Below, piece after piece: positions 1 through 64,000 of a DNA stretch of 64,000 nucleotides. Location of the stretch: assembly GCA_024742665.1 (NCBI GenBank), contig JANSYA010000005.1:186001-250000 (forward strand). Direction: 5' to 3'. Below the pieces are notes generated by a model. The model saw only the letters and a program-made list of their open reading frames with translations, did not search any database and was not told the DNA's origin. This DNA is from a bacterium. GTDB taxonomy: Bacteria > Spirochaetota > Leptospiria > Leptospirales > Leptonemataceae. The position numbers and the translations under genes are program-made. Every line of letters starts with the position of its first letter. Position 1 is the first letter of the stretch.

Positions 1-32
1 CTTGCGACTGTTCGTAATCAAACCAGAGCAAA

Positions 33-503
33 ATGCAATTCACACATCGTACAGTCCTGCGGCACGCGGCGGTTTTTGCCGCGCTGATTCTCTTGCCCTT
101 CGCCATGATGACCCAGGCCGACGCGCTGCAATGGTATCGCATGCATGCGATTTTTTTTGGCCTGCTCGTATTGTTCGGCGCGGCGATTGGATGGACGGCG
201 GTTCTATTCGTACGCCGGAATATTCCCGCGAAGTGGATCGCGGTTGCGCCGGTGAAATTAAGCGATCTGCCGTACGGTCGACGTTTACTCTATCAATGGG
301 CGAGCTGCTCGCGGTGCGTGGCGTACTGGTTCGCCGCGGGTATCGCCGTCGCTTTGAGTCTCTGGTTCTGGCCGGTCCTCGGTCATAGTCTGTGGGCGAT
401 CGTTCTGCGCTCTATGTACTTCGGCGTGATGGGCGGATCGCTGGCGGGCGCCGTGGCGGTTACGATCTACCTGACTACAGCGGACGCCGATCAGCCGACA
501 TAA
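33..503 (+). CDS. Small integral membrane protein, unknown function
   Basis: I do not recognise a family. The 156-residue product has hydrophobic stretches at about residues 9-27, 36-60, 98-118 and 125-147, so it is probably a three- or four-helix inner-membrane protein. A short polar loop between the second and third helices contains a Cys-x-x-Cys pair (SCSRC) around residues 91-95. The pair could bind metal or form a disulphide, but nothing else supports that. The ATG at 33 follows a purine-rich stretch (agagcaaa) and gives a sensible N-terminus. The gene ends about 150 bp before the next forward gene, so co-transcription is possible but not shown. Confidence 0.6.
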   Translation: MQFTHRTVLRHAAVFAALILLPFAMMTQADALQWYRMHAIFFGLLVLFGAAIGWTAVLFVRRNIPAKWIAVAPVKLSDLPYGRRLLYQWASCSRCVAYWFAAGIAVALSLWFWPVLGHSLWAIVLRSMYFGVMGGSLAGAVAVTIYLTTADADQPT

Positions 504-650
504 TTCACCGCACAGTCTCCTGACAGCCCGCTTCTTTTTTGCAAACTTTTTGTGGCCGTTCACTTTGCGCTGCTTATCCTGTCATAGTTACGCAATGCAA
601 ACTGTGACAAAAAAGCCCGCGGGATTCCATTTCCCGGAAAGTGGACCTTT

Positions 651-1217
651 ATGAATATTATTCCGCAATCTCCGCTCCATGTCGAAGAAGCGCTCCACCA
701 CCGATGCAGCCATGACGGACATAATCTGGCGGATCTAACCCACGAATTACCGATTATATTCGTTTTTCTCCGCCATCTGGGCTGCACCTTCTGCCGGGAA
801 AGCCTCTATGAAGTGGCCCGCCAGCGCCGGGCGATTGAAATGGAGGGCAGCGCGATCGCTCTCGTTCACATGAGTCCGCCGCACGAAGCAGACGAGATTT
901 TTGAGAAGTACGGCTTAAAAGACATCATTCATATCAGCGATCCAGAGCTGGCTTTATATCGCGCCTTTCATCTCAACCGCGGCAAGTGGTACCGGTTGAT
1001 GGGAATGAAAGTATTGATCCGCGGCTTTATCGCTGGTTTTTTACGCGGTCACGGCCTGGGCCCTTCGATGGGAGACGTCGCTCAAATGCCTGGCGTATTC
1101 CTGGTTCATCGCGGCGAAGTCATGCTGGAGTACCGCCACAAGAGTCCGGCGGACCGGCCCAACTATGTAGAAATCGCAACCTACCCGTTTCAGATTGAAA
1201 ATCTGCCGTCGGCTTAG
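651..1217 (+). CDS. Peroxiredoxin-like (AhpC/TSA-2, SelL-type) thioredoxin-fold protein
   Basis: This 188-residue protein has the thioredoxin-fold pattern of the AhpC/TSA_2 (PRXL2/SelL-like) group. A beta-strand (residues 35-41) leads into GCTFCRE with Cys45 and Cys48. In some relatives the first cysteine is selenocysteine; here both codons are ordinary TGC. A late strand (MPGVFLVHRGEV, about residues 147-158) carries the expected proline before the second core strand. The family is thought to reduce peroxides or disulphides in the cytosol, and no signal peptide is seen. The ATG at 651 lies after ggaaagtgga, a usable ribosome-binding site. Several neighbours are also redox proteins. The exact substrate cannot be read from the sequence. 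Confidence 0.72.
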   Translation: MNIIPQSPLHVEEALHHRCSHDGHNLADLTHELPIIFVFLRHLGCTFCRESLYEVARQRRAIEMEGSAIALVHMSPPHEADEIFEKYGLKDIIHISDPELALYRAFHLNRGKWYRLMGMKVLIRGFIAGFLRGHGLGPSMGDVAQMPGVFLVHRGEVMLEYRHKSPADRPNYVEIATYPFQIENLPSA

Positions 1218-1259
1218 AGACGAAATGAACCATGCCGGGGAGGGTGCCGTCCAACCCCC

Positions 1260-2204
1260 ATGCAAACGAAACGGTACTTCGGGGTCGCGTCCCGCATCAT
1301 ACTGGCCCTGCTGCTCTTCAGCGGCTGCGCGGCAGAATCCGAAACCAGCCAATCTTACGAGGGGAAGGACTCCGACGCACCGTTGGCGGAAGCCGCATTC
1401 CCTGAGGACGCAGGCGAATTCGCGGCGGCCAGTGACGCCCCGGGCGCGAGCGGAGCCGCAATGCGGCAGAAAACGAGCCGCGGCAGTGCCGCCATCGGCG
1501 ATCGCGATCTCGGCGGCATCGCGGGCGGCGCATTGCAGCTGCCTGAAGATCGGCTGCTGGAATACACGATCCAGGTCGTCTATCGCACGGAAGATTATCG
1601 CGCGGCCCGGCATGCTCTGCTGCAAATCGCCGGCAAACACGGCTTCGTTACCAACAGCTACGCCGCGACCGATCCGACCTGGTCGATGAATACGCACATG
1701 CGAGTGCGGGTCGAAGAGATGTACGAGGTGCTGGCCAAACTCGACGCGCTCGGCGAACTCGAAAGCGAACGCATCGACTCCACCGATCATACGGAGAAGA
1801 TGGTGCTGGCCGAACGCAAATACAAACGGGAACGCCTGCGTCTGGTTCGGCGGAGTAGAGCCGCCCGCAACACGCCGGCCGCGAACAAAAACTGGGCCCA
1901 GCGCGAGCAATTAATCGAACAGAGCGAAGACCGCCAGGACGCAGCCGAGCACCAGCAGTGGCAGGTGAAAGATCGGGTGAGCTTCGCGCAGATCCAGGTC
2001 AGTCTGGTAGGACCGGACTTACCCGTACAGGTCGAAGTGCCTGCCTATCAAAACGCCTTTTTGATTCTGGTGAACTGGTTTCTCGAACTGCTCTACGCTT
2101 TGATTCTTGCGACGCCGCTCTGGCTGGTCATGCTCGCTCTGTGGCTCAAGCGCGGCGCAATCAAAAGGCTGCTGGGTATCGAATCCAGGCAGCAGGACGA
2201 TTGA
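1260..2204 (+). CDS. DUF4349 domain lipoprotein
   Basis: The N-terminus is a lipoprotein signal: basic start, hydrophobic residues 11-20, then LLFSGC with Cys23 as the likely lipidated residue. A low-complexity acidic/Ala-rich linker (25-95) leads to a DUF4349-type domain (about 100-265) that begins LLEYTIQVVYRTEDY and contains a basic coiled region near 180-200. A strong transmembrane helix at about 268-295 is followed by a short basic tail, also typical of DUF4349 proteins. The molecular function of this family is unknown to me. The gene ends just before a long perfect hairpin shared with the convergent gene. Confidence 0.75.
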   Translation: MQTKRYFGVASRIILALLLFSGCAAESETSQSYEGKDSDAPLAEAAFPEDAGEFAAASDAPGASGAAMRQKTSRGSAAIGDRDLGGIAGGALQLPEDRLLEYTIQVVYRTEDYRAARHALLQIAGKHGFVTNSYAATDPTWSMNTHMRVRVEEMYEVLAKLDALGELESERIDSTDHTEKMVLAERKYKRERLRLVRRSRAARNTPAANKNWAQREQLIEQSEDRQDAAEHQQWQVKDRVSFAQIQVSLVGPDLPVQVEVPAYQNAFLILVNWFLELLYALILATPLWLVMLALWLKRGAIKRLLGIESRQQDD

Positions 2205-2226
2205 TCCCACGCGCCGGCCATATTTT

Positions 2227-2266
2227 CGAAACGGAATAGATCACGTATTGGATCTATTCCGTTTCG
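2227..2266. terminator. Perfect 16-bp inverted repeat between convergent genes
   Basis: Positions 2227-2242 and 2251-2266 are exact reverse complements (16 bp) with an 8-nt loop. The hairpin sits between the convergent DUF4349 gene and the DsbA-like gene and overlaps the last codons and stop of the latter. No good U-run follows on either strand, so it may be a 3'-end stabilising or Rho-assisted terminator rather than a classical intrinsic one. Confidence 0.6.
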
Positions 2267-2919
2267 GGAACCAGTTCCACTTCCCGATTCAAGATCATCT
2301 GCACGCGCTGCTTCAATTCCACGTACGGCAAAAATCCCCGCGATACGAGAATGTGCTTTTCTTCTTCGCCCTCGACCTCGCGCAGAACCAGCGTCGGATA
2401 TCCGTTGATGCCGAAAGCCCGGGTCAGCTCGAAATTCTGACGGGTGATCGTTTCCGTTTCCGGATCGTCGTACAGCCGCCGAAATTCCTCGCGATCCAGA
2501 CCCGCGGCCACGGCGGCCGCCTCGAAGGTCTCGACTTTTGTGGGATCCTGGCCTTCGCCGTAGAATAGCCTCTGGAGTTCGTGCTGGAACTGCATGGGCC
2601 GCGGAGACTCCCCGCGTCCTGCAGCGACCACAGCCCGGCAGGCCGGCGCGGTATTGTAAATGAAATCGGGATGGCTTTCGAAGAAGGCGAAGTGGAACGG
2701 TCGCCCGGAAGCCTCATGCACCGCTTCCCAGTGATGAGAAATCTCCTGCGCCATTTTTTGCGGCAGCGGTCGCTCTTCGTCCGGACGCAGTCCGCCCAGA
2801 ATCATCTGCAGGGGCATACGCTCGGAATACTCCGCCTGCAATTCTTCGATGGCCGGCCCGAAGCCGTAGCACCAGCTACACATGGGATCGCTGAAGTACA
2901 TCAATTCGTATTCGGTCAT
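2254..2919 (-). CDS. DsbA/FrnE-family thioredoxin-fold oxidoreductase
   Basis: This 221-residue protein belongs to the DsbA-like group of FrnE and 2-hydroxychromene-2-carboxylate isomerase relatives. MTEYELMYFSDPMCSWCYGFGP places the CxxC pair at Cys14-Cys17, and a helical insertion follows. The cis-proline strand GINGYPTLVL lies near residues 172-181. There is no signal peptide, so it is likely a cytosolic dithiol/disulphide oxidoreductase or chaperone. I chose the ATG at 2919 because it is preceded by agggagttttt, a strong ribosome-binding site; the longer reading frame to 2997 adds a non-conserved basic leader. It is divergent from the ferredoxin-cyclase-reductase fusion, with about 105 bp between starts. 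Confidence 0.8.
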   Translation of the reverse strand: MTEYELMYFSDPMCSWCYGFGPAIEELQAEYSERMPLQMILGGLRPDEERPLPQKMAQEISHHWEAVHEASGRPFHFAFFESHPDFIYNTAPACRAVVAAGRGESPRPMQFQHELQRLFYGEGQDPTKVETFEAAAVAAGLDREEFRRLYDDPETETITRQNFELTRAFGINGYPTLVLREVEGEEEKHILVSRGFLPYVELKQRVQMILNREVELVPETE

Positions 2920-3024
2920 AAAAACTCCCTTTCTGTTCCGGCTTGCATGCTTACATTCAGACACAAATAACGTTCCAGGGATACACAGTTTCCGCAAAAA
3001 CCCGCCACCGAGCCCGATTTACCC

Positions 3025-4800
3025 ATGATTAAGATCCAATACGAAAACGAAACGACCATCGACAACGCCGATCCGACGCAGACCCTGCTGGAAATATCGC
3101 TCCAGAATAATATTCCCCACGTGCACGCCTGCGGCGGCCATGCCCGCTGCTCCACCTGTCGCGTCGCCGTAACTCAAAATCTGGAGAACTGCGAACCGCG
3201 TAACGAAGCCGAATGCACGCTGGCGAAATCCAAGGGCTTCGCGCCCAAGATCCGCCTGGCATGCCAGACCAGAGTGACCGGTCCGGTAACGATCCGACGC
3301 CTGGTAATCGACGACGAAGATTTACGCGACGCTTCCGAAACTTTGAATAGCGGCCGCGAAAAACAGCTGGCAATTCTGTTCAGCGATATTCGCAGCTTCA
3401 CGCCCTTCACCGAAAAGAATTTGCCGTACGACGTCGTGCACGTTATGAACCGCTACTTCCGTCGCATGGGAGATTCCGTGCAGCGCTACAACGGCTACAT
3501 CGATAAATATATCGGCGACGGGCTGATGGCGCTCTTTGGTCTGAACGACGACACCATCAGCGATCTCGAAGTGACTTCAGACGAACAGCTCGCCGCACAC
3601 GCCCGGCGCGCCTGTCGCGAGGCGGTGCTCGCGGCCCTGGATATGCAGAAGGAACTGGTCGAAGTCAATCGTTACCTGCACCATCACCTGGATCATGAAT
3701 TTCAAATCGGCGTCGGCATCCATTTCGGCGATGTGATCGTCGGCGACATGGGCCACCCCGATAAACGACAGTTCACCGCCCTGGGCGACAATGTAAATAC
3801 CGCCAGTCGGATCGAGTCGGTTACCAAGAAAGCCGCGGTGCCCCTGCTCATTTCCCAGGAAGTGCATTCCATTCTCGAAGACGACCTCACGGTTCATAAA
3901 AGATTTAGTACGAAACTCAAAGGCAAGTCGGGGGACTATCGCCTGTTTTCTGTCACCGAGGTGCGCGATCCCGAAGCGGGACAGCGTACCGCCCCGACTC
4001 CCGTCACAGCCGCTCCGCAAGCAAGCTCTGCGCCCGCGGCTGCGAAGGCCCCGCAACCGATGGCTCTGCGCCGCAGCGATCTGCCGATTCTGGAAGTCCG
4101 CCGGGTCGCCGAAGACACGCTCGCGTTTTTACTGGATACGAGCAGCCTGCCGGACTTCGAATTCGTGCCAGGCCAGTACGTGAACGTTCGGATTCCCGGC
4201 GTCGAGGCGGCCCGCATCTTTTCGATCGCCTCGGCCTCGCGGATCAAAGACTTTATATTGATCGCGACACGCATCCGTCAGAGCGAATACAAGCAGCGCA
4301 TGCAGGCTCTGGAGCCCGGCGACACGCTGAGCGTCGGCGATCCGGAAGGCGAATTCGCTCTGCCCGCCGACGCGGCGCAACCGGTGGTCTTTATCGCCGG
4401 CGGCATCGGCATTACGCCCATTCGTTCGATGATTGAAGAAATGGTCGAAACGCAGGTCGATCGCCCGATTCTCTTATTTTACGCGAATCGCACGCCGGAG
4501 GCGGGGGCCTTCGTGGCGGAACTGAACGAATGGCTCGGTCATATGCCCAATACCAGCTTCGTGCCCGTTTACTCCCGGGCGGACGCTCCGGGAGCTGAAC
4601 GCGGGCGACTGTCCGGAGAGATGATTCAAAAACACGTAGATTCTTTTAAATCGATGTTAGCTGATAAATCTCTGACAGGCGATCCACTGTACTACGTGGT
4701 CGGTCCGGACGCAATGACTCTCGACACGGTCGGTATGCTGGAGCAATCGGGCGTGCCGTCTGATCGGATTGTGCTCGAAGCATTCTACGGTTACCGCTAG
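3025..4800 (+). CDS. Ferredoxin - class III adenylate cyclase - FNR-type reductase fusion
   Basis: The 591-residue protein joins three complete modules. Residues 1-93 are a plant-type [2Fe-2S] ferredoxin with cluster cysteines C36, C42, C45 and C80 (CGGHARCSTC...RLAC). Residues 112-320 are a class III nucleotide cyclase. Its metal aspartates are D121 (FSDIRSF) and D165 (YIGDGLMA), the purine-specifying lysine is K247, T251 sits where class IIIb enzymes replace Asp, and N258 and R262 are the transition-state pair. A Pro/Ala linker (322-355) leads to a ferredoxin-NADP reductase-like unit (360-591) with the FAD motif RIFSIAS, the pyridine-nucleotide motif IAGGIGITP and the C-terminal aromatic end EAFYGYR. 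It probably makes cAMP in response to redox state or electron flow from NAD(P)H; that coupling is inference. No membrane helix is seen. Confidence 0.85.
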   Translation: MIKIQYENETTIDNADPTQTLLEISLQNNIPHVHACGGHARCSTCRVAVTQNLENCEPRNEAECTLAKSKGFAPKIRLACQTRVTGPVTIRRLVIDDEDLRDASETLNSGREKQLAILFSDIRSFTPFTEKNLPYDVVHVMNRYFRRMGDSVQRYNGYIDKYIGDGLMALFGLNDDTISDLEVTSDEQLAAHARRACREAVLAALDMQKELVEVNRYLHHHLDHEFQIGVGIHFGDVIVGDMGHPDKRQFTALGDNVNTASRIESVTKKAAVPLLISQEVHSILEDDLTVHKRFSTKLKGKSGDYRLFSVTEVRDPEAGQRTAPTPVTAAPQASSAPAAAKAPQPMALRRSDLPILEVRRVAEDTLAFLLDTSSLPDFEFVPGQYVNVRIPGVEAARIFSIASASRIKDFILIATRIRQSEYKQRMQALEPGDTLSVGDPEGEFALPADAAQPVVFIAGGIGITPIRSMIEEMVETQVDRPILLFYANRTPEAGAFVAELNEWLGHMPNTSFVPVYSRADAPGAERGRLSGEMIQKHVDSFKSMLADKSLTGDPLYYVVGPDAMTLDTVGMLEQSGVPSDRIVLEAFYGYR

Positions 4801-4827
4801 CATGGTCGCCGGAACCCGGCCGCCGGC

Positions 4828-5904
4828 TCAGGCCGTTTCGGCGCCCAGTCCCCAGCGAGAACGCAGACCGTCGGGCACCCGAACCTGGAAGGCCTCGGCG
4901 GAATAGTAGCCCATCAATCCTTCGATCAGCTTCGTTTGCATCTTTTCGAGACCTTTGCGGACCGTAAGCGAGCTGTCGCCGGCCTGGTCGGTCCAACAGC
5001 CGATGCGTTTTAGAATCGGAATAAAGCAACCGGTCCAATCGCACTCGGGAATCGAGAGATCCGCCGCGAGCTTTTCGCCGACTGTATGGCGCATGAGCGT
5101 GTCGGCCAATCCATCGAGGGCTTCGCCGGGAATCATTTCGTGTAGAAAATCGAGCAGAGCCTTTGTCAGGGCGCGACCCTCCTGGCAGGGCGATTGAATG
5201 CGAACTTTGATCGTATGGAACTGCAGCGACGCGTCTTCAAATCGCGCCTGCAGCAGTCGTTCGTCGATGCCCATCAAGTAGCCGACGACATTCCACACGT
5301 GCAGATAGGCATCGATTTCGTCGGGAGTGAAATCGATTTCGAAATCCTGCATGCCTTCGAGCATCAAAACCGAGAAGGTTCCCAGAGTGCCCGCCAGCTC
5401 TTCTTGATTGATCAGCACGCGATCGGCGGCCCAGTCTTCGCACCCCAGTCTGGTCCGAACGGCGCTGTGCAGCAGACGCAGTTGAACCGCGCTCCGCACG
5501 CCCGCTCCGTTTTCGGTCAGATTCGCCGGCATCATCACGTCGATCAGAAACTGCGCGGTTCGCAGAATGCGCTGTAGAATCGACCGGCCATCGACCATAT
5601 TGCCCGTGCGGACGAGCACTTCCGCGGGCTTCCGACAGGCGTAACCTTCCGGCAGGGCCGAAAAGAATAGCAGCGTAACGATCGTCATACCGTACCGATA
5701 AAACAGCTCCTGGCCCTGTTCGATTTTGGTCGGATCGGCCCAGTCCGGTAGGCGCGAATGCTGCGCGAAGTATTCGCCGGACCACGGATGCTTCAGCATC
5801 TCCGGCACCGACAGGGTCGCTTCGCCGCTGGCAAAGATATTCGACATCAGGCGATCCGTTTCCGGATCCCCGAGCACACGCATTTCGTTTAACAGGGCGT
5901 CCAT
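4828..5904 (-). CDS. Oxygenase MpaB / latex-clearing-protein-like (DUF2236) protein
   Basis: The 358-residue product matches the DUF2236 pattern shared by the fungal MpaB oxygenase and rubber oxygenase Lcp, which are all-helical heme b proteins. Visible hallmarks are QLRLLHSAVRTRL (H146 as candidate heme ligand, R150 nearby), INQEELAGTLGTFS and NVVGYLMGID. No signal peptide or clear membrane helix is present. By family it would oxidatively cleave or hydroxylate a hydrophobic substrate, which cannot be named. It is convergent with the cyclase fusion, with a gap of only about 27 bp. Earlier in-frame starts are absent, so the ATG at 5904 is the best choice. Confidence 0.72.
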   Translation of the reverse strand: MDALLNEMRVLGDPETDRLMSNIFASGEATLSVPEMLKHPWSGEYFAQHSRLPDWADPTKIEQGQELFYRYGMTIVTLLFFSALPEGYACRKPAEVLVRTGNMVDGRSILQRILRTAQFLIDVMMPANLTENGAGVRSAVQLRLLHSAVRTRLGCEDWAADRVLINQEELAGTLGTFSVLMLEGMQDFEIDFTPDEIDAYLHVWNVVGYLMGIDERLLQARFEDASLQFHTIKVRIQSPCQEGRALTKALLDFLHEMIPGEALDGLADTLMRHTVGEKLAADLSIPECDWTGCFIPILKRIGCWTDQAGDSSLTVRKGLEKMQTKLIEGLMGYYSAEAFQVRVPDGLRSRWGLGAETA

Positions 5905-6071
5905 ATTACCGCTCCAATCGGTTTCGCAGTCGCCACAGCTGCGGCCGACGATCGGATTCTGAAGATCAGTGTTATAATTCTCGGCTCACCAATATAACAG
6001 ATTCATCAGTCCTGCAAGTATTTCATATTTTTCCGCTGGCCGGAAGTCCTTCCCGCGCTTTCTTTTCGTAT

Positions 6072-6926
6072 ATGTCAGCAACGCAAAGCCGCCCGGTCGA
6101 TCGGGTGATTAAGGGTATGCCAGTCCAGGACGGCGCCGGAGTTCGACTCAAACGGATTCTGGGCACGCCGACCCTCGACCACCTGGATCCCTTCCTGATG
6201 CTCGACGAATTTCGTTCCGATGATTCGGACGATTATATCGCCGGCTTCCCGCCCCATCCGCACCGCGGCTTCGAAACCGTAACCTATATGAAAAAAGGCC
6301 GCTTTCGGCACAAAGATTCGCGCGGCAATGAAGGGCTACTGGTCGACGGCGCCGTTCAGTGGATGACCGCCGGGCGGGGCATCATCCACAGCGAAATGCC
6401 CGAAATGACGGACGGTCTCCTGTGGGGCTATCAGCTGTGGATCAATCTGCCGGCCCGCCACAAGATGACCGAACCGCGCTACCAGGACATCGGGCCGGAA
6501 CGCATCCCCACCGTCGAAAAAGACGACCACAGCGTGCAGGTCATTGCGGGCGATTACCAGGGAACTTCGGGGCCGGCGGAGACTCTGATTCCGGTGAACT
6601 ATTTCGACGTAGAGCTGGCGGGCGGCGGGCACTTCGAACACGCCGTGCCTCCGGGCTGGAACGTCTTTTGTTTTGTCTACGCGGGCGCCGTCCGCGGCGA
6701 TCCGACCGGCTCCGGTCGACGCGCCGCCGCCGGCGAACTGATGGGCTTCGGTTCCGGGGAAACCATTCGGATCCATAACGAAGACGACGAAGCAGCCGGC
6801 TTTCTGTTTCTGGCCGCCGAGCGCATTGAAGAGCCCATCGCCCGACACGGCCCCTTCGTGATGAATACCGAAGAAGAAATCATGCAGGCCTTCGTCGATT
6901 TTCAGAACGGAACGCTCCACCGCTGA
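6072..6926 (+). CDS. Pirin family protein (bicupin)
   Basis: The 284-residue protein is a typical pirin with two cupin domains. The N-terminal cupin has the metal-binding set H62 and H64 (HPHRGFETV), H106 and E108 (GIIHSEMPE), which bind Fe or Ni/Zn in characterised pirins. Some family members have quercetin 2,3-dioxygenase activity, while others act as redox-sensitive regulators or modulate pyruvate dehydrogenase. Which applies here is not visible. The C-terminal cupin lacks an obvious metal set, as usual. The ATG at 6072 gives the standard N-terminus for the family. It sits at the end of a run of redox-related genes. Confidence 0.88.
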   Translation: MSATQSRPVDRVIKGMPVQDGAGVRLKRILGTPTLDHLDPFLMLDEFRSDDSDDYIAGFPPHPHRGFETVTYMKKGRFRHKDSRGNEGLLVDGAVQWMTAGRGIIHSEMPEMTDGLLWGYQLWINLPARHKMTEPRYQDIGPERIPTVEKDDHSVQVIAGDYQGTSGPAETLIPVNYFDVELAGGGHFEHAVPPGWNVFCFVYAGAVRGDPTGSGRRAAAGELMGFGSGETIRIHNEDDEAAGFLFLAAERIEEPIARHGPFVMNTEEEIMQAFVDFQNGTLHR

Positions 6927-7000
6927 ATTATGCGCCGGCCAACGCCGGTTAGTGCTGGACGTTTCGCAGACGCTCCGATCATGTCGACCAGAGCGAAACT

Positions 7001-7651
7001 ATGGCCAACACTCGTTTTTCACCCGAAGATCTGGAACGCATCAAAGCGGCAGTCGCCGGAGCCGAAGGGCAGACTTCCGGCGAAATCGTTCCGTACTACG
7101 TCGAAAGCAGCGACGAATACGAGGAGTCTGTATGGCGGGGCGGCGTTCTCGCGAGCACCACGGCTCTGCTTGTCTTTTACGCCCTGCGGACTTTTACTCC
7201 GATCTGGCTGCCCTTCGATCTGACCGAAACTCTTTTTATCATTCTGCTCGCGGCCGGATTGGGCAGCGCCCTGACCTACTGGTTGCCGCCCCTGCGCCGA
7301 CTTCTGGCGGGACGCGCTCTGCTCAATCGCCGTACCGCGGCCCGGGCCCTGGAAGCATTCCTATCTGAAGAAGTATTTCAAACACGCGATCGCACTGGCA
7401 TTCTCATTTTCTTGAGCATGTTCGAGCACCGTGTGCACATCATCGGCGACTCCGGGATCAACGCCCGGGTCAAGCCGGGCGAATGGGAAGACATCGTCGA
7501 GATCATCATCAGCGGAATTAAGAGCGGACGACCCGGCGAAGGCCTGGTGCTCGCCATCGAACGCTGCGGCGATCTATTGAATCGCAAAGAAGTCGAACGA
7601 CGCCAGGACGACGAAAACGAACTCGCCGACGGCATGCGCATGGGTCAGTGA
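7001..7651 (+). CDS. TPM-domain membrane protein, first of a coupled pair
   Basis: The 216-residue protein has a TPM (TLP18.3/Psb32/MOLO-1) pattern starting FSPEDLERIKAAVAGAEGQTSGEIVP. Two transmembrane helices (about residues 48-66 and 73-92) interrupt it, and the second half of the domain (about 113-195) contains GILIFLSMFEHRVHIIGD. The role of such proteins is uncertain; characterised TPM domains are phosphatase-like or assembly factors for membrane complexes. The stop codon overlaps the GTG start of the next TPM gene by 4 bp, so the two are translationally coupled and probably form one complex. Confidence 0.78.
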   Translation: MANTRFSPEDLERIKAAVAGAEGQTSGEIVPYYVESSDEYEESVWRGGVLASTTALLVFYALRTFTPIWLPFDLTETLFIILLAAGLGSALTYWLPPLRRLLAGRALLNRRTAARALEAFLSEEVFQTRDRTGILIFLSMFEHRVHIIGDSGINARVKPGEWEDIVEIIISGIKSGRPGEGLVLAIERCGDLLNRKEVERRQDDENELADGMRMGQ

Positions 7652-8724
7652 GCGCCTCGAAGCCCGCCCGACAATCCACACGCCTCCGGCCACGCCGCCC
7701 GCGGCTTTGGCCTCTGCGAACGCCGGCTTTGCGATGCCTGATCGCATTGCTTTTGCTGTTGCCCGCTCAGACTGCGCTCTTCGCGCGTGAGATTCCGTTT
7801 TTATCCGGGCACGTCATTGACGAGGCCGGCGCGCTCGGCGCCGACGTGCGCGAAGAGCTGGAAGCCGAACTCGCCCGGCACGCCGAAAATACCAGCAATC
7901 AGATCGTGGTGATGATCATCCCATCTCTGGAAGGCGAGGTGTTGGAACAATTCAGCTTGCGGGCCGCCGAAACCTACGGCCTGGGCCAGGCTGACAAAGA
8001 CAATGGAGTGTTGTTATTAATCGCGCAGAACGATCGTAAACTTCGCATTGAAGTCGGTTACGGGCTCGAAGGATCTTTAACTGACGCGCTCTCGGCTCAA
8101 ATCATTCGCAACGAAATCGTACCGCGCTTTCGCGACGGCGAATTCGAAGCCGGAGTGGTTGCGGGCGTCGACGCGATTCTCCAGGCGATCCAGGGCGAAT
8201 ACACCGCCGAAGATTCCGCGGCGGCGCAGGCCGCCACGGCAGGCGAAACCACCTTCGCCGATACCGTCGGGCAGTGGGTCAGCAAAATCTTTACGTTTAT
8301 TATGGTCGCGGGGTTTATGATTTACGCCGCGTATATGGGCTTCGGCATGCTGATCGCCATCTTTCAACGCGGACTATTTTCTGAAAGTTGGTGGTGGTTT
8401 ATTTTCATCGGCCCGCTGATGGCGATCATCGCACTGATCCCGGTGCTCGTGCTCTGGGACGGGGCCCCCGGGCTCGCGTCTTATATCGTCGTGCTCGCGT
8501 TGCTGGCCGGCTTCAAAGCTATGCTGCACACGACCAGGTGGGGGCGCGATCTACGCGACCGTTTCGATCCGGGGGAATTCAGCTCCGGCTCGTCCGGCTC
8601 TTCGTCGAGCGCCTGGTCCGGTTCCAGCTCGTCCGGCTATTCCAGTTCTTCCAGTTCATCTTCGAGCGGCTTCAGCGGAGGCGGAGGCAGCTTCGGCGGC
8701 GGCGGATCTTCCGGCAGCTGGTAG
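7648..8724 (+). CDS. TPM-domain membrane protein, YgcG type, with Ser/Gly-rich tail
   Basis: The 358-residue protein starts at GTG 7648, overlapping the previous stop (gtga). A basic N-terminus and hydrophobic segment (about 28-47) form a signal peptide or anchor. An extracytoplasmic TPM domain (about 50-180) follows, with VIDEAGALGADVREELE, the strand NQIVVMIIPS and the KLRIEVGYGLEGSLTDA region characteristic of YgcG-like proteins. Three membrane helices lie at about 213-300. The C-terminus is a low-complexity Ser/Gly run ending GGGGSSGSW, again usual for the YgcG/TPM group. Its function is unknown beyond probable partnership with the upstream gene. Confidence 0.82.
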   Translation: MSASKPARQSTRLRPRRPRLWPLRTPALRCLIALLLLLPAQTALFAREIPFLSGHVIDEAGALGADVREELEAELARHAENTSNQIVVMIIPSLEGEVLEQFSLRAAETYGLGQADKDNGVLLLIAQNDRKLRIEVGYGLEGSLTDALSAQIIRNEIVPRFRDGEFEAGVVAGVDAILQAIQGEYTAEDSAAAQAATAGETTFADTVGQWVSKIFTFIMVAGFMIYAAYMGFGMLIAIFQRGLFSESWWWFIFIGPLMAIIALIPVLVLWDGAPGLASYIVVLALLAGFKAMLHTTRWGRDLRDRFDPGEFSSGSSGSSSSAWSGSSSSGYSSSSSSSSSGFSGGGGSFGGGGSSGSW

Positions 8725-8772
8725 GCGAAACCGCGAAGATATTTCGCAGCGCCGCGACGGCGCGCGTCGACG

Positions 8773-10266
8773 CTATTTGCCAACACAGAAAACCGAGAAG
8801 ATGCGACCCAGGACCTCTTCGTTATCGATGCGTCCCGCCACGGCGCCGGTGTGTTCCAGCGCCCGATCGATTTCGAGCGCTGTGATTTCGTCCGGCGCGC
8901 CCTGGTCCCAGAGTTCCAGCACTTTCGCCAGCGATTCTTTTACGTGCGTGAAATGATAGCGATGACGATCTTCGAGCAGCAGTGGATTCTCAGCCACTTC
9001 TGAATTCTGAAACACCAGGCCTCGTATAAGCTCTCGCAGCGCATCGAAGCCGTCGCCGTTCGCGCACGAAACCGATATATGCTGCGCCTTGCCGACCAGG
9101 CTTTTGTATTCCGGAAACGCAGCGTACGCGTCGCGAATGTCCGACTTGTTAAAAACGTGTACGATCGTGCCGCCGCTTTCAAGCTCCGGAAATTCGTAGG
9201 CTTCGCGCTCGCCGTCGATGATGTGCAAAACAATCTGGCTCTGTTGCATGGCGCGGCGCGAAAGCCGCACGCCCTGCTCTTCGATTTGATCTTCTGTATC
9301 CCGCAGACCGGCGGTGTCGACGAAGCGCAGAGCGACCCCGTCTAATTCGATCTCTTCGCTCACATAGTCCCGGGTTGTGCCGGCCGCAGGCGAAACGATC
9401 GATCGATCCCAACCCAGCATGCGATTTAGAAGCGACGACTTGCCCGCGTTCGGCACGCCGACGAGCGCCACCTGCACGCCGGCCCGCAGACGTTCGGTCT
9501 CGCGCCCGCGTTCGATGATTCTTTCAAGTTGCGCGACGAGTTCCCGCACGCGGGTCTTGCGCGCGTCGAGACTCTCGAAGGTCAGGTCTTCCGTCGAAAA
9601 ATCAACTTCGGCTTCGGTTTCCGCTTTCAGGTGGATAATCGCCGAACGAAATCGCGAAACGAGGCGGCTGAGTTCGCCGTACAAATTCTTACGGCTCGCC
9701 GCAAGCTCCAGATGCGTGCGCGCCGTAATCATGCGATGCACCGCTTCGGCCCGGGTGAGTTCCAGACGGCCGTTCAAGTACGCGAGCCGCGTGAATTCGC
9801 CGGGTCCCGCCGGGCGCACCGGTGCTTCGTCGCTATGCGCGGAAGCTTCGAGGATCGCCGCGACGACTTCCTGCAAGATCAGAGGGTTGCCGTGCAGGCT
9901 GAGCTCGGCCGTGTCTTCGCCGGTATAAGCAGCGGGTCCGGCAAAAAACGTCACCAGTCCTTCGTCGATCGCCTGGTGCGAATCAGGCGTCGGATCCGAC
10001 GCAGCCTTCGCCGCATTCGATTCGGATGGCAGGGCTGCGTCGGATCCGGCGGCCTGCTTCGCCCCGGCGAACACCCTGCAAAAAATGGCGGTCCGCGGTT
10101 GCGCCGCAAAGTCGGGAGCGCGGCCGGAGGCGACGCTGCGACAGTGGCGCTTTAGCACCGCCAGAACGCCCGGCCCGCTGAGGCGGACCATACCCACGGC
10201 GCCCGTGCCAGGCGCCGTGGAAACGGCGATAATCGTTTCCGAATCAGTCAGTCGATTCGCACGCAT
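8773..10266 (-). CDS. mnmE: tRNA modification GTPase MnmE
   Basis: The protein is MnmE/TrmE, which with MnmG installs carboxymethylaminomethyl groups on U34 of certain tRNAs. The N-terminal folate-binding domain begins ETIIAVSTAPGTGAVGMVRLSG. The G domain shows G1 GVPNAGKS (270-277), G2 GTTRD (296-300), G3 DTAG (317-320) and G4 NKSD. The C-terminus ends CVGK with the catalytic Cys494. At 497 residues it is about 40 longer than usual, largely because of an Ala/Ser-rich insertion at about 69-99. It is the last gene of the leftward origin cluster, 9 bp downstream of jag. Confidence 0.97.
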   Translation of the reverse strand: MRANRLTDSETIIAVSTAPGTGAVGMVRLSGPGVLAVLKRHCRSVASGRAPDFAAQPRTAIFCRVFAGAKQAAGSDAALPSESNAAKAASDPTPDSHQAIDEGLVTFFAGPAAYTGEDTAELSLHGNPLILQEVVAAILEASAHSDEAPVRPAGPGEFTRLAYLNGRLELTRAEAVHRMITARTHLELAASRKNLYGELSRLVSRFRSAIIHLKAETEAEVDFSTEDLTFESLDARKTRVRELVAQLERIIERGRETERLRAGVQVALVGVPNAGKSSLLNRMLGWDRSIVSPAAGTTRDYVSEEIELDGVALRFVDTAGLRDTEDQIEEQGVRLSRRAMQQSQIVLHIIDGEREAYEFPELESGGTIVHVFNKSDIRDAYAAFPEYKSLVGKAQHISVSCANGDGFDALRELIRGLVFQNSEVAENPLLLEDRHRYHFTHVKESLAKVLELWDQGAPDEITALEIDRALEHTGAVAGRIDNEEVLGRIFSVFCVGK

Positions 10267-10275
10267 AACGCGCGC

Positions 10276-11130
10276 TCAACGGTTGCCGTTGACTTCGCCT
10301 TCTTCGTCGAATTCCGGCGCTTTGGAAGGATCGTAGTCGGGATGCAGAGGATCGTCTTCTTGAAGATCGACCGGTTCGTCGTTACCGGTATAACGATCGC
10401 GAGCAGGTTCTGCGTCGGGCATGCGCTCCTCGGGAATACGATTTTCATCGCGACCGCGACCGTCTCCGGAGTTGCGTCGACCGCCGCCGCCTTTTTTACG
10501 TTCGGTCGGAATGACACGCACGCGTTTGTAGACGCCGTTGCCGTCCGATTCGGTATAGACCCGGCTATCTTCTTCTAGCGCCAGGTGAATGATCCGCCGT
10601 TCGTACGGATTCATATAGTTCAAAAGAATGGGCCGACCGGATTTCGCGACGCGCTCCGCCATCCGACTCGCCAGACGTTTGAGACTGCGCTCGCGACGTT
10701 CGCGGTACTGTTCCACGTCGACCATGATGCGTCGACCGCTGCGAGTACGGGTGTTTACGATCAGATTCACCAGAAACTGGATCGCGTCGAGAGTGCGTCC
10801 GTGTTTGCCGATCAGAAAACCGGAATCTTCCGAACCGATTTCCACGTACAGATTATCGTCGCGTTCGCCGACCTGCAAGATATTCGCGTCAATGCCGAGT
10901 TTATTGATTACGGTCATCAGCACGCCTTTCGCATGCACTTCCGCTTCCAGGTCATTGACCGGACGCACACGCAGTACAACCGGCTCGCGTTTTACCAGAC
11001 GCATCAGACCGCGGCTTACGGTCAGCTCTTCAAATTCCACGTCGGCGGCGTCGACGCCGAGCGTTTCCAGGGCCCGGGCTTCCGCGTCTGACCGCGATTT
11101 CCCTTCCTGTTCGAATAAATAGTAGCTCAT
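10276..11130 (-). CDS. jag: Jag/KhpB (EloR-type) KH-R3H RNA-binding protein
   Basis: The 284-residue protein has a Jag_N domain (1-55), a KH domain with the GxxG loop IGKHG (107-111), and an R3H domain with the R178-xxx-H182 signature in YERRIIHLAL. An unusually long acidic, Pro/Asp-rich tail runs to residue 284 and is probably disordered. Jag proteins bind RNA and in other bacteria influence cell elongation and envelope assembly. The gene lies between yidC and mnmE, its normal place, and the ATG at 11130 is preceded by caggagaagctcc, a good ribosome-binding site. Confidence 0.95.
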   Translation of the reverse strand: MSYYLFEQEGKSRSDAEARALETLGVDAADVEFEELTVSRGLMRLVKREPVVLRVRPVNDLEAEVHAKGVLMTVINKLGIDANILQVGERDDNLYVEIGSEDSGFLIGKHGRTLDAIQFLVNLIVNTRTRSGRRIMVDVEQYRERRERSLKRLASRMAERVAKSGRPILLNYMNPYERRIIHLALEEDSRVYTESDGNGVYKRVRVIPTERKKGGGGRRNSGDGRGRDENRIPEERMPDAEPARDRYTGNDEPVDLQEDDPLHPDYDPSKAPEFDEEGEVNGNR

Positions 11131-11180
11131 GGAGCTTCTCCTGAAGTCAAAAAAGATTGCATGCTTCGCTCAGAACCGCA

Positions 11181-13139
11181 TCAGGCCTTCGCGGGCTTCG
11201 CATTCGCCGGGTCGTCGTCGTCCGAAAATTTATTCGTAAACAACTGCCACACGATCGCGATGACGTTTTGTACGGTCCAATAGAGGGTAACGCCGCTGGG
11301 CATCTCCCAGAAGAAAAAGAGCATCATCACCGGCATCATATACATCAGCATTTTCTGCTGGGGATCGGTGACGACGGTCGTAAAGCGCTGCTGTAAAAAC
11401 TGCGAGGCGATCATACACAGCGGCAGAATATTCAGACCGATGCCGATAAACGGAATGATCGCCACGGTGTCGGGAGCCGAAAGGTCGGTCATCCAGAAGA
11501 TAAAGGGACTGCGCCACAGCTCGATCGCTTCGGAAAAGGCGCTGTATAAGGCGATAAAGACTGGCATTTGAATCAAGATCGGCAGACAACCCTTCGCCGG
11601 GTTGACGTTGTGATCTTTATACAGCTGCATGAGCTTCTTTTGTTTTTCCTGCGGATTGTCGGCGTACTTTTCGTTTAGGGCTTCCATCTCCGGTTTGAGC
11701 GCCGACATGCGTTTCATGCTCTTCGCCTGCATCTGGTTTAGCGGCCAGGTAACGAGCTTAAAGCTGACGGCGATGATGATGATCGCCCAGCCGTAGTTGC
11801 CGGTATAAGTATAGACCCAGCGCATCAGCACTACAATGCCGTCGCGAATCGCGGAAAAGATGGCCAGAAAAGACGAGGTATAGATTACCGATCGCGCTTC
11901 CGGATTCGGTTCGGTCATGCCGAATTCGCGCTGCATCAGCTCTTCGTTTTGAAACGAATGGCTGTCCTGATCGCGCACGCCGGTATAGACTTTGTTGTCG
12001 ACGATCAGAGCGTCCGTGCGCAGGCCCTGAATACGGCGAATGTCCGCGGCGTTCGTATTCGAGAAATCGAAGGGCGCCGCGTCCGCCGCGGTCAAACGCT
12101 GCAGATTAAAAAAGACGGTGAAAGCTTCGCGACCGGTCGGATCCGATTGAGCCCGCATTGTTACGCCATCCGGCAAGTGCAGCGGATTCGCGCGATCTCC
12201 GAGAAATTCAGCGTACGCGAAGAAATAGCGGCTGGTCGCGCCGATAAACTGCAGAGTGTTCGGATGCAGATGCTGTTTGTCGTACGGCCCGGTGACTTTA
12301 TCGCTGCAGCCAAACGGAAAGCAGCCGCCGCCCATGCCGCTGGAATAATTGCTGCGACTGGTCAGGCTGTCGTTGTAATAATAAAAGCGGCCGTAGCTCG
12401 TAAGCGTGCGCGCGTCGTCGGTTTCGGGAATCGGACCGAGATCGCCAAAGGGTTTGAAAAACAAATCGCCGCCATAGACGAATTCGCGGCGCTCCGCGTT
12501 GCGCAGCACGCTGATCTGATGAAAATAATTCTCTTCAGGCAGAAAGCGAAAGACCTTAATGATCTCAAGGCGATGGTTGATCCGCGGCTCCTGACGCACG
12601 AATCGCAGCGGCAAACTGAAGCGAATTTCGTGAATACCGGTGGCTTCGTCTTTGCGGTTATAGTCCAGGCGAAACTGCGCGTCATTTAAGCGCGGCAGTC
12701 CCAGCTGCTCCGGGCGGAACTGGTCGGCATACACGTGAAACTGGAAGTCCATGCCATTGCCGCGCGTAACTTCTAAGGCTTCGTACTTCTCCGCCAGGGG
12801 ATCGCCGGAAGCCGCGATGACCGTCGAAGGGATCTTCAGATTATCATGGCTTTCCATATACAGGCCGGTGATCCGGCCGCCTTTCGTGGAAAGCTTCGCG
12901 ACCATATGGCCCGTCTCAACGGACAGCTCCTGTCCGGGACCGCGCGCGAATTCAAAGTCGCCGTACTTGCGCGCATCGAGCTGGTTGACCGGAGTCGCCT
13001 GTCGCTGAGCGGTGTTGCGCTGCTGGTCTTGCGGGGGATTGAGAGTCTGCATCAGCAGAATCACGGCCGCACCGACCAGAAATACTGGCAGCACCGATGA
13101 GAGTCCGCCGCGTCCTGAGTCCTGTTGATTGTTTTCCAT
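11181..13139 (-). CDS. yidC: Membrane protein insertase YidC
   Basis: The 652-residue protein has the Gram-negative YidC layout: N-terminal helix (13-31), a large periplasmic beta domain (about 50-430) and the conserved membrane core. Core landmarks include VYTYTGNYGWAIIIIAVSFK, PLNQMQAKSMKRMSAL and GCLPILIQMPVFIALY. The charged residue in the hydrophilic groove appears to be the Lys of AVSFK, where E. coli has Arg. The periplasmic domain supports a diderm host. It inserts membrane proteins alone or with SecYEG. It lies between yidD and jag in the usual order. The basic/acidic C-terminal tail is short. Confidence 0.96.
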   Translation of the reverse strand: MENNQQDSGRGGLSSVLPVFLVGAAVILLMQTLNPPQDQQRNTAQRQATPVNQLDARKYGDFEFARGPGQELSVETGHMVAKLSTKGGRITGLYMESHDNLKIPSTVIAASGDPLAEKYEALEVTRGNGMDFQFHVYADQFRPEQLGLPRLNDAQFRLDYNRKDEATGIHEIRFSLPLRFVRQEPRINHRLEIIKVFRFLPEENYFHQISVLRNAERREFVYGGDLFFKPFGDLGPIPETDDARTLTSYGRFYYYNDSLTSRSNYSSGMGGGCFPFGCSDKVTGPYDKQHLHPNTLQFIGATSRYFFAYAEFLGDRANPLHLPDGVTMRAQSDPTGREAFTVFFNLQRLTAADAAPFDFSNTNAADIRRIQGLRTDALIVDNKVYTGVRDQDSHSFQNEELMQREFGMTEPNPEARSVIYTSSFLAIFSAIRDGIVVLMRWVYTYTGNYGWAIIIIAVSFKLVTWPLNQMQAKSMKRMSALKPEMEALNEKYADNPQEKQKKLMQLYKDHNVNPAKGCLPILIQMPVFIALYSAFSEAIELWRSPFIFWMTDLSAPDTVAIIPFIGIGLNILPLCMIASQFLQQRFTTVVTDPQQKMLMYMMPVMMLFFFWEMPSGVTLYWTVQNVIAIVWQLFTNKFSDDDDPANAKPAKA

Positions 13140-13156
13140 AATAACGGTACCTGTTG

Positions 13157-13447
13157 TCAGTGGTTATGATTGCAGTTGCGATTGTCGACTTTCGCCGGCT
13201 CTGTTCGACCAGAGCCGCTGATCGCGCTTTCGCCTTCCGGAACGACCGGATCGAAATAGCCGGTGGAAAAAGGCGTGCACCGTCCAATGCGATAAGCGGT
13301 CTTCGCGAAGGCCTGAAAAAAAGGAAAGCGCTCGAAGCATTCGAGGGCGTAGGCGGAGCAGGTCGGATAGAATCGGCAGCGGCCCGGCATTACGCGACCC
13401 AGGCTGAGCTGGTAGAGGCGAATCAATGCGATCGCAATCCGATTCAT
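13157..13447 (-). CDS. yidD: Membrane protein insertion efficiency factor YidD
   Basis: The 96-residue protein matches YidD: LIRLYQLSLGRVMPGRCRFYPTC with Cys24 and Cys30, then SAYALECFERF. The usual GG-x-DP(V/I) end of the core appears as a slightly divergent FSTGYFDPV. The basic, amphipathic protein associates with the inner membrane and assists YidC-dependent insertion. The C-terminal 25 residues are a hydrophilic extension ending in Asn/His. The start lies 4 bp after the rnpA stop, so translational coupling is likely. Confidence 0.93.
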   Translation of the reverse strand: MNRIAIALIRLYQLSLGRVMPGRCRFYPTCSAYALECFERFPFFQAFAKTAYRIGRCTPFSTGYFDPVVPEGESAISGSGRTEPAKVDNRNCNHNH

Positions 13448-13451
13448 AAGA

Positions 13452-13847
13452 TCACTCTTTGCCGCCCGGCGCGCTCTGGTCCCGGTTTTGATTCAGAAGC
13501 CGGGCCTTTTTCAGCAGCCCGCTCAATGCACGCGAACGATCGTCGGGCGTCTGCTGCGAAAAAGATCGCCCGGGAAAGAGAGCCACAAAATGGCCTGTGC
13601 GAATATCCGGAATCATTGGATCGAGGGACTCCCGCGTAATGCGGCGCAAACGATTGCGACGAACGGCCTTGCCCGTTTTACGGGAAACACAAACTACGAA
13701 GCGAGTCCCTTCGTGCGAAGCCTCCGCATCGCGCTGGAGAACCCGGATGGAAATTCCCGGCCCGGACAAGAAACGCCCGCCGCCGAAAAGTTGATCTAAG
13801 TTATGTTTTCCGGTGAGAACAGACTGCCTGAATCGCGCCGTTCCCAA
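13452..13847 (-). CDS. rnpA: Ribonuclease P protein component
   Basis: The protein contains the RNase P protein signature VRRNRLRRITRE and the upstream strand RFVVCVSRKTGKAV. It would bind the 5' leader of pre-tRNA together with the RNase P RNA, which is not in this window. No ATG or GTG exists at a sensible place. I place the start at TTG 13847, giving about 131 residues beginning with GTARFRQSVLTG, 4 bp after the rpmH stop. The open frame continues upstream to 13952, but that part is simply the shadow of rpmH. The N-terminal choice is an inference. Confidence 0.9.
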   Translation of the reverse strand: MGTARFRQSVLTGKHNLDQLFGGGRFLSGPGISIRVLQRDAEASHEGTRFVVCVSRKTGKAVRRNRLRRITRESLDPMIPDIRTGHFVALFPGRSFSQQTPDDRSRALSGLLKKARLLNQNRDQSAPGGKE

Positions 13848-13851
13848 AGGA

Positions 13852-14007
13852 TTATTTCTTGTGGACCGCGTCCGATACGGTAAGGCTGTAACGACCTTTA
13901 CGACGACGGTTGGCCAGAACCTTCTGGCCGCTGGCGTCCGCCATGCGGGCACGGAAACCGTGTTTGCGGATTCTCCGCTTGTTATGGGGCTGATACGTCC
14001 GTTTCAT
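13852..14007 (-). CDS. rpmH: 50S ribosomal protein L34
   Basis: Translation of the reverse strand gives a 51-residue protein starting [18 protein letters not shown] and ending VSDAVHKK, which is L34. The conserved [19 protein letters not shown] segment is intact. The normal bacterial length is 44-50 residues, so the C-terminus is slightly extended. It is the first gene of the leftward cluster, immediately followed by rnpA as in most bacteria, and it faces away from dnaA. Confidence 0.96.
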
Positions 14008-14349
14008 GATCTTTGCCTGATTGGTATGAAATTAGTGCGCTATTCGATAGTCGCGAAATTGAGTCTGGGGCCGATTGGATCGCGCGCGATATTTACGCGA
14101 AAGCGAACCGCCCTATAGGGATAGATCTGACAGCGTTTTGGCGCGCACGACCAGGGTCAACAGAATTTACGGCACTTGCGCGCCGGAAAACGATCCGCTA
14201 CTTGAGCCGGGTCAATTGAAATTTTGGAAGAATCATCCCGCATTTTTTATAATTTTGACTTGAATCTGAGTGAGGCCGATAAATTAATCACGACGCACCG
14301 AGAAACGAAAATACAGACCGGAAGCATCCCGGCAAAGGTTGGCGCACTG
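14008..14349. other. rpmH-dnaA intergenic region
   Basis: This spacer separates the divergent rpmH and dnaA transcription units. It holds the probable dnaA promoter (14224-14253). Upstream of that I see no good DnaA box, repeat or RNA structure and no convincing sigma-70 site for rpmH. The reading frame of dnaA is open from 14224, but the AT-rich stretch 14240-14290 looks like promoter DNA rather than coding sequence. Confidence 0.55.
14224..14253 (+). promoter_or_regulatory. Probable sigma-70 promoter of dnaA
   Basis: TTGGAA (14224-14229) and a perfect TATAAT (14248-14253) are separated by 18 bp, close to the sigma-70 consensus. Transcription would start near 14260, about 90 nt before the preferred dnaA start. 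This element explains why the TTG at 14224 should not be read as a start codon. Confidence 0.55.
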
Positions 14350-15660
14350 TTGGAAGAGGCATGGAACAAAGCTCTAAGAGATCTGAAAGACGAGCTACCC
14401 GCAAGCCTGTATGAACCTCTTCTGCGCTCCGTAAAAACCGTTTCTCGCACCGCCGGTGACGGCGCGGCGAAAGAGCAGGATCGCTTCGTCATTGAAGTCG
14501 ACGACGGCCAGTTGCTTCCTCAGCTGCCCCTGCACTCCGAACGCATTCAGGATCGCCTGCGGTCGCACACCGGTCGCGACGTAATTCTTGAGTTTCGCGA
14601 CGCGAATCCCGGACAGGCGCTTGCGCCTGTCGCCAGCTGGATCAACCCCCGCTACAGTTTCGATCGCTTCATTCGCGGCAACTCCAACCAGATGGCCCTG
14701 ATGGCCTGCGAGGCGGTGGCAGCGCAGCCGGGGCGCACCAGCCCGCTGTATCTATACGGCGAATCCGGTATGGGCAAAACGCATCTCGTGCAGGCTCTCG
14801 CCGCCGAGCTTCTGCGCCGCAATCCCGGGACTCGCATCTGCTATACGCGTTTCGAAGACCTGCGCGACGAATTCATTCAATCTCTCAATAATCGCAAGAC
14901 GCTGGAGTTCAAAGAGAGCTACCGCGCCTACGATGTGCTCATAATAGAAGATATTCAGTATCTGCGACCCACGAGCGAAACCCTTCAAGAAGAGTTCTTT
15001 CATATATTCAACCATTACTATGAAAGCGGCAAGCAGATCGTTCTGAGTTCCGAGCGTCCGGTTTCCGAACTGATGGTCTCCAGCCGCCTGATGAGCCGGC
15101 TGCTGTCCGGTTTACAGGTGCGGATCAATCCTTCGGATGCGACGATGCGCGAGCAGGTAGTTGAAGCGCGCGGCAATGATCTGGGCGTGGACGTCTCCGA
15201 CGAAGTGAAGCAGTTTCTCTGCTCACGGGTTACGACTAGTATTCGCGAACTCGAATCCGCTTTGAACAAGCTGTTCTTCTTACAGCAAAAGGGCATCGCC
15301 ATCGATTCCCTCAAAAGCGTGCAGGAACATCTCGCGGACCTGGTGCCCGCCGATCAGAACCTGTTCGTGCCCCTCGATACGATCGTCGAGGTCATCTGCC
15401 GGCGTTATAATATCACCCGGGAACAAATCCTTTCCAGTTCACGCAAAGCGGAGTTCACTCTGCCGCGCCACATCGCCATGTATCTGGGAATCCAGTATTC
15501 CAATCTGAATAAGTCGGCCATCGCGCGCTATTTTCGCAAGAGCGACCACACGACTGTGATCAACGCCGAGCGCAACATCCAGAAACGCATTCAAAAAGAA
15601 ATGGGTTTCGCACCGCTTCTCGAAGACGTGGTGAGCGAAATGCGCAAAAAGTGTGTATAA
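14350..15660 (+). CDS. dnaA: Chromosomal replication initiator DnaA
   Basis: Domain I begins EEAWNKALRDLKDELPASLYEP, which aligns with the start of E. coli DnaA. The AAA+ domain has Walker A GESGMGKTH, Walker B DVLIIEDIQ and sensor I VLSSERP. Domain IV has the DNA-binding signature KSDHTTVINAE. DnaA binds ATP and opens oriC. The frame is open from TTG 14224 (478 residues), but I prefer TTG 14350 (436 residues). It puts the conserved Trp a few residues from the N-terminus, and the upstream TTG overlaps the likely -35 box. A weak aaagg lies upstream of 14350. The stop codon overlaps a DnaA-box match. Confidence 0.96.
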   Translation: MEEAWNKALRDLKDELPASLYEPLLRSVKTVSRTAGDGAAKEQDRFVIEVDDGQLLPQLPLHSERIQDRLRSHTGRDVILEFRDANPGQALAPVASWINPRYSFDRFIRGNSNQMALMACEAVAAQPGRTSPLYLYGESGMGKTHLVQALAAELLRRNPGTRICYTRFEDLRDEFIQSLNNRKTLEFKESYRAYDVLIIEDIQYLRPTSETLQEEFFHIFNHYYESGKQIVLSSERPVSELMVSSRLMSRLLSGLQVRINPSDATMREQVVEARGNDLGVDVSDEVKQFLCSRVTTSIRELESALNKLFFLQQKGIAIDSLKSVQEHLADLVPADQNLFVPLDTIVEVICRRYNITREQILSSSRKAEFTLPRHIAMYLGIQYSNLNKSAIARYFRKSDHTTVINAERNIQKRIQKEMGFAPLLEDVVSEMRKKCV

Positions 15661-16014
15661 CCCGCCATCGTCTGTTAAAAAGGCGTGTACTTCCGGGAAC
15701 AACTCGTCCCGCAGTGATAAAATTCCCCCGCTCTTTCGAAAAATGTTGTCAAAAAAGCCCCCGGGCTTCGTGAAGATATGAGCAGATGACATAATCCGAT
15801 CCGATTGCGGGCGAAATCTTTTCCCGAAGCCGGGGCGCTGCTGGCGCCGCAGATAGACGTTCAAGGCCTTCAGCGATTACTTTCACGCAGAGTCGCGAAG
15901 TTTTTAACATATCCACGGGTACAACAACAACAGTACACTATATTCTATATATATACTCTTTGCCGGACTCAATACACACAAACCAGACGGCTGGAGAACC
16001 ACAGGGCAACACAC
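15652..16014. other. Candidate oriC between dnaA and dnaN
   Basis: This is the spacer (about 354 bp) after dnaA. On the reverse strand TTATACACA fits the DnaA-box consensus TTATNCACA exactly and overlaps the dnaA stop codon. A weaker match, atatccacg (7 of 9), lies near 15910-15918. It is followed by an AT-rich block (about 15935-15960, repeated ta/at steps) suitable as an unwinding element. Genes on either side are transcribed away from this region, as expected at an origin. Only two boxes are visible, so the assignment rests mainly on context. Confidence 0.6.
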
Positions 16015-17130
16015 ATGAAATTTCAAGTAGATCGGTCGGACTTCCACAAAGCGATCGCGACGGTGGAAAGCATCATCCCCGCTCGCGAAATCCGATCCAT
16101 TATCTCAAACATCTTAATCGAAGCCGAGAAGGACCGCGTCGTCTTAACGGCGACCGATTTAGAGATGGGCATCAAGACTTCGATTCCAGTCAAGACCCAG
16201 GAAAAAGGCAAGATCACTCTGCCGGCCAAAAAGCTGAGCCAGGCGATTCGCGAATTCCGGGGCGGCGAAATACTGTTTCAGTCGGACAATGAAGATCGCA
16301 TCACCGTACAGGACGCGTCTGGTGTGAGCAAGGCCCGCATTACGCTGATGGGAACTCCCGCCGACGAATACCCGGTCATTCCGACTCTCGACGATAGCAA
16401 GTACACCAGCTTCCCCGTAGCCGTGGCCACCGAAATGATTCGCAAAACCGGCTACTCCATGGCCGAAGAAGACGCGCGCTACGTATTCAACGGTCTGTAT
16501 ATCATCAACGAAGGCAAAAAGGTTTCGTTCGTGGCGACCGACGGCCGGCGGCTTTCGAAAGTCACCCGCGAGTTTCCGGAGGCTCTGGCCTTCAAAGACG
16601 GCGTGATTCTGCCCAACAAGGCCGTGAAAGAGCTGCAGAAGGTCATGGACGCCAGCGAAGAAGGGCGCATCGCCTTCGACGATCGCGAGCGCCGGATCTA
16701 TTTCCAGCTCGGCGGCGTGAATTTGATTACGAAGCTGATCGACGGCCAGTTCCCCGACTACAACCAGGTGATTCCGCGCAAGCTGGACAGCTTCGTGAAG
16801 CTGACTCGCACCGGTCTCGAAACTTCTCTGCGCCAGGTCGCGGTCATGGCGGCCGAACCATCGCGTCAGGTGCGATTAACTTTCGGCGGAAACGCCTTAA
16901 GCATCGCCGCGGCGACACCGGATATCGGCGAAGCTCAGGATACGCTCGGCACCGAATACGGCGGCGAAGAAGTGACGATCGCCTTTAACTCGAACTATCT
17001 GCTCGACGTTTTGAAAATCGTCGGTACCGACGACATTGAACTGGGCTTTTCCTCGGCCAGCGCGCCGGCGATGGTGAAGGATCCGGACGATCCGGAATTT
17101 ATCGCCGTCGTCATGCCCATGAAAATCTAA
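16015..17130 (+). CDS. dnaN: DNA polymerase III beta subunit (sliding clamp)
   Basis: The 371-residue protein has the three-domain clamp pattern, beginning MKFQVDRSDFHKAIATVESIIPAR and ending with the family-typical VVMPMKI. It encircles DNA and tethers polymerase III. The ATG at 16015 gives the standard N-terminus. The frame continues 210 bp upstream, but that part covers the origin spacer and is not conserved. It sits between dnaA and recF in the classical order and is transcribed away from the candidate origin. Confidence 0.97.
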   Translation: MKFQVDRSDFHKAIATVESIIPAREIRSIISNILIEAEKDRVVLTATDLEMGIKTSIPVKTQEKGKITLPAKKLSQAIREFRGGEILFQSDNEDRITVQDASGVSKARITLMGTPADEYPVIPTLDDSKYTSFPVAVATEMIRKTGYSMAEEDARYVFNGLYIINEGKKVSFVATDGRRLSKVTREFPEALAFKDGVILPNKAVKELQKVMDASEEGRIAFDDRERRIYFQLGGVNLITKLIDGQFPDYNQVIPRKLDSFVKLTRTGLETSLRQVAVMAAEPSRQVRLTFGGNALSIAAATPDIGEAQDTLGTEYGGEEVTIAFNSNYLLDVLKIVGTDDIELGFSSASAPAMVKDPDDPEFIAVVMPMKI

Positions 17131-17184
17131 GATCCGATCGTAAACCGAATCGCCGCTCTGCTCTGAGACTCTGAAGATCGCTTT

Positions 17185-18312
17185 TTGAAACTCCGGTCGC
17201 TGCACCTCAAGAATTTTCGCACGTACGAATCGCTCGATCTGAGCTTTTCGTCGCGACTCTCGTTTTTGACCGGCCCGAACGCGAACGGGAAAACGAATAT
17301 TCTCGAAGCGATCGGTATGCTTTCCCTGGGCAAATCTTTTCGCGGATCCACCGACGAAGATATGGTCCGCCGCGGCGAGTCCGGATATTATGTCGAGTGC
17401 CGCTACGAAAAGGACGGCCAGGAATTCGAAATCAATCTGGGCGTCGACTATAGCGGCAATAAAACCCGGCGTCGCATCAAATTGAACGGCAAGCAGTTGC
17501 CGGGCCGCTCCGCGCTGATCGGTCAGATCATCAGCGTGATCTTCAGTCCGCAGGATATTATGATCGCGGAGGGCGGTCCTTCGTATCGCCGGCGCTTTCT
17601 CGATATGGTTTTGAGCTATCAGAACCAGGACTATCTCAAGCAGCTCTTGCAATACAACCGGGCCTTAAGGCAACGCAATACGATCTTAAAGAAAATGAAG
17701 TCGGGCAAAGCACGCCTGGATCAACTGCAGGCCTGGGACGGTCCGATCGTAGACTATGCCACCCGGATTACGAAAGCGCGTCAGGAATTTGTGCGCGAAT
17801 TTGAAAGTATCTTTCAGGACGCCCTGGGACGCATCTCCGGCGATCGCGACGAACTGAGTATGCGTCTCGGCTATACGTCCGATCTCGAAGAAAACGACTT
17901 CGCCGCCGCTCTGAAAAAGTACGCTACTCGCGACGCGGCGATCGGCTATACCAGCGTCGGACCGCACCGGCAGAATCTTTTGTTCGAACGCGAGGGTCTG
18001 GATATAATGCGTTTCGGCAGCCAGGGCCAGAAGCGCAGCCTGGTGCTCGCTCTGCGCATCGCTCAGTTTTCCTTTCTTGAGAAGAGCCTGCGTCTGGCGC
18101 CGGTGCTCTTAATTGACGACGTAATTCGCGAGCTCGACGCCCGCCGCCGGGCCGCTTTTGTGGAACTGCTCAAAGAGTGCGGGCAGGCGATCTTTACGAC
18201 CCCCGATCTGGACGGCCTGGACGCGCATCCTGAGCTGCGAAAAGACATCTCCGTCTTTCACGTCGCATCTCCGGGGCGGATAGAAGCCCGCGATCTCGAC
18301 GCCTCAAACTGA
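17185..18312 (+). CDS. recF: DNA replication and repair protein RecF
   Basis: The 375-residue SMC-like ATPase has Walker A GPNANGKTN (30-38), the YRRRFLDMVLS segment, the signature-like FGSQGQKRSLVLALR and Walker B VLLIDDVIRELD. It loads RecA at gaps with RecO and RecR. The start is TTG 17185, yielding KLRSLHLKNFRTYESL, which matches the family N-terminus; no ATG is available there. It follows dnaN by about 55 bp. The gene that usually comes next, gyrB, is absent from the window. Confidence 0.96.
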   Translation: MKLRSLHLKNFRTYESLDLSFSSRLSFLTGPNANGKTNILEAIGMLSLGKSFRGSTDEDMVRRGESGYYVECRYEKDGQEFEINLGVDYSGNKTRRRIKLNGKQLPGRSALIGQIISVIFSPQDIMIAEGGPSYRRRFLDMVLSYQNQDYLKQLLQYNRALRQRNTILKKMKSGKARLDQLQAWDGPIVDYATRITKARQEFVREFESIFQDALGRISGDRDELSMRLGYTSDLEENDFAAALKKYATRDAAIGYTSVGPHRQNLLFEREGLDIMRFGSQGQKRSLVLALRIAQFSFLEKSLRLAPVLLIDDVIRELDARRRAAFVELLKECGQAIFTTPDLDGLDAHPELRKDISVFHVASPGRIEARDLDASN

Positions 18313-18380
18313 AAAAAGGATCTGAAAAAGTCCCGGGCGCGGTCATATGCTCAATCCCCCGTTCCGATGATAGGAATGTC

Positions 18381-18408
18381 TTGTTTTTCCGGGCCGGGAC
18401 TGTATAAT
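18381..18408 (+). promoter_or_regulatory. Probable sigma-70 promoter before the DUF721 gene
   Basis: TTGTTT (18381-18386) and a perfect TATAAT (18403-18408) are spaced by 16 bp. A transcript would start near 18415, giving a leader of about 70 nt before the DUF721 start. This suggests that the DUF721/zinc-ribbon genes can be transcribed independently of recF. Confidence 0.5.
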
Positions 18409-18485
18409 CCAGGCATGGCGGCGGTCGCCGATAATCGCGGAATCGGTGCGTATCGAATTCGCGGCGATCGTCCGTGTAGAAAAAA

Positions 18486-18938
18486 ATGAAAGCAGGCAAA
18501 CAGACGCGTGGCTCCGGGGGATCCGAACAAAATCCTGAACTGGAAGCGGAAATCATCGCGGCGGTGTTCGGCGAGCTGGGTCCGGAACTTCAGGAGCAGC
18601 GAGTGCTTGCGAAGTGCCAGGCCCTGTGGCCGGAACTCGCGGGCACGCTGAGCAAGCATAGCTATCCGGTGCGAGTGCGAGGCGATCGCCTGGAAGTGAT
18701 GATCGAAAAGGCGGTTTATCGTCAGGAGTTTCAGCTGCTTTCGCGCGAGATACTCAAGCGCGTGAACGCGGCCACCGGCGCGCGCATGAAACGGGTGAAA
18801 GTAGATCCCGGCCGCATTGAGTGGCAGTCGGCGAAAGAATTTCAGGAGGATCCGTACCGGCCGCAGCTGCGCAAAGATCCCGCGGAGTTCAACGAGGGAC
18901 AGCGGACGCTGCTGGACGGTCTCGAAGAAATACTATGA
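18486..18938 (+). CDS. DUF721 (DciA-like) protein
   Basis: The 150-residue protein has the DUF721 core: a helical N-terminus, ALWPELAGTLSKHSYPVRVRGDRLEVMIEKAVYRQEF, then a helix with LLSREILKRVN. In other bacteria this family includes DciA, the replicative helicase loader or recruiter, and members very often lie near recF and gyrB as here. The last 40 residues are a charged, probably disordered tail. The stop codon overlaps the start of the next gene (atga), so the two are translationally coupled. Confidence 0.85.
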   Translation: MKAGKQTRGSGGSEQNPELEAEIIAAVFGELGPELQEQRVLAKCQALWPELAGTLSKHSYPVRVRGDRLEVMIEKAVYRQEFQLLSREILKRVNAATGARMKRVKVDPGRIEWQSAKEFQEDPYRPQLRKDPAEFNEGQRTLLDGLEEIL

Positions 18939-19285
18939 TGACTTTTGTATCATTAATCGGTCTGGGTATCGCGGCGGTTGTTTTCCTGAACCTGCTGCAG
19001 GCGAAAGATAGCGTCGAACGCATCGGCAAAGAACCGGCGCCGCGGGTGAAGCTCGGTTCCCAGGACGCGGCCGACTTAAAAGATCGCGCGCGCATGCGGC
19101 GCATCTGTCCGGTGTGTCGCACGGGACTTGCAACAGAAGAGTATTTGATCTGCGCGATGGAGCCGGAAGATCCGGGTTCCGCCCGCCGCAAACGGCAGGT
19201 TCAAATTTACGGTTGCGTGCACTGCTTCGCGACGGACGGAATCAATCTCGCGAAGTATGAGAAGATCAAGGACCTGGAAGTTTGA
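18935..19285 (+). CDS. Small membrane-anchored zinc-ribbon protein
   Basis: The 116-residue protein starts MMTFVSLIGLGIAAVVFLNLLQ, a single N-terminal membrane helix. A soluble part follows with CPVC (about residue 57), a downstream Cys (LICAME) and GCVHCF (about 94), a spacing suitable for a zinc ribbon. I do not recognise a named family. The ATG at 18935 overlaps the DUF721 stop; the frame continues upstream only as a shadow of that gene. Coupling to a probable helicase loader next to the origin raises the possibility of a replication or membrane-anchoring role, but that is speculative. Confidence 0.7.
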   Translation: MMTFVSLIGLGIAAVVFLNLLQAKDSVERIGKEPAPRVKLGSQDAADLKDRARMRRICPVCRTGLATEEYLICAMEPEDPGSARRKRQVQIYGCVHCFATDGINLAKYEKIKDLEV

Positions 19286-19331
19286 TCGGAAATTTAGTTG
19301 GAAGTCCGAATTGAAATCTGATTCTGCGACG

Positions 19332-19850
19332 GTGAGTCGCATTCATAAATCCGCCGCCCTGGGACTCGCGTTTTTGACGAGTGCATTGATGTTCGCCTGC
19401 CAGTCCGGCGCCGCCCGCGGGGAAAACAGCGGAGACCCGGCCTTCGCTTATACCTGTCGTCTGGCGGGGAAACAAGCCTCCGCGAACGATCCGGTCTTCG
19501 CTCGCATCAACGCAATCCGCAAGAATCGCGGCGCCGCGCCTCTGTTTTACGATCGCGATCTGGCCCGGGCGGCGCAGACGCACGCGGTCGGCATAGCCCG
19601 GGCGGGCCGACTGGATCATCGCGACGGTCCCAGTGAGCGTCTGCGCAAGAACGGCCTGGTTCGCAGATACGTCGCCGAGAATCTCGCGCGCTTTGAACAT
19701 ATCGCCGCGCCGCGAGATTATGTCGTGCGCTACTGGACTGCCGGCGAACCCGAGTTTTCGAATCTAATTTCCCGACGCTATTTGCGGGTGGGCTTCGGCC
19801 TCAAAGCGACGGCGTCGCACTGCTACGCCGTTTTGATTTTGACGGAATAG
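19332..19850 (+). CDS. CAP/SCP-domain secreted or lipoprotein
   Basis: The product has a signal sequence (KSAALGLAFLTSALMFAC) whose Cys may be lipidated under the relaxed spirochaete rule. A bacterial CAP (SCP/PR-1) domain follows: FARINAIRKNRGAAPLFYDRDLARAAQTHA, GRLDHRDG and AENLAR. The domain is found in extracellular proteins of varied function. The start is uncertain: GTG 19332 puts the signal peptide at the N-terminus, while ATG 19257 would add 25 hydrophilic residues and overlap the previous gene. No strong ribosome-binding site decides between them. Confidence 0.72.
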   Translation: MSRIHKSAALGLAFLTSALMFACQSGAARGENSGDPAFAYTCRLAGKQASANDPVFARINAIRKNRGAAPLFYDRDLARAAQTHAVGIARAGRLDHRDGPSERLRKNGLVRRYVAENLARFEHIAAPRDYVVRYWTAGEPEFSNLISRRYLRVGFGLKATASHCYAVLILTE

Positions 19851-19851
19851 T

Positions 19852-19885
19852 CCCGGGTCCGGGTCCGGGTCCGGGGATCCGGATA
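19852..19885. repeat. Short GGGTCC tandem repeat with palindrome
   Basis: Directly after the CAP-domain gene the hexamer GGGTCC is repeated three times (about 19855-19872). A palindromic stretch, ggggat...atcccc, follows. The block could form a stable hairpin and act as a transcript end, but no U-run follows. Confidence 0.4.
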
Positions 19886-20048
19886 TCCCCAGCAGCCGGG
19901 AATTTGTGGGGTGAATTTAATAAAAAGGAGTGATGGTTTTCCGCCAGAAAGAATCGGTATCCTTTTTTTGAACAGCGACGGGCTTCGATGCTTCGTCTAA
20001 AGCAATCATACGCGTTTCAAAGACGCGCACTAAAGTAGAGCAAGAGTT

Positions 20049-20948
20049 ATGGCCAGGGATGTATCAGAACTAAGTCCGGAGGATCTGCAGAAGGTCCAGA
20101 ACGCGTTGCGCGCGCTGATGAGCGAGTTGAGTTCTCGCAAAGCGGTCGGGGGCGGAACGGGCTCCATACCGGACGAAGACATCGTCCTGCAGTCTCTGGC
20201 TCACCCGGAGCGCGGCGACGTTTTGATCAGCGTAATTCGCGAACCAAACGGCCGCCTGCAGATTTTTCTTTCGAATCGTCGCGACCAGGACAATCCCTTC
20301 GCTGTAATGGACCAGGCCATGCTGCGGGACTTTCCCGGCCGCCGTCCCCTGAGCGGTCGCGGACAATTGAAAGAAGGCGAGTACGCTCTCTTTTTGATTA
20401 CGGCCCAGGACCGGGATCTGCTGCGAACGAGCAAAAACGATGCTGTCGAAGGCTATTCGGCGCGCTTCCAGTTGCATTCCAATCCGGCCTTCGCGCCCAA
20501 GCAGGCCGATGACTTAAAATTCAAACCGCTGGCGCAGTGCGATCTGGACGAAAAGTGGCAGATTTATAAAAAGGCGTGGCCCGGCGACGACCGTCCGGCG
20601 ATGATCGAGCAGGAGCTGCTCAGCTTTCCGATTACCGTGGCGCGCTATAAGCAGGCGCAGAAGAGCGAAATGATCGCGCTGCCCCCTGAGAAGTACAAAG
20701 AACGCATCGGCCAGCTGATTCGCGACGTATATCCCGGCGGGATTCGCATGTCTCTGCGGCGTGACTTTCCCGACGAACATCGTCAACGCCTGCAGCAGGT
20801 TCGCACGCTGCTTTCGGGACTGGCCCAGACGATCGCCGGTAAAATCTTTCCGCAAAATCCGAAAGATCTGAATCGGCATCTGGACGAGCTCGTCGACTTT
20901 CTGAAAGACATCGTCGAGAACGATCCCGAGCTTTCGCACTTCACCTGA
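20049..20948 (+). CDS. Uncharacterised cytosolic protein
   Basis: I do not recognise this 299-residue protein. It starts MARDVSELSPEDLQKVQNAL, probably a helix, and has a mixed alpha/beta middle with strands such as DVLISVIREP and GRLQIFLSNRR. The C-terminus (about 230-299) is helix-rich. There is no signal peptide or membrane segment. It has coherent codon use and a plausible hydrophobic pattern throughout, so it is a real gene. Its last codons overlap the convergent EEP-family gene by 8 bp. Confidence 0.7.
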   Translation: MARDVSELSPEDLQKVQNALRALMSELSSRKAVGGGTGSIPDEDIVLQSLAHPERGDVLISVIREPNGRLQIFLSNRRDQDNPFAVMDQAMLRDFPGRRPLSGRGQLKEGEYALFLITAQDRDLLRTSKNDAVEGYSARFQLHSNPAFAPKQADDLKFKPLAQCDLDEKWQIYKKAWPGDDRPAMIEQELLSFPITVARYKQAQKSEMIALPPEKYKERIGQLIRDVYPGGIRMSLRRDFPDEHRQRLQQVRTLLSGLAQTIAGKIFPQNPKDLNRHLDELVDFLKDIVENDPELSHFT

Positions 20949-21669
20949 GTTTGAGCACGGCCGTCAGCGGCAGATGATCCGAAGCGATTTTCGTTTCCGG
21001 GTCGACGATCACTTTGTGTTCGGAAACCGCGAGTCGGTCGTTGTAAAAGATCTTGTCCAGTCGCAGCAGCGGCCGCATGGATCTCGGAGTAAACGACGGG
21101 AAGGTATGATGTCCCGCCTGGCCGCCGACCGAGTCGTGAAAGCCCGCCGATTCCATTACCGGCGTTAGCTTGTGATTGTGGTCGTTCGTATCGCCCAGGA
21201 TCACCTGCGGTAGATGTTTGAGCGCTGTCAGGGAATGCGAATTCAGCATGCGCTTGATTTGAAACATGCGCTCGAAGGCCGCCAGGCCCAGGTGAATATT
21301 AAAGATCACCAGCTCCTTTTTTTTGGGCAGGCTGATATGGGTGATTAAACAGCCCCGGCGCTTCTTGATGCTCCAGGTGATATTCATATTGCGGCTGCCG
21401 ATGATTGGATAGCGCGAAAGCGTGGCATTGCCGTATGATCCCCGGCTGAGCTTCACGTTCAGGCCAAGCACATAGTGCATGCCCAGGGCCTCCGCCAGAA
21501 CCTGCGCCAGGTCTTCGTTACTGGAGCGCGGCACGCCTTGGTCCACTTCCTGTAAGGCGATGAAATCGGCGTCTTGCTTCTGCAAAATTTCGACGATGCG
21601 TTCGGGCCTGTACTTACGATCGTTGCCGATCGCTTTGTGGATGTTGTAGGTTACGAATTTAAGCTCCAT
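20941..21669 (-). CDS. Endonuclease/exonuclease/phosphatase (EEP) family protein
   Basis: The 242-residue protein has all EEP motifs: FVTYNIHK, IALQEVD (metal-binding Glu), ILGDTNDHNH (catalytic Asp and Asn) and ASDHLPL (Asp-His). The family includes nucleases and phospho-diesterases/phosphatases acting on nucleic acids or phosphoinositide-like lipids. The substrate cannot be predicted. No export signal is seen, so it should act in the cytosol. The extreme 3' end overlaps the convergent gene by 8 bp. Confidence 0.85.
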   Translation of the reverse strand: MELKFVTYNIHKAIGNDRKYRPERIVEILQKQDADFIALQEVDQGVPRSSNEDLAQVLAEALGMHYVLGLNVKLSRGSYGNATLSRYPIIGSRNMNITWSIKKRRGCLITHISLPKKKELVIFNIHLGLAAFERMFQIKRMLNSHSLTALKHLPQVILGDTNDHNHKLTPVMESAGFHDSVGGQAGHHTFPSFTPRSMRPLLRLDKIFYNDRLAVSEHKVIVDPETKIASDHLPLTAVLKLR

Positions 21670-21819
21670 ATAGATTCAGGAGAGCGAGGCGCGTAAATCA
21701 AGCGCTGTTAGCGAAGCGACTCTTCAAAACCGTTCCGACGGTCATAAGGCCGGTCAAGGTTTTTTCGCTTGCGGTGTCCGAGAGAGGCCCGCAAATCAGG
21801 CCTTCGCGCAGGCCTATTT

Positions 21820-22890
21820 ATGAATATCAAAGTATCCGAAATATTTCAGAGTTTTCAGTCTACCGGAGCGCTCGGCGAAATGCGCGGCGATGACCGCGAG
21901 GTCAGCGGAATCGCGCCCGTGGCTGAGGCCGGACCCGGCGACCTCGTTTTCGCGGCGAATAAAGACTATCTGGCCCAGGCCCTTGAAAAATCGCCTGCGG
22001 CGATTGTGACGACGGCGAAGCTCGCAGACTCGCCGGCATTCGAAAAGTCTCTAAAAGATTCTTCGGCGGCAGTGTTAATCAGTCCCAACGTCGAGCTGGC
22101 TCACGCCTGGCTGAAGCAGAAGTACATGGATCGCGGCTTTCATGATTCCGAGTGGGGTCAGGTGCACGAGTCGGCGGTCGTGCATGAAAGTGTCAGGGTC
22201 CCCGCGTCCTGCGTGATCGGACCGCTGGCCGTGATCGGCAAAGATGTAAAACTCGGCGAAAACTCCGTGATTCTCGCGCGGGCGGTCGTCGAGCACGAAG
22301 CCGAGATCGGCGAAAACACGGTGATCCATCCCGGCGCGGTTATCGGCTATCGCTGCGTGATCGGTGCGAACTGCATTATCAAGGCGAACACTGTGATCGG
22401 CTCCGAGGGTTTCGGTTTCGCTCAGGACGAAAAGCGCAAGCACCATCGCATTCCCCAGACCGGTCGTGTTGTCATCGGCGACCGGGTCGTGGTCGGCGCT
22501 CTGAATACCATCGACCGGGCGGCGTACGGCGAAACCGTCATCGGTGCCGGCACTATTTTCGATAATATCAACCACATCGCGCATAATGTACAGCTCGGCG
22601 AAGACTGCATCATCGTCGCCATGACCGGCGTCGCGGGTTCGACGAAGGTCGGCGATCGCGTAATTTTCAGCGGCCAGACCGGCGTGCTCGATCATCTGAA
22701 CATCGCCAGCGATTCGGTGTTCCTGCATCGCGCGGGGATTTCCTGGGACGTGGACAAGCCCGGCGTGTACGGCTGGTTTCCGCTGGTGCCGATTCACGAT
22801 TATCTGAAGATCTCGGCCGTATTGAAAAAGCTTCCCGATCTCAAAAAGGCTGTCGGTCGACTTACGAAGAAGCTCGGAGCCGACGCCTGA
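21820..22890 (+). CDS. lpxD: UDP-3-O-acylglucosamine N-acyltransferase LpxD
   Basis: The 356-residue protein has an N-terminal LpxD domain (SGIAPVAEAGPGDLVFAANKDY), many left-handed beta-helix hexapeptides, VIGSEGFGFAQ and the catalytic NHIAHNV with His252/His255 (E. coli His239 equivalent in IAHN). It adds the second acyl chain in lipid A synthesis and so shows that the host makes lipopolysaccharide. I chose ATG 21820 (MNIKVSEIF) because the 17 residues before it do not resemble the family. The other lpx genes are not in the window. Confidence 0.94.
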   Translation: MNIKVSEIFQSFQSTGALGEMRGDDREVSGIAPVAEAGPGDLVFAANKDYLAQALEKSPAAIVTTAKLADSPAFEKSLKDSSAAVLISPNVELAHAWLKQKYMDRGFHDSEWGQVHESAVVHESVRVPASCVIGPLAVIGKDVKLGENSVILARAVVEHEAEIGENTVIHPGAVIGYRCVIGANCIIKANTVIGSEGFGFAQDEKRKHHRIPQTGRVVIGDRVVVGALNTIDRAAYGETVIGAGTIFDNINHIAHNVQLGEDCIIVAMTGVAGSTKVGDRVIFSGQTGVLDHLNIASDSVFLHRAGISWDVDKPGVYGWFPLVPIHDYLKISAVLKKLPDLKKAVGRLTKKLGADA

Positions 22891-22954
22891 AATTTTGGAT
22901 TGCCAGAAGACAGCGTACTTTCAGACAAGTTACTGAGTCAGGAGAAGCGCCAAA

Positions 22955-23248
22955 ATGCCGTATACAATTGTAGAACCCTGTGTGGGAGTTTGTGACACCG
23001 CCTGTGTGGAAGTATGTCCCGTGGACTGCATCCACCCGACCAAAGAAGAATGGTCCGACAAAGGCTTCGAAGAAGGCAAACTGGAAGGCAAGCAGCTCTT
23101 CATCGACCCCGAAGAGTGCATCGACTGCGGCGCCTGCGAACCCGTCTGCCCCGTGCAGGCGATTTTCGCGGAAGACGAAGTTCCCGACAAGTGGAAGGAC
23201 TTCATCGCCAAGAACTACGAATACTACGGCCAGACCTTCAGCGGCTGA
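22955..23248 (+). CDS. Dicluster ferredoxin (7Fe/8Fe type)
   Basis: The 97-residue ferredoxin has a first cysteine group C9, C13, C17, C21 with extra C25 ([17 protein letters not shown]) and a second group C55, C58, C61, C65 ([11 protein letters not shown]). An insertion of charged residues separates the groups. It should carry two iron-sulphur clusters and act as a soluble low-potential electron carrier. The C9-x3-C13 spacing differs from the CxxC of standard FdxA, so the first cluster could be 3Fe or 4Fe. It is preceded by caggagaag, a strong ribosome-binding site. Confidence 0.9.
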
Positions 23249-23282
23249 GCCCTGCGTCTCGGTTCGATTGGGATTGCAGATT

Positions 23283-23621
23283 TTACCAGCTCTGGAATTG
23301 CAGTCCCGGTAGCACTCGTTCCCAATCGAAAAACTCCGGCAGGTTTTCGAAAAGCCGCGCCGCTTCTTCCGCCGTAAAACGGCCTCCGTACGATCCCCCG
23401 CGCTCCGGATCCGGAATCTCGAACCAGTAACGTTTGTGTTCCGGCTGATAGATGACCTGGAGCGTCGCTTCGCGCTCGTCGATCATTCCCAGGAAATCCT
23501 CGTCGCTTTCTCCGAGTCGCTGAAACAGGCGAAAGAGTTCAGGCGCTTCCAGCCGGAGATTCGCTTCAGGCAGGACCTCTTCGTCGGTTTCCGGGAAATA
23601 ATAAAAGGCTCTATGCTGCAT
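23283..23621 (-). CDS. Small acidic protein, unknown function
   Basis: I do not recognise this 112-residue acidic protein. It begins MQHRAFYYFPETDEEV and contains a probable beta hairpin (TLQVIYQPEHKRYWFEIPD) followed by a helix (TAEEAARLFENLPEFF). It has no membrane or signal segment. The sequence looks like a folded small domain rather than a chance frame. It stands alone between the ferredoxin gene and the tRNAs. Confidence 0.6.
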   Translation of the reverse strand: MQHRAFYYFPETDEEVLPEANLRLEAPELFRLFQRLGESDEDFLGMIDEREATLQVIYQPEHKRYWFEIPDPERGGSYGGRFTAEEAARLFENLPEFFDWERVLPGLQFQSW

Positions 23622-23839
23622 GTTTCTGAGACCGTTTCGCTCCGATTTTTCCGACCTCTTTCAATGCGTCGGTTGAGCCTTTAGACGATCGCTCGACGAA
23701 ATCCGGCGTGCTTATTTCAAACGACATAAGGTCGGTCGTGGAGAGCGGTCTCGACTTTTTTCGCCGATTCGCGAGCTCTTCCGGGCAGAATTGCGGCATA
23801 ATAGTTGACAGTCCCCCTCTTCTGAAAGGTGTTGATGGA

Positions 23840-23927
23840 GGAGGGATGTCCGAGCGGTTTAAGGAGGCGGTCTTGAAAACCGTTGTGCAGCAATGTACCG
23901 TGGGTTCGAATCCCACTCTCTCCGCCA
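23840..23927 (+). tRNA. tRNA-Ser (anticodon TGA)
   Basis: An 88-nt tRNA has acceptor GGAGGGA paired with TCTCTCC, the anticodon loop CTTGAAA (anticodon TGA), a long variable arm typical of serine tRNAs, and the T arm GTGGG-TTCGAAT-CCCAC. The 3' CCA is encoded. It is followed 14 bp later by a second serine tRNA. Confidence 0.96.
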
Positions 23928-23941
23928 TTTTTGGCTGAACC

Positions 23942-24031
23942 GGAGAAGTGCCCGAGAGGCTGAAGGGAGCAGTTTGCTAAACTGTCGTGCGCGTAAGTGT
24001 ACCGCGGGTTCGAATCCCGCCTTCTCCGCCA
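23942..24031 (+). tRNA. tRNA-Ser (anticodon GCT)
   Basis: A 90-nt tRNA has acceptor GGAGAAG paired with CTTCTCC, the anticodon loop TTGCTAA (anticodon GCT), a long variable arm, the T loop TTCGAAT and an encoded CCA. With its upstream neighbour it covers UCN (via TGA) and AGC/AGU codons. It is probably co-transcribed with the first tRNA. Confidence 0.96.
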
Positions 24032-24044
24032 GGTTCTAACACCT

Positions 24045-24488
24045 ATGTCCGATAAAATCCGGGATATTCATTCCAGGTTGATGAACAACCTGCACGGCGG
24101 AGATCAGATCTCTGCGGCCATCGGTTACGTACCGCTGTTCGGCTGGATTCTGCCCTATCTATTCAAAAAGGACGACGAGTTCTGTCGCTTTCACGGCGAA
24201 CAGGCCATGAAGCTCAACGTCACCATCGTTGTATTTTATTTCGCCATCTGGGTGATCGAACACTTTCCCCTGACGGCAATCCTCTTCGGCTACGACGCCG
24301 TGTTTCACCCCATCACCCGTTCGCTCTGGCTGGTCGGCGCGATCGGCTATCTCGCTATTTCGGCCATTGGCGCTTTCAAAGCCCTGGCCGAAGAAAAGTG
24401 GGAGATTCCGTACCTGATGAAGTACATCGACGAAGTCTTCGATATGATTCAGTCGGACAAGAACGAGAAGAAAAGCGGGAAAGAGTAA
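24045..24488 (+). CDS. DUF4870-like small membrane protein
   Basis: The 147-residue protein begins MSDKIRDIHSRLMNNLHGGDQISAAIGYVPLFGWILPYLF. It has the DUF4870-like mark of a polar GEQAMKLN helix after the first membrane segment (RFHGEQAMKLN) and about three transmembrane helices. The function of this group is unknown. I chose ATG 24045 because the longer frame runs back into the tRNA gene. The following gene encodes a similar but diverged protein, so the two probably act together. Confidence 0.75.
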   Translation: MSDKIRDIHSRLMNNLHGGDQISAAIGYVPLFGWILPYLFKKDDEFCRFHGEQAMKLNVTIVVFYFAIWVIEHFPLTAILFGYDAVFHPITRSLWLVGAIGYLAISAIGAFKALAEEKWEIPYLMKYIDEVFDMIQSDKNEKKSGKE

Positions 24489-24501
24489 TTTCCGGATCCC
24501 G

Positions 24502-24918
24502 ATGACTCTGTCCGATCTGAAGCTTTCAGCCGTTCCGGCTCGCATTCGCGCGGCTCTTTATAGTCTGCCTCTGTTTATCGGCTGGATTGTGCCTTTAACC
24601 TGGGAAGACGATGCGCGCATGATCCAGGCCGGCCGCCGCGCCCTGGCCATGCTCCTGCTGTATGCCGCGGGAATCTTCGCGACCTATTTGCTGTCGGGTT
24701 TGATTCAGCTCTTCGTCGCAGATCCGGGCTACGTCGTTTCGCTGATCTTTTTTATTCTGCGCACGCTCTTCGGCCTGGTCTACGTATTCGCTTCGCTCTG
24801 GCTCGCCTATCTGGAATTCGCCCGCGGCGATGCGGGGAGCGACGCCGGCGCCGGAAATCCCGTTCTGGAATTTCTGGACCGGGTTGCGAATCGTTTCGAG
24901 AAACTGGTCAGCCGTTAA
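24502..24918 (+). CDS. Small membrane protein, diverged paralogue of its neighbour
   Basis: The 138-residue protein has a first hydrophobic segment LYSLPLFIGWIVPL that echoes PLFGWILPYLF of the upstream gene, followed by the polar ARMIQAGRRALAM helix in the place of the upstream EQAMKL helix. Two more membrane segments lie at about 60-75 and 80-105. I infer an old tandem duplication. The gap to the upstream gene is 13 bp, so one transcript is likely. The stop lies in a threefold GCCGTTAA repeat. Confidence 0.68.
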   Translation: MTLSDLKLSAVPARIRAALYSLPLFIGWIVPLTWEDDARMIQAGRRALAMLLLYAAGIFATYLLSGLIQLFVADPGYVVSLIFFILRTLFGLVYVFASLWLAYLEFARGDAGSDAGAGNPVLEFLDRVANRFEKLVSR

Positions 24919-24938
24919 GCCGTTAAGCCGTTAAGCGC
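24912..24938. repeat. Threefold 9-bp GCCGTTAAG tandem repeat
   Basis: The unit gccgttaag occurs three times in tandem, the first overlapping the stop codon of the membrane protein gene. It is short and could arise by slippage. I see no gene or terminator in the following 50 bp. Confidence 0.6.
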
Positions 24939-24988
24939 CTGCTCGGGCTACTCCGCAAGAGGCCTGCGTTTCGGTTTCAGGAGAATTG

Positions 24989-26146
24989 TCAGGAGCCCCG
25001 GACAGGGCCGGCCGGGTTCAGACTTTCGTAAATTTGCGTCAGCTGCTCTACGTGTTTCTTCCAATCGTAGTCTTTCGCGCGCTTAATGCCGGTGCGAATC
25101 ATTTTATCGCGCAGCTTCGGATCGTCCAAAACCGAATACAGCGTCTTGATAAAATCGTCGGCGTCGCGCGGATCGAAATAGAGCGCGGCGTCGCTGCCGA
25201 TTTCCGGCAAACACGAAGCGCGTGAAGTGATCGCCGGCGTGCCGCAGGCCATCGCTTCGACCAGCGGGAAACCGAATCCTTCATAGAGCGACGGTAAAAT
25301 AAAAACTTCGGCCGCGGCGTACAAAAGCGGCAGCTCTTCGTTGCGTAAAAAAGGAACCACTAACAGACGATCCGCGACGCCTTCGCGTTCCAAGGTTTCG
25401 CGAATATAGTCCGGAATTTTACCGCCGGTGCCGCCCAGCACCAAGGGCACGCGACAGCGACCGCTCTTCCACTCCCGGGCCAGGGCTCGCACGGCGAAGT
25501 CCACGTTTTTGTGGCGTTTGCCGATGCCGATGACCAGCATGAAGCGCGCGGGCAGACCGTACGATTTGCGAAAGGCCTTAACGTCTTTTTCGGACTGGGG
25601 TTTCAGCAGGCGGTGGTCGATCCCGTTGTAGACGACGCTTGTGCGGGCCGCTGCGACCGGAAAGCGGCTCAAGAATTCGCGACGGGTCGTATCGGACACG
25701 GTCGCAACGCGTCGCGCGAAACGCGAGACCAGCCAGAGCATGACATAGGCGTACGCGCGATAGTGCGGCCCGGCGAACTGCGTCGACTGCAAGTGAATCA
25801 GATCATGCAGGACGATCACCGAGCGGCGTAGATAGCGGATCGGCGCGTTGTAGTGCGGTACATGTAGAATTTCGTCGGGGGCCGGGCGCGGAAAAAAAAG
25901 CTGTTCGCCGATGGAATAGATGGAAGACTTGAATTCGGTGATCTTGCCGCCGAATCCCGGCAGGTGTCGGAAGATGTCGCGGGGATTGCCGAGCAGGTGC
26001 AATTGTATATGCTCCTGTTTCATGAGCAGGCGCAGAACGTTTTGAATCTGAGTGCCGATCCCCGAACTGCCGATCATGCGCGCATCGAAACATATTTTTA
26101 CCGGAGCCGCTCTGGATTCATCGCTGTCTGTCGAACTGGCTGCCAT
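24989..26146 (-). CDS. Glycosyltransferase family 4 (GT-B fold)
   Basis: The 385-residue protein is a retaining GT-B glycosyltransferase. KICFDARMIGSSGIGTQIQNVLRLL opens the acceptor domain. The donor domain has VLGGTGGKIPDYI and the E-x7-E signature region PSLYEGFGFPLVEAMACGTPAITS. It would transfer a sugar from a nucleotide donor in envelope glycan or LPS synthesis; the sugar cannot be named. I chose ATG 26146 (MAASSTDSDES) because it follows ggaaag; the 79 upstream residues of the open frame are the antisense of the divergent lipoprotein gene and are not conserved. Confidence 0.88.
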   Translation of the reverse strand: MAASSTDSDESRAAPVKICFDARMIGSSGIGTQIQNVLRLLMKQEHIQLHLLGNPRDIFRHLPGFGGKITEFKSSIYSIGEQLFFPRPAPDEILHVPHYNAPIRYLRRSVIVLHDLIHLQSTQFAGPHYRAYAYVMLWLVSRFARRVATVSDTTRREFLSRFPVAAARTSVVYNGIDHRLLKPQSEKDVKAFRKSYGLPARFMLVIGIGKRHKNVDFAVRALAREWKSGRCRVPLVLGGTGGKIPDYIRETLEREGVADRLLVVPFLRNEELPLLYAAAEVFILPSLYEGFGFPLVEAMACGTPAITSRASCLPEIGSDAALYFDPRDADDFIKTLYSVLDDPKLRDKMIRTGIKRAKDYDWKKHVEQLTQIYESLNPAGPVRGS

Positions 26147-26227
26147 TGCTATCGTCTTTCCGGTCCGCATCGATTCGGCGACGCCGCTCGATGCAAGTTG
26201 CAGCGCCCATATTCCACGGGGTCGTGC

Positions 26228-26527
26228 ATGCTGAAAAGAACCTTTATCCGCCTGACGATCATCCTGCTGGCCGCCGCGACGGTCTGCACCACTGAAGAAG
26301 ACACGCTGCTTTCGCCGGCCGAAGCGAACGCTCAAATTCTCGCGGCCTACGCGGCGAAAGATATACAGTGCGATCAAACTCACGTTCTGACGATTCCCGT
26401 CTTCGTGGATGCCAGCGCCCAGTCGGTCGGACTGTGCGTCTTTGATTTACTCGGCCAGAGCTGCGAAGTCTGGGGCAGCGATGAAAACCTGCCCCTGACC
26501 TGCCTGGCGATTTCGGTCGCGATTTGA
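26228..26527 (+). CDS. Small Cys-containing putative lipoprotein
   Basis: The 99-residue product starts MLKRTFIRLTIILLAAATVC, a lipoprotein-like signal ending at Cys20. The mature part has four further cysteines (QCDQ, GLCVF, SCEVW, LTCLA), suggesting two disulphides in an extracytoplasmic domain. I do not recognise the family. It is divergent from the glycosyltransferase. The longer open frame from 25964 is antisense to that gene and was rejected. Confidence 0.6.
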   Translation: MLKRTFIRLTIILLAAATVCTTEEDTLLSPAEANAQILAAYAAKDIQCDQTHVLTIPVFVDASAQSVGLCVFDLLGQSCEVWGSDENLPLTCLAISVAI

Positions 26528-26549
26528 GCCTGGCCGCGGATTAGAGACT

Positions 26550-26687
26550 GGCAGGGATTTCACTGATGGCACGGATTGATTTTTTTGATCCGGCTCAAAC
26601 GGAAGATCCCCCGCTAAGAACGCGTTCCTTTCCAACAGTGTGGAAATCAGACCGCAGCTCATCTGCGCCATCCGTGAAATCCGTGCC
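26550..26687. repeat. Inverted-repeat element with 23-bp imperfect arms
   Basis: Arms at 26550-26572 and 26665-26687 are inverted copies of a sequence built around GGATTTCAC-GATGGC, differing at about four positions, with 92 bp between. The block lies between convergent genes. It resembles dispersed palindromic repeats that can end transcripts or derive from small non-autonomous elements. No coding sequence fits inside. Confidence 0.6.
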
Positions 26688-26698
26688 AGGATCCCGCT

Positions 26699-27772
26699 TT
26701 AAATCGGCCGCAGCTTCTTCGCGCACTTTGCCACGATCTCTATTCCCGCGACGGCGTCTTCCAGGCGATCGAAGCGCACTGGCTCTGTATCGCCGGCGGC
26801 CATTTCCTTTCGGATTTCGTCGTACAGCGCCAGCCAGGCGTTTTCGTTTTTGCGCGGAATCTTCGGCGCGAAGGGCTGCAGGTCGCGAAAGTTCTGATAG
26901 CGTTTCGAAGGCCGCGACTGAAACCAGAAGTGACCTTCGTTGCCGGAGCGAATGCGACCCTGTTCGAAATCCAGCTGGATCGTGAATTCGAAGTAGTTGC
27001 GCCGGCCGCCGCTTTCCAGACGGGCCTGGAATTCGGGATAACGTAAATCCAGAAAGGCCGTGTCTTCGACGCCGGGCACGGCGCGGGATTCCAGCATGCG
27101 CGCTTCGACGCGCTCCGGTTTGCCGGCGTACCAGATCAAAAGATCGAGCCAGTGAATGGCGTCGTGTAATAAGGGCCCGGCGATGTCGGCCGAAACCGTA
27201 TTCGCTCCCGCGCGCAAAGGCCAGGTCAATACCTGTCCGTGTATGCTGCGCAGCGGTCCCAGGCGTTCTTCGCGCACGTACTGATGCACCAGTCGATACG
27301 CGGGATGATAGCGGCGTTCGAAGTTCACCCAGACCCGCGTCTGCGTTTCGCGCGCGATGCGCTCCAGCCTGCGCGCGTCCGCGAGATTCATGCTGATTGG
27401 TTTTTCCAGCAGCAGCCCGCGCACTCCCGCGCGCATCGCGTCCCGGGCGATGGCGAAGTGAGAGTCCGTTCGCGTCGCGATAATCACAAACTCCGGCTGT
27501 GTTCGCTTGAATAACTCGCGGTAGTCGGTCGCGCTGTCGACGGCGGGGCCTGATCGGCCGCTTTGTTTTCGCCACCAGTTCTGGAATTCGTCGATCTTTT
27601 CGGGATTGCGGTCGCAGATTCCGGCCAGCGTAAAGCCGGGCGTGCGGCTGCGCGAATTCGCGGATTTGTGAAAGCGCGCCAGGGCTCCCGCGTGGGTGCA
27701 GGGTTTCGCCCGCAGGCGATCCTGTTCCAGACCGACTGCGATGCGGCCCAGTCCGATCAAAACTGTTTTCAT
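26699..27772 (-). CDS. Gfo/Idh/MocA family NAD(P)-dependent oxidoreductase
   Basis: The 357-residue protein has an N-terminal Rossmann fold (MKTVLIGLGRIAVGL), the strand FVIIATRTDSH and the family EKP motif in LLLEKPIS. A C-terminal alpha/beta domain has HDAIHWLDLL, where the catalytic His/Asp pair is expected. Such enzymes oxidise or reduce sugars, inositols or sugar nucleotides. The nearby glycosyltransferase makes a role in sugar-nucleotide synthesis plausible. It lies 16 bp after a small membrane protein gene on the same strand. Confidence 0.85.
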   Translation of the reverse strand: MKTVLIGLGRIAVGLEQDRLRAKPCTHAGALARFHKSANSRSRTPGFTLAGICDRNPEKIDEFQNWWRKQSGRSGPAVDSATDYRELFKRTQPEFVIIATRTDSHFAIARDAMRAGVRGLLLEKPISMNLADARRLERIARETQTRVWVNFERRYHPAYRLVHQYVREERLGPLRSIHGQVLTWPLRAGANTVSADIAGPLLHDAIHWLDLLIWYAGKPERVEARMLESRAVPGVEDTAFLDLRYPEFQARLESGGRRNYFEFTIQLDFEQGRIRSGNEGHFWFQSRPSKRYQNFRDLQPFAPKIPRKNENAWLALYDEIRKEMAAGDTEPVRFDRLEDAVAGIEIVAKCAKKLRPI

Positions 27773-27788
27773 GAACGAGAGTCGCGCC

Positions 27789-28115
27789 TCACGAGCCGAC
27801 GCCGAAGAGCTGGAAAATCTTGCGCAAAATCTTCAGGGCGGCGTAGCCGTAGAATCCCCAGAGGATGGAACCAAGCGACAGGGAGAAGATGGCGATGCCG
27901 ATGTCCGGCATGAAAAAATAGAACAGGCTGATCGGGATATCGTAGTAGGTGATGGCGTCGCACGGGCCGCCGCAGTCCCATCGCCAGATGTCGAAATTGC
28001 TGAACAACATCACCATGTGTACGACGGCTCCAGGCAGGAAGCCGGGCAAGAAGTCTTCGTCTAAGAGTATCCGCATAATCTCGCGCGTGCTGCAGGCAGG
28101 CAGCTCAACCGACAT
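27789..28115 (-). CDS. Small membrane protein, unknown function
   Basis: The 108-residue product has hydrophobic stretches at about 27-40 and 63-92 and a Cys-rich motif, WDCGGPCDA, in between, which would face one side of the membrane. I recognise no family. It is divergent from mutL and upstream of the Gfo/Idh/MocA gene, probably in the same transcript. ATG 28115 is the first start; ATG 28076 (MRILLDEDF) is an alternative. Confidence 0.6.
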   Translation of the reverse strand: MSVELPACSTREIMRILLDEDFLPGFLPGAVVHMVMLFSNFDIWRWDCGGPCDAITYYDIPISLFYFFMPDIGIAIFSLSLGSILWGFYGYAALKILRKIFQLFGVGS

Positions 28116-28177
28116 AATTCGGTTTACCTGACGGCCCGTTCAGTTCAGACTGCCCTGCCTGGATAACGTGTACGATT

Positions 28178-30166
28178 ATGTCGGCAAGTATTAAAAGCCC
28201 CCGCATTCACCGCCTGGCGCCGGTGCTCGTGGATAAAATCGCTGCGGGCGAAGTGATCGAAGGTCCGCACTCGGTCCTGAAAGAATTGATCGAGAACGCT
28301 CTGGACGCCGGTGCGACTCGCCTGCGCCTGGAAACGAAGGCCGGCGGCATGGAATCGATTCTGGTCGAGGACAATGGAATCGGCATCCACCCCGACGACT
28401 TGAAGGCCAGCGTGCAGCGTCACGCCACGTCGAAAATCGTCGAGCTGGAAGATCTGGACGAGATCGACACCTTCGGTTTTCGCGGGGAAGCTCTCGCGTC
28501 GATCGCATCGATTGCGCATTTAGAGATTCGTTCGCGTCGCGCTCCGCAGCTATCGCCCGATTCCGAAGGCGAAATTCATGCGTCCCCGGAGTCCGCTGCC
28601 GAAGCCGACGACGGTCTGGGCGCGCGCATCGAATGCCGCGGCGGCGAGCTCGTGCACACAGAAGCGGTGGCCTGCAATCCCGGCACGACCATTCGCGTGA
28701 GCGAATTGTTTTATGCGACGCCGGCCCGGCGTAAATTCGTGAAGGCCGAGCGCACCGAAAACGCCCGGAACCATCAGGCGATTCTACGACTGGCCCTGGC
28801 GAATCCCCACGTGCGCTTCGAATATATTCGCGACGGCAAAGAGTATTTTAATCTGCCGCCGCAAGAATTACCGGAGCGCATCGCCCAGGTCTATCGTTCG
28901 CAGATCGGCAAACACCTGGTCGAAGTGGAAGGCGAAACGAACGGTCTGCGTCTGCACGGATTCCTGACCGACGAAGGATTCTTTCGCGCGAATCGCGACG
29001 GACAATACCAGTATATTAACAATCGCTACGTAGAGATTAAGAACTTTTCGTATTTCGTGAAAAAAGCCTACGGCGAGCTGCTGCCGCCGGGTTCGCATCC
29101 GTACTTCTTTTTATTTTTAGAGATCGATCCCCGCCGGGTCGACGTGAACGTGCATCCGGCGAAACGCGAAGTGCGCCTGCTCGATGAATCGCTTTTGCAC
29201 AGTCTGATCGTGAACGCCGTCTCGAAGGTTTTGCGTCCCCATACCCCGCTCAAATTCGGTCGCTATGCTTCCGACGCTTTCGCATCGACGCACGCTCCGC
29301 ACAATCGGCCGGCCAATGCGAATCAGCTTTTCGGCGGCGCCGCGCGACTGATTCACGACCAGAATACTCTGCTCGAACAGCCGGAAAAAACGAGGCCCGT
29401 ATTCGAAATCGATTCGTCGGACATCGCTTCGCGGCGGGCCGCGTATGAAGCGGCGGATGGTGCGAGTGGCCCGGGTGCGGCCGCGGGCAATGGATCGCAG
29501 GGAGCGGCCTCGGCTGCTGCCGGCGGTAACTCCGCTTTCACCGGGGGAGCGCCGACGGCCGGCAATGACGAAAACAGCCCGGAGCTGCGGCATGAATTTT
29601 TGCCGCGGCGGCACTTCGGCGTTTTGTATGGAACCTATATTCTGGCCGAAGGCGATGACGGCCTGTACATCATCGATCAGCATACGGCCCACGAACGCAT
29701 CAACTACGAAAAGATGCGGCGCAAGTTGGAGGCCATGCGCGGTCAGCGGCAGGCCCTCCTGCATCCCATCCCGGTCGACTGTTTGCCGGACGAGCTGACG
29801 GCCGTGCTTGGCGCTCGCGAGGAACTGCTGGAGAGCGGCTTTCTGATCGAAGAATTCGGTCCGAGTTCGTACATCGTACGTGAAATCCCGCCGTACCTGG
29901 AACCGGGATCCGAAACCGAACTCGTATTGCATTTGATCCATCGCGTGCTGGAAGGCGAAGAGCAGGTGCGACTCTACGACGAGTACGCGGCCATGCGCGC
30001 CTGTAAGGCCTCGATCAAACGCAACGACCACGTTTCGGGAGAGGTGCTGTCGGAAATCCTGAAAGAGCTCGCGGCCTGCGAGAACCCCTCGCGCTGTCCG
30101 CACGGTCGCCCGACCATGCTGCGAATTTCGCCGGCGGAGCTGGATCGCATGTTCCACCGCTCCTGA
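28178..30166 (+). CDS. mutL: DNA mismatch repair protein MutL
   Basis: The 662-residue protein has the GHKL ATPase motifs ELIENALDAGAT, EDNGIGI and FGFRGEALASI. A variable Ala/Gly-rich linker runs from about 385 to 465. The C-terminal dimerisation/endonuclease domain has DQHTAHERINYEKM (the metal-binding DQHxxxxExxxxE pattern), ACKASIKRND and CPHGRPT. These endonuclease motifs mean that it nicks DNA itself, as expected in bacteria without MutH. It is the first gene of a mostly forward run and no mutS lies in the window. Confidence 0.96.
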   Translation: MSASIKSPRIHRLAPVLVDKIAAGEVIEGPHSVLKELIENALDAGATRLRLETKAGGMESILVEDNGIGIHPDDLKASVQRHATSKIVELEDLDEIDTFGFRGEALASIASIAHLEIRSRRAPQLSPDSEGEIHASPESAAEADDGLGARIECRGGELVHTEAVACNPGTTIRVSELFYATPARRKFVKAERTENARNHQAILRLALANPHVRFEYIRDGKEYFNLPPQELPERIAQVYRSQIGKHLVEVEGETNGLRLHGFLTDEGFFRANRDGQYQYINNRYVEIKNFSYFVKKAYGELLPPGSHPYFFLFLEIDPRRVDVNVHPAKREVRLLDESLLHSLIVNAVSKVLRPHTPLKFGRYASDAFASTHAPHNRPANANQLFGGAARLIHDQNTLLEQPEKTRPVFEIDSSDIASRRAAYEAADGASGPGAAAGNGSQGAASAAAGGNSAFTGGAPTAGNDENSPELRHEFLPRRHFGVLYGTYILAEGDDGLYIIDQHTAHERINYEKMRRKLEAMRGQRQALLHPIPVDCLPDELTAVLGAREELLESGFLIEEFGPSSYIVREIPPYLEPGSETELVLHLIHRVLEGEEQVRLYDEYAAMRACKASIKRNDHVSGEVLSEILKELAACENPSRCPHGRPTMLRISPAELDRMFHRS

Positions 30167-30330
30167 TCATTTGTCGCGCTGCGGTGACTCCGGGCCGCAG
30201 CTCTCAGAATGCGTATCGGGCGCTGCGCCGCGTCCAAAAAAATCGATGACCGCTGTTCCGGAATATGCGATGTGTCCAGGTTCTCAACGAGTCGGCGACT
30301 TAGAGCGGCGCACCGACTCCGACTTAAATT

Positions 30331-30918
30331 ATGACGGCGGACGCTGAAAAAAAAGACGACCCGCGCGCGATTCTGATCGCTGTGAGCGGAAGCATCGCCG
30401 CGTATAAAACCTGCGATCTGGTGCGCAGTCTGGTCAAACAGGGCTATCCAGTGCGGGTGATTCTAACCGAAAACGCCGCGCGCTTCGTGGGACCTGTAAC
30501 CTTTCAGGCGCTGACCGGTCACAACGTATACACCTCCGAATGGGAGGCCGGTATGGTTCATATCGATCTGAAGAACCTGGCGGCCGTCTTCGCGGTGGTT
30601 CCCGCGACGGCGAATACGATCGGCAAGATGGCGAATGGAATTGCGGACGATATCGTCTCCAGCACCTACCTTGCGGCGACCTGTCCGGTTTATGTCGCGC
30701 CGTCGATGAACCCGGGCATGTATTCCAGTCAGGCGGTGCAGCGGAATCTGCGCACGCTGGCGGATGACGGCGTGCATCTGATCGATCCTGGCGAAGGCGA
30801 GGTCGTATGCGGAGACACAGGCCAGGGCAAAATGGCGGACATCGCCGCGATCGAAGTGGAGTTGATCGCGGCCTACGAACGTCAGATCGGGGAAAGCGGC
30901 GGCGGCTCGCCTCGATGA
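30331..30918 (+). CDS. coaC: Phosphopantothenoylcysteine decarboxylase (stand-alone CoaC)
   Basis: The 195-residue flavoprotein has [14 protein letters not shown], a His in MVHIDL at the catalytic position, the substrate-binding APSMNPGMY and the substrate-recognition clamp [13 protein letters not shown]. It decarboxylates phosphopantothenoylcysteine with FMN in coenzyme A synthesis. In most bacteria it is fused to CoaB; here CoaB is the next gene. The 165 bp between mutL and this gene shows no clear element. Confidence 0.9.
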
Positions 30919-30964
30919 TTCGAGTGGGTCGGAGGCCGGCGCGCTTGCATTTACAAAACAATAT

Positions 30965-31651
30965 ATGAATCCTGAAGAGTTTCGTCTGGTAGTCGCGTCG
31001 GGTCCCACCCGGGAATGGCTCGATCCCGTCCGCTTTATTTCGAATCCGTCGACCGGTCAGACCGGCTGGTCTCTGGCCACCGCCGCCGTGGGTCGCTTTC
31101 GAGATGTCGTTTTTATTTCCGGCCCCGGCAGCGAACGCTTTCGGACTGTCGAAGGGGCCAGCAATGTGCTTGTGGAAACCACAGCCGAGATGACTTCCGC
31201 AGTGCGGGATCACATCCGGGATTCCTGCCTGCTGATTATGTCGGCAGCGCCGGCGGACTATACGCCGACCGAGGCCTCCGACCAGAAAATCAAGAAGGTG
31301 GCGGGCGAGCCATATACGCTCACTCTTTCGCCGACGACCGATATTCTGAAATCTTTAATTCCTCTGGCCGCCGGCTGGTCCGCTTTTTACAGGGTGGGTT
31401 TCGCTGCGGAAACCCGCAATCTGGAAGAGTACGCCCGCAAAAAGCTCGCTGAGAAAGATCTGGATTTCATCTGCGCCAATCAGGTGTACAAAAGCGAGGC
31501 CGGTTTCGGCGATCATCCGAATACCCTTCTGGTCATTGACAAAAAGGGTGAAACCTCAAAAATAGGCCCTGCGACGAAAGATGATCTTGCCGTGCGGCTT
31601 CTGGATCACATTGTTGCTCAAATTCCGGCGAAAAATCGGGCCGTAATCTGA
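30965..31651 (+). CDS. coaB: Phosphopantothenate-cysteine ligase (stand-alone CoaB)
   Basis: The 228-residue protein begins FRLVVASGPTREWLDPVRFISNPSTGQTGW, the CoaB signature for nucleotide binding. It continues with MSAAPADYTP, KIKK and the late VGFAAET. It couples cysteine to 4'-phosphopantothenate using CTP and supplies the substrate of CoaC. The start is 46 bp after coaC, so the pair is probably co-transcribed. The split form is known from Leptospira and some other groups. Confidence 0.9.
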   Translation: MNPEEFRLVVASGPTREWLDPVRFISNPSTGQTGWSLATAAVGRFRDVVFISGPGSERFRTVEGASNVLVETTAEMTSAVRDHIRDSCLLIMSAAPADYTPTEASDQKIKKVAGEPYTLTLSPTTDILKSLIPLAAGWSAFYRVGFAAETRNLEEYARKKLAEKDLDFICANQVYKSEAGFGDHPNTLLVIDKKGETSKIGPATKDDLAVRLLDHIVAQIPAKNRAVI

Positions 31652-31701
31652 TCGCGTAGTTTATCAGATACTGTCCGGACTTTTCGAGCAGTATCTAATC
31701 G

Positions 31702-32622
31702 ATGAAACGTACACTCCTTCGCAAATTCTGGTTGATCGGCTTCTGCCTGTTCCTCCTGCCCGGTCTGCTTCTGGCGGAAACGATTATTCTGAAAAACGGA
31801 ACTCGCGTTAGCGGCAAGATCGTCGGCCAGAGTCGCACGACGGTGACCATTCGCAACAATGCCGGCACGCGTGTGATTCAGAAATCCAATATTCGCCGCA
31901 TTAGCTACGAAAATAATAACAACCAGGCCGCTGAAGAAGCGCGGCGCAAAAAGGCTGAAGAAGCCCGTCGCAAGCGCGCTGAAGAAGCTCGTAAAAAAGA
32001 AGAAGCCGAGCGGCTGCAACAAGAAGAGGCCGCCCGAAAATCGGAAGAAGAAGCGCGCAAAGCTGAAGAAGCGAACGCGCAGAAATCGGAAGAAGAGGCC
32101 CGGCTCAAACGAGAAGAAGAAGCTCGTAAAAAAGAAGCAGCGTACAAAGCCGCCGGTCCGCATCGCCTGGACGCGTTTTTGCGCAGTCTGGTTTTACCAG
32201 GCTGGGGTCAGATCTACCAGGGACGCGCGGGCGCGGGCTACGGCATCGGCGGCGGCTTTTTGGCCGGCCTGGGAGTTACGTACTACTTCGAACAGCGCTA
32301 CAATATTGCTCGCGGCGCATACGAAGACAAAGCCAACGACTTTTTTATCACCTCGCCTTTAGTCCTGTCTTCGTTCGGTTCTTCGATTTCCAGTCCGACG
32401 ACGCTCGCTCCTCTGGGTCTGGTGCTCGCCCAGGACACAGCGGATGCTCGTAAGCGCATGGAAGACGCCGGCCGCTGGGCGAACAATACGCGCACACTGC
32501 TTTTGGGTCTCTATCTGTGGAACCTGGTCGATGTGATGGTCTTTCATCCGTCTCCGCAGGAAAGCGTCGGCGTGTCCGTCGGTCCGGAAAGCGTGGGCGT
32601 GCGCTATAGCCTTCGCTTCTAA
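31702..32622 (+). CDS. Leptospira-type LA_0442/LA_0875-like protein with DUF5683 region
   Basis: The 306-residue protein has a signal peptide (1-25, ending LLLAE). A small beta domain (ETIILKNGTRVSGKIVGQSRTTVTIRN, about 26-72) resembles the LA_0442/LA_0875 N-terminal domain. A long Glu/Lys/Arg/Ala-rich coiled coil spans about 75-150. A DUF5683-like membrane region follows with LRSLVLPGWGQIYQGRAGAGYGIG and further hydrophobic segments. The last residues, VGVRYSLRF, end in an aromatic, a feature of outer-membrane barrels. Its role is unknown. This architecture is one reason for placing the host near Leptospira. Confidence 0.78.
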   Translation: MKRTLLRKFWLIGFCLFLLPGLLLAETIILKNGTRVSGKIVGQSRTTVTIRNNAGTRVIQKSNIRRISYENNNNQAAEEARRKKAEEARRKRAEEARKKEEAERLQQEEAARKSEEEARKAEEANAQKSEEEARLKREEEARKKEAAYKAAGPHRLDAFLRSLVLPGWGQIYQGRAGAGYGIGGGFLAGLGVTYYFEQRYNIARGAYEDKANDFFITSPLVLSSFGSSISSPTTLAPLGLVLAQDTADARKRMEDAGRWANNTRTLLLGLYLWNLVDVMVFHPSPQESVGVSVGPESVGVRYSLRF

Positions 32623-32664
32623 TATTATCGCCGTATCTTTTCAGGAGCTGTTCGGGAGGCGAGA

Positions 32665-33423
32665 ATGCGCATCTTAATCCTGACCGGTATCAAAGAAGAG
32701 ATCACTCCGTTCTTTTCTGAGCATCCCTTTGAGTTCGATCGAGGACTGGGCGCCTATCAGTCTACGCGCTATTCCGGACTGTATGCCGCCACCACCGGTC
32801 CCGGCGTAAAAAAATCCAGGGAGATTCGCCGTTTGCTGGAGAAGCTGGTGCCCCACGTGATTGTGAACGCCGGCCTGGTGGGACTGCTGCGGGAATCTTC
32901 GAAAGCGCGGGCGGGGGATCGACTGCGGATCGGTTCTGTGATCGATCAGCGGACGGGCGTCGTCTATCCCGGCGGCGCGGGTCGCGACGCGCTGGTTTCT
33001 GTGGCGCAGCCGGTCTTCGAACCCTCCGAAAAAATGGATCTGGCTCTGGATCACCAGGCGGTCGCCTGCGATATGGAGGCGGCGGTGCTGCTCGGGATCG
33101 TCGGTCAGATTGAAGAAGTCGCCACCGGCAGCCTGGTGGTCTTGTGTAAGGTCGTGGGCGATCGGCCGGATTCGTACAATCTATTTAAGTACGAGCATCT
33201 GGTTCGGGGCTGGGAGCGGAAAAAAACCTGGGAGCGGCTCTGGCTCGGCGTGCGTTTTCCCGGCGGTCCGCGACGGCTGCGGGAGCTGCTGGAGATGAAA
33301 TCCGTGGCCCTGGAAAGTCTGGGCCGGCGTCTGGAAGCTCTGGCGCGCACGCTGGCGGCGGCCAATCCGGATGATCCGGCTCAAATTTCCCGCACCCTCG
33401 ACAGCGTTTTTATTCCCCACTAA
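32665..33423 (+). CDS. Nucleoside phosphorylase-fold protein
   Basis: The 252-residue protein fits the PNP/UDP phosphorylase superfamily: MRILILTGIKEEITPF, the glycine-containing TTGPGVKKS, VIVNAGLVGLL and ACDMEAAVLLGI, which carries the Met-Glu pair that contacts ribose. Members include MTA/SAH nucleosidases and related hydrolases. The usual catalytic Asp region is not clear (VVGDRPDS), so the substrate is uncertain. It lies upstream of the TPR gene with a 31-bp gap. A good Shine-Dalgarno (gggaggcgag) precedes ATG 32665. Confidence 0.75.
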   Translation: MRILILTGIKEEITPFFSEHPFEFDRGLGAYQSTRYSGLYAATTGPGVKKSREIRRLLEKLVPHVIVNAGLVGLLRESSKARAGDRLRIGSVIDQRTGVVYPGGAGRDALVSVAQPVFEPSEKMDLALDHQAVACDMEAAVLLGIVGQIEEVATGSLVVLCKVVGDRPDSYNLFKYEHLVRGWERKKTWERLWLGVRFPGGPRRLRELLEMKSVALESLGRRLEALARTLAAANPDDPAQISRTLDSVFIPH

Positions 33424-33454
33424 TCCGCCGGCGGCTCGATAATAAGAACAGTAT

Positions 33455-35020
33455 ATGGGCGGTCTGTTTGCACTCGGAGCTTTTTTGTTCGCGGCGATAG
33501 CCGGCGGCCTGTACTATTTCGCCGTATTTGACCGCAGCAGCGTATTCGAGCGTGCCCTGACCCTGGCCCGCAACGGCTCTTATATGGACGCCCGCGCGCT
33601 GATTCGCTCGCGCATCGAACGTGAGCCCGACGATCCGCGCGGACAGTACTATATGTCCCGGATCTACGCCCTTGAAGGCAACGAGGACCAGGAACTCGAG
33701 CACCTCAAGGAGATCAAACGCATCGGTCGCTACGCGGGCGAGATTAAGCCGACCGAAGTCATTCGACGCATAGCCCAGGTGCACTACGAAGCGGATCGTC
33801 TGGGAGACGCCTTCGAAAACTATCTCGATTTGCTGCAATACGATCCGAACAACGAGGCGGCGCTCGCGCATATCGCATTCATGGCGATCGGTCAGGGCGA
33901 ATTCGATCTCGCCGAGAAGTACTTCAAGCGTCTGGTCAAGGCCGCGCCGACGGTCAGCGAATACCATATCGCCCGCGGCGTTGGTTTGAGCATGCTCAAA
34001 GACAAAGAAGAGGCCTTAGAGGAATTGCGCTCGGGCCTGGACCAGGCGCCGAAAAATCAGACCGCGCAGTTTTTGGCGGCGCTGCAATATTTTAAGAACG
34101 GCGATGCGGAAAAATCCGCCGGCCTGGTCGAAACGCTTCTGGACAACGCGACGGATCCCTACGTCAGCTTTATCGCGAATCGTCTCGCGACCGCCGTCTA
34201 TTATATGACCAGCGACTATGCGAAGTCTTTGACTTCCGCCGAACGTTGCATGGAAGCCGCCGCGAAAGAAGAATGGGACGCCGAAGAATACGACGCGCGA
34301 TTGGCCGTGGCGTACATGGCGATGCTGACCGGCGATTTAGAAAAAGCGAACGAACACCTGCTGGAGCTTGAGATTCGTAATTCCACCGACGAGATGGTGA
34401 TGAAGATCTCGGACTTTCGCATGGACTTAGAAGAGCAGGTGGCCCAGGTGGATCAGGTCAGCCCGCGGGGTTTCGATTTCGTCACGCATCTTCAAGATTG
34501 GGCGCGCAAACGTTTCGCCGACGACGCGATGTTTCGCCTGTCCGGCTTAAAACAAAGCCAGGAATTCGACGTGCTGGCGTACTTCACGACCGAAGGCGCG
34601 CCGAAACCGAAAGAAGACAAAGCGCAAATGATCGATCCGGATGAGCTGATCGGACGCTTCAATAATCTAAAGGGCGAATCTTTGAAATCGGTTTCCCAGA
34701 GTATTATCGCGTCGCTTGGTTTTAAGATTCAGAGCGAGCTGGACTATCGTGACAAAGACGGAAAGGACTATATCGCCACGAGCCTGGCGGACAAAAAGAT
34801 CAAGGCGCTCTTTCGGATTCGCCAGTGGAGCAACCAGCCCATCTCGGACATCTTTTTACGTGAACAACAGGCCTACATGAACGAACTAAAGGTCAACCAG
34901 GGTTTCGTGGTCGCCGGCGCGCGTTTGACCGACGGCGCGGAGCAGGCTCTGAACAATCTAAAAAAGATCACTGTTGTCAACGAAACGTCGTTCGGCGAAA
35001 TTCTGCAGAAAGTTCTGTGA
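33455..35020 (+). CDS. Membrane-anchored TPR protein with decayed Mrr-like domain
   Basis: The 521-residue protein has one N-terminal membrane helix (3-25). At least six TPR-like helical repeats (about 30-320) follow, including FENYLDLLQYDPNNEAALAH and FKRLVKAAPTVSEYHIARG. A linker with FDFVTHLQDWARKRF leads to a C-terminal domain of about 90 residues. Its pattern ALFRIRQWSNQPI, then helix, then GFVVAGARLTDGAEQAL resembles the Mrr restriction-endonuclease fold. The normal catalytic Q-x-K is FRIR here, so nuclease activity is unlikely. It probably scaffolds a complex at the membrane. Confidence 0.75.
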   Translation: MGGLFALGAFLFAAIAGGLYYFAVFDRSSVFERALTLARNGSYMDARALIRSRIEREPDDPRGQYYMSRIYALEGNEDQELEHLKEIKRIGRYAGEIKPTEVIRRIAQVHYEADRLGDAFENYLDLLQYDPNNEAALAHIAFMAIGQGEFDLAEKYFKRLVKAAPTVSEYHIARGVGLSMLKDKEEALEELRSGLDQAPKNQTAQFLAALQYFKNGDAEKSAGLVETLLDNATDPYVSFIANRLATAVYYMTSDYAKSLTSAERCMEAAAKEEWDAEEYDARLAVAYMAMLTGDLEKANEHLLELEIRNSTDEMVMKISDFRMDLEEQVAQVDQVSPRGFDFVTHLQDWARKRFADDAMFRLSGLKQSQEFDVLAYFTTEGAPKPKEDKAQMIDPDELIGRFNNLKGESLKSVSQSIIASLGFKIQSELDYRDKDGKDYIATSLADKKIKALFRIRQWSNQPISDIFLREQQAYMNELKVNQGFVVAGARLTDGAEQALNNLKKITVVNETSFGEILQKVL

Positions 35021-35035
35021 TCCGGAGGCTTCGCC

Positions 35036-35761
35036 ATGCGCGCTGCAATTTTTAATTTCGATAGATTTAGCGGCGACCTCGTCGTCGGCCGCTCGGGTCT
35101 CGCCGGTGGTCGATGGAGCCTTCGCTTATTCGCGTCGGTCTTTGCTATAATCGTCGCCTGCGTCCCGCTGCTGCTGATCGGCTGCGACGGCGGCCAGGAT
35201 TCGGCCGGCGAAGCGGCAGCCCGCGGCGGGGAGATCGAATTGGAGCAGCGCAGCTACGACGCCATGCCGGAACTCAAGCTCGGCAAAATTTTCGTCGGCG
35301 AAGAATCCGGCGGCGATTCCGGAAAACCCACGGCCGCGCAGTCCGCCGAGGCGCAGCGCGTGCTGGATTTAATGCGCAAGCTGATGGGCATGCTCGAAGA
35401 TCAGGAGATTCGCGGGCTGGCACAGCACGTCAGCCCCGGCAAAGGCCTCTACGTTGATTTGAAAGCGCATCGCACTCGCGCGGCGGTGCAAAAAGACCTT
35501 CAGGATCCGGAAGGTTATCTGCAAACCTACTATCTGAATACGGAAAATTTGCGCCTGCGGACCGAGGATCCGGACCAGCTCGCCGTTCGCGACATTTTGC
35601 ATCTGACGCGTGTGATGACGGCCGACGTTTATCTTCAGGCGGACGGCCGGCAGTGTGAATTGCGGTTGCGGTTGGAGGACGCTCCGTCGAAAAGCTATTA
35701 TCTGAACAATCCCGTCTTCGTAAAAGAGGACGGAGAGTGGTTCATTTACCGGCTTTTCTAA
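35036..35761 (+). CDS. Putative lipoprotein, unknown function
   Basis: The 241-residue product has a long basic N-region, then a hydrophobic stretch ending LLLIGC, a good lipobox with Cys50 as the lipidated residue. A Gly/Glu-rich linker precedes a compact domain (about 100-241). Its last strands (TADVYLQADGRQCELRLRLED ... FVKEDGEWFIYRLF) resemble the end of small cystatin/NTF2-like accessory folds. I recognise no named family. The stop overlaps the next start by one base (taatg), so the two are translationally coupled. Confidence 0.68.
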   Translation: MRAAIFNFDRFSGDLVVGRSGLAGGRWSLRLFASVFAIIVACVPLLLIGCDGGQDSAGEAAARGGEIELEQRSYDAMPELKLGKIFVGEESGGDSGKPTAAQSAEAQRVLDLMRKLMGMLEDQEIRGLAQHVSPGKGLYVDLKAHRTRAAVQKDLQDPEGYLQTYYLNTENLRLRTEDPDQLAVRDILHLTRVMTADVYLQADGRQCELRLRLEDAPSKSYYLNNPVFVKEDGEWFIYRLF

Positions 35762-37755
35762 TGCGCTTTAAGATTCCACCTGTACTGCTGCTGGTCGCCG
35801 CCGCGGGCTGGCTGATCCGCCTGGCTCTCGAACAGAGCTGGGCCAATCTGGTGGAAGTCTGTCCCAATACGGACGTGCTCTCCTGGGACGCGAACCTGCG
35901 TTTGCAGGTGGTGCTCGATCAATACCAGGACTTTCGCGACGGTCACTGGGCGCGCGCGGTGCTGCCGCTCTTTGACGCGCCGACCTGGCCGCCCCTGCGC
36001 GGCGTGATCGCCTTGATTGTATTCGCGGTCAGCCCGGGCGGGCCGAACACCCTGCTCGACGTTTCGATCAGCTTCGTATTTTATGTGCTCGTCTTCCCTT
36101 CGATGCTCTTGATCGCCTTCGAGCTGACCCGGGATTGGCTGCGGGCCGCGGTGATTTTCTTTTTCGCTTCGGTGCTTGTGATTCAAAGCCAGCATCTGCC
36201 GGTCTTCGGCGTTTCGGCGATGCTCGAAAGTCAGGGTATGTTTTTTACGCTCTGGACTCTGTTCTTTTTACATAAGGTCTACGAACGCCACGAGTACCGC
36301 GAAGCGTCGATTATCGTACGCGAACGCCGCGATCTGCCCGGCAAGCGCCGCTTCGTATGGGGACTCTTGATTTTCAGTCAGGGTCTCTTTCATACGAAAT
36401 ATCCCTACGGCGTGATGCTGATTCTGGCGGTCGTCGCATTGGAACTGATTCGCAATCCGGGTCAGATTATCGATTTACTGAACCTGTGCTTCGCGCGTCA
36501 CTACGGCGGTCGCGCCTGGTATCATTATGTTCTGAACGGCCTCAAGCTGCTGGCTATCGCATACTTCGTGATCGCCTTCGCCATGAAGTCGGAAGGCAGT
36601 TCCAAAAGCGTGAAGTACGCTCTGTACGCGGTCGTGTTGATCTTTTTTCTCGATCTGCAGATTTATCTTTATCAATACCGCAACGCTTTGCGACGCCTGA
36701 TCGACGGCGTGACGCGCCACGTATATCTGGCGGTCGTATTTCCCGCGGCGGTGTGGATGCTGAGTCAGCCGGACCGGGTTTCGAGTATTCTGGGCACGCA
36801 GCAGCACGTGCAGGATGCAAGTCGCAGCTTTTTTAGCAGCATCTTCACAGATGTCTTCGACGATCCGCTGCCCTTTATGATTCTACTGGCCTGCGCTCTG
36901 GCGGCCATGGCGATCGTATTTTTACGCACGCTCTTTTTGCGCGGCCGCCCGGTTGAACTGCCGCCGGGAACGTCTCTGCCGGATTCTTTCGACGCTTCCG
37001 GAACATTGAGCGATCTCATCGGTCGTCCGATGGTCGCCGTGACGCTTATTCTCGTGCTGCAATTCGCCATTCTGGAAATTCTGACCGGCAACAAACAGCT
37101 GCGCCATATCTTTCATTTGATTCCTGGCATCCTGGTTTTTATCGGCGCCTGGACCATGCGTCTGCCGCGCCTGATTCCCGAAAGCGGCGTCAAAAACGGC
37201 GGCGTCCTCTACTGGCTTCGACGTGCGGGCGTGTTAACGGCTTTAATAGTACCTGTGGCGATCGTATTGCCGGTGCTCTTTCGACCAGGCGGCCTGATGG
37301 CGGCTCCGGGCGCGTCTGAGTATCTTGCTTCGCGGCCGATGTGTTTTACCGGGCCGGACCGGGCTTCGTACGAACCCGTGCGATGGATGGCTCTCCGGGT
37401 CGATCCCGACCGGCGCTATGTTTTGATCAACAGCTTCCACGATCTCGCCACGCCGGTGCACGCGCGCTATCTCGCTTCGGAATTCGACGTGCTGTTGCGC
37501 ATGCGGACTTTAGAGCGCGGGGCGGTTCGCAACGATTCAAAGTATCGCTGGAAGAGCTGGGAAGAATTCGACCGAGTCTTGTTTCTCACGCCGGGCTGCG
37601 TCGACGTCGTGCGTGATACTCTGCTGAAGCAGCGCGCTGCAGAATTGGACGTGAAGTTAACGCTCGCCGGGCGACACAGCTATACGATTCCCGCGCCTCC
37701 GGGCGGCGTTTCGCCGGGCGCGCTGTGCATGCGCGAATACCGGATTATACAATAA
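35761..37755 (+). CDS. Large polytopic membrane protein, glycosyltransferase-like
   Basis: The 664-residue protein has about ten membrane helices. Its beginning resembles GT-C (PMT/ArnT-like) transferases: an N-terminal helix, a periplasmic loop with acidic residues (CPNTDVLSWDANLRLQ), then many helices. The C-terminal 130 residues form a soluble domain (DRRYVLINSFHDLATPVHARY). I cannot prove transferase activity; a polyprenyl-phosphate-sugar-dependent role is the best guess. The start ATG 35761 overlaps the stop of the upstream lipoprotein gene; an upstream ATG at 35737 lies inside that gene. Confidence 0.7.
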   Translation: MRFKIPPVLLLVAAAGWLIRLALEQSWANLVEVCPNTDVLSWDANLRLQVVLDQYQDFRDGHWARAVLPLFDAPTWPPLRGVIALIVFAVSPGGPNTLLDVSISFVFYVLVFPSMLLIAFELTRDWLRAAVIFFFASVLVIQSQHLPVFGVSAMLESQGMFFTLWTLFFLHKVYERHEYREASIIVRERRDLPGKRRFVWGLLIFSQGLFHTKYPYGVMLILAVVALELIRNPGQIIDLLNLCFARHYGGRAWYHYVLNGLKLLAIAYFVIAFAMKSEGSSKSVKYALYAVVLIFFLDLQIYLYQYRNALRRLIDGVTRHVYLAVVFPAAVWMLSQPDRVSSILGTQQHVQDASRSFFSSIFTDVFDDPLPFMILLACALAAMAIVFLRTLFLRGRPVELPPGTSLPDSFDASGTLSDLIGRPMVAVTLILVLQFAILEILTGNKQLRHIFHLIPGILVFIGAWTMRLPRLIPESGVKNGGVLYWLRRAGVLTALIVPVAIVLPVLFRPGGLMAAPGASEYLASRPMCFTGPDRASYEPVRWMALRVDPDRRYVLINSFHDLATPVHARYLASEFDVLLRMRTLERGAVRNDSKYRWKSWEEFDRVLFLTPGCVDVVRDTLLKQRAAELDVKLTLAGRHSYTIPAPPGGVSPGALCMREYRIIQ

Positions 37756-37794
37756 AAGCGCGGGCCTGCGCCGCCATGCGATTCGAAAGGCGTC

Positions 37795-39276
37795 CTATTT
37801 CTTCGGCTTCAAAAAGCGGCGAAAGATGATGATATTCGTCGCGCCCATCCAGTTAGACATATTTTCGCGAAAGATATCCTGACGACTCTTGCTTTGTTTG
37901 ACCGCTTCCGGCAGCTTCGCGTACTCTTCGATCGCTTTCTGAGACAGGTTGGAGTGCATCTGTCGGACTGAATTCGTTATGCGCTTCAAGTACGCGGGGT
38001 CGTCTTTGGCTTCGCCGACTTCCGGCATGATCGAGGTCTGCCACCATTCGAGAATGGTCTTTTTGATCAGCTCGCCCGGCAGAAATTTCGTAATCACCCG
38101 CTTGCCCGCGGCGCGGCGATGCAGAGCTCCGGTGTTCACTTCCTGCAGGAATTTGATCGTGAGGTTATAGAAGGACTGGGGGCCCAGGTGATAGACGAAT
38201 ACGTTGCGATCGGCGGGGGGAATGTCGACGTTTAGCATCGAAATATCGATGACGAGATTGAAGAAGGTGTGTAAGAACTGAACGTATTCTTCTTCGACGT
38301 TTCCGCTCGCGCCGGGCGTCGCTTTGCGCGAAACATTCAGAATGAAATCGCTTTTAATAAATTCCTGATCGGCGCCCATGTGAGTGTCGGCGTAAATTAC
38401 GTCGGCGAATTTTTCGCGTTCCTGATCCAGCATACGCGGATCATATTGAAAAAAGTAGTGCGAGCTTTGATTGAAGGCCGCGTTGCCCGACGCGTCCAGT
38501 CGCCAGCTTTCGAGCGTGCGGACCTGCGTCGCCACCGTCGTTCTGGTGCGGACTTCCGGCAGACTGGAGGCGCCCAGCTGAGCCGAATCGATGCGGCCGC
38601 TTTGATCCATGTGTTCGAAGATGCCCCGCAACCATTCGTTCATATTGGGCGTAAAAATCGTCGAGAGCTGGTATACGATTTCGGGGCTGTATACGCCCAG
38701 GCCGGTGGATTGAATATTCAGCAGGCGAGCCATGCGATCGACGAAGATCCGCAGGCTGTCGTTGAGATCCCCGGCGGGGCGCAGGCAGGTTGAGAATATC
38801 TGTTTGCGAATTTCGGAGTTTTCGCTGATTTTGGCTTCGGTGAAGGCGTCCCGGAGCGTTTGCCAGGCGCGAGTGGCCTGCAGATAGTAGCGCTTTAAGT
38901 ACTCGTAGGTTTTCAGAAACTGAGCGTAAGCCAGGCGATGATCCGTAACATCTCCTGAAAAAATATTATGGAATTCACGCGTGGCGGTCTTTTCGAGATT
39001 GCCTGGATTTAGATCGGTGCTCAGTTCGCGTCCGAGTTTTTGGAGTTCTTTCAGGGACTGATCGATGGTCTGGCGTTTGTCCGCCAGTTTGCTGCGATCT
39101 TCTCCCGTGAGCATCGAGGACGACAGCAGTTGTTGCGCAGTCTGGACGAGAGCGTTCTGGCGATCGGTGAGCGCGCTGTAGCCCGATTTGAAGACGCCCA
39201 GGCGATCGCGTTCTTCCTGATCCGTTCCGTTTCCGCCGGGAGATCCGGAATTCGTATCCGGTGCGACATTCATCAT
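37795..39276 (-). CDS. Uncharacterised soluble protein
   Basis: I do not recognise this 493-residue protein. The N-terminal 40 residues are polar and disordered, a helical bundle follows (coiled-coil-like QTAQQLLSSSMLTGEDRSKLADKRQTIDQSLKEL split over residues 45-80), and the remainder looks mixed helical. It lacks signal and membrane segments. ATG 39276 overlaps the stop of the upstream protease gene by one base (tgatg) and follows ggagg, so translation is coupled. The longer frame to 39294 adds only six residues. Co-expression with an SppA-like lipoprotein protease is the main clue. Confidence 0.68.
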   Translation of the reverse strand: MMNVAPDTNSGSPGGNGTDQEERDRLGVFKSGYSALTDRQNALVQTAQQLLSSSMLTGEDRSKLADKRQTIDQSLKELQKLGRELSTDLNPGNLEKTATREFHNIFSGDVTDHRLAYAQFLKTYEYLKRYYLQATRAWQTLRDAFTEAKISENSEIRKQIFSTCLRPAGDLNDSLRIFVDRMARLLNIQSTGLGVYSPEIVYQLSTIFTPNMNEWLRGIFEHMDQSGRIDSAQLGASSLPEVRTRTTVATQVRTLESWRLDASGNAAFNQSSHYFFQYDPRMLDQEREKFADVIYADTHMGADQEFIKSDFILNVSRKATPGASGNVEEEYVQFLHTFFNLVIDISMLNVDIPPADRNVFVYHLGPQSFYNLTIKFLQEVNTGALHRRAAGKRVITKFLPGELIKKTILEWWQTSIMPEVGEAKDDPAYLKRITNSVRQMHSNLSQKAIEEYAKLPEAVKQSKSRQDIFRENMSNWMGATNIIIFRRFLKPKK

Positions 39277-40424
39277 CAGATTCCGGCCTCCCATAGATAG
39301 AACAGGCGATGTCCGGAAAGCTGCGCCAGGAGCATGAGTTTTTGAGTGGGCGACAGGGGGGCGGCGCCGCCGATGCTGTACAGGTTCGGATTGGCGCCTG
39401 CGGAGCCTTCCGGTAGATAGGCGACGACGCGCGGTTCGCGCCAGCCATTTTCCTGCGCGAGTTTTTCCAGATATTCATCCAGATAGACCGTAGAATCCAC
39501 CAGATTATTCTTAAGAGCCGTCTCGGCGTCGAAGACCCGGCCGTCGGCCAGAGGCTGCAAAGATTGCTTGCTAAGTTTTTCTGAGCGACTCTTAAGAATG
39601 ATATCCAGGAAATTATCGTAAGAGCGATCGATCTGGCGCATGAAATAGGCCTTCTCTTTTTCCGTCATCTCTTTGAAGGGCGAGAGGCTGTCCTTCATTT
39701 CCCCCGAAGCGATGCTGCGATATTCGATGCCGAGCTTGTCCATTAAGCCGGCCACGCCGAAGCCGCGGATGATCACGCCGATGCTGCCGACGATGCCCAT
39801 CGGCCGCATATTGACTTCTTTCGCCGCCATGGCGACGTAGTAGCCGCCGGACGCGCCGATGTCGGCGATATGAGCGTACACCGGCACGTTGTTCTCGCGG
39901 GTATAATCGGAGATCAGGCGATAGATCAAATCCGAGGCGCTGACGGTTCCGCCCGGCGAATTGATACGCAAGATGACGGCTTTGATTTCCGGATCGTTTT
40001 CGGCTCGATCCAGGATTTCTTTAATATAGGCGGGATTCGTAAAACCCCCCGCGAGGAATCCACCTTCGCCGATCACGCCGTCGATCGGAATCAGCAGAAT
40101 TTTTTCGCCGGAAGCCGAAGGAGAATACAGACAGCTGCCGGAGTCCGCGGAGACGGGCGGGTCCAACTGGACTTCCTCCAGATCGCCGCCTCCCTGGCCT
40201 GGCAGAACGGGTGACAGGGAAACGTAAACGTCGTTGAAGCAGGCCGGTAAAGACATGCAGGCCAGCAGCGCGGCGCCCGTCGCGAGCTTTCTCAGGAACC
40301 CGGGAGCGGCGGTACCGATCGCAGCGACGGCATCCGTAGAATCATCGGGCGCGCCTTTCACTGGACAGCGAGCAGGAATCGCTTTCTGCTGGATGTCGTG
40401 AGATTTTTTCGCCGGGTCAGTCAT
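39276..40424 (-). CDS. S49 family signal peptide peptidase-like lipoprotein (SppA-like)
   Basis: The 382-residue product has a long cytosolic-like leader, then a hydrophobic stretch ending LPAC, a lipobox. The S49 core follows: ILLIPIDGVIGEG, VILRINSPGGTVSASD, the catalytic Ser in DIGASGGYYVAMAA, then GSIGVI and the Lys region SGEMKDSLSPF. These are the Ser-Lys dyad landmarks of SppA, which degrades residual signal peptides. I chose ATG 40424 because the upstream extension of the frame is antisense to the divergent gene. It is translationally coupled to the following unknown gene. Confidence 0.9.
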   Translation of the reverse strand: MTDPAKKSHDIQQKAIPARCPVKGAPDDSTDAVAAIGTAAPGFLRKLATGAALLACMSLPACFNDVYVSLSPVLPGQGGGDLEEVQLDPPVSADSGSCLYSPSASGEKILLIPIDGVIGEGGFLAGGFTNPAYIKEILDRAENDPEIKAVILRINSPGGTVSASDLIYRLISDYTRENNVPVYAHIADIGASGGYYVAMAAKEVNMRPMGIVGSIGVIIRGFGVAGLMDKLGIEYRSIASGEMKDSLSPFKEMTEKEKAYFMRQIDRSYDNFLDIILKSRSEKLSKQSLQPLADGRVFDAETALKNNLVDSTVYLDEYLEKLAQENGWREPRVVAYLPEGSAGANPNLYSIGGAAPLSPTQKLMLLAQLSGHRLFYLWEAGI

Positions 40425-40463
40425 TCGAATGTCGCTCCTGGCGCCTCTGGAACAGGAGGCGGC

Positions 40464-41693
40464 TTGAAAGAACAGTTCCGCTATTCGGGAGATCTTTGTA
40501 TTCCACTTTTTCCGGCGCTGGCAAGTCGGAATTCTTCCCCGCTCCTGCGTCGAATAACAGTCATCGTCGCCGTCGTCGGCCTGGTCGCCTGCTCTTCCGG
40601 TCAATCCCGGGAGGGCGGCACGGATGCGGTAGCGATCGCCGCCGCGGCGGCCTTTCATCCGGCCTTCACGAGCAAGCTTTCAAAAGCGGAAGCCGACGCG
40701 CAAAAAGCCGGCTCGATTAAGCTGCTGTTTGCAGGCGACACTCATTTTCAATGGGGCGTGGCCGACCTGCAGCAGGCCGAAGGACGCATGGCTCCGCTTG
40801 CGGCGCTTGCGCCGGTCTTTCACGCCGCGGATTTTCGCGTCGTCAATTTGGAGACGAGCATCTCGGATCGCGGTCAGCCTTTCGTACGCAAGTCCTATAT
40901 CTTTAATACGCCGCCGGAAAATATCAGCGTGCTACAAAATCTGAAGCTTGATCTGGCTTTGCTCGGTAACAATCACAGTATGGATATGGGGCGCGTCGGT
41001 CTGGAACGAACCCTGCGCGCTCTGCGCCGGGCCGGCATCGCTTCGGTCGGTTCGGGTCCTGACAGCGCGCAGGCTCCGGGTCCCTTTTTGTTTTCCCGCG
41101 GCGGCGTGCGCTTCGCCGTGCTTTCGTACTCCGGCATCGGCGAAGCGAGCACCTTTAGCACGCGGTCTCGTCCGGGCGTCGCGAATATGAGCGACCTGTC
41201 GATCTATCAGCGCGTGCGCGCGGCTCGTCGCGTCGCCGATCAGGTCATCGTAAGTTTGCACTGGGGCAACGAGTACTATCCTCGCGCCGATCGCAAGCAG
41301 ATCAAATTCGCGCGGGCCTTAATCGACGCCGGAGCGACGGCGATCATCGGTCATCATCCCCACGTGCCTCAGGGCATCGAAGTGTATCGCGGTAGGGTTA
41401 TATGTTATTCGCTTGGTAATTTTTTATTCGGCAGCATTAACGAAGACCAAACGCATAATATCATGGCGCAATTAGAGGTCGACCCGAAGAGCAAACAAAT
41501 CGATCGGGTGCGAATCATGCCGGTGCTCGGCCGCTATCGAGATACGGGAAATCATCGCCTGCGTTTGCTTGATGCGAACGAAGCGGGTGAATTCTGGGAA
41601 GAGTTCTACGTGCTCGTGCGGGATCTTTCGCGGCCGACTGTCAAGAAGCTACGAGTCTACCCTGACGGATCCGGCACGATATCCGTGCGCTGA
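40464..41693 (+). CDS. CapA-family metallophosphatase-like lipoprotein
   Basis: The product (409 residues from TTG 40464) has a signal ending VVGLVACSS, a lipobox. The CapA/PgsA-type calcineurin-like fold follows: LLFAGDTHFQW, VVNLETSISD, LALLGNNHSMDMG, VSLHWGNEYYP and IIGHHPHVPQG. The metal ligands Asp/His, Asn-His and His-x-His are intact. CapA proteins take part in poly-gamma-glutamate synthesis, but many relatives have unknown substrates and no pgs partners are nearby. I prefer TTG 40464, which follows aggagg closely; GTG 40398 would overlap the divergent gene start. The starts of the divergent pair are only 40 bp apart. Confidence 0.85.
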   Translation: MKEQFRYSGDLCIPLFPALASRNSSPLLRRITVIVAVVGLVACSSGQSREGGTDAVAIAAAAAFHPAFTSKLSKAEADAQKAGSIKLLFAGDTHFQWGVADLQQAEGRMAPLAALAPVFHAADFRVVNLETSISDRGQPFVRKSYIFNTPPENISVLQNLKLDLALLGNNHSMDMGRVGLERTLRALRRAGIASVGSGPDSAQAPGPFLFSRGGVRFAVLSYSGIGEASTFSTRSRPGVANMSDLSIYQRVRAARRVADQVIVSLHWGNEYYPRADRKQIKFARALIDAGATAIIGHHPHVPQGIEVYRGRVICYSLGNFLFGSINEDQTHNIMAQLEVDPKSKQIDRVRIMPVLGRYRDTGNHRLRLLDANEAGEFWEEFYVLVRDLSRPTVKKLRVYPDGSGTISVR

Positions 41694-41701
41694 GAAGGTG
41701 T

Positions 41702-42910
41702 TTATTTAATCGGCTTCAGCATCGGGTCGCGAGTGCCTGGTTTGGTACGGTCGGAGTCTTCCAGTGTGCGCTGATATTCCAGCAGAGCTTCGCGCTCTTT
41801 CGCTTTGATTTTCGGAATGCGCAGGATGGCGCCCTTGATGACGCGCGGCTTCGCCTTCGATTTATGCAGGGCTCGCACATAGGCCTGTCGGTCCGCCGCT
41901 TTCGCTTCTTTGGACGGCAACAGACGATTCAGACGTTCCGCCGCCTTTTTGTATTCGCCGAAGCGGGAATAGATCCGGGCGAGTTCTCTGAGGGTCCTGG
42001 GGTCTCGCACTCCGGCCAGGCGATCAGCGAGATCCGGCACCACCTTCTCGTCTCCGCCGGCCTCCGCCGCGAGTAGATAGTCGAGCAGGAAGTCCTGAGA
42101 CTTCTGCCCGTAGAGATTGGCTTGCTTAAAAGCGAGCAGGGCCGGGCCGTACTCTTTGCGATCCCGATGAATGCGCGCAATCAGATAGTAGCCTTCCGAA
42201 AGGTTCGCTTTTAATTTGATCGAGCGCTTCGCGCTCTGTTCGGCCGCCGGCTGATCGCCCAGGCGATAGAGCACCGAGGCGAGATTGTACACGTAGTTGG
42301 GATTGTACGGATTGTGCTGGACAGCCGCTTCGAAGGCCGATCGGGCTTCCGGCAAACGGTCGGCTTCGCTTAAAATAATACCGCGCAAATTCCAGGCCCG
42401 GGAAAAATGCGGCGCGCGATAGGTGGCCTCTTTCAGTTGAATCAGGGCGCGTCCGCGTTCGCCTTTTTCGTACAGACCCAGGGCGGTGAAATATTGCATC
42501 TCCGGCGAGTCAGGCGCGACGGCCTTGAGCTTGCGCATTAAATACGGAACGCTGGTGCGAAGCTGATACTTATAGGCGACGACGAGTTCGGCCGTCGTCT
42601 GTTTCAGGGCAATGCGTTTTTCCGCCGCCTCGATTTCTTCAGGCGTCGGTTGGTAGACAGGCGGCAGGGCGGGTTTTTTTTGTTTCGCGTCTGACTTCGC
42701 GTTCGCCGCGGGCTGTTTTGTTTCTTTATCGGCCGGCGCCTGCTTCGTTTCAGTTTTCGTGGCTCCGCTTGTTTCCGCGCGGAGGGAAGCGTCGAAAGCA
42801 ACGCCGACGAATGCGATCATGAAAAATACGCCGAAGGCAATCAGCGGCGGCGCTTTATGCTGGATCGATTCCGGCGAAGAATATCGCTTTTTAGTATAAG
42901 AAAAACGCAT
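41702..42910 (-). CDS. Secreted TPR-repeat protein
   Basis: The 402-residue protein has an N-terminal signal or anchor (LIAFGVFFMIAFVGVAFDASLRAE split near residues 23-45). A Lys/Thr-rich linker (48-80) leads to about six TPR units, for example AWNLRGIILSEADRLPEARSAFEAA and YVYNLASVLYRLGDQPAAEQS. A basic C-terminal tail completes it. TPR domains mediate protein contacts, and an envelope location is likely. I chose ATG 42910, one base after the MurU-like stop; the longer frame is a shadow of that gene. It is the last gene of a four-gene operon. Confidence 0.82.
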   Translation of the reverse strand: MRFSYTKKRYSSPESIQHKAPPLIAFGVFFMIAFVGVAFDASLRAETSGATKTETKQAPADKETKQPAANAKSDAKQKKPALPPVYQPTPEEIEAAEKRIALKQTTAELVVAYKYQLRTSVPYLMRKLKAVAPDSPEMQYFTALGLYEKGERGRALIQLKEATYRAPHFSRAWNLRGIILSEADRLPEARSAFEAAVQHNPYNPNYVYNLASVLYRLGDQPAAEQSAKRSIKLKANLSEGYYLIARIHRDRKEYGPALLAFKQANLYGQKSQDFLLDYLLAAEAGGDEKVVPDLADRLAGVRDPRTLRELARIYSRFGEYKKAAERLNRLLPSKEAKAADRQAYVRALHKSKAKPRVIKGAILRIPKIKAKEREALLEYQRTLEDSDRTKPGTRDPMLKPIK

Positions 42911-42911
42911 G

Positions 42912-43673
42912 TTAAGAATCGTCGGGCGCTCGCGCCCAGTCGGCCAGGAAATTCCGCCATTCTCCGGCAAGCTCCGCCGGAATCGGATCGCTTGCGCTCG
43001 TTTGAAATTCGGCGTAGGCGTCCGCGGTGCCGACATCGTAAATCGTGCCTGCATACTTTCGTCCTGCTAAGCGCCCGCGTTTGCCGGAGGCTTCCCAGAT
43101 CGGCCGCAGCTCTTCCGTTTCTCCCGGCGGTAAATGCGCGACGGAGCCGGCCCGCGCCAGACCGTAGCCGATATAATAATAATCTCCCGAAGGGCTGATG
43201 TGAATCAAGTCTTTCGCGTCTGCTGAAAACGAAAAACCGGTCGCCTCCAGCCGCGGATCCAGGGGTTTTAAGTACAGCAGAGCGTCTAAATCGGAACCCA
43301 GAGATTCAGGCGCGGGCGGCGCGTCCTGCGCTTCCGGTTGCAGCAGCGAATCGGGATTGGCCAGCAAACACCAGTCGTCGATTTTTAAGAAGCCGAGCTC
43401 TATTCCGCGACGCAACCCGCCCGCCGTGCCCAGCAGTCGCTCCTCGTGCGAAAAATGCAGCGGGAAGTGCGGGAAAGCCTGCAGGGCGCTTTCGATTTGT
43501 TCGCCCAGATAGTGCAGATTGATCATCGCCTCCGTAACTCCCCAGCGATAGAGTTGAAACAGAGTATAGTAAATCAGGGGCCGGCCGTTCAGAGGCAGCA
43601 TCGGCTTCGGGCGGCGCTGCGTGAGGGCGCCCATGCGCTTGCCGAATCCAGCGGCGAGCACGAAGGCTTTCAC
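42912..43673 (-). CDS. MurU-like nucleotidyltransferase
   Basis: The 253-residue protein has the nucleotidyltransferase signature MKAFVLAAGFGKRMGALTQRRPKPMLPLNGRPLI, here seen across residues 1-35, with LGTAGGLRRG and NPDSLL further on. MurU of Pseudomonas converts MurNAc-1-phosphate to UDP-MurNAc; this length and the overlapping AmgK-like partner fit that enzyme. A glucose-1-phosphate thymidylyltransferase-like role is the alternative. Its start overlaps the stop of the kinase by 4 bp, showing translational coupling. Confidence 0.82.
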   Translation of the reverse strand: MKAFVLAAGFGKRMGALTQRRPKPMLPLNGRPLIYYTLFQLYRWGVTEAMINLHYLGEQIESALQAFPHFPLHFSHEERLLGTAGGLRRGIELGFLKIDDWCLLANPDSLLQPEAQDAPPAPESLGSDLDALLYLKPLDPRLEATGFSFSADAKDLIHISPSGDYYYIGYGLARAGSVAHLPPGETEELRPIWEASGKRGRLAGRKYAGTIYDVGTADAYAEFQTSASDPIPAELAGEWRNFLADWARAPDDS

Positions 43674-44728
43674 TCGGGTCGTCCCCCGGATTGCAGGCGT
43701 TTCGCGAGAACCGGATAGACATCGCGCTGGACGGCGCGGATAAATAGAAACAGCGAATCGGGGAAGCGGCCCAGCTGGCAGACTTCTTCGATGCCCTGCA
43801 GCGCGATGGGAATCGAAGGCAGATACCCGGCGTGAGCTTTCGCATGCACCTGGTGTACATAGGTTCCGAGCGCTTTCAGCAAGCGCTGGAGCGCCTGGGC
43901 ATAATACAAACCGGTGCCGGGCAATTCAGTGAGTCTGGTTTTCGCGCGAAAATAAGTCAGGCCCATCTGGCGATCTTTCAAGCTGAGCGAAGCGTACGGA
44001 TCGTAGAGCAGGCTGGCCAGATCGTAGTAGGGCAAGCCCATGCGCGCGTCCTGGAAATCGATCAGAGCCAGTTCGTATTTTGAGCCGGCGGCCGCTTCGC
44101 CTGCAGGCGGCCGCGCCATGATATTGCGTGTATGATAGTCGCGATGAGCGAAGACGCGCGGGGCGGCCTTCGCCAGGGATTCGCAGAGCTGCTCCAGGAA
44201 CATGCGCAGTTCGAAGGCCACCGGATCCGGGACATCGTAGGCCTGGCATACGGAGCGCAGAGCCTCGAAGAGAAATTCTAACTCGGCCTTAAGTTTTTCT
44301 GCGTCAAAGCTACGATCGGCTACGATCGTTGGTGGATTCAGTTCTTGCATGGCGATCATCAAATCGATCGCTTGCTGGAGTAAGGCCTCTTTCGCCTGCG
44401 GCGTCGCGGTGCGTAATACGTCGGAAAGATCTGTTTCGCCGGCGTCGGTGAGCAGTATACGTCCCTGATTGCGGTCGATCGCCAGCACGCGCGGTGCAGG
44501 CAGATGATTCGCGAGGAGGAATTCGCAGACTTCCACGAAGTGATCGTCGTCGTTGTAGGGGATCGGCAAACCCGCGCACAAAATTACGCTGGCCGGCCCG
44601 CTTCCGGGATTATCGAAGGCGATGCGAAAGTATTTGCGACTGGAAGCTTCCGCGCGAATCGGCGTGCTGCTATGCTCCGCGTCGAGTCCGGCTTCCGTTA
44701 AAAAAGATTTTAGATCTGTAAACTGCAT
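43670..44728 (-). CDS. AmgK-like N-acetylmuramate/N-acetylglucosamine kinase
   Basis: The 352-residue protein is an APH-fold kinase: ASSRKYFRI (nucleotide loop), catalytic FAHRDYHTRNIM and LIDFQDARMGLPYYDLASLL. These are the landmarks of AmgK, which phosphorylates MurNAc at the anomeric carbon in the muropeptide recycling shortcut that bypasses de novo MurA synthesis. The tight coupling to a MurU-like gene is the strongest evidence for this over a generic aminoglycoside or choline kinase. Its ATG shares one base with the aminotransferase stop. Confidence 0.84.
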   Translation of the reverse strand: MQFTDLKSFLTEAGLDAEHSSTPIRAEASSRKYFRIAFDNPGSGPASVILCAGLPIPYNDDDHFVEVCEFLLANHLPAPRVLAIDRNQGRILLTDAGETDLSDVLRTATPQAKEALLQQAIDLMIAMQELNPPTIVADRSFDAEKLKAELEFLFEALRSVCQAYDVPDPVAFELRMFLEQLCESLAKAAPRVFAHRDYHTRNIMARPPAGEAAAGSKYELALIDFQDARMGLPYYDLASLLYDPYASLSLKDRQMGLTYFRAKTRLTELPGTGLYYAQALQRLLKALGTYVHQVHAKAHAGYLPSIPIALQGIEEVCQLGRFPDSLFLFIRAVQRDVYPVLAKRLQSGGRPE

Positions 44729-45939
44729 CAGCGCAAGTCGTTGACCATATTGCCCAACCGCTCCAGGCCTTTGCGCAGGCTGCTTTCGTCCAGGGCGTAG
44801 GAAATTCGAAAAGCGTTATCGTCGCCGAAAGCGGTGCCGGCCACGGTCGCCACGTCGTAATGATCGAGCAGGTGCGAACAAAAGACGCGCGATTTTTGCG
44901 GATCGTCTTTGAGTAGTTTCTGAAAACGCGGCCATTCGTAAATTTCGCTTACGTCCGGAAAAATATAAAACGCGCCCTGAGGCTTGATCGCCCGAATGCC
45001 GTCGATCGACTGTAACATACGAAAGACCAGATCCCGACGCTGCTCGAAGGCCTGTCGCATGGTTTCGACGCACTCCTGATCTTCGCCGAGAGCCGCGACG
45101 GCCGCCGCCTGGGAAACTGAAGAGGGATTCGAAGAGCACTGGCCCTGAATCTTTTCCATATTGCGTACGATTTCTTCCGGTCCCGCGCCGACGCCGATGC
45201 GCCAGCCGGTCATGCTGTAGGCCTTGCTGACGCCGTTGATAATGAAAGTGCGGTCTTTAAGTTCGGGTACGAGCATCGCCGGGTTATAAAAGCGCAGTCC
45301 GTCGAAGATAATGTGTTCGTAGATATCGTCCGAGGCGATCAGTATATTCGGATGCTCCAGCAGCACTTCGCAGATCGCCGCCAGCTCTTTTTTCGCGAAG
45401 GTCGCGCCGGTGGGATTGCAGGGACTGTTCAGGATGAACATGCGCGTCTTCGGCGTAATCGCCGCGCGCAGCTGCTCCGGGGTGATCAAATAATTTTGCT
45501 CAGGACCGGCGTAGATCGGAACGGGCACCGCTTCGGCGAAGCGAATCATCTCCGCATATGATACCCATGCGGGAGCCGGGAGCAACACTTCGTCGCCTGG
45601 ATTCAGCGTGGCCAGAAATAGATTAAAGAGAATCTGCTTTCCGCCGTTCGACGCGGTGACTTCTTCCGGCGTATAGTGCAGATTGTTATCGCGCCGGAAT
45701 TTTTCGCAGATTGTTTTTTTCAGCAGCGGAGTGCCGCCGACGTTCGTATAGCGCGTCTGGCCTTCGGCGATCGCGCGTACCGCGGCCGCTCTGATGTGTT
45801 CCGGCGTGTCGAAATCCGGTTCGCCCGCGCCGAAGCCGATCACGTCGCGCCCGGCCGCTTTGAGTTCGCGTGCCCGGGCCGTAATCGCCAGTGTGGGCGA
45901 AGGTTCGAATTTATTCAGGCGATCCGCAAGAAAAGCCAT
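44728..45939 (-). CDS. Class I/II aminotransferase (aspartate aminotransferase type)
   Basis: The 403-residue PLP enzyme has the class I pattern: GAGEPDFDTPEHI, Y-T-N (TRYTNVGG), the NSPCNPTGA motif, the Asp of SDDIYEH and the PLP lysine K239 in GVSKAYSMTGWR, with R in FRISYA binding the substrate carboxylate. It is closest in pattern to bacterial type I-gamma aspartate aminotransferases, which interconvert aspartate and oxaloacetate. It heads the four-gene operon; its start ATG 45939 is about 100 bp from the divergent trmL. Confidence 0.92.
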   Translation of the reverse strand: MAFLADRLNKFEPSPTLAITARARELKAAGRDVIGFGAGEPDFDTPEHIRAAAVRAIAEGQTRYTNVGGTPLLKKTICEKFRRDNNLHYTPEEVTASNGGKQILFNLFLATLNPGDEVLLPAPAWVSYAEMIRFAEAVPVPIYAGPEQNYLITPEQLRAAITPKTRMFILNSPCNPTGATFAKKELAAICEVLLEHPNILIASDDIYEHIIFDGLRFYNPAMLVPELKDRTFIINGVSKAYSMTGWRIGVGAGPEEIVRNMEKIQGQCSSNPSSVSQAAAVAALGEDQECVETMRQAFEQRRDLVFRMLQSIDGIRAIKPQGAFYIFPDVSEIYEWPRFQKLLKDDPQKSRVFCSHLLDHYDVATVAGTAFGDDNAFRISYALDESSLRKGLERLGNMVNDLR

Positions 45940-46041
45940 GCGTTGACAGGATCTACGCCCCGCGGCGTAATGGGTAGGATTTTAGCCGCGAAACCTTGAA
46001 AAAATGCAGCGGCGATGCACAGGAAAGAATCGTAAGCGCGT

Positions 46042-46578
46042 ATGGATATAGTTCTCTACGAACCGGAAATACCGCAGAATACGGGCAATATCGGGCGCCT
46101 GTGCGTATGCAGCGGCAGTCGTTTGCACATCGTCGGCAAGCCGGGCTTTTCGCTGGATGAATCGGCGGTCAAACGCGCGGGACTCGACTACTGGCATCGC
46201 CTGGATTTGACGCTGCACAAAGACTGGGAGAGCTTTCTGGATTTCGCGGACGCGTCCATCGCGCGGCAAACGGGGGGCGTCGACGACCAGGCGAAGCGTG
46301 ATTCCGCGGTGGTGCTGCTGTACACGCGATTCGCGAAACATTTGTACAGCGCGCATCCGTACGCGAAAGGCGACTTTCTGGTCTTCGGCCGCGAGACCTC
46401 GGGACTGCCGGAAGAGATTCGTGAATCGATCGCGAAACGCAAAGCGGAGCATCTCTTGCGAATTCCCGTCAGTGAAGAGTGCCGTTCGCTGAATTTGAGC
46501 AACACCGTCGCGCTGGTATTGTACGAGGCTCTGCGCCAGCAGGGCTTTCCGGGATTGGTTCAGGAATTTGCGGAGTAG
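46042..46578 (+). CDS. trmL: tRNA (cytidine/uridine-2'-O-)-methyltransferase TrmL
   Basis: The 178-residue SPOUT methyltransferase has MDIVLYEPEIPQNTGNIGRLC, the motif FGRETSGLPEE and the trefoil-knot end IPVSEECRSLNLSNTVALVLYEALRQ, seen across residues 147-172. It methylates the wobble ribose of tRNA-Leu. The length is normal and all SPOUT motifs are intact. A second, diverged copy of its 3'-end codons occurs 745 bp downstream (47228-47281), suggesting recombination of foreign DNA at this gene. Confidence 0.94.
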   Translation: MDIVLYEPEIPQNTGNIGRLCVCSGSRLHIVGKPGFSLDESAVKRAGLDYWHRLDLTLHKDWESFLDFADASIARQTGGVDDQAKRDSAVVLLYTRFAKHLYSAHPYAKGDFLVFGRETSGLPEEIRESIAKRKAEHLLRIPVSEECRSLNLSNTVALVLYEALRQQGFPGLVQEFAE

Positions 46579-46687
46579 TAGGGATGCCGGTCAGCTATCG
46601 CGTAAAGTAAATCACGCGGCTCAGAAAAGAGAATGAAACCGGCTGTATACTCGGCGGGCTTGATGGGATTTTTCTCAGGATCGCAAA

Positions 46688-47227
46688 ATGAAGCTATGGA
46701 AAGTTTTAACGTGGATGGCTATCAGCCTTTGTTTGACGGGCTTGCTACTGGTCATCGGAGCTCACCTGGCATTGTTTTCCGAAACGAGGTTTAAATCCAA
46801 CGATCTGTTCTGGATTCCGCTATCCAGTGGTTTTTTATGCTTTCTCTTGGCGGTTCCGTTTTTCTATTTTGGTTTGCTGTTCAGACTTTCAGAACCAGTG
46901 AAGATCCCTATTCAAGAATTCTTTCGCAATGTTTATTCGAAAAGTTCCAATGCAAACGAGATCCTATTGCGGGCTTGCCCGGATCATGAAACAGCGAGTC
47001 GAATCCAGGCCAATCTAAGGTATGGGAAGACCAGGCTGAGGCGTATTAAAACAGGATACCCGTGTTTGTTTTCCGTAACCGGCAGGAAGGCTGACGTCGT
47101 TTGTTTTGTTGATGATCAAGGTGAAGTGTTTCGTGAATACTTCACTGTTATCGTTTCACACCCGGCCCTGTTTGCTCCAGAACGAAGCTTGCGAATCTTA
47201 GCCCATCGGACTGGCAAAGTCAGGTGA
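46688..47227 (+). CDS. Two-helix membrane protein of the accessory island
   Basis: The 179-residue product has membrane helices at about 5-30 and 43-64 and then a soluble domain (about 75-179). I do not recognise it. Base composition is visibly more AT-rich than in neighbouring housekeeping genes. ATG 46688 follows caggatcgcaaa, a weak ribosome-binding site. The stop codon TGA sits exactly where a trmL-like sequence begins downstream, so the gene appears to have been brought in next to a foreign trmL end. Confidence 0.58.
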   Translation: MKLWKVLTWMAISLCLTGLLLVIGAHLALFSETRFKSNDLFWIPLSSGFLCFLLAVPFFYFGLLFRLSEPVKIPIQEFFRNVYSKSSNANEILLRACPDHETASRIQANLRYGKTRLRRIKTGYPCLFSVTGRKADVVCFVDDQGEVFREYFTVIVSHPALFAPERSLRILAHRTGKVR

Positions 47228-47281
47228 CGATCACTGAACTTGAGCAACGCCGTCGCATTGGAATCCTGCGAATCTTTGCGA
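47228..47281 (+). pseudogene. Remnant of a second trmL 3' end
   Basis: Reading from 47228 gives RSLNLSNAVALESCESLR against RSLNLSNTVALVLYEALR in the intact trmL (46483-46536), 13 of 18 residues. Most matching codons differ only at the third base, so the two copies diverged as coding sequence rather than by recent duplication. The remnant is in the same frame as the upstream stop, and also forms the start of the following ORF. It marks one edge of an acquired segment. Confidence 0.7.
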
Positions 47282-47665
47282 TGGCACCGCCGCCGGCCCG
47301 ACGACTTAGTGGACAACGCCATTGCTGAGGGAGAGTGGTGTGCTCGGGATTCGGTAGACGGCTACATCTTGCTTTTCTCAAAGGCAGAACAGATTCTTCA
47401 GCATGATGATAGGAGCGCACTGAGGGGTTTCCTCGGAACATTCACATTGGCTTGCGAAGAGTGGCCCCGACCGATTAAGCAAGATGCATGGTGGGATAAA
47501 TCAGACTCTCGTTACTTCGCTACGACTGAGTATTTACCAGATGTCGCATTGAACAAAATCGATTCTCTTTGGCCACTAAAGGTGCAGGTATTTTCCGAGC
47601 AGGAGAAGGATTTAACTGCCCGATTCAGAAAGCCAGGCGAAGGCAATGATCCTGAGTGCACGTAA
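47240..47665 (+). CDS. ORF fused to trmL remnant, doubtful
   Basis: A 141-codon frame starts at TTG 47240 inside the trmL remnant and continues with RRPDDLVDNAIAEGEWCARDSVDGYILLFSK split over residues 18-48, a reasonable soluble-protein pattern. GTG near 47308 is an alternative start. Its last 150 bp overlap the convergent gene on the other strand, so one of the two is shorter than shown or not real. No family is recognised. Confidence 0.4.
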   Translation: MSNAVALESCESLRWHRRRPDDLVDNAIAEGEWCARDSVDGYILLFSKAEQILQHDDRSALRGFLGTFTLACEEWPRPIKQDAWWDKSDSRYFATTEYLPDVALNKIDSLWPLKVQVFSEQEKDLTARFRKPGEGNDPECT

Positions 47666-48168
47666 TGTGAATGCCAGGAATCCGTATGGCTGGAGAAGCA
47701 AAAGATACGTTTTTCAGAGTTCATACAGGCCAGGTTTTTCCCCGTCGCTACGGATAGAATTGCGTCACCTTCCAGATCGTAGACCTTCCACTCTTTTGAG
47801 TCTTTCCCGATAGCATACAGGCGGCGGTCGCTGGTGAAGCCACCAATGGATTTGTTAACAAAAGACTCGATGGATTCGTCTCCATAGCGGTAGGACTTTA
47901 CCCAGGATCCCAAATTCGAGTTTAAGGCGATGAAGTACTTGGTTGTTAGAGCGATAGCTATGTCACCCCTGGTCGAACCATTGATATAGGTGTCTCCGGA
48001 AAGATCGAATTTGATTTGGCCTTCACGCTCTGTAATGGCGATGATTTTGTCCCCCGCCTCGATGAGCTGGATCCGATCTTCTTCAAGATCATTCGCATTG
48101 AGCGCAAAGAGGCCGGCAAGAACCGAAATAAGCAAAGATATTGTATAAGAAAGTCTAAGTGAAATCAT
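47512..48168 (-). CDS. Secreted protein with repeat-like beta structure
   Basis: The 218-residue product starts MISLRLSYTISLLISVLAGLFALNA, a convincing signal peptide. The mature part has several short strands of similar type (KIIAITEREGQIKFDL, YFIALNSNLGSWVKSY, RLYAIGKDSKEWKVYD, SILFNATSGKYSVVAK), as in a small beta-propeller. No family is recognised. It is more AT-rich than most of the window and belongs to the accessory island. It overlaps the forward ORF in its 3' part; this gene is the better of the two. Confidence 0.6.
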   Translation of the reverse strand: MISLRLSYTISLLISVLAGLFALNANDLEEDRIQLIEAGDKIIAITEREGQIKFDLSGDTYINGSTRGDIAIALTTKYFIALNSNLGSWVKSYRYGDESIESFVNKSIGGFTSDRRLYAIGKDSKEWKVYDLEGDAILSVATGKNLACMNSEKRIFCFSSHTDSWHSHYVHSGSLPSPGFLNRAVKSFSCSENTCTFSGQRESILFNATSGKYSVVAK

Positions 48169-48529
48169 TTTATATCCATGACTGTTTTGATTTTTTGAAA
48201 TGCTGTTTGGATTTTGGCCGCGGATAAGCCTTCCATGCAGTAGAGTTAGACGCCTGATTCAGCCCTTGATCCGGAGATCGTGAGTGCTCCGCCGAGCACA
48301 GGGCTGTAATTGTCGTCATTTTTCGGGCGCGCCCGTGAGCTGGCTACTTATAATCGCATTCGTATAATAAATTTAGGGAATAGGTATTGGTTTTTGCTGC
48401 AGTTCGGAGAGTGTCATTAATTTTGTGTACATAGCTTCTTGTACTATTCTGGCGGTTATGCAAGCAGTCTTGCATGGCTAAAGCCAAAAGAAAAAAAAAG
48501 CCGCTCTCGCACATCCATGTGCTTCGCGT

Positions 48530-48578
48530 CCCTGCGACCCGCACATCGGCTGAAGCCGATGCTCGTGCCCTCGCAGGG
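48530..48578. repeat. Two-step hairpin beside the transposase fragment
   Basis: Outer arms CCCTGCGA (48530-48537) and TCGCAGGG (48571-48578) are exact complements. Inside them CATCGGCT and AGCCGATG form a second perfect 8-bp stem. The whole can fold as one long imperfect cruciform and looks like a REP-type repeat. It directly abuts the transposase-derived codons. Confidence 0.65.
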
Positions 48579-48685
48579 AAGAGATCATCGACGAGCTTCT
48601 AAACGAACACGGTCTGGATCTACTGGCGATCCCTGGAGAGGACGGTCTTCTGGAGCAACTGACGAAAAGTATCTTCGAGCGCGTT
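48578..48685 (+). pseudogene. IS256-family transposase N-terminal fragment
   Basis: Frame +2 of this stretch reads EEIIDELLNEHG, then GEDGLLEQLTKSIFERV, which is the conserved N-terminal region of IS256 (mutator-type) transposases. No upstream start is present, and after about 36 codons the match stops (PRTSGSCYK). The DDE catalytic region is missing, so this is a short relic of an insertion element. Confidence 0.72.
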
Positions 48686-48866
48686 CCGAGGACGAGCGGC
48701 TCCTGTTATAAATCAGGAACGTTCAGATTCCGCGAATCTTGCGGGCGCTAACGCGTCCGGGCCGACGCAAACATTCATAACAAAACGCCACTCCGCATCT
48801 CCTGCCAGTCGTAGCCAAAAAAATCCGCCCGGGATGATCGATCCGCAGGGCATCCACAGCGCCCCC

Positions 48867-49205
48867 CTAATCTCCCGCCTCCGCACGCCAGCAAACAAAG
48901 CGCGCGTTTTCGGTCGAAGTCGAAGCGGCGATGACCTGTTCGTTATCAAAACCTGGCAACTGTTGCAAGCGCGCAAGCAGGGCCGCGTCGCCGGTCGCGC
49001 CCCAGGGCACAACGCAGCCTGCGTCAGTCCCGATTAATATCCAGAAGACGTCGGGCGCGAAGGGGCCCGCGTCGGTGGTTTCGAGCAGGACGCCGCGCAG
49101 GTCCGTCCAGCGCAGCGTTTCCACAGTGCCGTCGGGTCTGGTTACGGTGACCGAGTCGTCGGAAACGTCGACGACGATTTGTGATTCAGGTGTTTCCGGA
49201 GGCAT
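48867..49205 (-). CDS. Small conserved protein of unknown function
   Basis: The 112-residue product begins MPPETPESQIVVDVSDDSVTVTRP. It contains LRWTDLRGVLLETTDAGPF, a VFWILIG strand and the ending LLARLQQLPGFDNEQVIAAS with ARFVCWR. I recall similar unnamed proteins in many proteobacteria, with the same TDAGPFAPDVFW and LPGFDNE features. The fold is probably a small alpha/beta domain in the cytosol and no activity is known to me. It lies beside the accessory island but has normal composition. Confidence 0.72.
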   Translation of the reverse strand: MPPETPESQIVVDVSDDSVTVTRPDGTVETLRWTDLRGVLLETTDAGPFAPDVFWILIGTDAGCVVPWGATGDAALLARLQQLPGFDNEQVIAASTSTENARFVCWRAEAGD

Positions 49206-49314
49206 GCGTGTTGGATGAGCAATCTTTTCTGTGGCGCCAGGTACTTTTGCGATCGATGGCGCGATATCGTGCTCTGGATCGCGTTCGAATAAAACGGCGC
49301 CCGAGCGGCCTGTC

Positions 49315-50238
49315 TTATTTCTTCAGCATCGGCGCGTCCGCCAGCTTCTGCTTCTGCGAAACGTGGCGCTGAATGCTGTGCAGCTTATCGGTAACTTCTT
49401 TTAACTCGCGGTTAAGTTCGTTCAGCTCGTCGGCCAGGGTGATGCCGCCTTCTTCAATGTGCGCCCGGCGGGCTTCGTCTTCCTGTTCGGCCTGGGCTTC
49501 GTCCATGCCGGCGAGAATCACACCGACAAAGAGATTCAAGAAGATCATGGTGCCGAGTAAGACGAAGCTGATAAAGAAGGCCGCGCCCACGACCGGCATC
49601 GGCTGGGAGTTCGTGCACAGCGCCTCGACCTGACTGCCCACGTAGCCGTAGTTCGCGCAGCCGTACATCTGAATGTACATCAAGTCGGTCCAGTCCTCTA
49701 AGGTGACCGCGCGAAAGAGCGATACGAAACTGATCGGCAGCTCGCGAAAGTGGTGCGGGTCGTTCGTGCCGAAGAGAAAGGTCGCCGCCACCGCGTAGAT
49801 ATAAAACATCAGGAACAGCAAGATCGCGACGTAGCCCATCGACGGAATGCTCTTGATCAGCGCGCCGACTAATACCTGGAGACGGGGCACTGCGCGGACC
49901 AGGCGCAGCACGCGCAGCAGGCGCGCGAGACGCAGGACGGTTACGTACTGGGAATCGATCGGCATGAGCGCCGCGGCGACGATGATGAAGTCGAAAACGT
50001 TCCAGGGATCTTTGAAGAAATCCAGCGGCCTGGGAAAGAGCGCGATCATCTTAAACGCGATCTCCGCGATAAAAATAATCAGAATCGCCTGGTTTAGAAA
50101 GTGCAGCAGATCATAATGAGCTTTTACGATATCCGGATAGGTTTCCAGGCCGACGACCACCGCCGCCAGCAGAATCACGCCGGTAATTGTATGCTGAAAC
50201 CAGCCGGCTTCCGTAATCTTTTTCATCAGTTGGATCAT
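49315..50238 (-). CDS. Prokaryotic voltage-gated cation channel (NaChBac-like)
   Basis: The 307-residue protein is a single-domain six-helix channel that should form tetramers. S4 carries five arginines spaced by three (R103, R106, R109, R112, R115). The pore loop has the filter TLEDWTD (179-185), and S6 is VGAAFFISFVLLGTMIFLNLFVGVILAGM, seen across about 212-242. A C-terminal Glu/Lys-rich coiled coil (about 258-300) would hold the tetramer. The filter has more acidic residues than the TLESWS of NaChBac/NavAb, so calcium selectivity is possible. The start lies 4 bp after the VOC gene stop. Confidence 0.9.
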   Translation of the reverse strand: MIQLMKKITEAGWFQHTITGVILLAAVVVGLETYPDIVKAHYDLLHFLNQAILIIFIAEIAFKMIALFPRPLDFFKDPWNVFDFIIVAAALMPIDSQYVTVLRLARLLRVLRLVRAVPRLQVLVGALIKSIPSMGYVAILLFLMFYIYAVAATFLFGTNDPHHFRELPISFVSLFRAVTLEDWTDLMYIQMYGCANYGYVGSQVEALCTNSQPMPVVGAAFFISFVLLGTMIFLNLFVGVILAGMDEAQAEQEDEARRAHIEEGGITLADELNELNRELKEVTDKLHSIQRHVSQKQKLADAPMLKK

Positions 50239-50242
50239 GATC

Positions 50243-50566
50243 TTATTCCGCGCTAATATGAATTTTATTCCCTGAAGGATCGGTGAGAATCATCGGCGCT
50301 CCCGCCTTCCATTCACCGATGTCGAATCCGGCCGCCCTGAGCCTTGCAATCGCGTCGGCTGGCTCTTTAATATCCAGTCCAAATCGAGTTGGTCCGCTCC
50401 GGGACGTTGCCGGGTACAATTCCAGAACGCAATCCCCGATCTCAGTCGAATAGTGGACCGGACCTTTGCCGTGCTGTTCCTGAACGAAATTCAATCCGAG
50501 TGCATCGTAGTATTGCAATGATACTTCAAGATCTTCACAATAGACAACCAGCAGAGATAGCTTCAA
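50243..50566 (-). CDS. VOC (glyoxalase/bleomycin-resistance) family protein
   Basis: The 107-residue single-module VOC protein has the beta-alpha-beta-beta-beta layout: SLLVVYCEDLEVSLQYYDALGL, strand CVLELYP, FGLDIKEP and the final ILTDPSGNKIHI. One protomer supplies half of a metal site, so it should dimerise. Substrates in this superfamily vary too widely to guess. It is probably transcribed with the downstream channel gene, from which it is separated by 4 bp. Confidence 0.85.
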   Translation of the reverse strand: MKLSLLVVYCEDLEVSLQYYDALGLNFVQEQHGKGPVHYSTEIGDCVLELYPATSRSGPTRFGLDIKEPADAIARLRAAGFDIGEWKAGAPMILTDPSGNKIHISAE

Positions 50567-50614
50567 ATTCGTTCCTCGATTGTCGAAAGATAGTCCGCCG
50601 ATGCAAAGGGCAAC

Positions 50615-50642
50615 AAAAAACCCGGGAGCGATCCCGGGTTTT
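50615..50642 (-). terminator. Intrinsic terminator after ilvC
   Basis: On the reverse strand, aaaacccggga and tcccgggtttt form an 11-bp stem with a 4-nt loop, followed by further T residues. It lies about 55 bp after the ilvC stop and separates ilvC from the VOC/channel genes. Confidence 0.88.
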
Positions 50643-50696
50643 CGTATCGGCGATCTGCGCGATCGTCGACCTGCGAATTGAAATTCAGCTGAGCGC

Positions 50697-51857
<1,161 letters not shown>

Positions 51858-51933
51858 TCAACGTCGGCCCGGACGCCGGTCGTGTTGGAAATTCGGTCGG
51901 ACTTCGTATAAAACGGCGGCCCCTGAACGATCG

Positions 51934-51962
51934 TTGACTTCGAGCCGGTTGCATAATATACG
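51934..51962 (+). promoter_or_regulatory. Possible promoter at the GH18 gene start
   Basis: TTGACT (51934-51939) and TATACG (51957-51962) are spaced by 17 bp. Transcription would begin at about 51969, the A of the start codon, and no Shine-Dalgarno is visible before the ATG. A leaderless transcript is therefore possible. The -10 box is only a partial match. Confidence 0.35.
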
Positions 51963-51968
51963 AACAGC

Positions 51969-52976
51969 ATGAGCGGAGTTCTGAAAGTCGGGAGAATCGT
52001 TGGTCTGCTTTTGACCGCCGGCTTGTTCTGCAATCTTCCCGCTCTTTCGGAGGAGCGGAGACCCGGAGCCTGGGCCTATATCATCCCGGGCTCGTTTGGC
52101 GCCACCCGTATTGAAGAGCGTCTGGCCGAATACGATACCCTCTGTCTCGGGGTATATCGATTGAACGCCGGCGGACGTTTGTACGCGAAACCGTCGCTCT
52201 CAAAAAAAGCGCGGACCGTGATCGCAAAGGCGCGCAAAGGCAAACGCCTGTTTCCGTTGATCGCCCTGAGCGGAGCGAGGGACGGCGCGGCCATGCTCCG
52301 GGACCCGCAAACTCGCACTTTCGCGGCGGATCAGGTCGCGGAGCTTGTGCAGGCGCATCAATACGACGGCGTCCACATCGATTTCGAATATTTGCGCGGC
52401 GAAAGCGCGCCGGACTACGCGGCGTTTCTTGCCGCGCTTAAATCGCATCCTCGCATGCAGGGTCTGACGCTCAGCATCGCCGCCTTTCCTCCGCTGCACG
52501 CCACGCCGGAGGCGGCGGAGTTCTTCGATCTGGAAATCATCGGCAGTTCCATCGACGAGATCGTGTACATGACGTACGACTATCATTTAGAAAGACCGGG
52601 CCCGGTGACGGATCTCGCCTGGGCTCGCCGCAACATGGAGCTGGTGCTGGAGAACTTCCCGGCCGAAAAAATATGGCTCGGAGTACCGGCGTACGGTTAC
52701 GCCTGGCCTGGAAAAAATTCCGGGCCGGCCGGAGCTGCAAGCCGGCCCCGGGCCGTGAGCGAAGGCGAAGGCCTGGAGCAGTGCCGTCGCTTCGGCTGCG
52801 TTCGCCACGAATCGGGAACGCTGCACGTGCAACGCGAAGATCGGATCGTATATTTTGCCGACGGCGAAACCCGGAAACAAATGCTCGAACTCGCTAGCGA
52901 CCTGAAGCTACGCGGCACCGCAATGTGGCGCGTGGGTTTCGAAGTATTTGAAGAAGGCCCGCAAGAATCGGATTAG
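51969..52976 (+). CDS. Glycoside hydrolase family 18 protein, exported
   Basis: The 335-residue protein has a signal peptide (about 1-27, ending LPALSE). A GH18 barrel follows with the catalytic DGVHIDFE motif (D133, D138, E140), a conserved MTYDYH and a late WLGVPAYGYAW strand. The layout resembles SleL/YaaH-type N-acetylglucosaminidases that act on peptidoglycan or its fragments rather than long-chain chitinases. No LysM or chitin-binding domain is attached. It may remodel the envelope, in line with the recycling genes at 42-45 kb. Confidence 0.85.
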   Translation: MSGVLKVGRIVGLLLTAGLFCNLPALSEERRPGAWAYIIPGSFGATRIEERLAEYDTLCLGVYRLNAGGRLYAKPSLSKKARTVIAKARKGKRLFPLIALSGARDGAAMLRDPQTRTFAADQVAELVQAHQYDGVHIDFEYLRGESAPDYAAFLAALKSHPRMQGLTLSIAAFPPLHATPEAAEFFDLEIIGSSIDEIVYMTYDYHLERPGPVTDLAWARRNMELVLENFPAEKIWLGVPAYGYAWPGKNSGPAGAASRPRAVSEGEGLEQCRRFGCVRHESGTLHVQREDRIVYFADGETRKQMLELASDLKLRGTAMWRVGFEVFEEGPQESD

Positions 52977-53029
52977 TACCGAACCGATTTGCGAATGATT
53001 CAGCGAAAAACACCCCGCGAAAAACAAAT

Positions 53030-53195
53030 CTCCCATCCTCACAGCAGAGGCGATTCTGATCGCGGCGCTGTGCCCGGTGCTCTGTAAGCGGGGGATGTGA
53101 GGTCGTAGCGGAGCCATAGATGGCGAAGCGGTGTGCACGCTCGCCCACGGAGGGGCGCGCGAGCACACCGGCCTCAGATCTCCCGCTCACAGTCC
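53030..53195. repeat. Palindrome-rich intergenic block
   Basis: The spacer between convergent genes contains a stem with 16-bp arms (53130-53145 and 53154-53169, 14 matches) and flanking weaker complements (ctcccatcctcac against gggggatgtgagg). It looks like a REP-type dispersed repeat and may serve as a bidirectional transcript end. Confidence 0.55.
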
Positions 53196-53202
53196 GCGCC
53201 CG

Positions 53203-54372
53203 TCAATAAGCAGCGATCAAAATCGTCTCGATTTCGTTGCGGTCCAATTCCCGGGGCGTATTCTTCGTGAACGGAATGTGCAGGGCCTGCTCGGCGATGT
53301 CCGGCAGGTCGGCCTTTGAGATTTCAAATTCGGACAGGCGCTGCGGGATTTTCAGCTCCAGATAAATCTTACGCACGCCTTCCACGGCCTTGATCGCAGC
53401 TTCGATTACTGTAATATCTTTAATATCTTCGTCGAGGGCCCGGGCGATCTGCACGTACTTGCCGGCCGAAGTCGTCAGGTTGTATTCCATAATATGCGGC
53501 AGCAAAATAGACATCGCCATGAAGAAATCGATGTTGGTTAGATTCGCGGTCGCCGCGGCGATCGAGTAGGTCAGGCCGAGCATACTATTCGAGTGGGCCA
53601 TCCCGCAGAGCATGCTGGCCATCGACACGTTCATGCGCGCGGCCTGGTTCTGGGGCTCCTGGATCAGGGTCGTTAGATTGCGGGTAATCAATTCTAAGGC
53701 GCGCAGGGCGATCGAGTTCGTGATCTCGTTGGACTTCTTCGAAAGAATCGTTTCGACGGCGGCGGACATTACGGCAATGCCGCTCTTGGCCAGATCGCCT
53801 GCGGGCATGGTCGAGCTGATATTCGGATCGATGAAGATCATGGCCGGGAACAGACGGTTGTCGTGGGCGTGAAAGCTGGAGCGCTGCTCGTGATTATAAA
53901 CGCTGAAGGCCGGCGTGCTTTCTTCGCCCATCGCCGGACCGGTCGGCACGGAGATGATCGGGTGCGGCGGCCGCTTCAGGGGAAAGCTCGCGTGCTGTAA
54001 ATCAGCGGCGAAGATGTCGTTGTTCGCCAGGAGCGATATGGCCCGGGCGGCGTGGAAGGTCGTGCGCGAACCGAAGGCCAGGATCGCGTCGGCGTTGCAC
54101 TGGCGTGCGAAATAGGCGGCGGTGTCCAGATCTTCGAATCCCGGCCGGGTTGCGATGTCGTCGTAAATGATGGCGCCGGTGGTGTGTTTTTCCAGACTGG
54201 TTTTGATGACCGCGAGTTCGTCAGGATTACCCAGTTCGTCCTGGACGGCGAGAATCAGAATGCGATTACCGATATCGCGGACCATCGTGCCGATTTTGTG
54301 GGTGGCGTCCCGCTCGAAGTACACGCGGGAAGGAAACTGATAGTGGACCCAATCGAACATTCCGCCATTCAT
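53203..54372 (-). CDS. Iron-alcohol-dehydrogenase homologue lacking usual metal ligands
   Basis: The 389-residue protein has the overall Fe-ADH/dehydroquinate synthase-like fold: an N-terminal domain with DAILAFGSRTTFHAARAISLL, then VPTGPAMGEESTPAF and a helical C-terminal half. However, the GGGS nucleotide loop is AFGS. The metal Asp and His of the D-x-x-x-H motif are replaced (SGIAVMSAAVE), and the later His residues are Tyr, Ala and Asn (GLTYSIAAAT...PHIMEYN). It is therefore probably not a normal iron- and NAD-dependent dehydrogenase. The 5' end overlaps the divergent SpoU gene by 30 bp. Confidence 0.8.
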   Translation of the reverse strand: MNGGMFDWVHYQFPSRVYFERDATHKIGTMVRDIGNRILILAVQDELGNPDELAVIKTSLEKHTTGAIIYDDIATRPGFEDLDTAAYFARQCNADAILAFGSRTTFHAARAISLLANNDIFAADLQHASFPLKRPPHPIISVPTGPAMGEESTPAFSVYNHEQRSSFHAHDNRLFPAMIFIDPNISSTMPAGDLAKSGIAVMSAAVETILSKKSNEITNSIALRALELITRNLTTLIQEPQNQAARMNVSMASMLCGMAHSNSMLGLTYSIAAATANLTNIDFFMAMSILLPHIMEYNLTTSAGKYVQIARALDEDIKDITVIEAAIKAVEGVRKIYLELKIPQRLSEFEISKADLPDIAEQALHIPFTKNTPRELDRNEIETILIAAY

Positions 54373-55188
54373 TCGCGGGAGAATGCGCGTTTCAAGCTAA
54401 TCCGCAGTTTGAGCGGCAGTCGGGGCGTCAAAAAGCACGGACTCAGCGTATTGGCCGGCCGGCGGCTGATCGCCGAGTGCCTGGCGGAGCGGCCGGAATC
54501 GGCGGAGCTGCTGGTGATTGCGCAGTCTGCGGGCGCTCAAGATCCTGCGCAGCCTGAACAGCCGGATCCGCCCGGTCTTTCGCAACTGCCGGAGGAAATA
54601 TCGGCGCGGCTATCGACGGCACCCGGTCTGCGGCGGGCTGCCTTCACTCCCGAGCTCTTTCGCGAGCTGGATTTTCTGGGCGCGGGATCGCCGCTGCTGA
54701 TCGTTCGCACGCCGGAACTTCCCGTCTGGAATTCGGAAGACCCGGCGTCGCTTTCCGGCCTGACGGTCTTTCTGCCGCTTTCGGATCCGGAAAATCTCGG
54801 AGCGGCGATCCGCAGCTGCGCCGCCTTCGGCGTGGATCGCATCGTGTTGCTAAAAGAAGCGGCGCATCCCTTTCATCCCAGGGCCCTGCGCTCGGCGGCG
54901 GGCCAGACCTGGCGCACCCCGCTCTTTCTGGGGCCGTCCCTGGCGCAGCTCGACCCGATGGATCAACAAATCGCATCGCCGGTCCTGTATGCGCTGGATT
55001 TAGTCGGCGAAGATTTGAGCGATGCGCCCCCGGGCGGGCACGTGGCGCTGCTGGTCGGCGAAGAAGGACCGGGGATTCCGGATACTCTACGGTGCCGGCG
55101 TTTACGAATTCCGATGCGCGGCGAAGTCGAATCTCTGAACGCCGGCGTCGCTCTGGGCATCGCCCTCTATCACTTTCGCAGAATATAA
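54343..55188 (+). CDS. SpoU (TrmH) family RNA 2'-O-methyltransferase
   Basis: The 281-residue protein has the three SPOUT motifs: PLSDPENLGAAIRSCAAFG, ALLVGEEGPGIPD and RIPMRGEVESLNAGVALGI. The N-terminal half (about 1-130) resembles the substrate-binding extension of RlmB/TsnR-like enzymes. It probably methylates a ribose in rRNA or tRNA. I chose GTG 54343, which has aaggaa 8 nt upstream; the frame further upstream is antisense to the divergent gene. Its 3' end overlaps the convergent DUF900 gene by 19 bp. Confidence 0.84.
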   Translation: MDPIEHSAIHSRENARFKLIRSLSGSRGVKKHGLSVLAGRRLIAECLAERPESAELLVIAQSAGAQDPAQPEQPDPPGLSQLPEEISARLSTAPGLRRAAFTPELFRELDFLGAGSPLLIVRTPELPVWNSEDPASLSGLTVFLPLSDPENLGAAIRSCAAFGVDRIVLLKEAAHPFHPRALRSAAGQTWRTPLFLGPSLAQLDPMDQQIASPVLYALDLVGEDLSDAPPGGHVALLVGEEGPGIPDTLRCRRLRIPMRGEVESLNAGVALGIALYHFRRI

Positions 55189-56267
55189 TTTTCGCCGCCG
55201 CCCGGCGTGCTGCGTCGAATAAAGAGCCGGCGCTCGACGTCGACTCCCAGTAAGATCTGATAAACGTCAGTTAAGACCGGCCGTCCCGAATAGTAGCCGT
55301 GGCCCAGGGTCGAAGTGTCCAGCTCGTTCACGTTGATCACGTCGATGCCCGGAATCTTAACGCACGCTCCGGCGCGAAAATTGCCGTTGATTTGACTCGA
55401 AGCCACCAGGGCGTTGTCGCCGGGGCTGCAGTACAGCGTTACGCGCCTGGAGATTTGAGTCAGGCGGGGCGCCAGCCGCTGCAGTTCCGCGCCGGGAAAG
55501 TCGGGCGCGTTTAGAATCACTTCGCCGATCAAATTCGAAGGCGCGCCGTCGGCGGCCAGAGACGCCAGGGCGGGCAACACGATCTGGTGGCCCATCGAAT
55601 GCACGAGAATATGCACGGTCTTATCGGCGCCCTTCAGGTTATTCACGAAGTCCGCGAAGAGTTTGATCGTATCTTTCGCGTTGATTTGATTCGCCCGGTA
55701 GGTCTGATTGATGAAGACGGAGCTGAGGCCGCTGTCGGCGCTGCCCGCCGGCCAGGTAAAAAGCACGACCGTGCCCTGGAATTTTACGTCGTAAGCGAGC
55801 TGGGCCGCCCGCAGCAGGGCCTCTTCGAATTTCACGTTGAAGCCGTGCACGAAGAGCAGGATCTCATTTGACGGTCCGGCTTTGACCCGCTTGATCCATC
55901 CCGGCGGCTGAAACTCCTGGTGTTCGCCCGATTGGTAGTACCGGTCGGCGCTGCCGCCGATGTGGCGGACCGGTTCCAGATCGCCCACCGCGTGGGTCTT
56001 CGGCACGCCGATTTCGCAGACCCCGTAGGCCAGTTCGCGGCCGTTGCGCACGCCATAGTATGCATCCGTGCAGGAAGGTCGGAGGCTGACCGGCACCCGG
56101 TTTGTGGCGAAGTGCACGGGGATTCGGGCGGATGCCGTAAATGGATTGCGGGTATTGCGATTGATCAGGGTGCCCGGGTCGGTCGCACAGGCGGCCAGGG
56201 CGCTCAGAAGCAATCCGGCGGCCGTGCGGCGCAGAATAGAGGGTAGTATTTCGAATGAAGTGCGCAT
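55170..56267 (-). CDS. DUF900 alpha/beta-hydrolase lipoprotein
   Basis: The 365-residue protein has a signal ending SALAACAT (lipobox Cys27). A DUF900 alpha/beta-hydrolase domain follows: PVHFATNRVPV, NEILLFVHGFNVKFEEALLRAAQ, the nucleophile elbow VHSMGHQ, and the acid and His regions LNAPDF and LGHGYY. These point to a surface or periplasmic esterase/lipase-like enzyme. The substrate is not visible. It is convergent with the SpoU gene and upstream is a gene-free stretch of 180 bp. Confidence 0.85.
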   Translation of the reverse strand: MRTSFEILPSILRRTAAGLLLSALAACATDPGTLINRNTRNPFTASARIPVHFATNRVPVSLRPSCTDAYYGVRNGRELAYGVCEIGVPKTHAVGDLEPVRHIGGSADRYYQSGEHQEFQPPGWIKRVKAGPSNEILLFVHGFNVKFEEALLRAAQLAYDVKFQGTVVLFTWPAGSADSGLSSVFINQTYRANQINAKDTIKLFADFVNNLKGADKTVHILVHSMGHQIVLPALASLAADGAPSNLIGEVILNAPDFPGAELQRLAPRLTQISRRVTLYCSPGDNALVASSQINGNFRAGACVKIPGIDVINVNELDTSTLGHGYYSGRPVLTDVYQILLGVDVERRLFIRRSTPGGGENYILRK

Positions 56268-56447
56268 TCTACCAGATTGGAGACGGGATTATGTCCCCGC
56301 GACTAAAAATCGCAGTCCGAAATCGGCGGTCGGGAGCCGGCGGCGTCAAAGAAAATACGGAAATCCTTGCCGAACCGCATGTTTTCAATAGAATGAATCA
56401 AGCTGAGCGTTCGATTTTTCGATAATCAACGATAGAGGTATACTCAT

Positions 56448-57455
56448 ATGTCCCATGTATCGACTCCCCATAAAAACATGCTGCGCAAGCTGCTCATGTT
56501 TGGCTCGGTCGTACTGTTTACCGTGTTCGGCCTGGCTTCCGTGTTGCCCGGCCAGACCATCGAAGAAGGCGGCCAGCCTGCGGCTGAAGGTGGAGCAGCG
56601 GAAGGCGAGGTGGAATTCAGCCCCGCTCCGGAAGGCGGCTTCAGTGCGAACGATTACAATCCCCTGAACCTGGTCGACGCTCGCTTCAAAGTCGCGAACT
56701 TCAACCTGGACCGTCGTTTCGCCGGCAACGGCCACGGCGAATTTCTCGACGTCGTTTTCGACGTGAACAATCTTACGAGCGAGAACGTGCGGCTTTACGC
56801 CTACGTGGTGGCTTTCTATGAAACGGACGCCGTCAACAAACGGCAGCGTCAGTGGGTGCCCTATCCGCGCTGGCGCGAACGCGATTATCCTTCCGAGCAG
56901 TTTCTCGTGCACCAAATCACGGTGACCCCGCAGGATATTCCCGACGCATCCGTCTGGAATCCGAGCGACTCCGACTATCACGACTACGTCACGACCATTC
57001 TGAGAATGCGCGGCGGCGTGGCCGGCGACGTTCCGGTTCCGGACATCAAACCGCCGTTCTGGAAGTACATGGAATACATCAACGCGCATCCGACCGACGG
57101 TCTGGAGTTTACGCTGTACGGCGCCAAAGGACCGACGCCGGACAAGATCGTTCAGAGTAATTTTCCGCGGCCGACGCCCGAAGAGCAGAAGAATCGCGTG
57201 CACAAGAACCTCTTTCGCCACAAGTACACTCTGCAGCACAACCGCCGCGTAACGATCTTTCGTTCGCATCACTTCTCGCGTTTTCGCGCGGATTATAAAT
57301 TCTTCAACCGCGTTGCGATCATGCTGTTCGACGCGGACAAGGCCGACGCGATGGAAGCCCAGATCGAAGAAGGCGTGGGCGAAGGCGACGAGCGAATCAA
57401 CCCGCTGATTTACAAAAAAGTATTTCAGTTCAACAAGCGACTCAAAAATAGCTGA
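56448..57455 (+). CDS. Exported protein of unknown function
   Basis: The 335-residue protein has a signal peptide (11-36). An acidic Gly/Glu-rich linker (38-65) precedes a beta-rich domain with FLDVVFDVNNLTSENVRLYAYVVAFYE split near residues 97-125, which looks like an immunoglobulin-like sandwich. The rest is rich in aromatic and basic residues. I recognise no named family. A Shine-Dalgarno-like gagg precedes ATG 56448, and a strong terminator follows, so it is likely a single-gene, well-expressed unit. Confidence 0.68.
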   Translation: MSHVSTPHKNMLRKLLMFGSVVLFTVFGLASVLPGQTIEEGGQPAAEGGAAEGEVEFSPAPEGGFSANDYNPLNLVDARFKVANFNLDRRFAGNGHGEFLDVVFDVNNLTSENVRLYAYVVAFYETDAVNKRQRQWVPYPRWRERDYPSEQFLVHQITVTPQDIPDASVWNPSDSDYHDYVTTILRMRGGVAGDVPVPDIKPPFWKYMEYINAHPTDGLEFTLYGAKGPTPDKIVQSNFPRPTPEEQKNRVHKNLFRHKYTLQHNRRVTIFRSHHFSRFRADYKFFNRVAIMLFDADKADAMEAQIEEGVGEGDERINPLIYKKVFQFNKRLKNS

Positions 57456-57480
57456 GCGCTGCGCTATCATCGTAGCAAAC

Positions 57481-57521
57481 AAAAAGGACCGGCCGCGCTC
57501 AGCGTTGCCGGTCCTTTTTTT
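57481..57521 (+). terminator. Intrinsic terminator
   Basis: The arms aaaaaggaccggc (57481-57493) and gccggtccttttttt (57507-57521) pair perfectly with a 13-nt loop, and the second arm ends in a T-run. It lies 26 bp after the exported-protein gene and could also act on the convergent gene. Confidence 0.93.
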
Positions 57522-57578
57522 ATACTCGGGCTTCGCGCCGAATCCAATGGATCGCCGACCGGGCCGGGCCGCACGTGC

Positions 57579-58352
57579 TCAGGCGGAGGCGCCGCGCTTT
57601 TTGGAAGTCGAACGCTTTTCGTTTTCGCCATCGCCGGCCTTCAGGCTGGCCGGTCCGAGCGGTCGAATCTCCGACAGAGAATCCTCTAGAGTGCGGGTGC
57701 GAGCGCGGGGCGTCGCCGGGGCCTGCGGCTTTGTTCTGGAGCGCGCGGGCGAGTTTTTCACCGACGTGTCGTCTGGAGCCGTCCGCGGGGCGGCGTCGGG
57801 CTGACTGCGTTTGGTCGCCGGCTGTTTGCTTGCGTCGGGCCCGGCTTTGCGTGCACTGGAAGCCGCCGCTGCGTCTGCTGATTCGGCCGCCGGCTGCTGG
57901 CCATCGGACCGTCGAGAGGAGATCGCCGCCGCAGTGTCGGTCGCCCCTGCATTTTCAGGATCGCCGGAAAAGGCCGCGGGGAGCTCGCGACTATCATAGC
58001 CTGCCAGCAGATCGAGCTGTCCCGCGTCATGGCCCGCGATGGCCGCGGGTGCGGGAGTTTCGCCGCCAATTCGACGGGCCCGTTTGCGGCGCTCGCTGTT
58101 TTTCAGAGCCGCCAGGTCGTATTCGGCCTCCAGACGCAGCTGGAGCCGCTGGCACAGGCGTGCGATTTGTTCCCGGTGCTGGAAATGCGCCATGATTTCG
58201 GCGCGATTACCGGGTAGGTACCGATAAAAACCCGTAACCTGGCCGCCGATTTCACGGAATCCACTCGCGGACCGGGAAAATCCTTTTGGAATCGCTCCGG
58301 TCTCCTGGTTGTCCCCTGAATTCGCTTTCGAGTGCTGCTTGCTCTGTTTCAT
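57579..58352 (-). CDS. Basic/Ala-rich protein with disordered C-terminal half
   Basis: The 257-residue product has a compact N-terminal part (about 25-100: GFREIGGQVTGFYRYLPGNRAEIMAHF and a helix HREQIARLCQRLQLRLEAEYDL, both shown in pieces). A long Ala/Ser/Pro/Lys-rich tail is probably disordered. I recognise no family. The conserved-looking N-terminus supports a real gene, though the low complexity of the tail lowers certainty. It is divergent from the HDOD gene and convergent with the exported protein. Confidence 0.5.
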   Translation of the reverse strand: MKQSKQHSKANSGDNQETGAIPKGFSRSASGFREIGGQVTGFYRYLPGNRAEIMAHFQHREQIARLCQRLQLRLEAEYDLAALKNSERRKRARRIGGETPAPAAIAGHDAGQLDLLAGYDSRELPAAFSGDPENAGATDTAAAISSRRSDGQQPAAESADAAAASSARKAGPDASKQPATKRSQPDAAPRTAPDDTSVKNSPARSRTKPQAPATPRARTRTLEDSLSEIRPLGPASLKAGDGENEKRSTSKKRGASA

Positions 58353-58484
58353 GGGACAGTTATACCATCCGGGTGTGACATTTTTCGTCGATTCGGACCT
58401 GGCGGCGGGAAATTTTTGGCCCGGGCAGCGCGATCTGTTCCGGGGTCCCTCGCCGCCGGAAAATCAGTTGCCCCCGGGTCGAGT

Positions 58485-60008
58485 ATGGGAATTCTGCATA
58501 GAGTGGTTTCATTCTTATCCTCCAGGGATTCCACGCGGGAACTTTCACGCATTTTCGCCGGTGAAACGGCGCGCTTTGAGTTTCCCGGCCTGACCGATGC
58601 TCGCTTCGGCGCCATTTCCGGTTTCGTCTATCGTCTCCTGAGCCACTACGACCTGACCTATCTCAACGAGATGGTGCTGGTTCTACTCAAAGAAATTATT
58701 TCGAATTGTTCGAAGGCGAACGCGAAGCGGATCTACTTCGAAACTATGAAGACCGACGTTTCCACGAACGCCGGCTACGATCGCGCGATTCAGAATTTTT
58801 CGCAGCAGGTTTTGCGCGACTGGGACGTCTTCCTGCACGACAATCAGGATTCGCGCTATTATATTCGCGTCGACGTGCGGGCCACCGACGAACATTTGAT
58901 TTTCATCATCGAAAACAATATTGAATTGTTGCCCCGGGAAAAAGAACGTATTCAGAAGAAATTCGAGAGTTTTAAGAAGTTTCACGATATTAACAGCGCC
59001 TTCTCGGAAATACGCGACGAAAGCGAAGGCGCGGGGCTTGGCATCTTTTTGATTCTGAGTTTGCTGGATAACGTGCAGGTGTCAGCCGACAACTATCGCA
59101 TCGTTTCGGAAGCCGGCGTGACTCGCAACGAAGTCTATCTGCCGCGAAAAATTACGAACGAGAAATTCCAGAACGAATTTTATAAACGCGTCCTGAAAGA
59201 AGTCGAAGATCTACCTTCTTTTCCGGAGAATATAACCTATCTGCTGAGCCTGTGCGATTCGGAAACCGCTTCGGTCAGCGTCATCGCCGGCCATATTCAA
59301 AAAGATCCCGCGCTCACCGCGCAGATCTTAAAGCTGGTGAACTCCGCGGGTTATATGAATCGTTTTCGCAACCCCGGCCTGGAAGACGCGGTGAAGATCA
59401 TCGGTCTGAAAGTGATTCGCAATCTGCTGATGGTCACCGGAGCGCGCAACGTCATCAATCGCAAATATCGCGTGAAAGATCTGGAAGCGGTCTGGGAAGC
59501 ATCGAACCGGGTTTCGTTTTTTGCGCGGCGTCTGGCGAAGACGCGGCCCGGCGGCCAGATTCTCGCCGAACAGGTAACGGTGGCCGGTCTGCTATGCGAA
59601 CTGGGCAAGATCGTCCTGCTTTCGCTGAATCCGGAAGCCGTAGCTACGATTCAAAAGATGTTAGGGGCGCGGCGGGCTCGCAACAGCGCCACGCTGGAAG
59701 AAACCCTGCTGGGAATTTCGCATCCGGAGATCGGCGGCTATATGGCCGAACACTGGAATTTTCCGCCGAACCTGGTCGCGTCGATCCGCTATCAGCAAAA
59801 GCCGCTGCAGAGCCCGGAAGAATTCTCGGAAGGCGTCGGCGCGATCTATACGGCCGTCGCCATTCACCAAACGAGCGTGGATCAGATCGAATACTCTTCG
59901 CTTGAGCCGCAGGTACTCGAACGCTTCGAGATCGAGGACGAAGAGCGCTTTCGGTCGACGGTCGAACAATTCGACGCCGATTTTAAGTCTTCGAACGAAC
60001 TTTACTGA
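58485..60008 (+). CDS. GHKL-ATPase-like and HDOD domain fusion protein
   Basis: The 507-residue protein has an N-terminal half (about 45-225) with GHKL ATPase landmarks: the N-box LLKEIISNCSKANAKR (E70, N74), a central IIENNI strand and the G2 box EGAGLGIFLI (181-190). No phosphoacceptor-His domain or sensor precedes it. The C-terminal half (about 235-440) is an HDOD domain: LPSFPENITYLLSL, DPALTAQILKLVNSAGY and DAVKIIGLKVIRNLL, without the HD metal residues. HDOD proteins act in signalling without hydrolysis. I chose ATG 58485; the earlier frame start at 58332 overlaps the divergent promoter and is not conserved. Confidence 0.8.
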   Translation: MGILHRVVSFLSSRDSTRELSRIFAGETARFEFPGLTDARFGAISGFVYRLLSHYDLTYLNEMVLVLLKEIISNCSKANAKRIYFETMKTDVSTNAGYDRAIQNFSQQVLRDWDVFLHDNQDSRYYIRVDVRATDEHLIFIIENNIELLPREKERIQKKFESFKKFHDINSAFSEIRDESEGAGLGIFLILSLLDNVQVSADNYRIVSEAGVTRNEVYLPRKITNEKFQNEFYKRVLKEVEDLPSFPENITYLLSLCDSETASVSVIAGHIQKDPALTAQILKLVNSAGYMNRFRNPGLEDAVKIIGLKVIRNLLMVTGARNVINRKYRVKDLEAVWEASNRVSFFARRLAKTRPGGQILAEQVTVAGLLCELGKIVLLSLNPEAVATIQKMLGARRARNSATLEETLLGISHPEIGGYMAEHWNFPPNLVASIRYQQKPLQSPEEFSEGVGAIYTAVAIHQTSVDQIEYSSLEPQVLERFEIEDEERFRSTVEQFDADFKSSNELY

Positions 60009-60046
60009 AGCTGCCGGGCCGGGCAGCCCGTAGTGAATCCGGCGAA

Positions 60047-60877
60047 ATGCGCACGATCCTGGAACTCAAAGATGTCGGCCTGATTCGCGGCGGCGAAACG
60101 ATTCTCCAGGAAATAAACTGGCGAATCCAAAGCGGCGAGCACTGGGTCATGCTGGGACCGAACGGCGGCGGGAAGTCGACGATCGCTTCGTTTATCTGTG
60201 GTTATCAGTGGCCGACGCAGGGCGGCGTGTCTGTGCTGGGCGAACGCTACGGCTCCGTCGATATGCGTGCCATGCGCGCGCGTCTGGGGGTTTTTCAGCC
60301 CGCTCAGCAGTCAGGCCTGGGGACCCACCATCCCGGAGCGACAGCATTCGATATTATCCTGACCGGGGCGGACGGCAGCCTGGCCCGCTATCGCGATTAC
60401 GCATGCGAAGAGCGCCGGCGCGCCGAAGAACTCTTCGCACGGTACTTTCGCGTGCAGCGCGCCGGAAACGAGGCCGACGCCGCATCCTTTCCCATCGATC
60501 GCCTGTTTCACAAACTGTCGAGCGGGGAGCGGCGAAAAGTGCTGCTGCTGCGCGTTTTCATGGCGCGGCCGGAGTTCCTGTTGCTGGACGAACCCTACGA
60601 ATCCCTGGATATTCCTTCGCGCATTCAGCTGGAGGCCATGCTGGCGGACTACATTCAAAGGCATGGCACGCCGACCCTGACGATTCTGCATCGCGTGGAA
60701 GAGATTCCGGAGTATGCGACCCACGCCGTGCTGATCAAAGCCGGCGGAGTTTTCGTGCAGGGTCCGCTTTTGCAAACAATTACTTCGGAGACATTAAGCG
60801 ATCTGTACGATACCCCTCTGAAGCTGGGCCGGGACGGCGGCCGCTACTATTGCGTCCCGGACGGCGGTCCGCGATGA
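60047..60877 (+). CDS. ABC transporter-type ATPase (PhrA/ModF-like)
   Basis: The 276-residue ATPase has Walker A GPNGGGKST (37-45), the Q-loop VFQPAQQ, the signature LSSGERRKV, Walker B EFLLLDEP and the H-loop LHRVEE. No membrane partner is in the window; stand-alone ATPases of this pattern (ModF/PhrA-like) are often soluble and not transporters. Its stop overlaps the start of the DUF115 gene by 4 bp, so the two products are probably functionally linked. Confidence 0.84.
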   Translation: MRTILELKDVGLIRGGETILQEINWRIQSGEHWVMLGPNGGGKSTIASFICGYQWPTQGGVSVLGERYGSVDMRAMRARLGVFQPAQQSGLGTHHPGATAFDIILTGADGSLARYRDYACEERRRAEELFARYFRVQRAGNEADAASFPIDRLFHKLSSGERRKVLLLRVFMARPEFLLLDEPYESLDIPSRIQLEAMLADYIQRHGTPTLTILHRVEEIPEYATHAVLIKAGGVFVQGPLLQTITSETLSDLYDTPLKLGRDGGRYYCVPDGGPR

Positions 60878-62796
60878 GTTCCGAACTACAAAGCGAACAG
60901 TTCGCACTGTTGGGCGTCGACGACGATCTGCGCCGGGAATTCACGCGGCGACTCGACGAGACCGAGTTGATCGAGGCGAAGGCCTCCGCAAATAGGGCCG
61001 CGGGAAAAATCGCCGGAGAAGATTCCGACGCGCCGCCGATCTATTCGCTGCGCTGGCGCGGTCGCTATCTGCACAGCCGACACGATCCAATCAAAGAAAG
61101 CGAACGCCAGCTGGCGGAATTTAAGGCGGAGTCGCCCGAACAACTGGTGCTGTTTTTCGGCGCGGGTCTCGGCTATATGATCGCCGGGTTTATGCGTCGC
61201 TATCAGAATCCCGTCGTCTGGCTGGAACCTTTCGGCGAGATCGCTGCGCGGGCTTTAGAAGTTACGGACGTGCGCGAGGCGATTCGCGCGGGGCGCCTGA
61301 CTCTGCTGACCGGCGTGCCCGAAGACGAACACCTGAAGTCGGTCTTTTCCGGCCGCGGCAACAGCGAGATTTTGTTTGTTTCGCATCGTGCGTCGTATGC
61401 GGCGGACCCGGCGTACCCGGCGCTGCAGCAGCGCGTCGAAAATTATCTGAATAAGAAGGACGTCAATCTGGCGACTCTCAGTCGCTTCGATCGCACCTGG
61501 GCGCGCAATCTCGTTGCGAATTTTTATCATCTGGAACGCGCCCGGCCGGTGCGGCGTCTCTTCGGTCTCACTCCGAATCGTACGGCCGTTGTGTGCGGGG
61601 CGGGTCCTTCGCTTGCGCAGGATCTGGAAGCCCTGCGGGGCATCCGCGATCGCTGCGTGCTGATCGCCGTGGATACGGCCCTGCAGATTTTGCTCAAAGC
61701 CGGCATCGATCCGGACATCGTCGTAACAGTGGATCCGCAGCCGGTGAATCGTTATTATCTGGAAGGCTGCGAAAGCAGCCGGGCCCTGTTCGTCGCCGAT
61801 CCGACGACATGCTATTTGAGTTTGCGCATGATTCCATCGGAGCGCCTGTTCTATACCTGGTCGCCGTTTCCGCTGGCGAAGCTGTTTTACGATCATCTGC
61901 GCGAAGAGCCGGGCGAGATCGCTTTCGGCGGATCGGTTTCGACGAACGCGTACGATCTGGCGTTGAAGCTGGGATGTCGGCGCGTATTGTTGGTAGGTCA
62001 GGATCTATCCTTTACGGGCGGGCTCGCTCACGCGAAGGGCGCCGTTCTAGAAGAGCGTTTGAATTACAAAGAGTCGCGTCTCTTTCGTCGCGAAACTCAT
62101 AATTATCGCCAGTTAGCGGCGCTGCCCGTGCGAACTCTCCCGGGTAAGGGCGGCCAGGTTCAGGCGAACGATAAGCTGGTCATCTTTCACGGCTGGTTCC
62201 AGCGGCGCTTCGCCGCCGACCTGAGCGAACGGCCGGAACTTGAAATATTAAATCTGGCGAGCGCCGGCGCGGAGTTTCAGTCCGTGCGCCGGGTCGATCC
62301 GCAAAACCTGCGCTTCGATGACGCGCTGGATCTACCGCCGACCGCGCCCCGTCTGGATTTCGCCGCGAGTGGTTTGTCCGGCGGTCCGGCGGATTTCGAT
62401 CGCGAGGGTTTCGCCGAACGGCTCGCTGCGCTGGCGCAGGAATTTCAGGACTTCGCACAGACGCTTGCTCCGGGCGTGGAGTATTCGCAGGGACTGTACG
62501 ATCGCGCGCGAAGCGGCCGCCGCGATCGCAAGTATGAAAGCCTGCTCGAAAAGATGCGCGGCCTGGACGAACGCGTGCGCAAGCAGAGCGAAATGATGGA
62601 TCTGGCGGGCAGCGCCATGCAGAAAGTGATTTTTCAGATTACCGAAAACTATCGCAAAGATCTGACCGAAGAGGAAGCCGCCGACCCCCACGTCGCTTCA
62701 GCGAAGCAGTCCATGCTTTTGTACGCGGCTTTGAAAAACGCGGCCGAAGACCACGCCCGCTGGTTTCGCCGGGCCGCCGCGATGCCGGTCGATTGA
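60874..62796 (+). CDS. DUF115 (MptE-like) protein, flagellin-glycosylation type
   Basis: The 640-residue protein has a DUF115 core (about 225-450): AVVCGAGPSLAQDLEALRGI, LIAVDTALQILLKAGIDPDIVVTVDPQP split over residues 262-290, GGSVSTNAYDLALKLGCRRV and VGQDLSFTGG. The family is related to 6-hydroxymethylpterin pyrophosphokinase MptE and to the motility accessory factor Maf, which transfers nonulosonic acids to flagellins in other bacteria. The N-terminal 220 and C-terminal 130 residues are helical extensions. I chose ATG 60874 (atga overlap); the longer frame is a shadow of the ATPase gene. Confidence 0.85.
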   Translation: MSSELQSEQFALLGVDDDLRREFTRRLDETELIEAKASANRAAGKIAGEDSDAPPIYSLRWRGRYLHSRHDPIKESERQLAEFKAESPEQLVLFFGAGLGYMIAGFMRRYQNPVVWLEPFGEIAARALEVTDVREAIRAGRLTLLTGVPEDEHLKSVFSGRGNSEILFVSHRASYAADPAYPALQQRVENYLNKKDVNLATLSRFDRTWARNLVANFYHLERARPVRRLFGLTPNRTAVVCGAGPSLAQDLEALRGIRDRCVLIAVDTALQILLKAGIDPDIVVTVDPQPVNRYYLEGCESSRALFVADPTTCYLSLRMIPSERLFYTWSPFPLAKLFYDHLREEPGEIAFGGSVSTNAYDLALKLGCRRVLLVGQDLSFTGGLAHAKGAVLEERLNYKESRLFRRETHNYRQLAALPVRTLPGKGGQVQANDKLVIFHGWFQRRFAADLSERPELEILNLASAGAEFQSVRRVDPQNLRFDDALDLPPTAPRLDFAASGLSGGPADFDREGFAERLAALAQEFQDFAQTLAPGVEYSQGLYDRARSGRRDRKYESLLEKMRGLDERVRKQSEMMDLAGSAMQKVIFQITENYRKDLTEEEAADPHVASAKQSMLLYAALKNAAEDHARWFRRAAAMPVD

Positions 62797-62810
62797 ATCG
62801 AAGCATCGCC

Positions 62811-63881
62811 TCACGGCGCAGCGCAACTTACAATCTCGGGTTCAAAGACTCCGCTGATGTACATGCGATTGTTATAGACGAGAGCCGTAGCCGGCGCGCT
62901 CATCTGGCTGCCGTCGTCGGCGTAGATTTGCGTGGCCTGTCCGGTCGTGATGTCGATGCGATAGACGTCGCCGGGAGCGAGTTCGTCTTTGTCGCTCGCG
63001 TGATCGAGAAAGGCGAAGATGTCGGGATGCGCCGCGACGTTCAGAGTCGTTTCGTTTTCCCACATCAAATTATCGACGCCGCTGCCGACTTCCCAGAAAT
63101 CGACCTGCCCCGAAATCCAGCCGCCGATCGGGTCGCGCTGATATACGTGAATGCCTTCGCCGCGAGTAGCGGCCACGTACAGGCGGTCGTCTTTGACTTC
63201 AACGCCGTTCGCGAATGAAATATCTTCGGCGACAATGCGCCAGATGTTTTCCGCCGGCGAAAAGTGAGTTACGCTGCCGCAGCCGAAGGCGAAGAGATCG
63301 CACAAATTCGCGAGCAGGCCTTTGCCGGTGCGATCGTTTGAGATATAAATCTGTCCGTCGGGCAGGGCCGCCAGATCGTTAGGGTGAATGAGCAGCGAGC
63401 TCTGCAGGCGATTGACGAAGACCAGCTCGTCTTTTTCGACGCGAAAGATTTCGATGCAGTGCGTGTCTGTAAGGGCGTGATTGACGACGTACAGGAGGAG
63501 CCCGGTTGGAGCCTGGACCAGATCCATGCCGTGGGGATGAAAAGGATAGTCGTCGCGTCCCTTAAAAGACAGCTCCCGCGGATTCATGGCTCCGGCGCCG
63601 TCGATATCCATGGCGAAGATCTTGCCCGGCATGAGCATTTCGCCGTTGGGGTCCTTTTGTCGCCGATCCTGCGAAGAGATCAACAGACGCGGCCGGCGGC
63701 CGCGGCCGGTGGTCGGATCGAGCACGAAGTCTTCGGGACCCGGCACGCCGATCGCGGTCTGGCAATCGGGAAGCGGCCGGGGAGTAAAGGTGCTGCAGCC
63801 GGCCCCGGTTCCGAGGATGGTGGCGGGGATCAGAAAGAAGGCGGAAAGAATGAGAGCGAATGTACTTCTGGAATTTTGCAC
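62811..63881 (-). CDS. Paraoxonase/arylesterase-like beta-propeller lipoprotein
   Basis: The 356-residue protein has a signal ending GTGAGC (lipobox Cys29). A six-bladed propeller pattern like that of PON/SMP-30 enzymes follows: YPFHPHGMDL (His pair), HPNDLAAL, FANGVEV and GVDNLMWENETTLNVAAHPD. The Asn and Asp residues in these motifs are the calcium ligands of paraoxonases, which hydrolyse lactones and esters. Envelope location and the ligands favour a lactonase, but a non-enzymatic role is possible. It is convergent with the DUF115 gene, leaving 14 bp. Confidence 0.78.
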   Translation of the reverse strand: MQNSRSTFALILSAFFLIPATILGTGAGCSTFTPRPLPDCQTAIGVPGPEDFVLDPTTGRGRRPRLLISSQDRRQKDPNGEMLMPGKIFAMDIDGAGAMNPRELSFKGRDDYPFHPHGMDLVQAPTGLLLYVVNHALTDTHCIEIFRVEKDELVFVNRLQSSLLIHPNDLAALPDGQIYISNDRTGKGLLANLCDLFAFGCGSVTHFSPAENIWRIVAEDISFANGVEVKDDRLYVAATRGEGIHVYQRDPIGGWISGQVDFWEVGSGVDNLMWENETTLNVAAHPDIFAFLDHASDKDELAPGDVYRIDITTGQATQIYADDGSQMSAPATALVYNNRMYISGVFEPEIVSCAAP

Positions 63882-63935
63882 CCGGCCATTGGCGTGACGC
63901 GCGTCGATTCCATCAATCAGTATTAATGTGCAGTA

Positions 63936-64000
63936 TTATCGCGCGGCAAGCCACTCGCGATCGGGATACTCGGTGAGCTGCCAGTGGGGATTGCTGGAAC
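63936..64000 (-). CDS. C-terminal end of a gene cut by the window edge
   Basis: The reverse strand ends with an open frame reading SSNPHWQLTEYPDREWLAAR before a TAA. The residues look protein-like but are too few to assign. It is on the same strand as the upstream-facing paraoxonase-like gene and could be in one transcript. Confidence 0.4.
   Translation of the reverse strand, partial: SSNPHWQLTEYPDREWLAAR

Follow-up and report, generated by a model that had tools for sequence, protein, structure and literature searches.

Why an adenylate cyclase should share one polypeptide with a ferredoxin and a flavin reductase, and whether electrons passing through these partners might control the formation of cAMP, is the question raised by a gene in the window, i.e., the whole stretch of 64,000 nucleotides analysed here. 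The preliminary description placed ferredoxin, class III cyclase and FAD/NAD(P) reductase (FNR) in this order on a single chain. This stands. The frame runs from an ATG at 3025 to a stop codon at 4798-4800 with no internal stop, and four Pfam domains follow each other as Fer2, Guanylate_cyc, FAD_binding_6 and NAD_binding_1 (Table 1). Third-position GC is coding-like across all three domains.

Table 1. Coordinates of the fusion gene, its parts, its divergent neighbour and a paralogue (positions in the window unless a locus is named)
Feature	Position	Strand	Remarks
Ferredoxin-class III cyclase-FAD/NAD(P) reductase, complete gene	3025..4800	+	single open frame, 591 aa
[2Fe-2S] ferredoxin domain, res 1-86	3025..3282	+	Fer2 res 9-85, E 5e-9 (Pfam)
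Cluster ligands	C36 3130-3132, C42 3148-3150, C45 3157-3159, C80 3262-3264	+	
Ferredoxin-to-cyclase linker, res 87-112	3283..3360	+	position of cyclase transducer element
Class III (IIIb-type) cyclase catalytic domain, res 113-302	3361..3930	+	Guanylate_cyc res 111-302, E 2e-25
Cyclase residues	D121 3385-3387, K161 3505-3507, D165 3517-3519, T251 3775-3777, N258 3796-3798, R262 3808-3810	+	
Linker, res 303-352	3931..4080	+	part Ala/Pro-rich; length varies among relatives
FAD-binding domain	4081..4356	+	FAD_binding_6 res 354-444; RIFSIAS 4213-4233
NAD(P)-binding domain	4390..4719	+	NAD_binding_1 res 456-565, E 1e-15; GGIGITP 4399-4419; VGP (CGP position) 4699-4707
DsbA/FrnE-like thioredoxin-fold gene	2254-2997	-	divergent; longest frame begins 27 bases from fusion start codon
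Paralogue, ferredoxin-cyclase-class I heme peroxidase	L014 1423-3288 (G000:C9)	+	622-codon frame

The three domains of the window protein

The cluster cysteines and the catalytic set of the cyclase are both complete. The four cysteines have the spacing of [2Fe-2S] ferredoxins, C-x5-C-x2-C-x34-C, and a bound [2Fe-2S] cluster is predicted. In an alignment of 60 ferredoxin-cyclase proteins C36, C42, C45 and C80 are invariant (60/60), the distance from C45 to C80 is 35 residues in every protein, and that from C80 to the first metal-binding aspartate of the cyclase, D121, is 41-49 residues throughout. The intervening linker is conserved in its first half (L93 in 55/60 cores, V94 and D96 in 47/60 each, D99 in 49/60) and again at G110 (54/60) and E112 (48/60). 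Class III cyclases are mostly controlled from the N-terminal side, and residues 87-112 may act as a transducer.

The cyclase carries, on one chain, the two aspartates, the Lys-Thr pair and the Asn-Arg pair of class IIIb. The roles were assigned by motif alignment to known class III residues: D121 and D165 bind metal, K161 and T251 select adenine, N258 is the transition-state asparagine, accompanied by R262. Among the 60 cores D121, D165 and N258 are invariant (60/60) whichever module is attached; R262 is found in 59, T251 in 52 and K161 in 43 of them. Because of the Lys-Thr set ATP is the predicted substrate, and the protein is predicted to make cAMP from it. The nearest solved relatives are the class III cyclases Cya2, CyaB and the photoactivated cyclases (PACs), and the modelled domain matches the fold of solved Cya2, CyaC and CyaB. 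Cya2, the nearest, is titled a guanylyl cyclase and has Glu aligned with K161. In part of the family, the globin forms and some module-less cores, K161 and T251 are substituted (by N, Q or D and by A or S, respectively). Such members may prefer another nucleotide; since K161 is replaced in 17/60 cores, use of ATP is not required of every member.

A 'complete FNR unit' had also been described, and this holds in part. GGIGITP in the NAD(P) domain is intact, both Pfam domains are matched and the flavin motif conforms to R-x-[YF]-S. The motif, RIFSIAS, has however Phe in place of the usual Tyr, and the catalytic Cys of the C-terminal CGP is replaced by Val (Ala, Val or Ser in relatives). R-x-F-S is found in 11 of 12 complete FNR-type proteins. 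Loss of the CGP Cys does not disqualify an FNR-type reductase because E. coli Fre lacks it as well. FAD_binding_6 passes narrowly (21.7 bits versus a cut-off of 21.1), and with Phe for Tyr and the absent Cys this means that the flavin may be loosely bound or hydride transfer slow. The closest solved structures are BenC (1krh) and MmoC (1tvc), both single-chain ferredoxin-FNR reductases. They share with the window protein the order ferredoxin, FAD domain, NAD domain; in the window protein, in contrast, a cyclase separates the two halves, the CGP Cys is missing and Phe occupies the flavin motif. Further, the window ferredoxin with its C-x5-C-x2-C pattern goes with the cyclase core and not with BenC. 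From cyclase to flavin motif the distance among FNR-type proteins is 114-139 residues. Structure prediction from a thin alignment reached a pLDDT of 61 overall, with values below 50 for the ferredoxin and for residues 319-348.

A common core with exchangeable modules

That ferredoxin-cyclase fusions are already known is borne out by Beltz et al. (2016; PMC4821796), who describe membrane class IIIb adenylate cyclases in which a ferredoxin is positioned between a cytochrome-b-like 6TM anchor with two predicted hemes and the catalytic domain, e.g., R. palustris Q132R4. The window protein shares the order ferredoxin-cyclase and the core, the ferredoxin being directly N-terminal to the cyclase. It differs in the lack of a membrane anchor, as it begins with the ferredoxin at residue 1, and in its C-terminal FNR. 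Because the anchor is absent and the core alone is common to both, the window protein falls outside the membrane cluster (cluster 1) as delineated there. In the passages of Beltz et al. that were consulted, forms with FNR, peroxidase, YceI or globin are not mentioned, and no publication on these forms was found in the open-access literature, most subscription journals being outside the scope. The FNR fusion is a class III cyclase and, beside the membrane form already known, a further form of ferredoxin-coupled cyclase.

The 60 aligned proteins share a fixed core of about 300 residues, extended at one side by a domain-sized module or not at all. C-terminal modules are FNR, class I heme peroxidase, YceI and globin. 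The peroxidase form occurs in ten spirochaete genomes and one Planctomycetota genome (L125). In one of the ten (G020) the peroxidase-type gene (L061 3458-4955, minus strand) is split into two overlapping frames, a frameshift or an assembly error. In the genome of the window, G000, the FNR form coexists with a peroxidase form, L014. The peroxidase module of L014 has cytosolic APX as its best match (E 2.5e-35). It keeps the distal R..xH and proximal GAH.xG motifs of class I heme peroxidases (ascorbate and cytochrome c peroxidase), yet is fused to a ferredoxin-cyclase and has Phe in place of the distal Trp. YceI is C-terminal to the ferredoxin-cyclase in four genomes (L053, L054, L059, L060), its best solved matches being T. 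thermophilus TT1927b and polyisoprenoid-binding proteins. Globin is C-terminal in three Bacteroidota genomes (L117, L118, L119). Other genomes, too, possess two cores that differ in their module: in genus g3 the pair consists of a peroxidase and a YceI form, in genus g2 of an FNR and a TM form.

At the N-terminus, four ferredoxin-cyclases carry a Cys-rich DUF2769 segment (L024, L121, L122, L123), which might bind metal or a second cluster. Others have a TM anchor, in which up to 6 TM-like segments stand out on plain hydropathy analysis. An alphaproteobacterial ferredoxin-cyclase (Phyllobacterium L107) has an anchor homologous to the one in the class members; for anchors of this kind two hemes were predicted by Beltz et al. 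Compared with PDB sequences the Phyllobacterium anchor gave no significant match, so heme binding by the anchor rests on Beltz et al. Many cores, above all those of Planctomycetota, lack a module, so a fused donor is not essential.

The core is thus combined with four or more kinds of module other than FNR, most of them redox-related. This calls for a revision of the picture in which the cyclase sits in the very middle of an electron-transfer chain, with one half on either side: to judge from the sequence comparisons, ferredoxin and cyclase go together as an old core present in several phyla, to which the FNR is one exchangeable addition among several. The pattern suggests a plug-in enzyme family converting redox state to cAMP.

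A search for the three-part architecture across genomes, proposed at the outset, proved productive. It is present in 13 of the 48 genomes searched in the class, distributed over 7 genera and 3 families; twelve copies are complete and one (G009, L066) is cut by a contig end. Because of this recurrence the fusion is neither an artefact nor a chance event. At a threshold of E <= 1e-42, ferredoxin-cyclase matches were obtained in 37 of the 296 genomes of the phylum. Among 72,556 plasmid records none matched the FNR, peroxidase or YceI form with 80% cover. A scan of genome contigs with a single protein retrieved only unrelated cyclases and one FNR, and two further genome searches, in groups too small or too poorly chosen to be informative, gave zero matches.

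Since bare and membrane cores are widespread, the comparison supports joining of the FNR to an older ferredoxin-cyclase core. Insertion of a cyclase into a BenC-like reductase is the less likely origin, given that the core exists without FNR in several phyla. In the core tree, with an unsettled backbone, the YceI forms and the globin forms each constitute one clade. FNR forms and peroxidase forms are not single clades in the best tree (4 and 5 changes), but a one-clade constraint is not rejected for either (AU p 0.40 and 0.18, respectively). The tree of the FNR domains likewise has no firm branching. Gain as well as loss of the same module is possible. At one locus (L006) a core-only gene is divergent from a free FNR gene; as the two are on different contigs in a congener, this is weak evidence for a split gene.

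Proposed redox control of the cyclase and the alternatives

The reading which we prefer, and hold to be somewhat probable, is that of a soluble adenylate cyclase which answers to the redox state of a [2Fe-2S] cluster on the same chain. The cluster would be fed from NAD(P)H via the FNR, and the enzyme would belong to a family with a fixed core and exchangeable modules. It would probably be a homodimer. NAD(P)H would reduce the flavin of the C-terminal unit; from there electrons would pass to the ferredoxin cluster at the N-terminus, whose redox change would be transmitted through the conserved linker to the cyclase. The sequences show the domains, the residues and their joint conservation, the recurrence of the fusion and the exchange of modules, whereas cofactor occupancy, the path and direction of the electrons, the sign of regulation and the input sensed by each module are inferred. 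cAMP would then report the NAD(P)H/NAD(P)+ state or the flavin-accessible electron state. The comparative evidence makes the gating of cAMP formation by electron flow, as put forward in the preliminary description, appear more likely, because the core is fused to several mostly redox-related modules while cluster and catalytic residues are always kept together. The short, conserved linker to the cyclase and the variable linker to the FNR fit a mobile FNR donor and a rigidly coupled ferredoxin. No cyclase directly controlled via electron transfer by an Fe-S cluster was found in the searchable open-access literature. The flavin-based photoactivated adenylyl cyclases OaPAC and bPAC have a related class III catalytic domain and cofactor-controlled cAMP synthesis, yet they use a BLUF photoreceptor where the window protein has an electron-transfer chain.

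A broader proposal, on which we are nearly evenly divided with a slight lean towards doubt, is that the core might be a general electron-to-cAMP converter with at least five inputs: NAD(P)H by FNR, H2O2 by the class I peroxidase, an isoprenoid, perhaps a quinone, by YceI, O2 or NO by the globin, and respiratory-chain electrons by the 6TM anchor with its predicted heme. Some bacteria would operate two of them in parallel, and the window gene would be the NAD(P)H channel. If such module swapping is true, one common output stage would translate the states of NAD(P)H, peroxide, quinone and oxygen into cAMP, and the proteins could serve in the laboratory as cyclases with redox control already built in. 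With a soluble, single-chain cyclase that has its own NAD(P)H reductase, redox control is testable by spectrometer and cAMP assay.

Other explanations draw on the same domains. Not the redox state but the integrity of the cluster may be the signal: apo- and holo-ferredoxin would set the cyclase, O2, NO, peroxide or iron shortage would damage the cluster, and FNR, peroxidase and globin would protect or repair it. Peroxidase and globins are indeed among the modules, and the peroxidase-type gene L014 has a divergent Ferritin-family neighbour (L078 3836-4435). A core-only gene from another genus (G007) has two neighbours in common with the L014 locus and a Ferritin-family gene on each side. Such neighbours in two genera lend modest support to an iron or peroxide context, including stress. 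We nevertheless consider signalling by cluster integrity unlikely, as the FNR and the membrane cytochrome serve electron transfer rather than protection and the cysteines are spaced as in ordinary stable ferredoxins. Quite unlikely, in our view, is direct control of the cyclase by the FNR, through binding of flavin or NAD(P)H or through flavin photochemistry, the ferredoxin being a separate structural or older input. The FNR does follow immediately C-terminal to the cyclase, the solved structures closest to the cyclase include flavin-regulated BLUF PACs, and spirochaetes are reported to possess photoactivated cyclases (references in PMC9043183). But the FNR linker is long and variable. The ferredoxin, moreover, occupies the N-terminal side, the usual side of control, and the cluster ligands are never lost in the 60 cores.

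The FNR, being of the BenC/MmoC type, might also form with the ferredoxin an ordinary NAD(P)H-dependent reductase for an oxygenase or another partner, the cyclase being independent or merely co-localised, or ATP or cAMP might regulate electron transfer. A convergent MPAB/Lcp-type oxygenase gene does adjoin the fusion. This neighbour was, however, not found at the other FNR-type loci compared, and the same core exists without FNR or with quite different modules, which renders an ordinary reductase improbable. A degenerate or misassembled chimera without function has nothing in its favour except the slightly unusual flavin motifs; recurrence in 7 genera with conserved residues and an intact frame with coding-type third-position GC in the three domains rule it out for practical purposes. 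Among the FNR-type loci compared no neighbour common to all was found. Only in the window and in G005 (L072 7486-8307) does the fusion have a DsbA-family gene beside it, at 34% identity.

Cyclic nucleotides in the host genome

The genome G000 (6.0 Mb) has an unusually large set of stretches related to cyclic nucleotides: matches to the class III cyclase family number 68, those to cNMP-binding domains 29. These numbers imply extensive cyclic-nucleotide signalling. The 29 cNMP-binding stretches would be receivers for the cAMP formed, which is in favour of the redox-controlled cyclase. cAMP governs motility in a related spirochaete, Leptospira kobayashii, where a light-dependent cyclase acts on swimming within one second (PMC9043183). 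The host is taken to be a spirochaete, perhaps from the Leptospira/Turneriella/Leptonema side. FlaA, the spirochaete-type flagellar sheath protein, is present in G000 and in 12 of 12 relatives searched, and in 0 of 14 control genomes.
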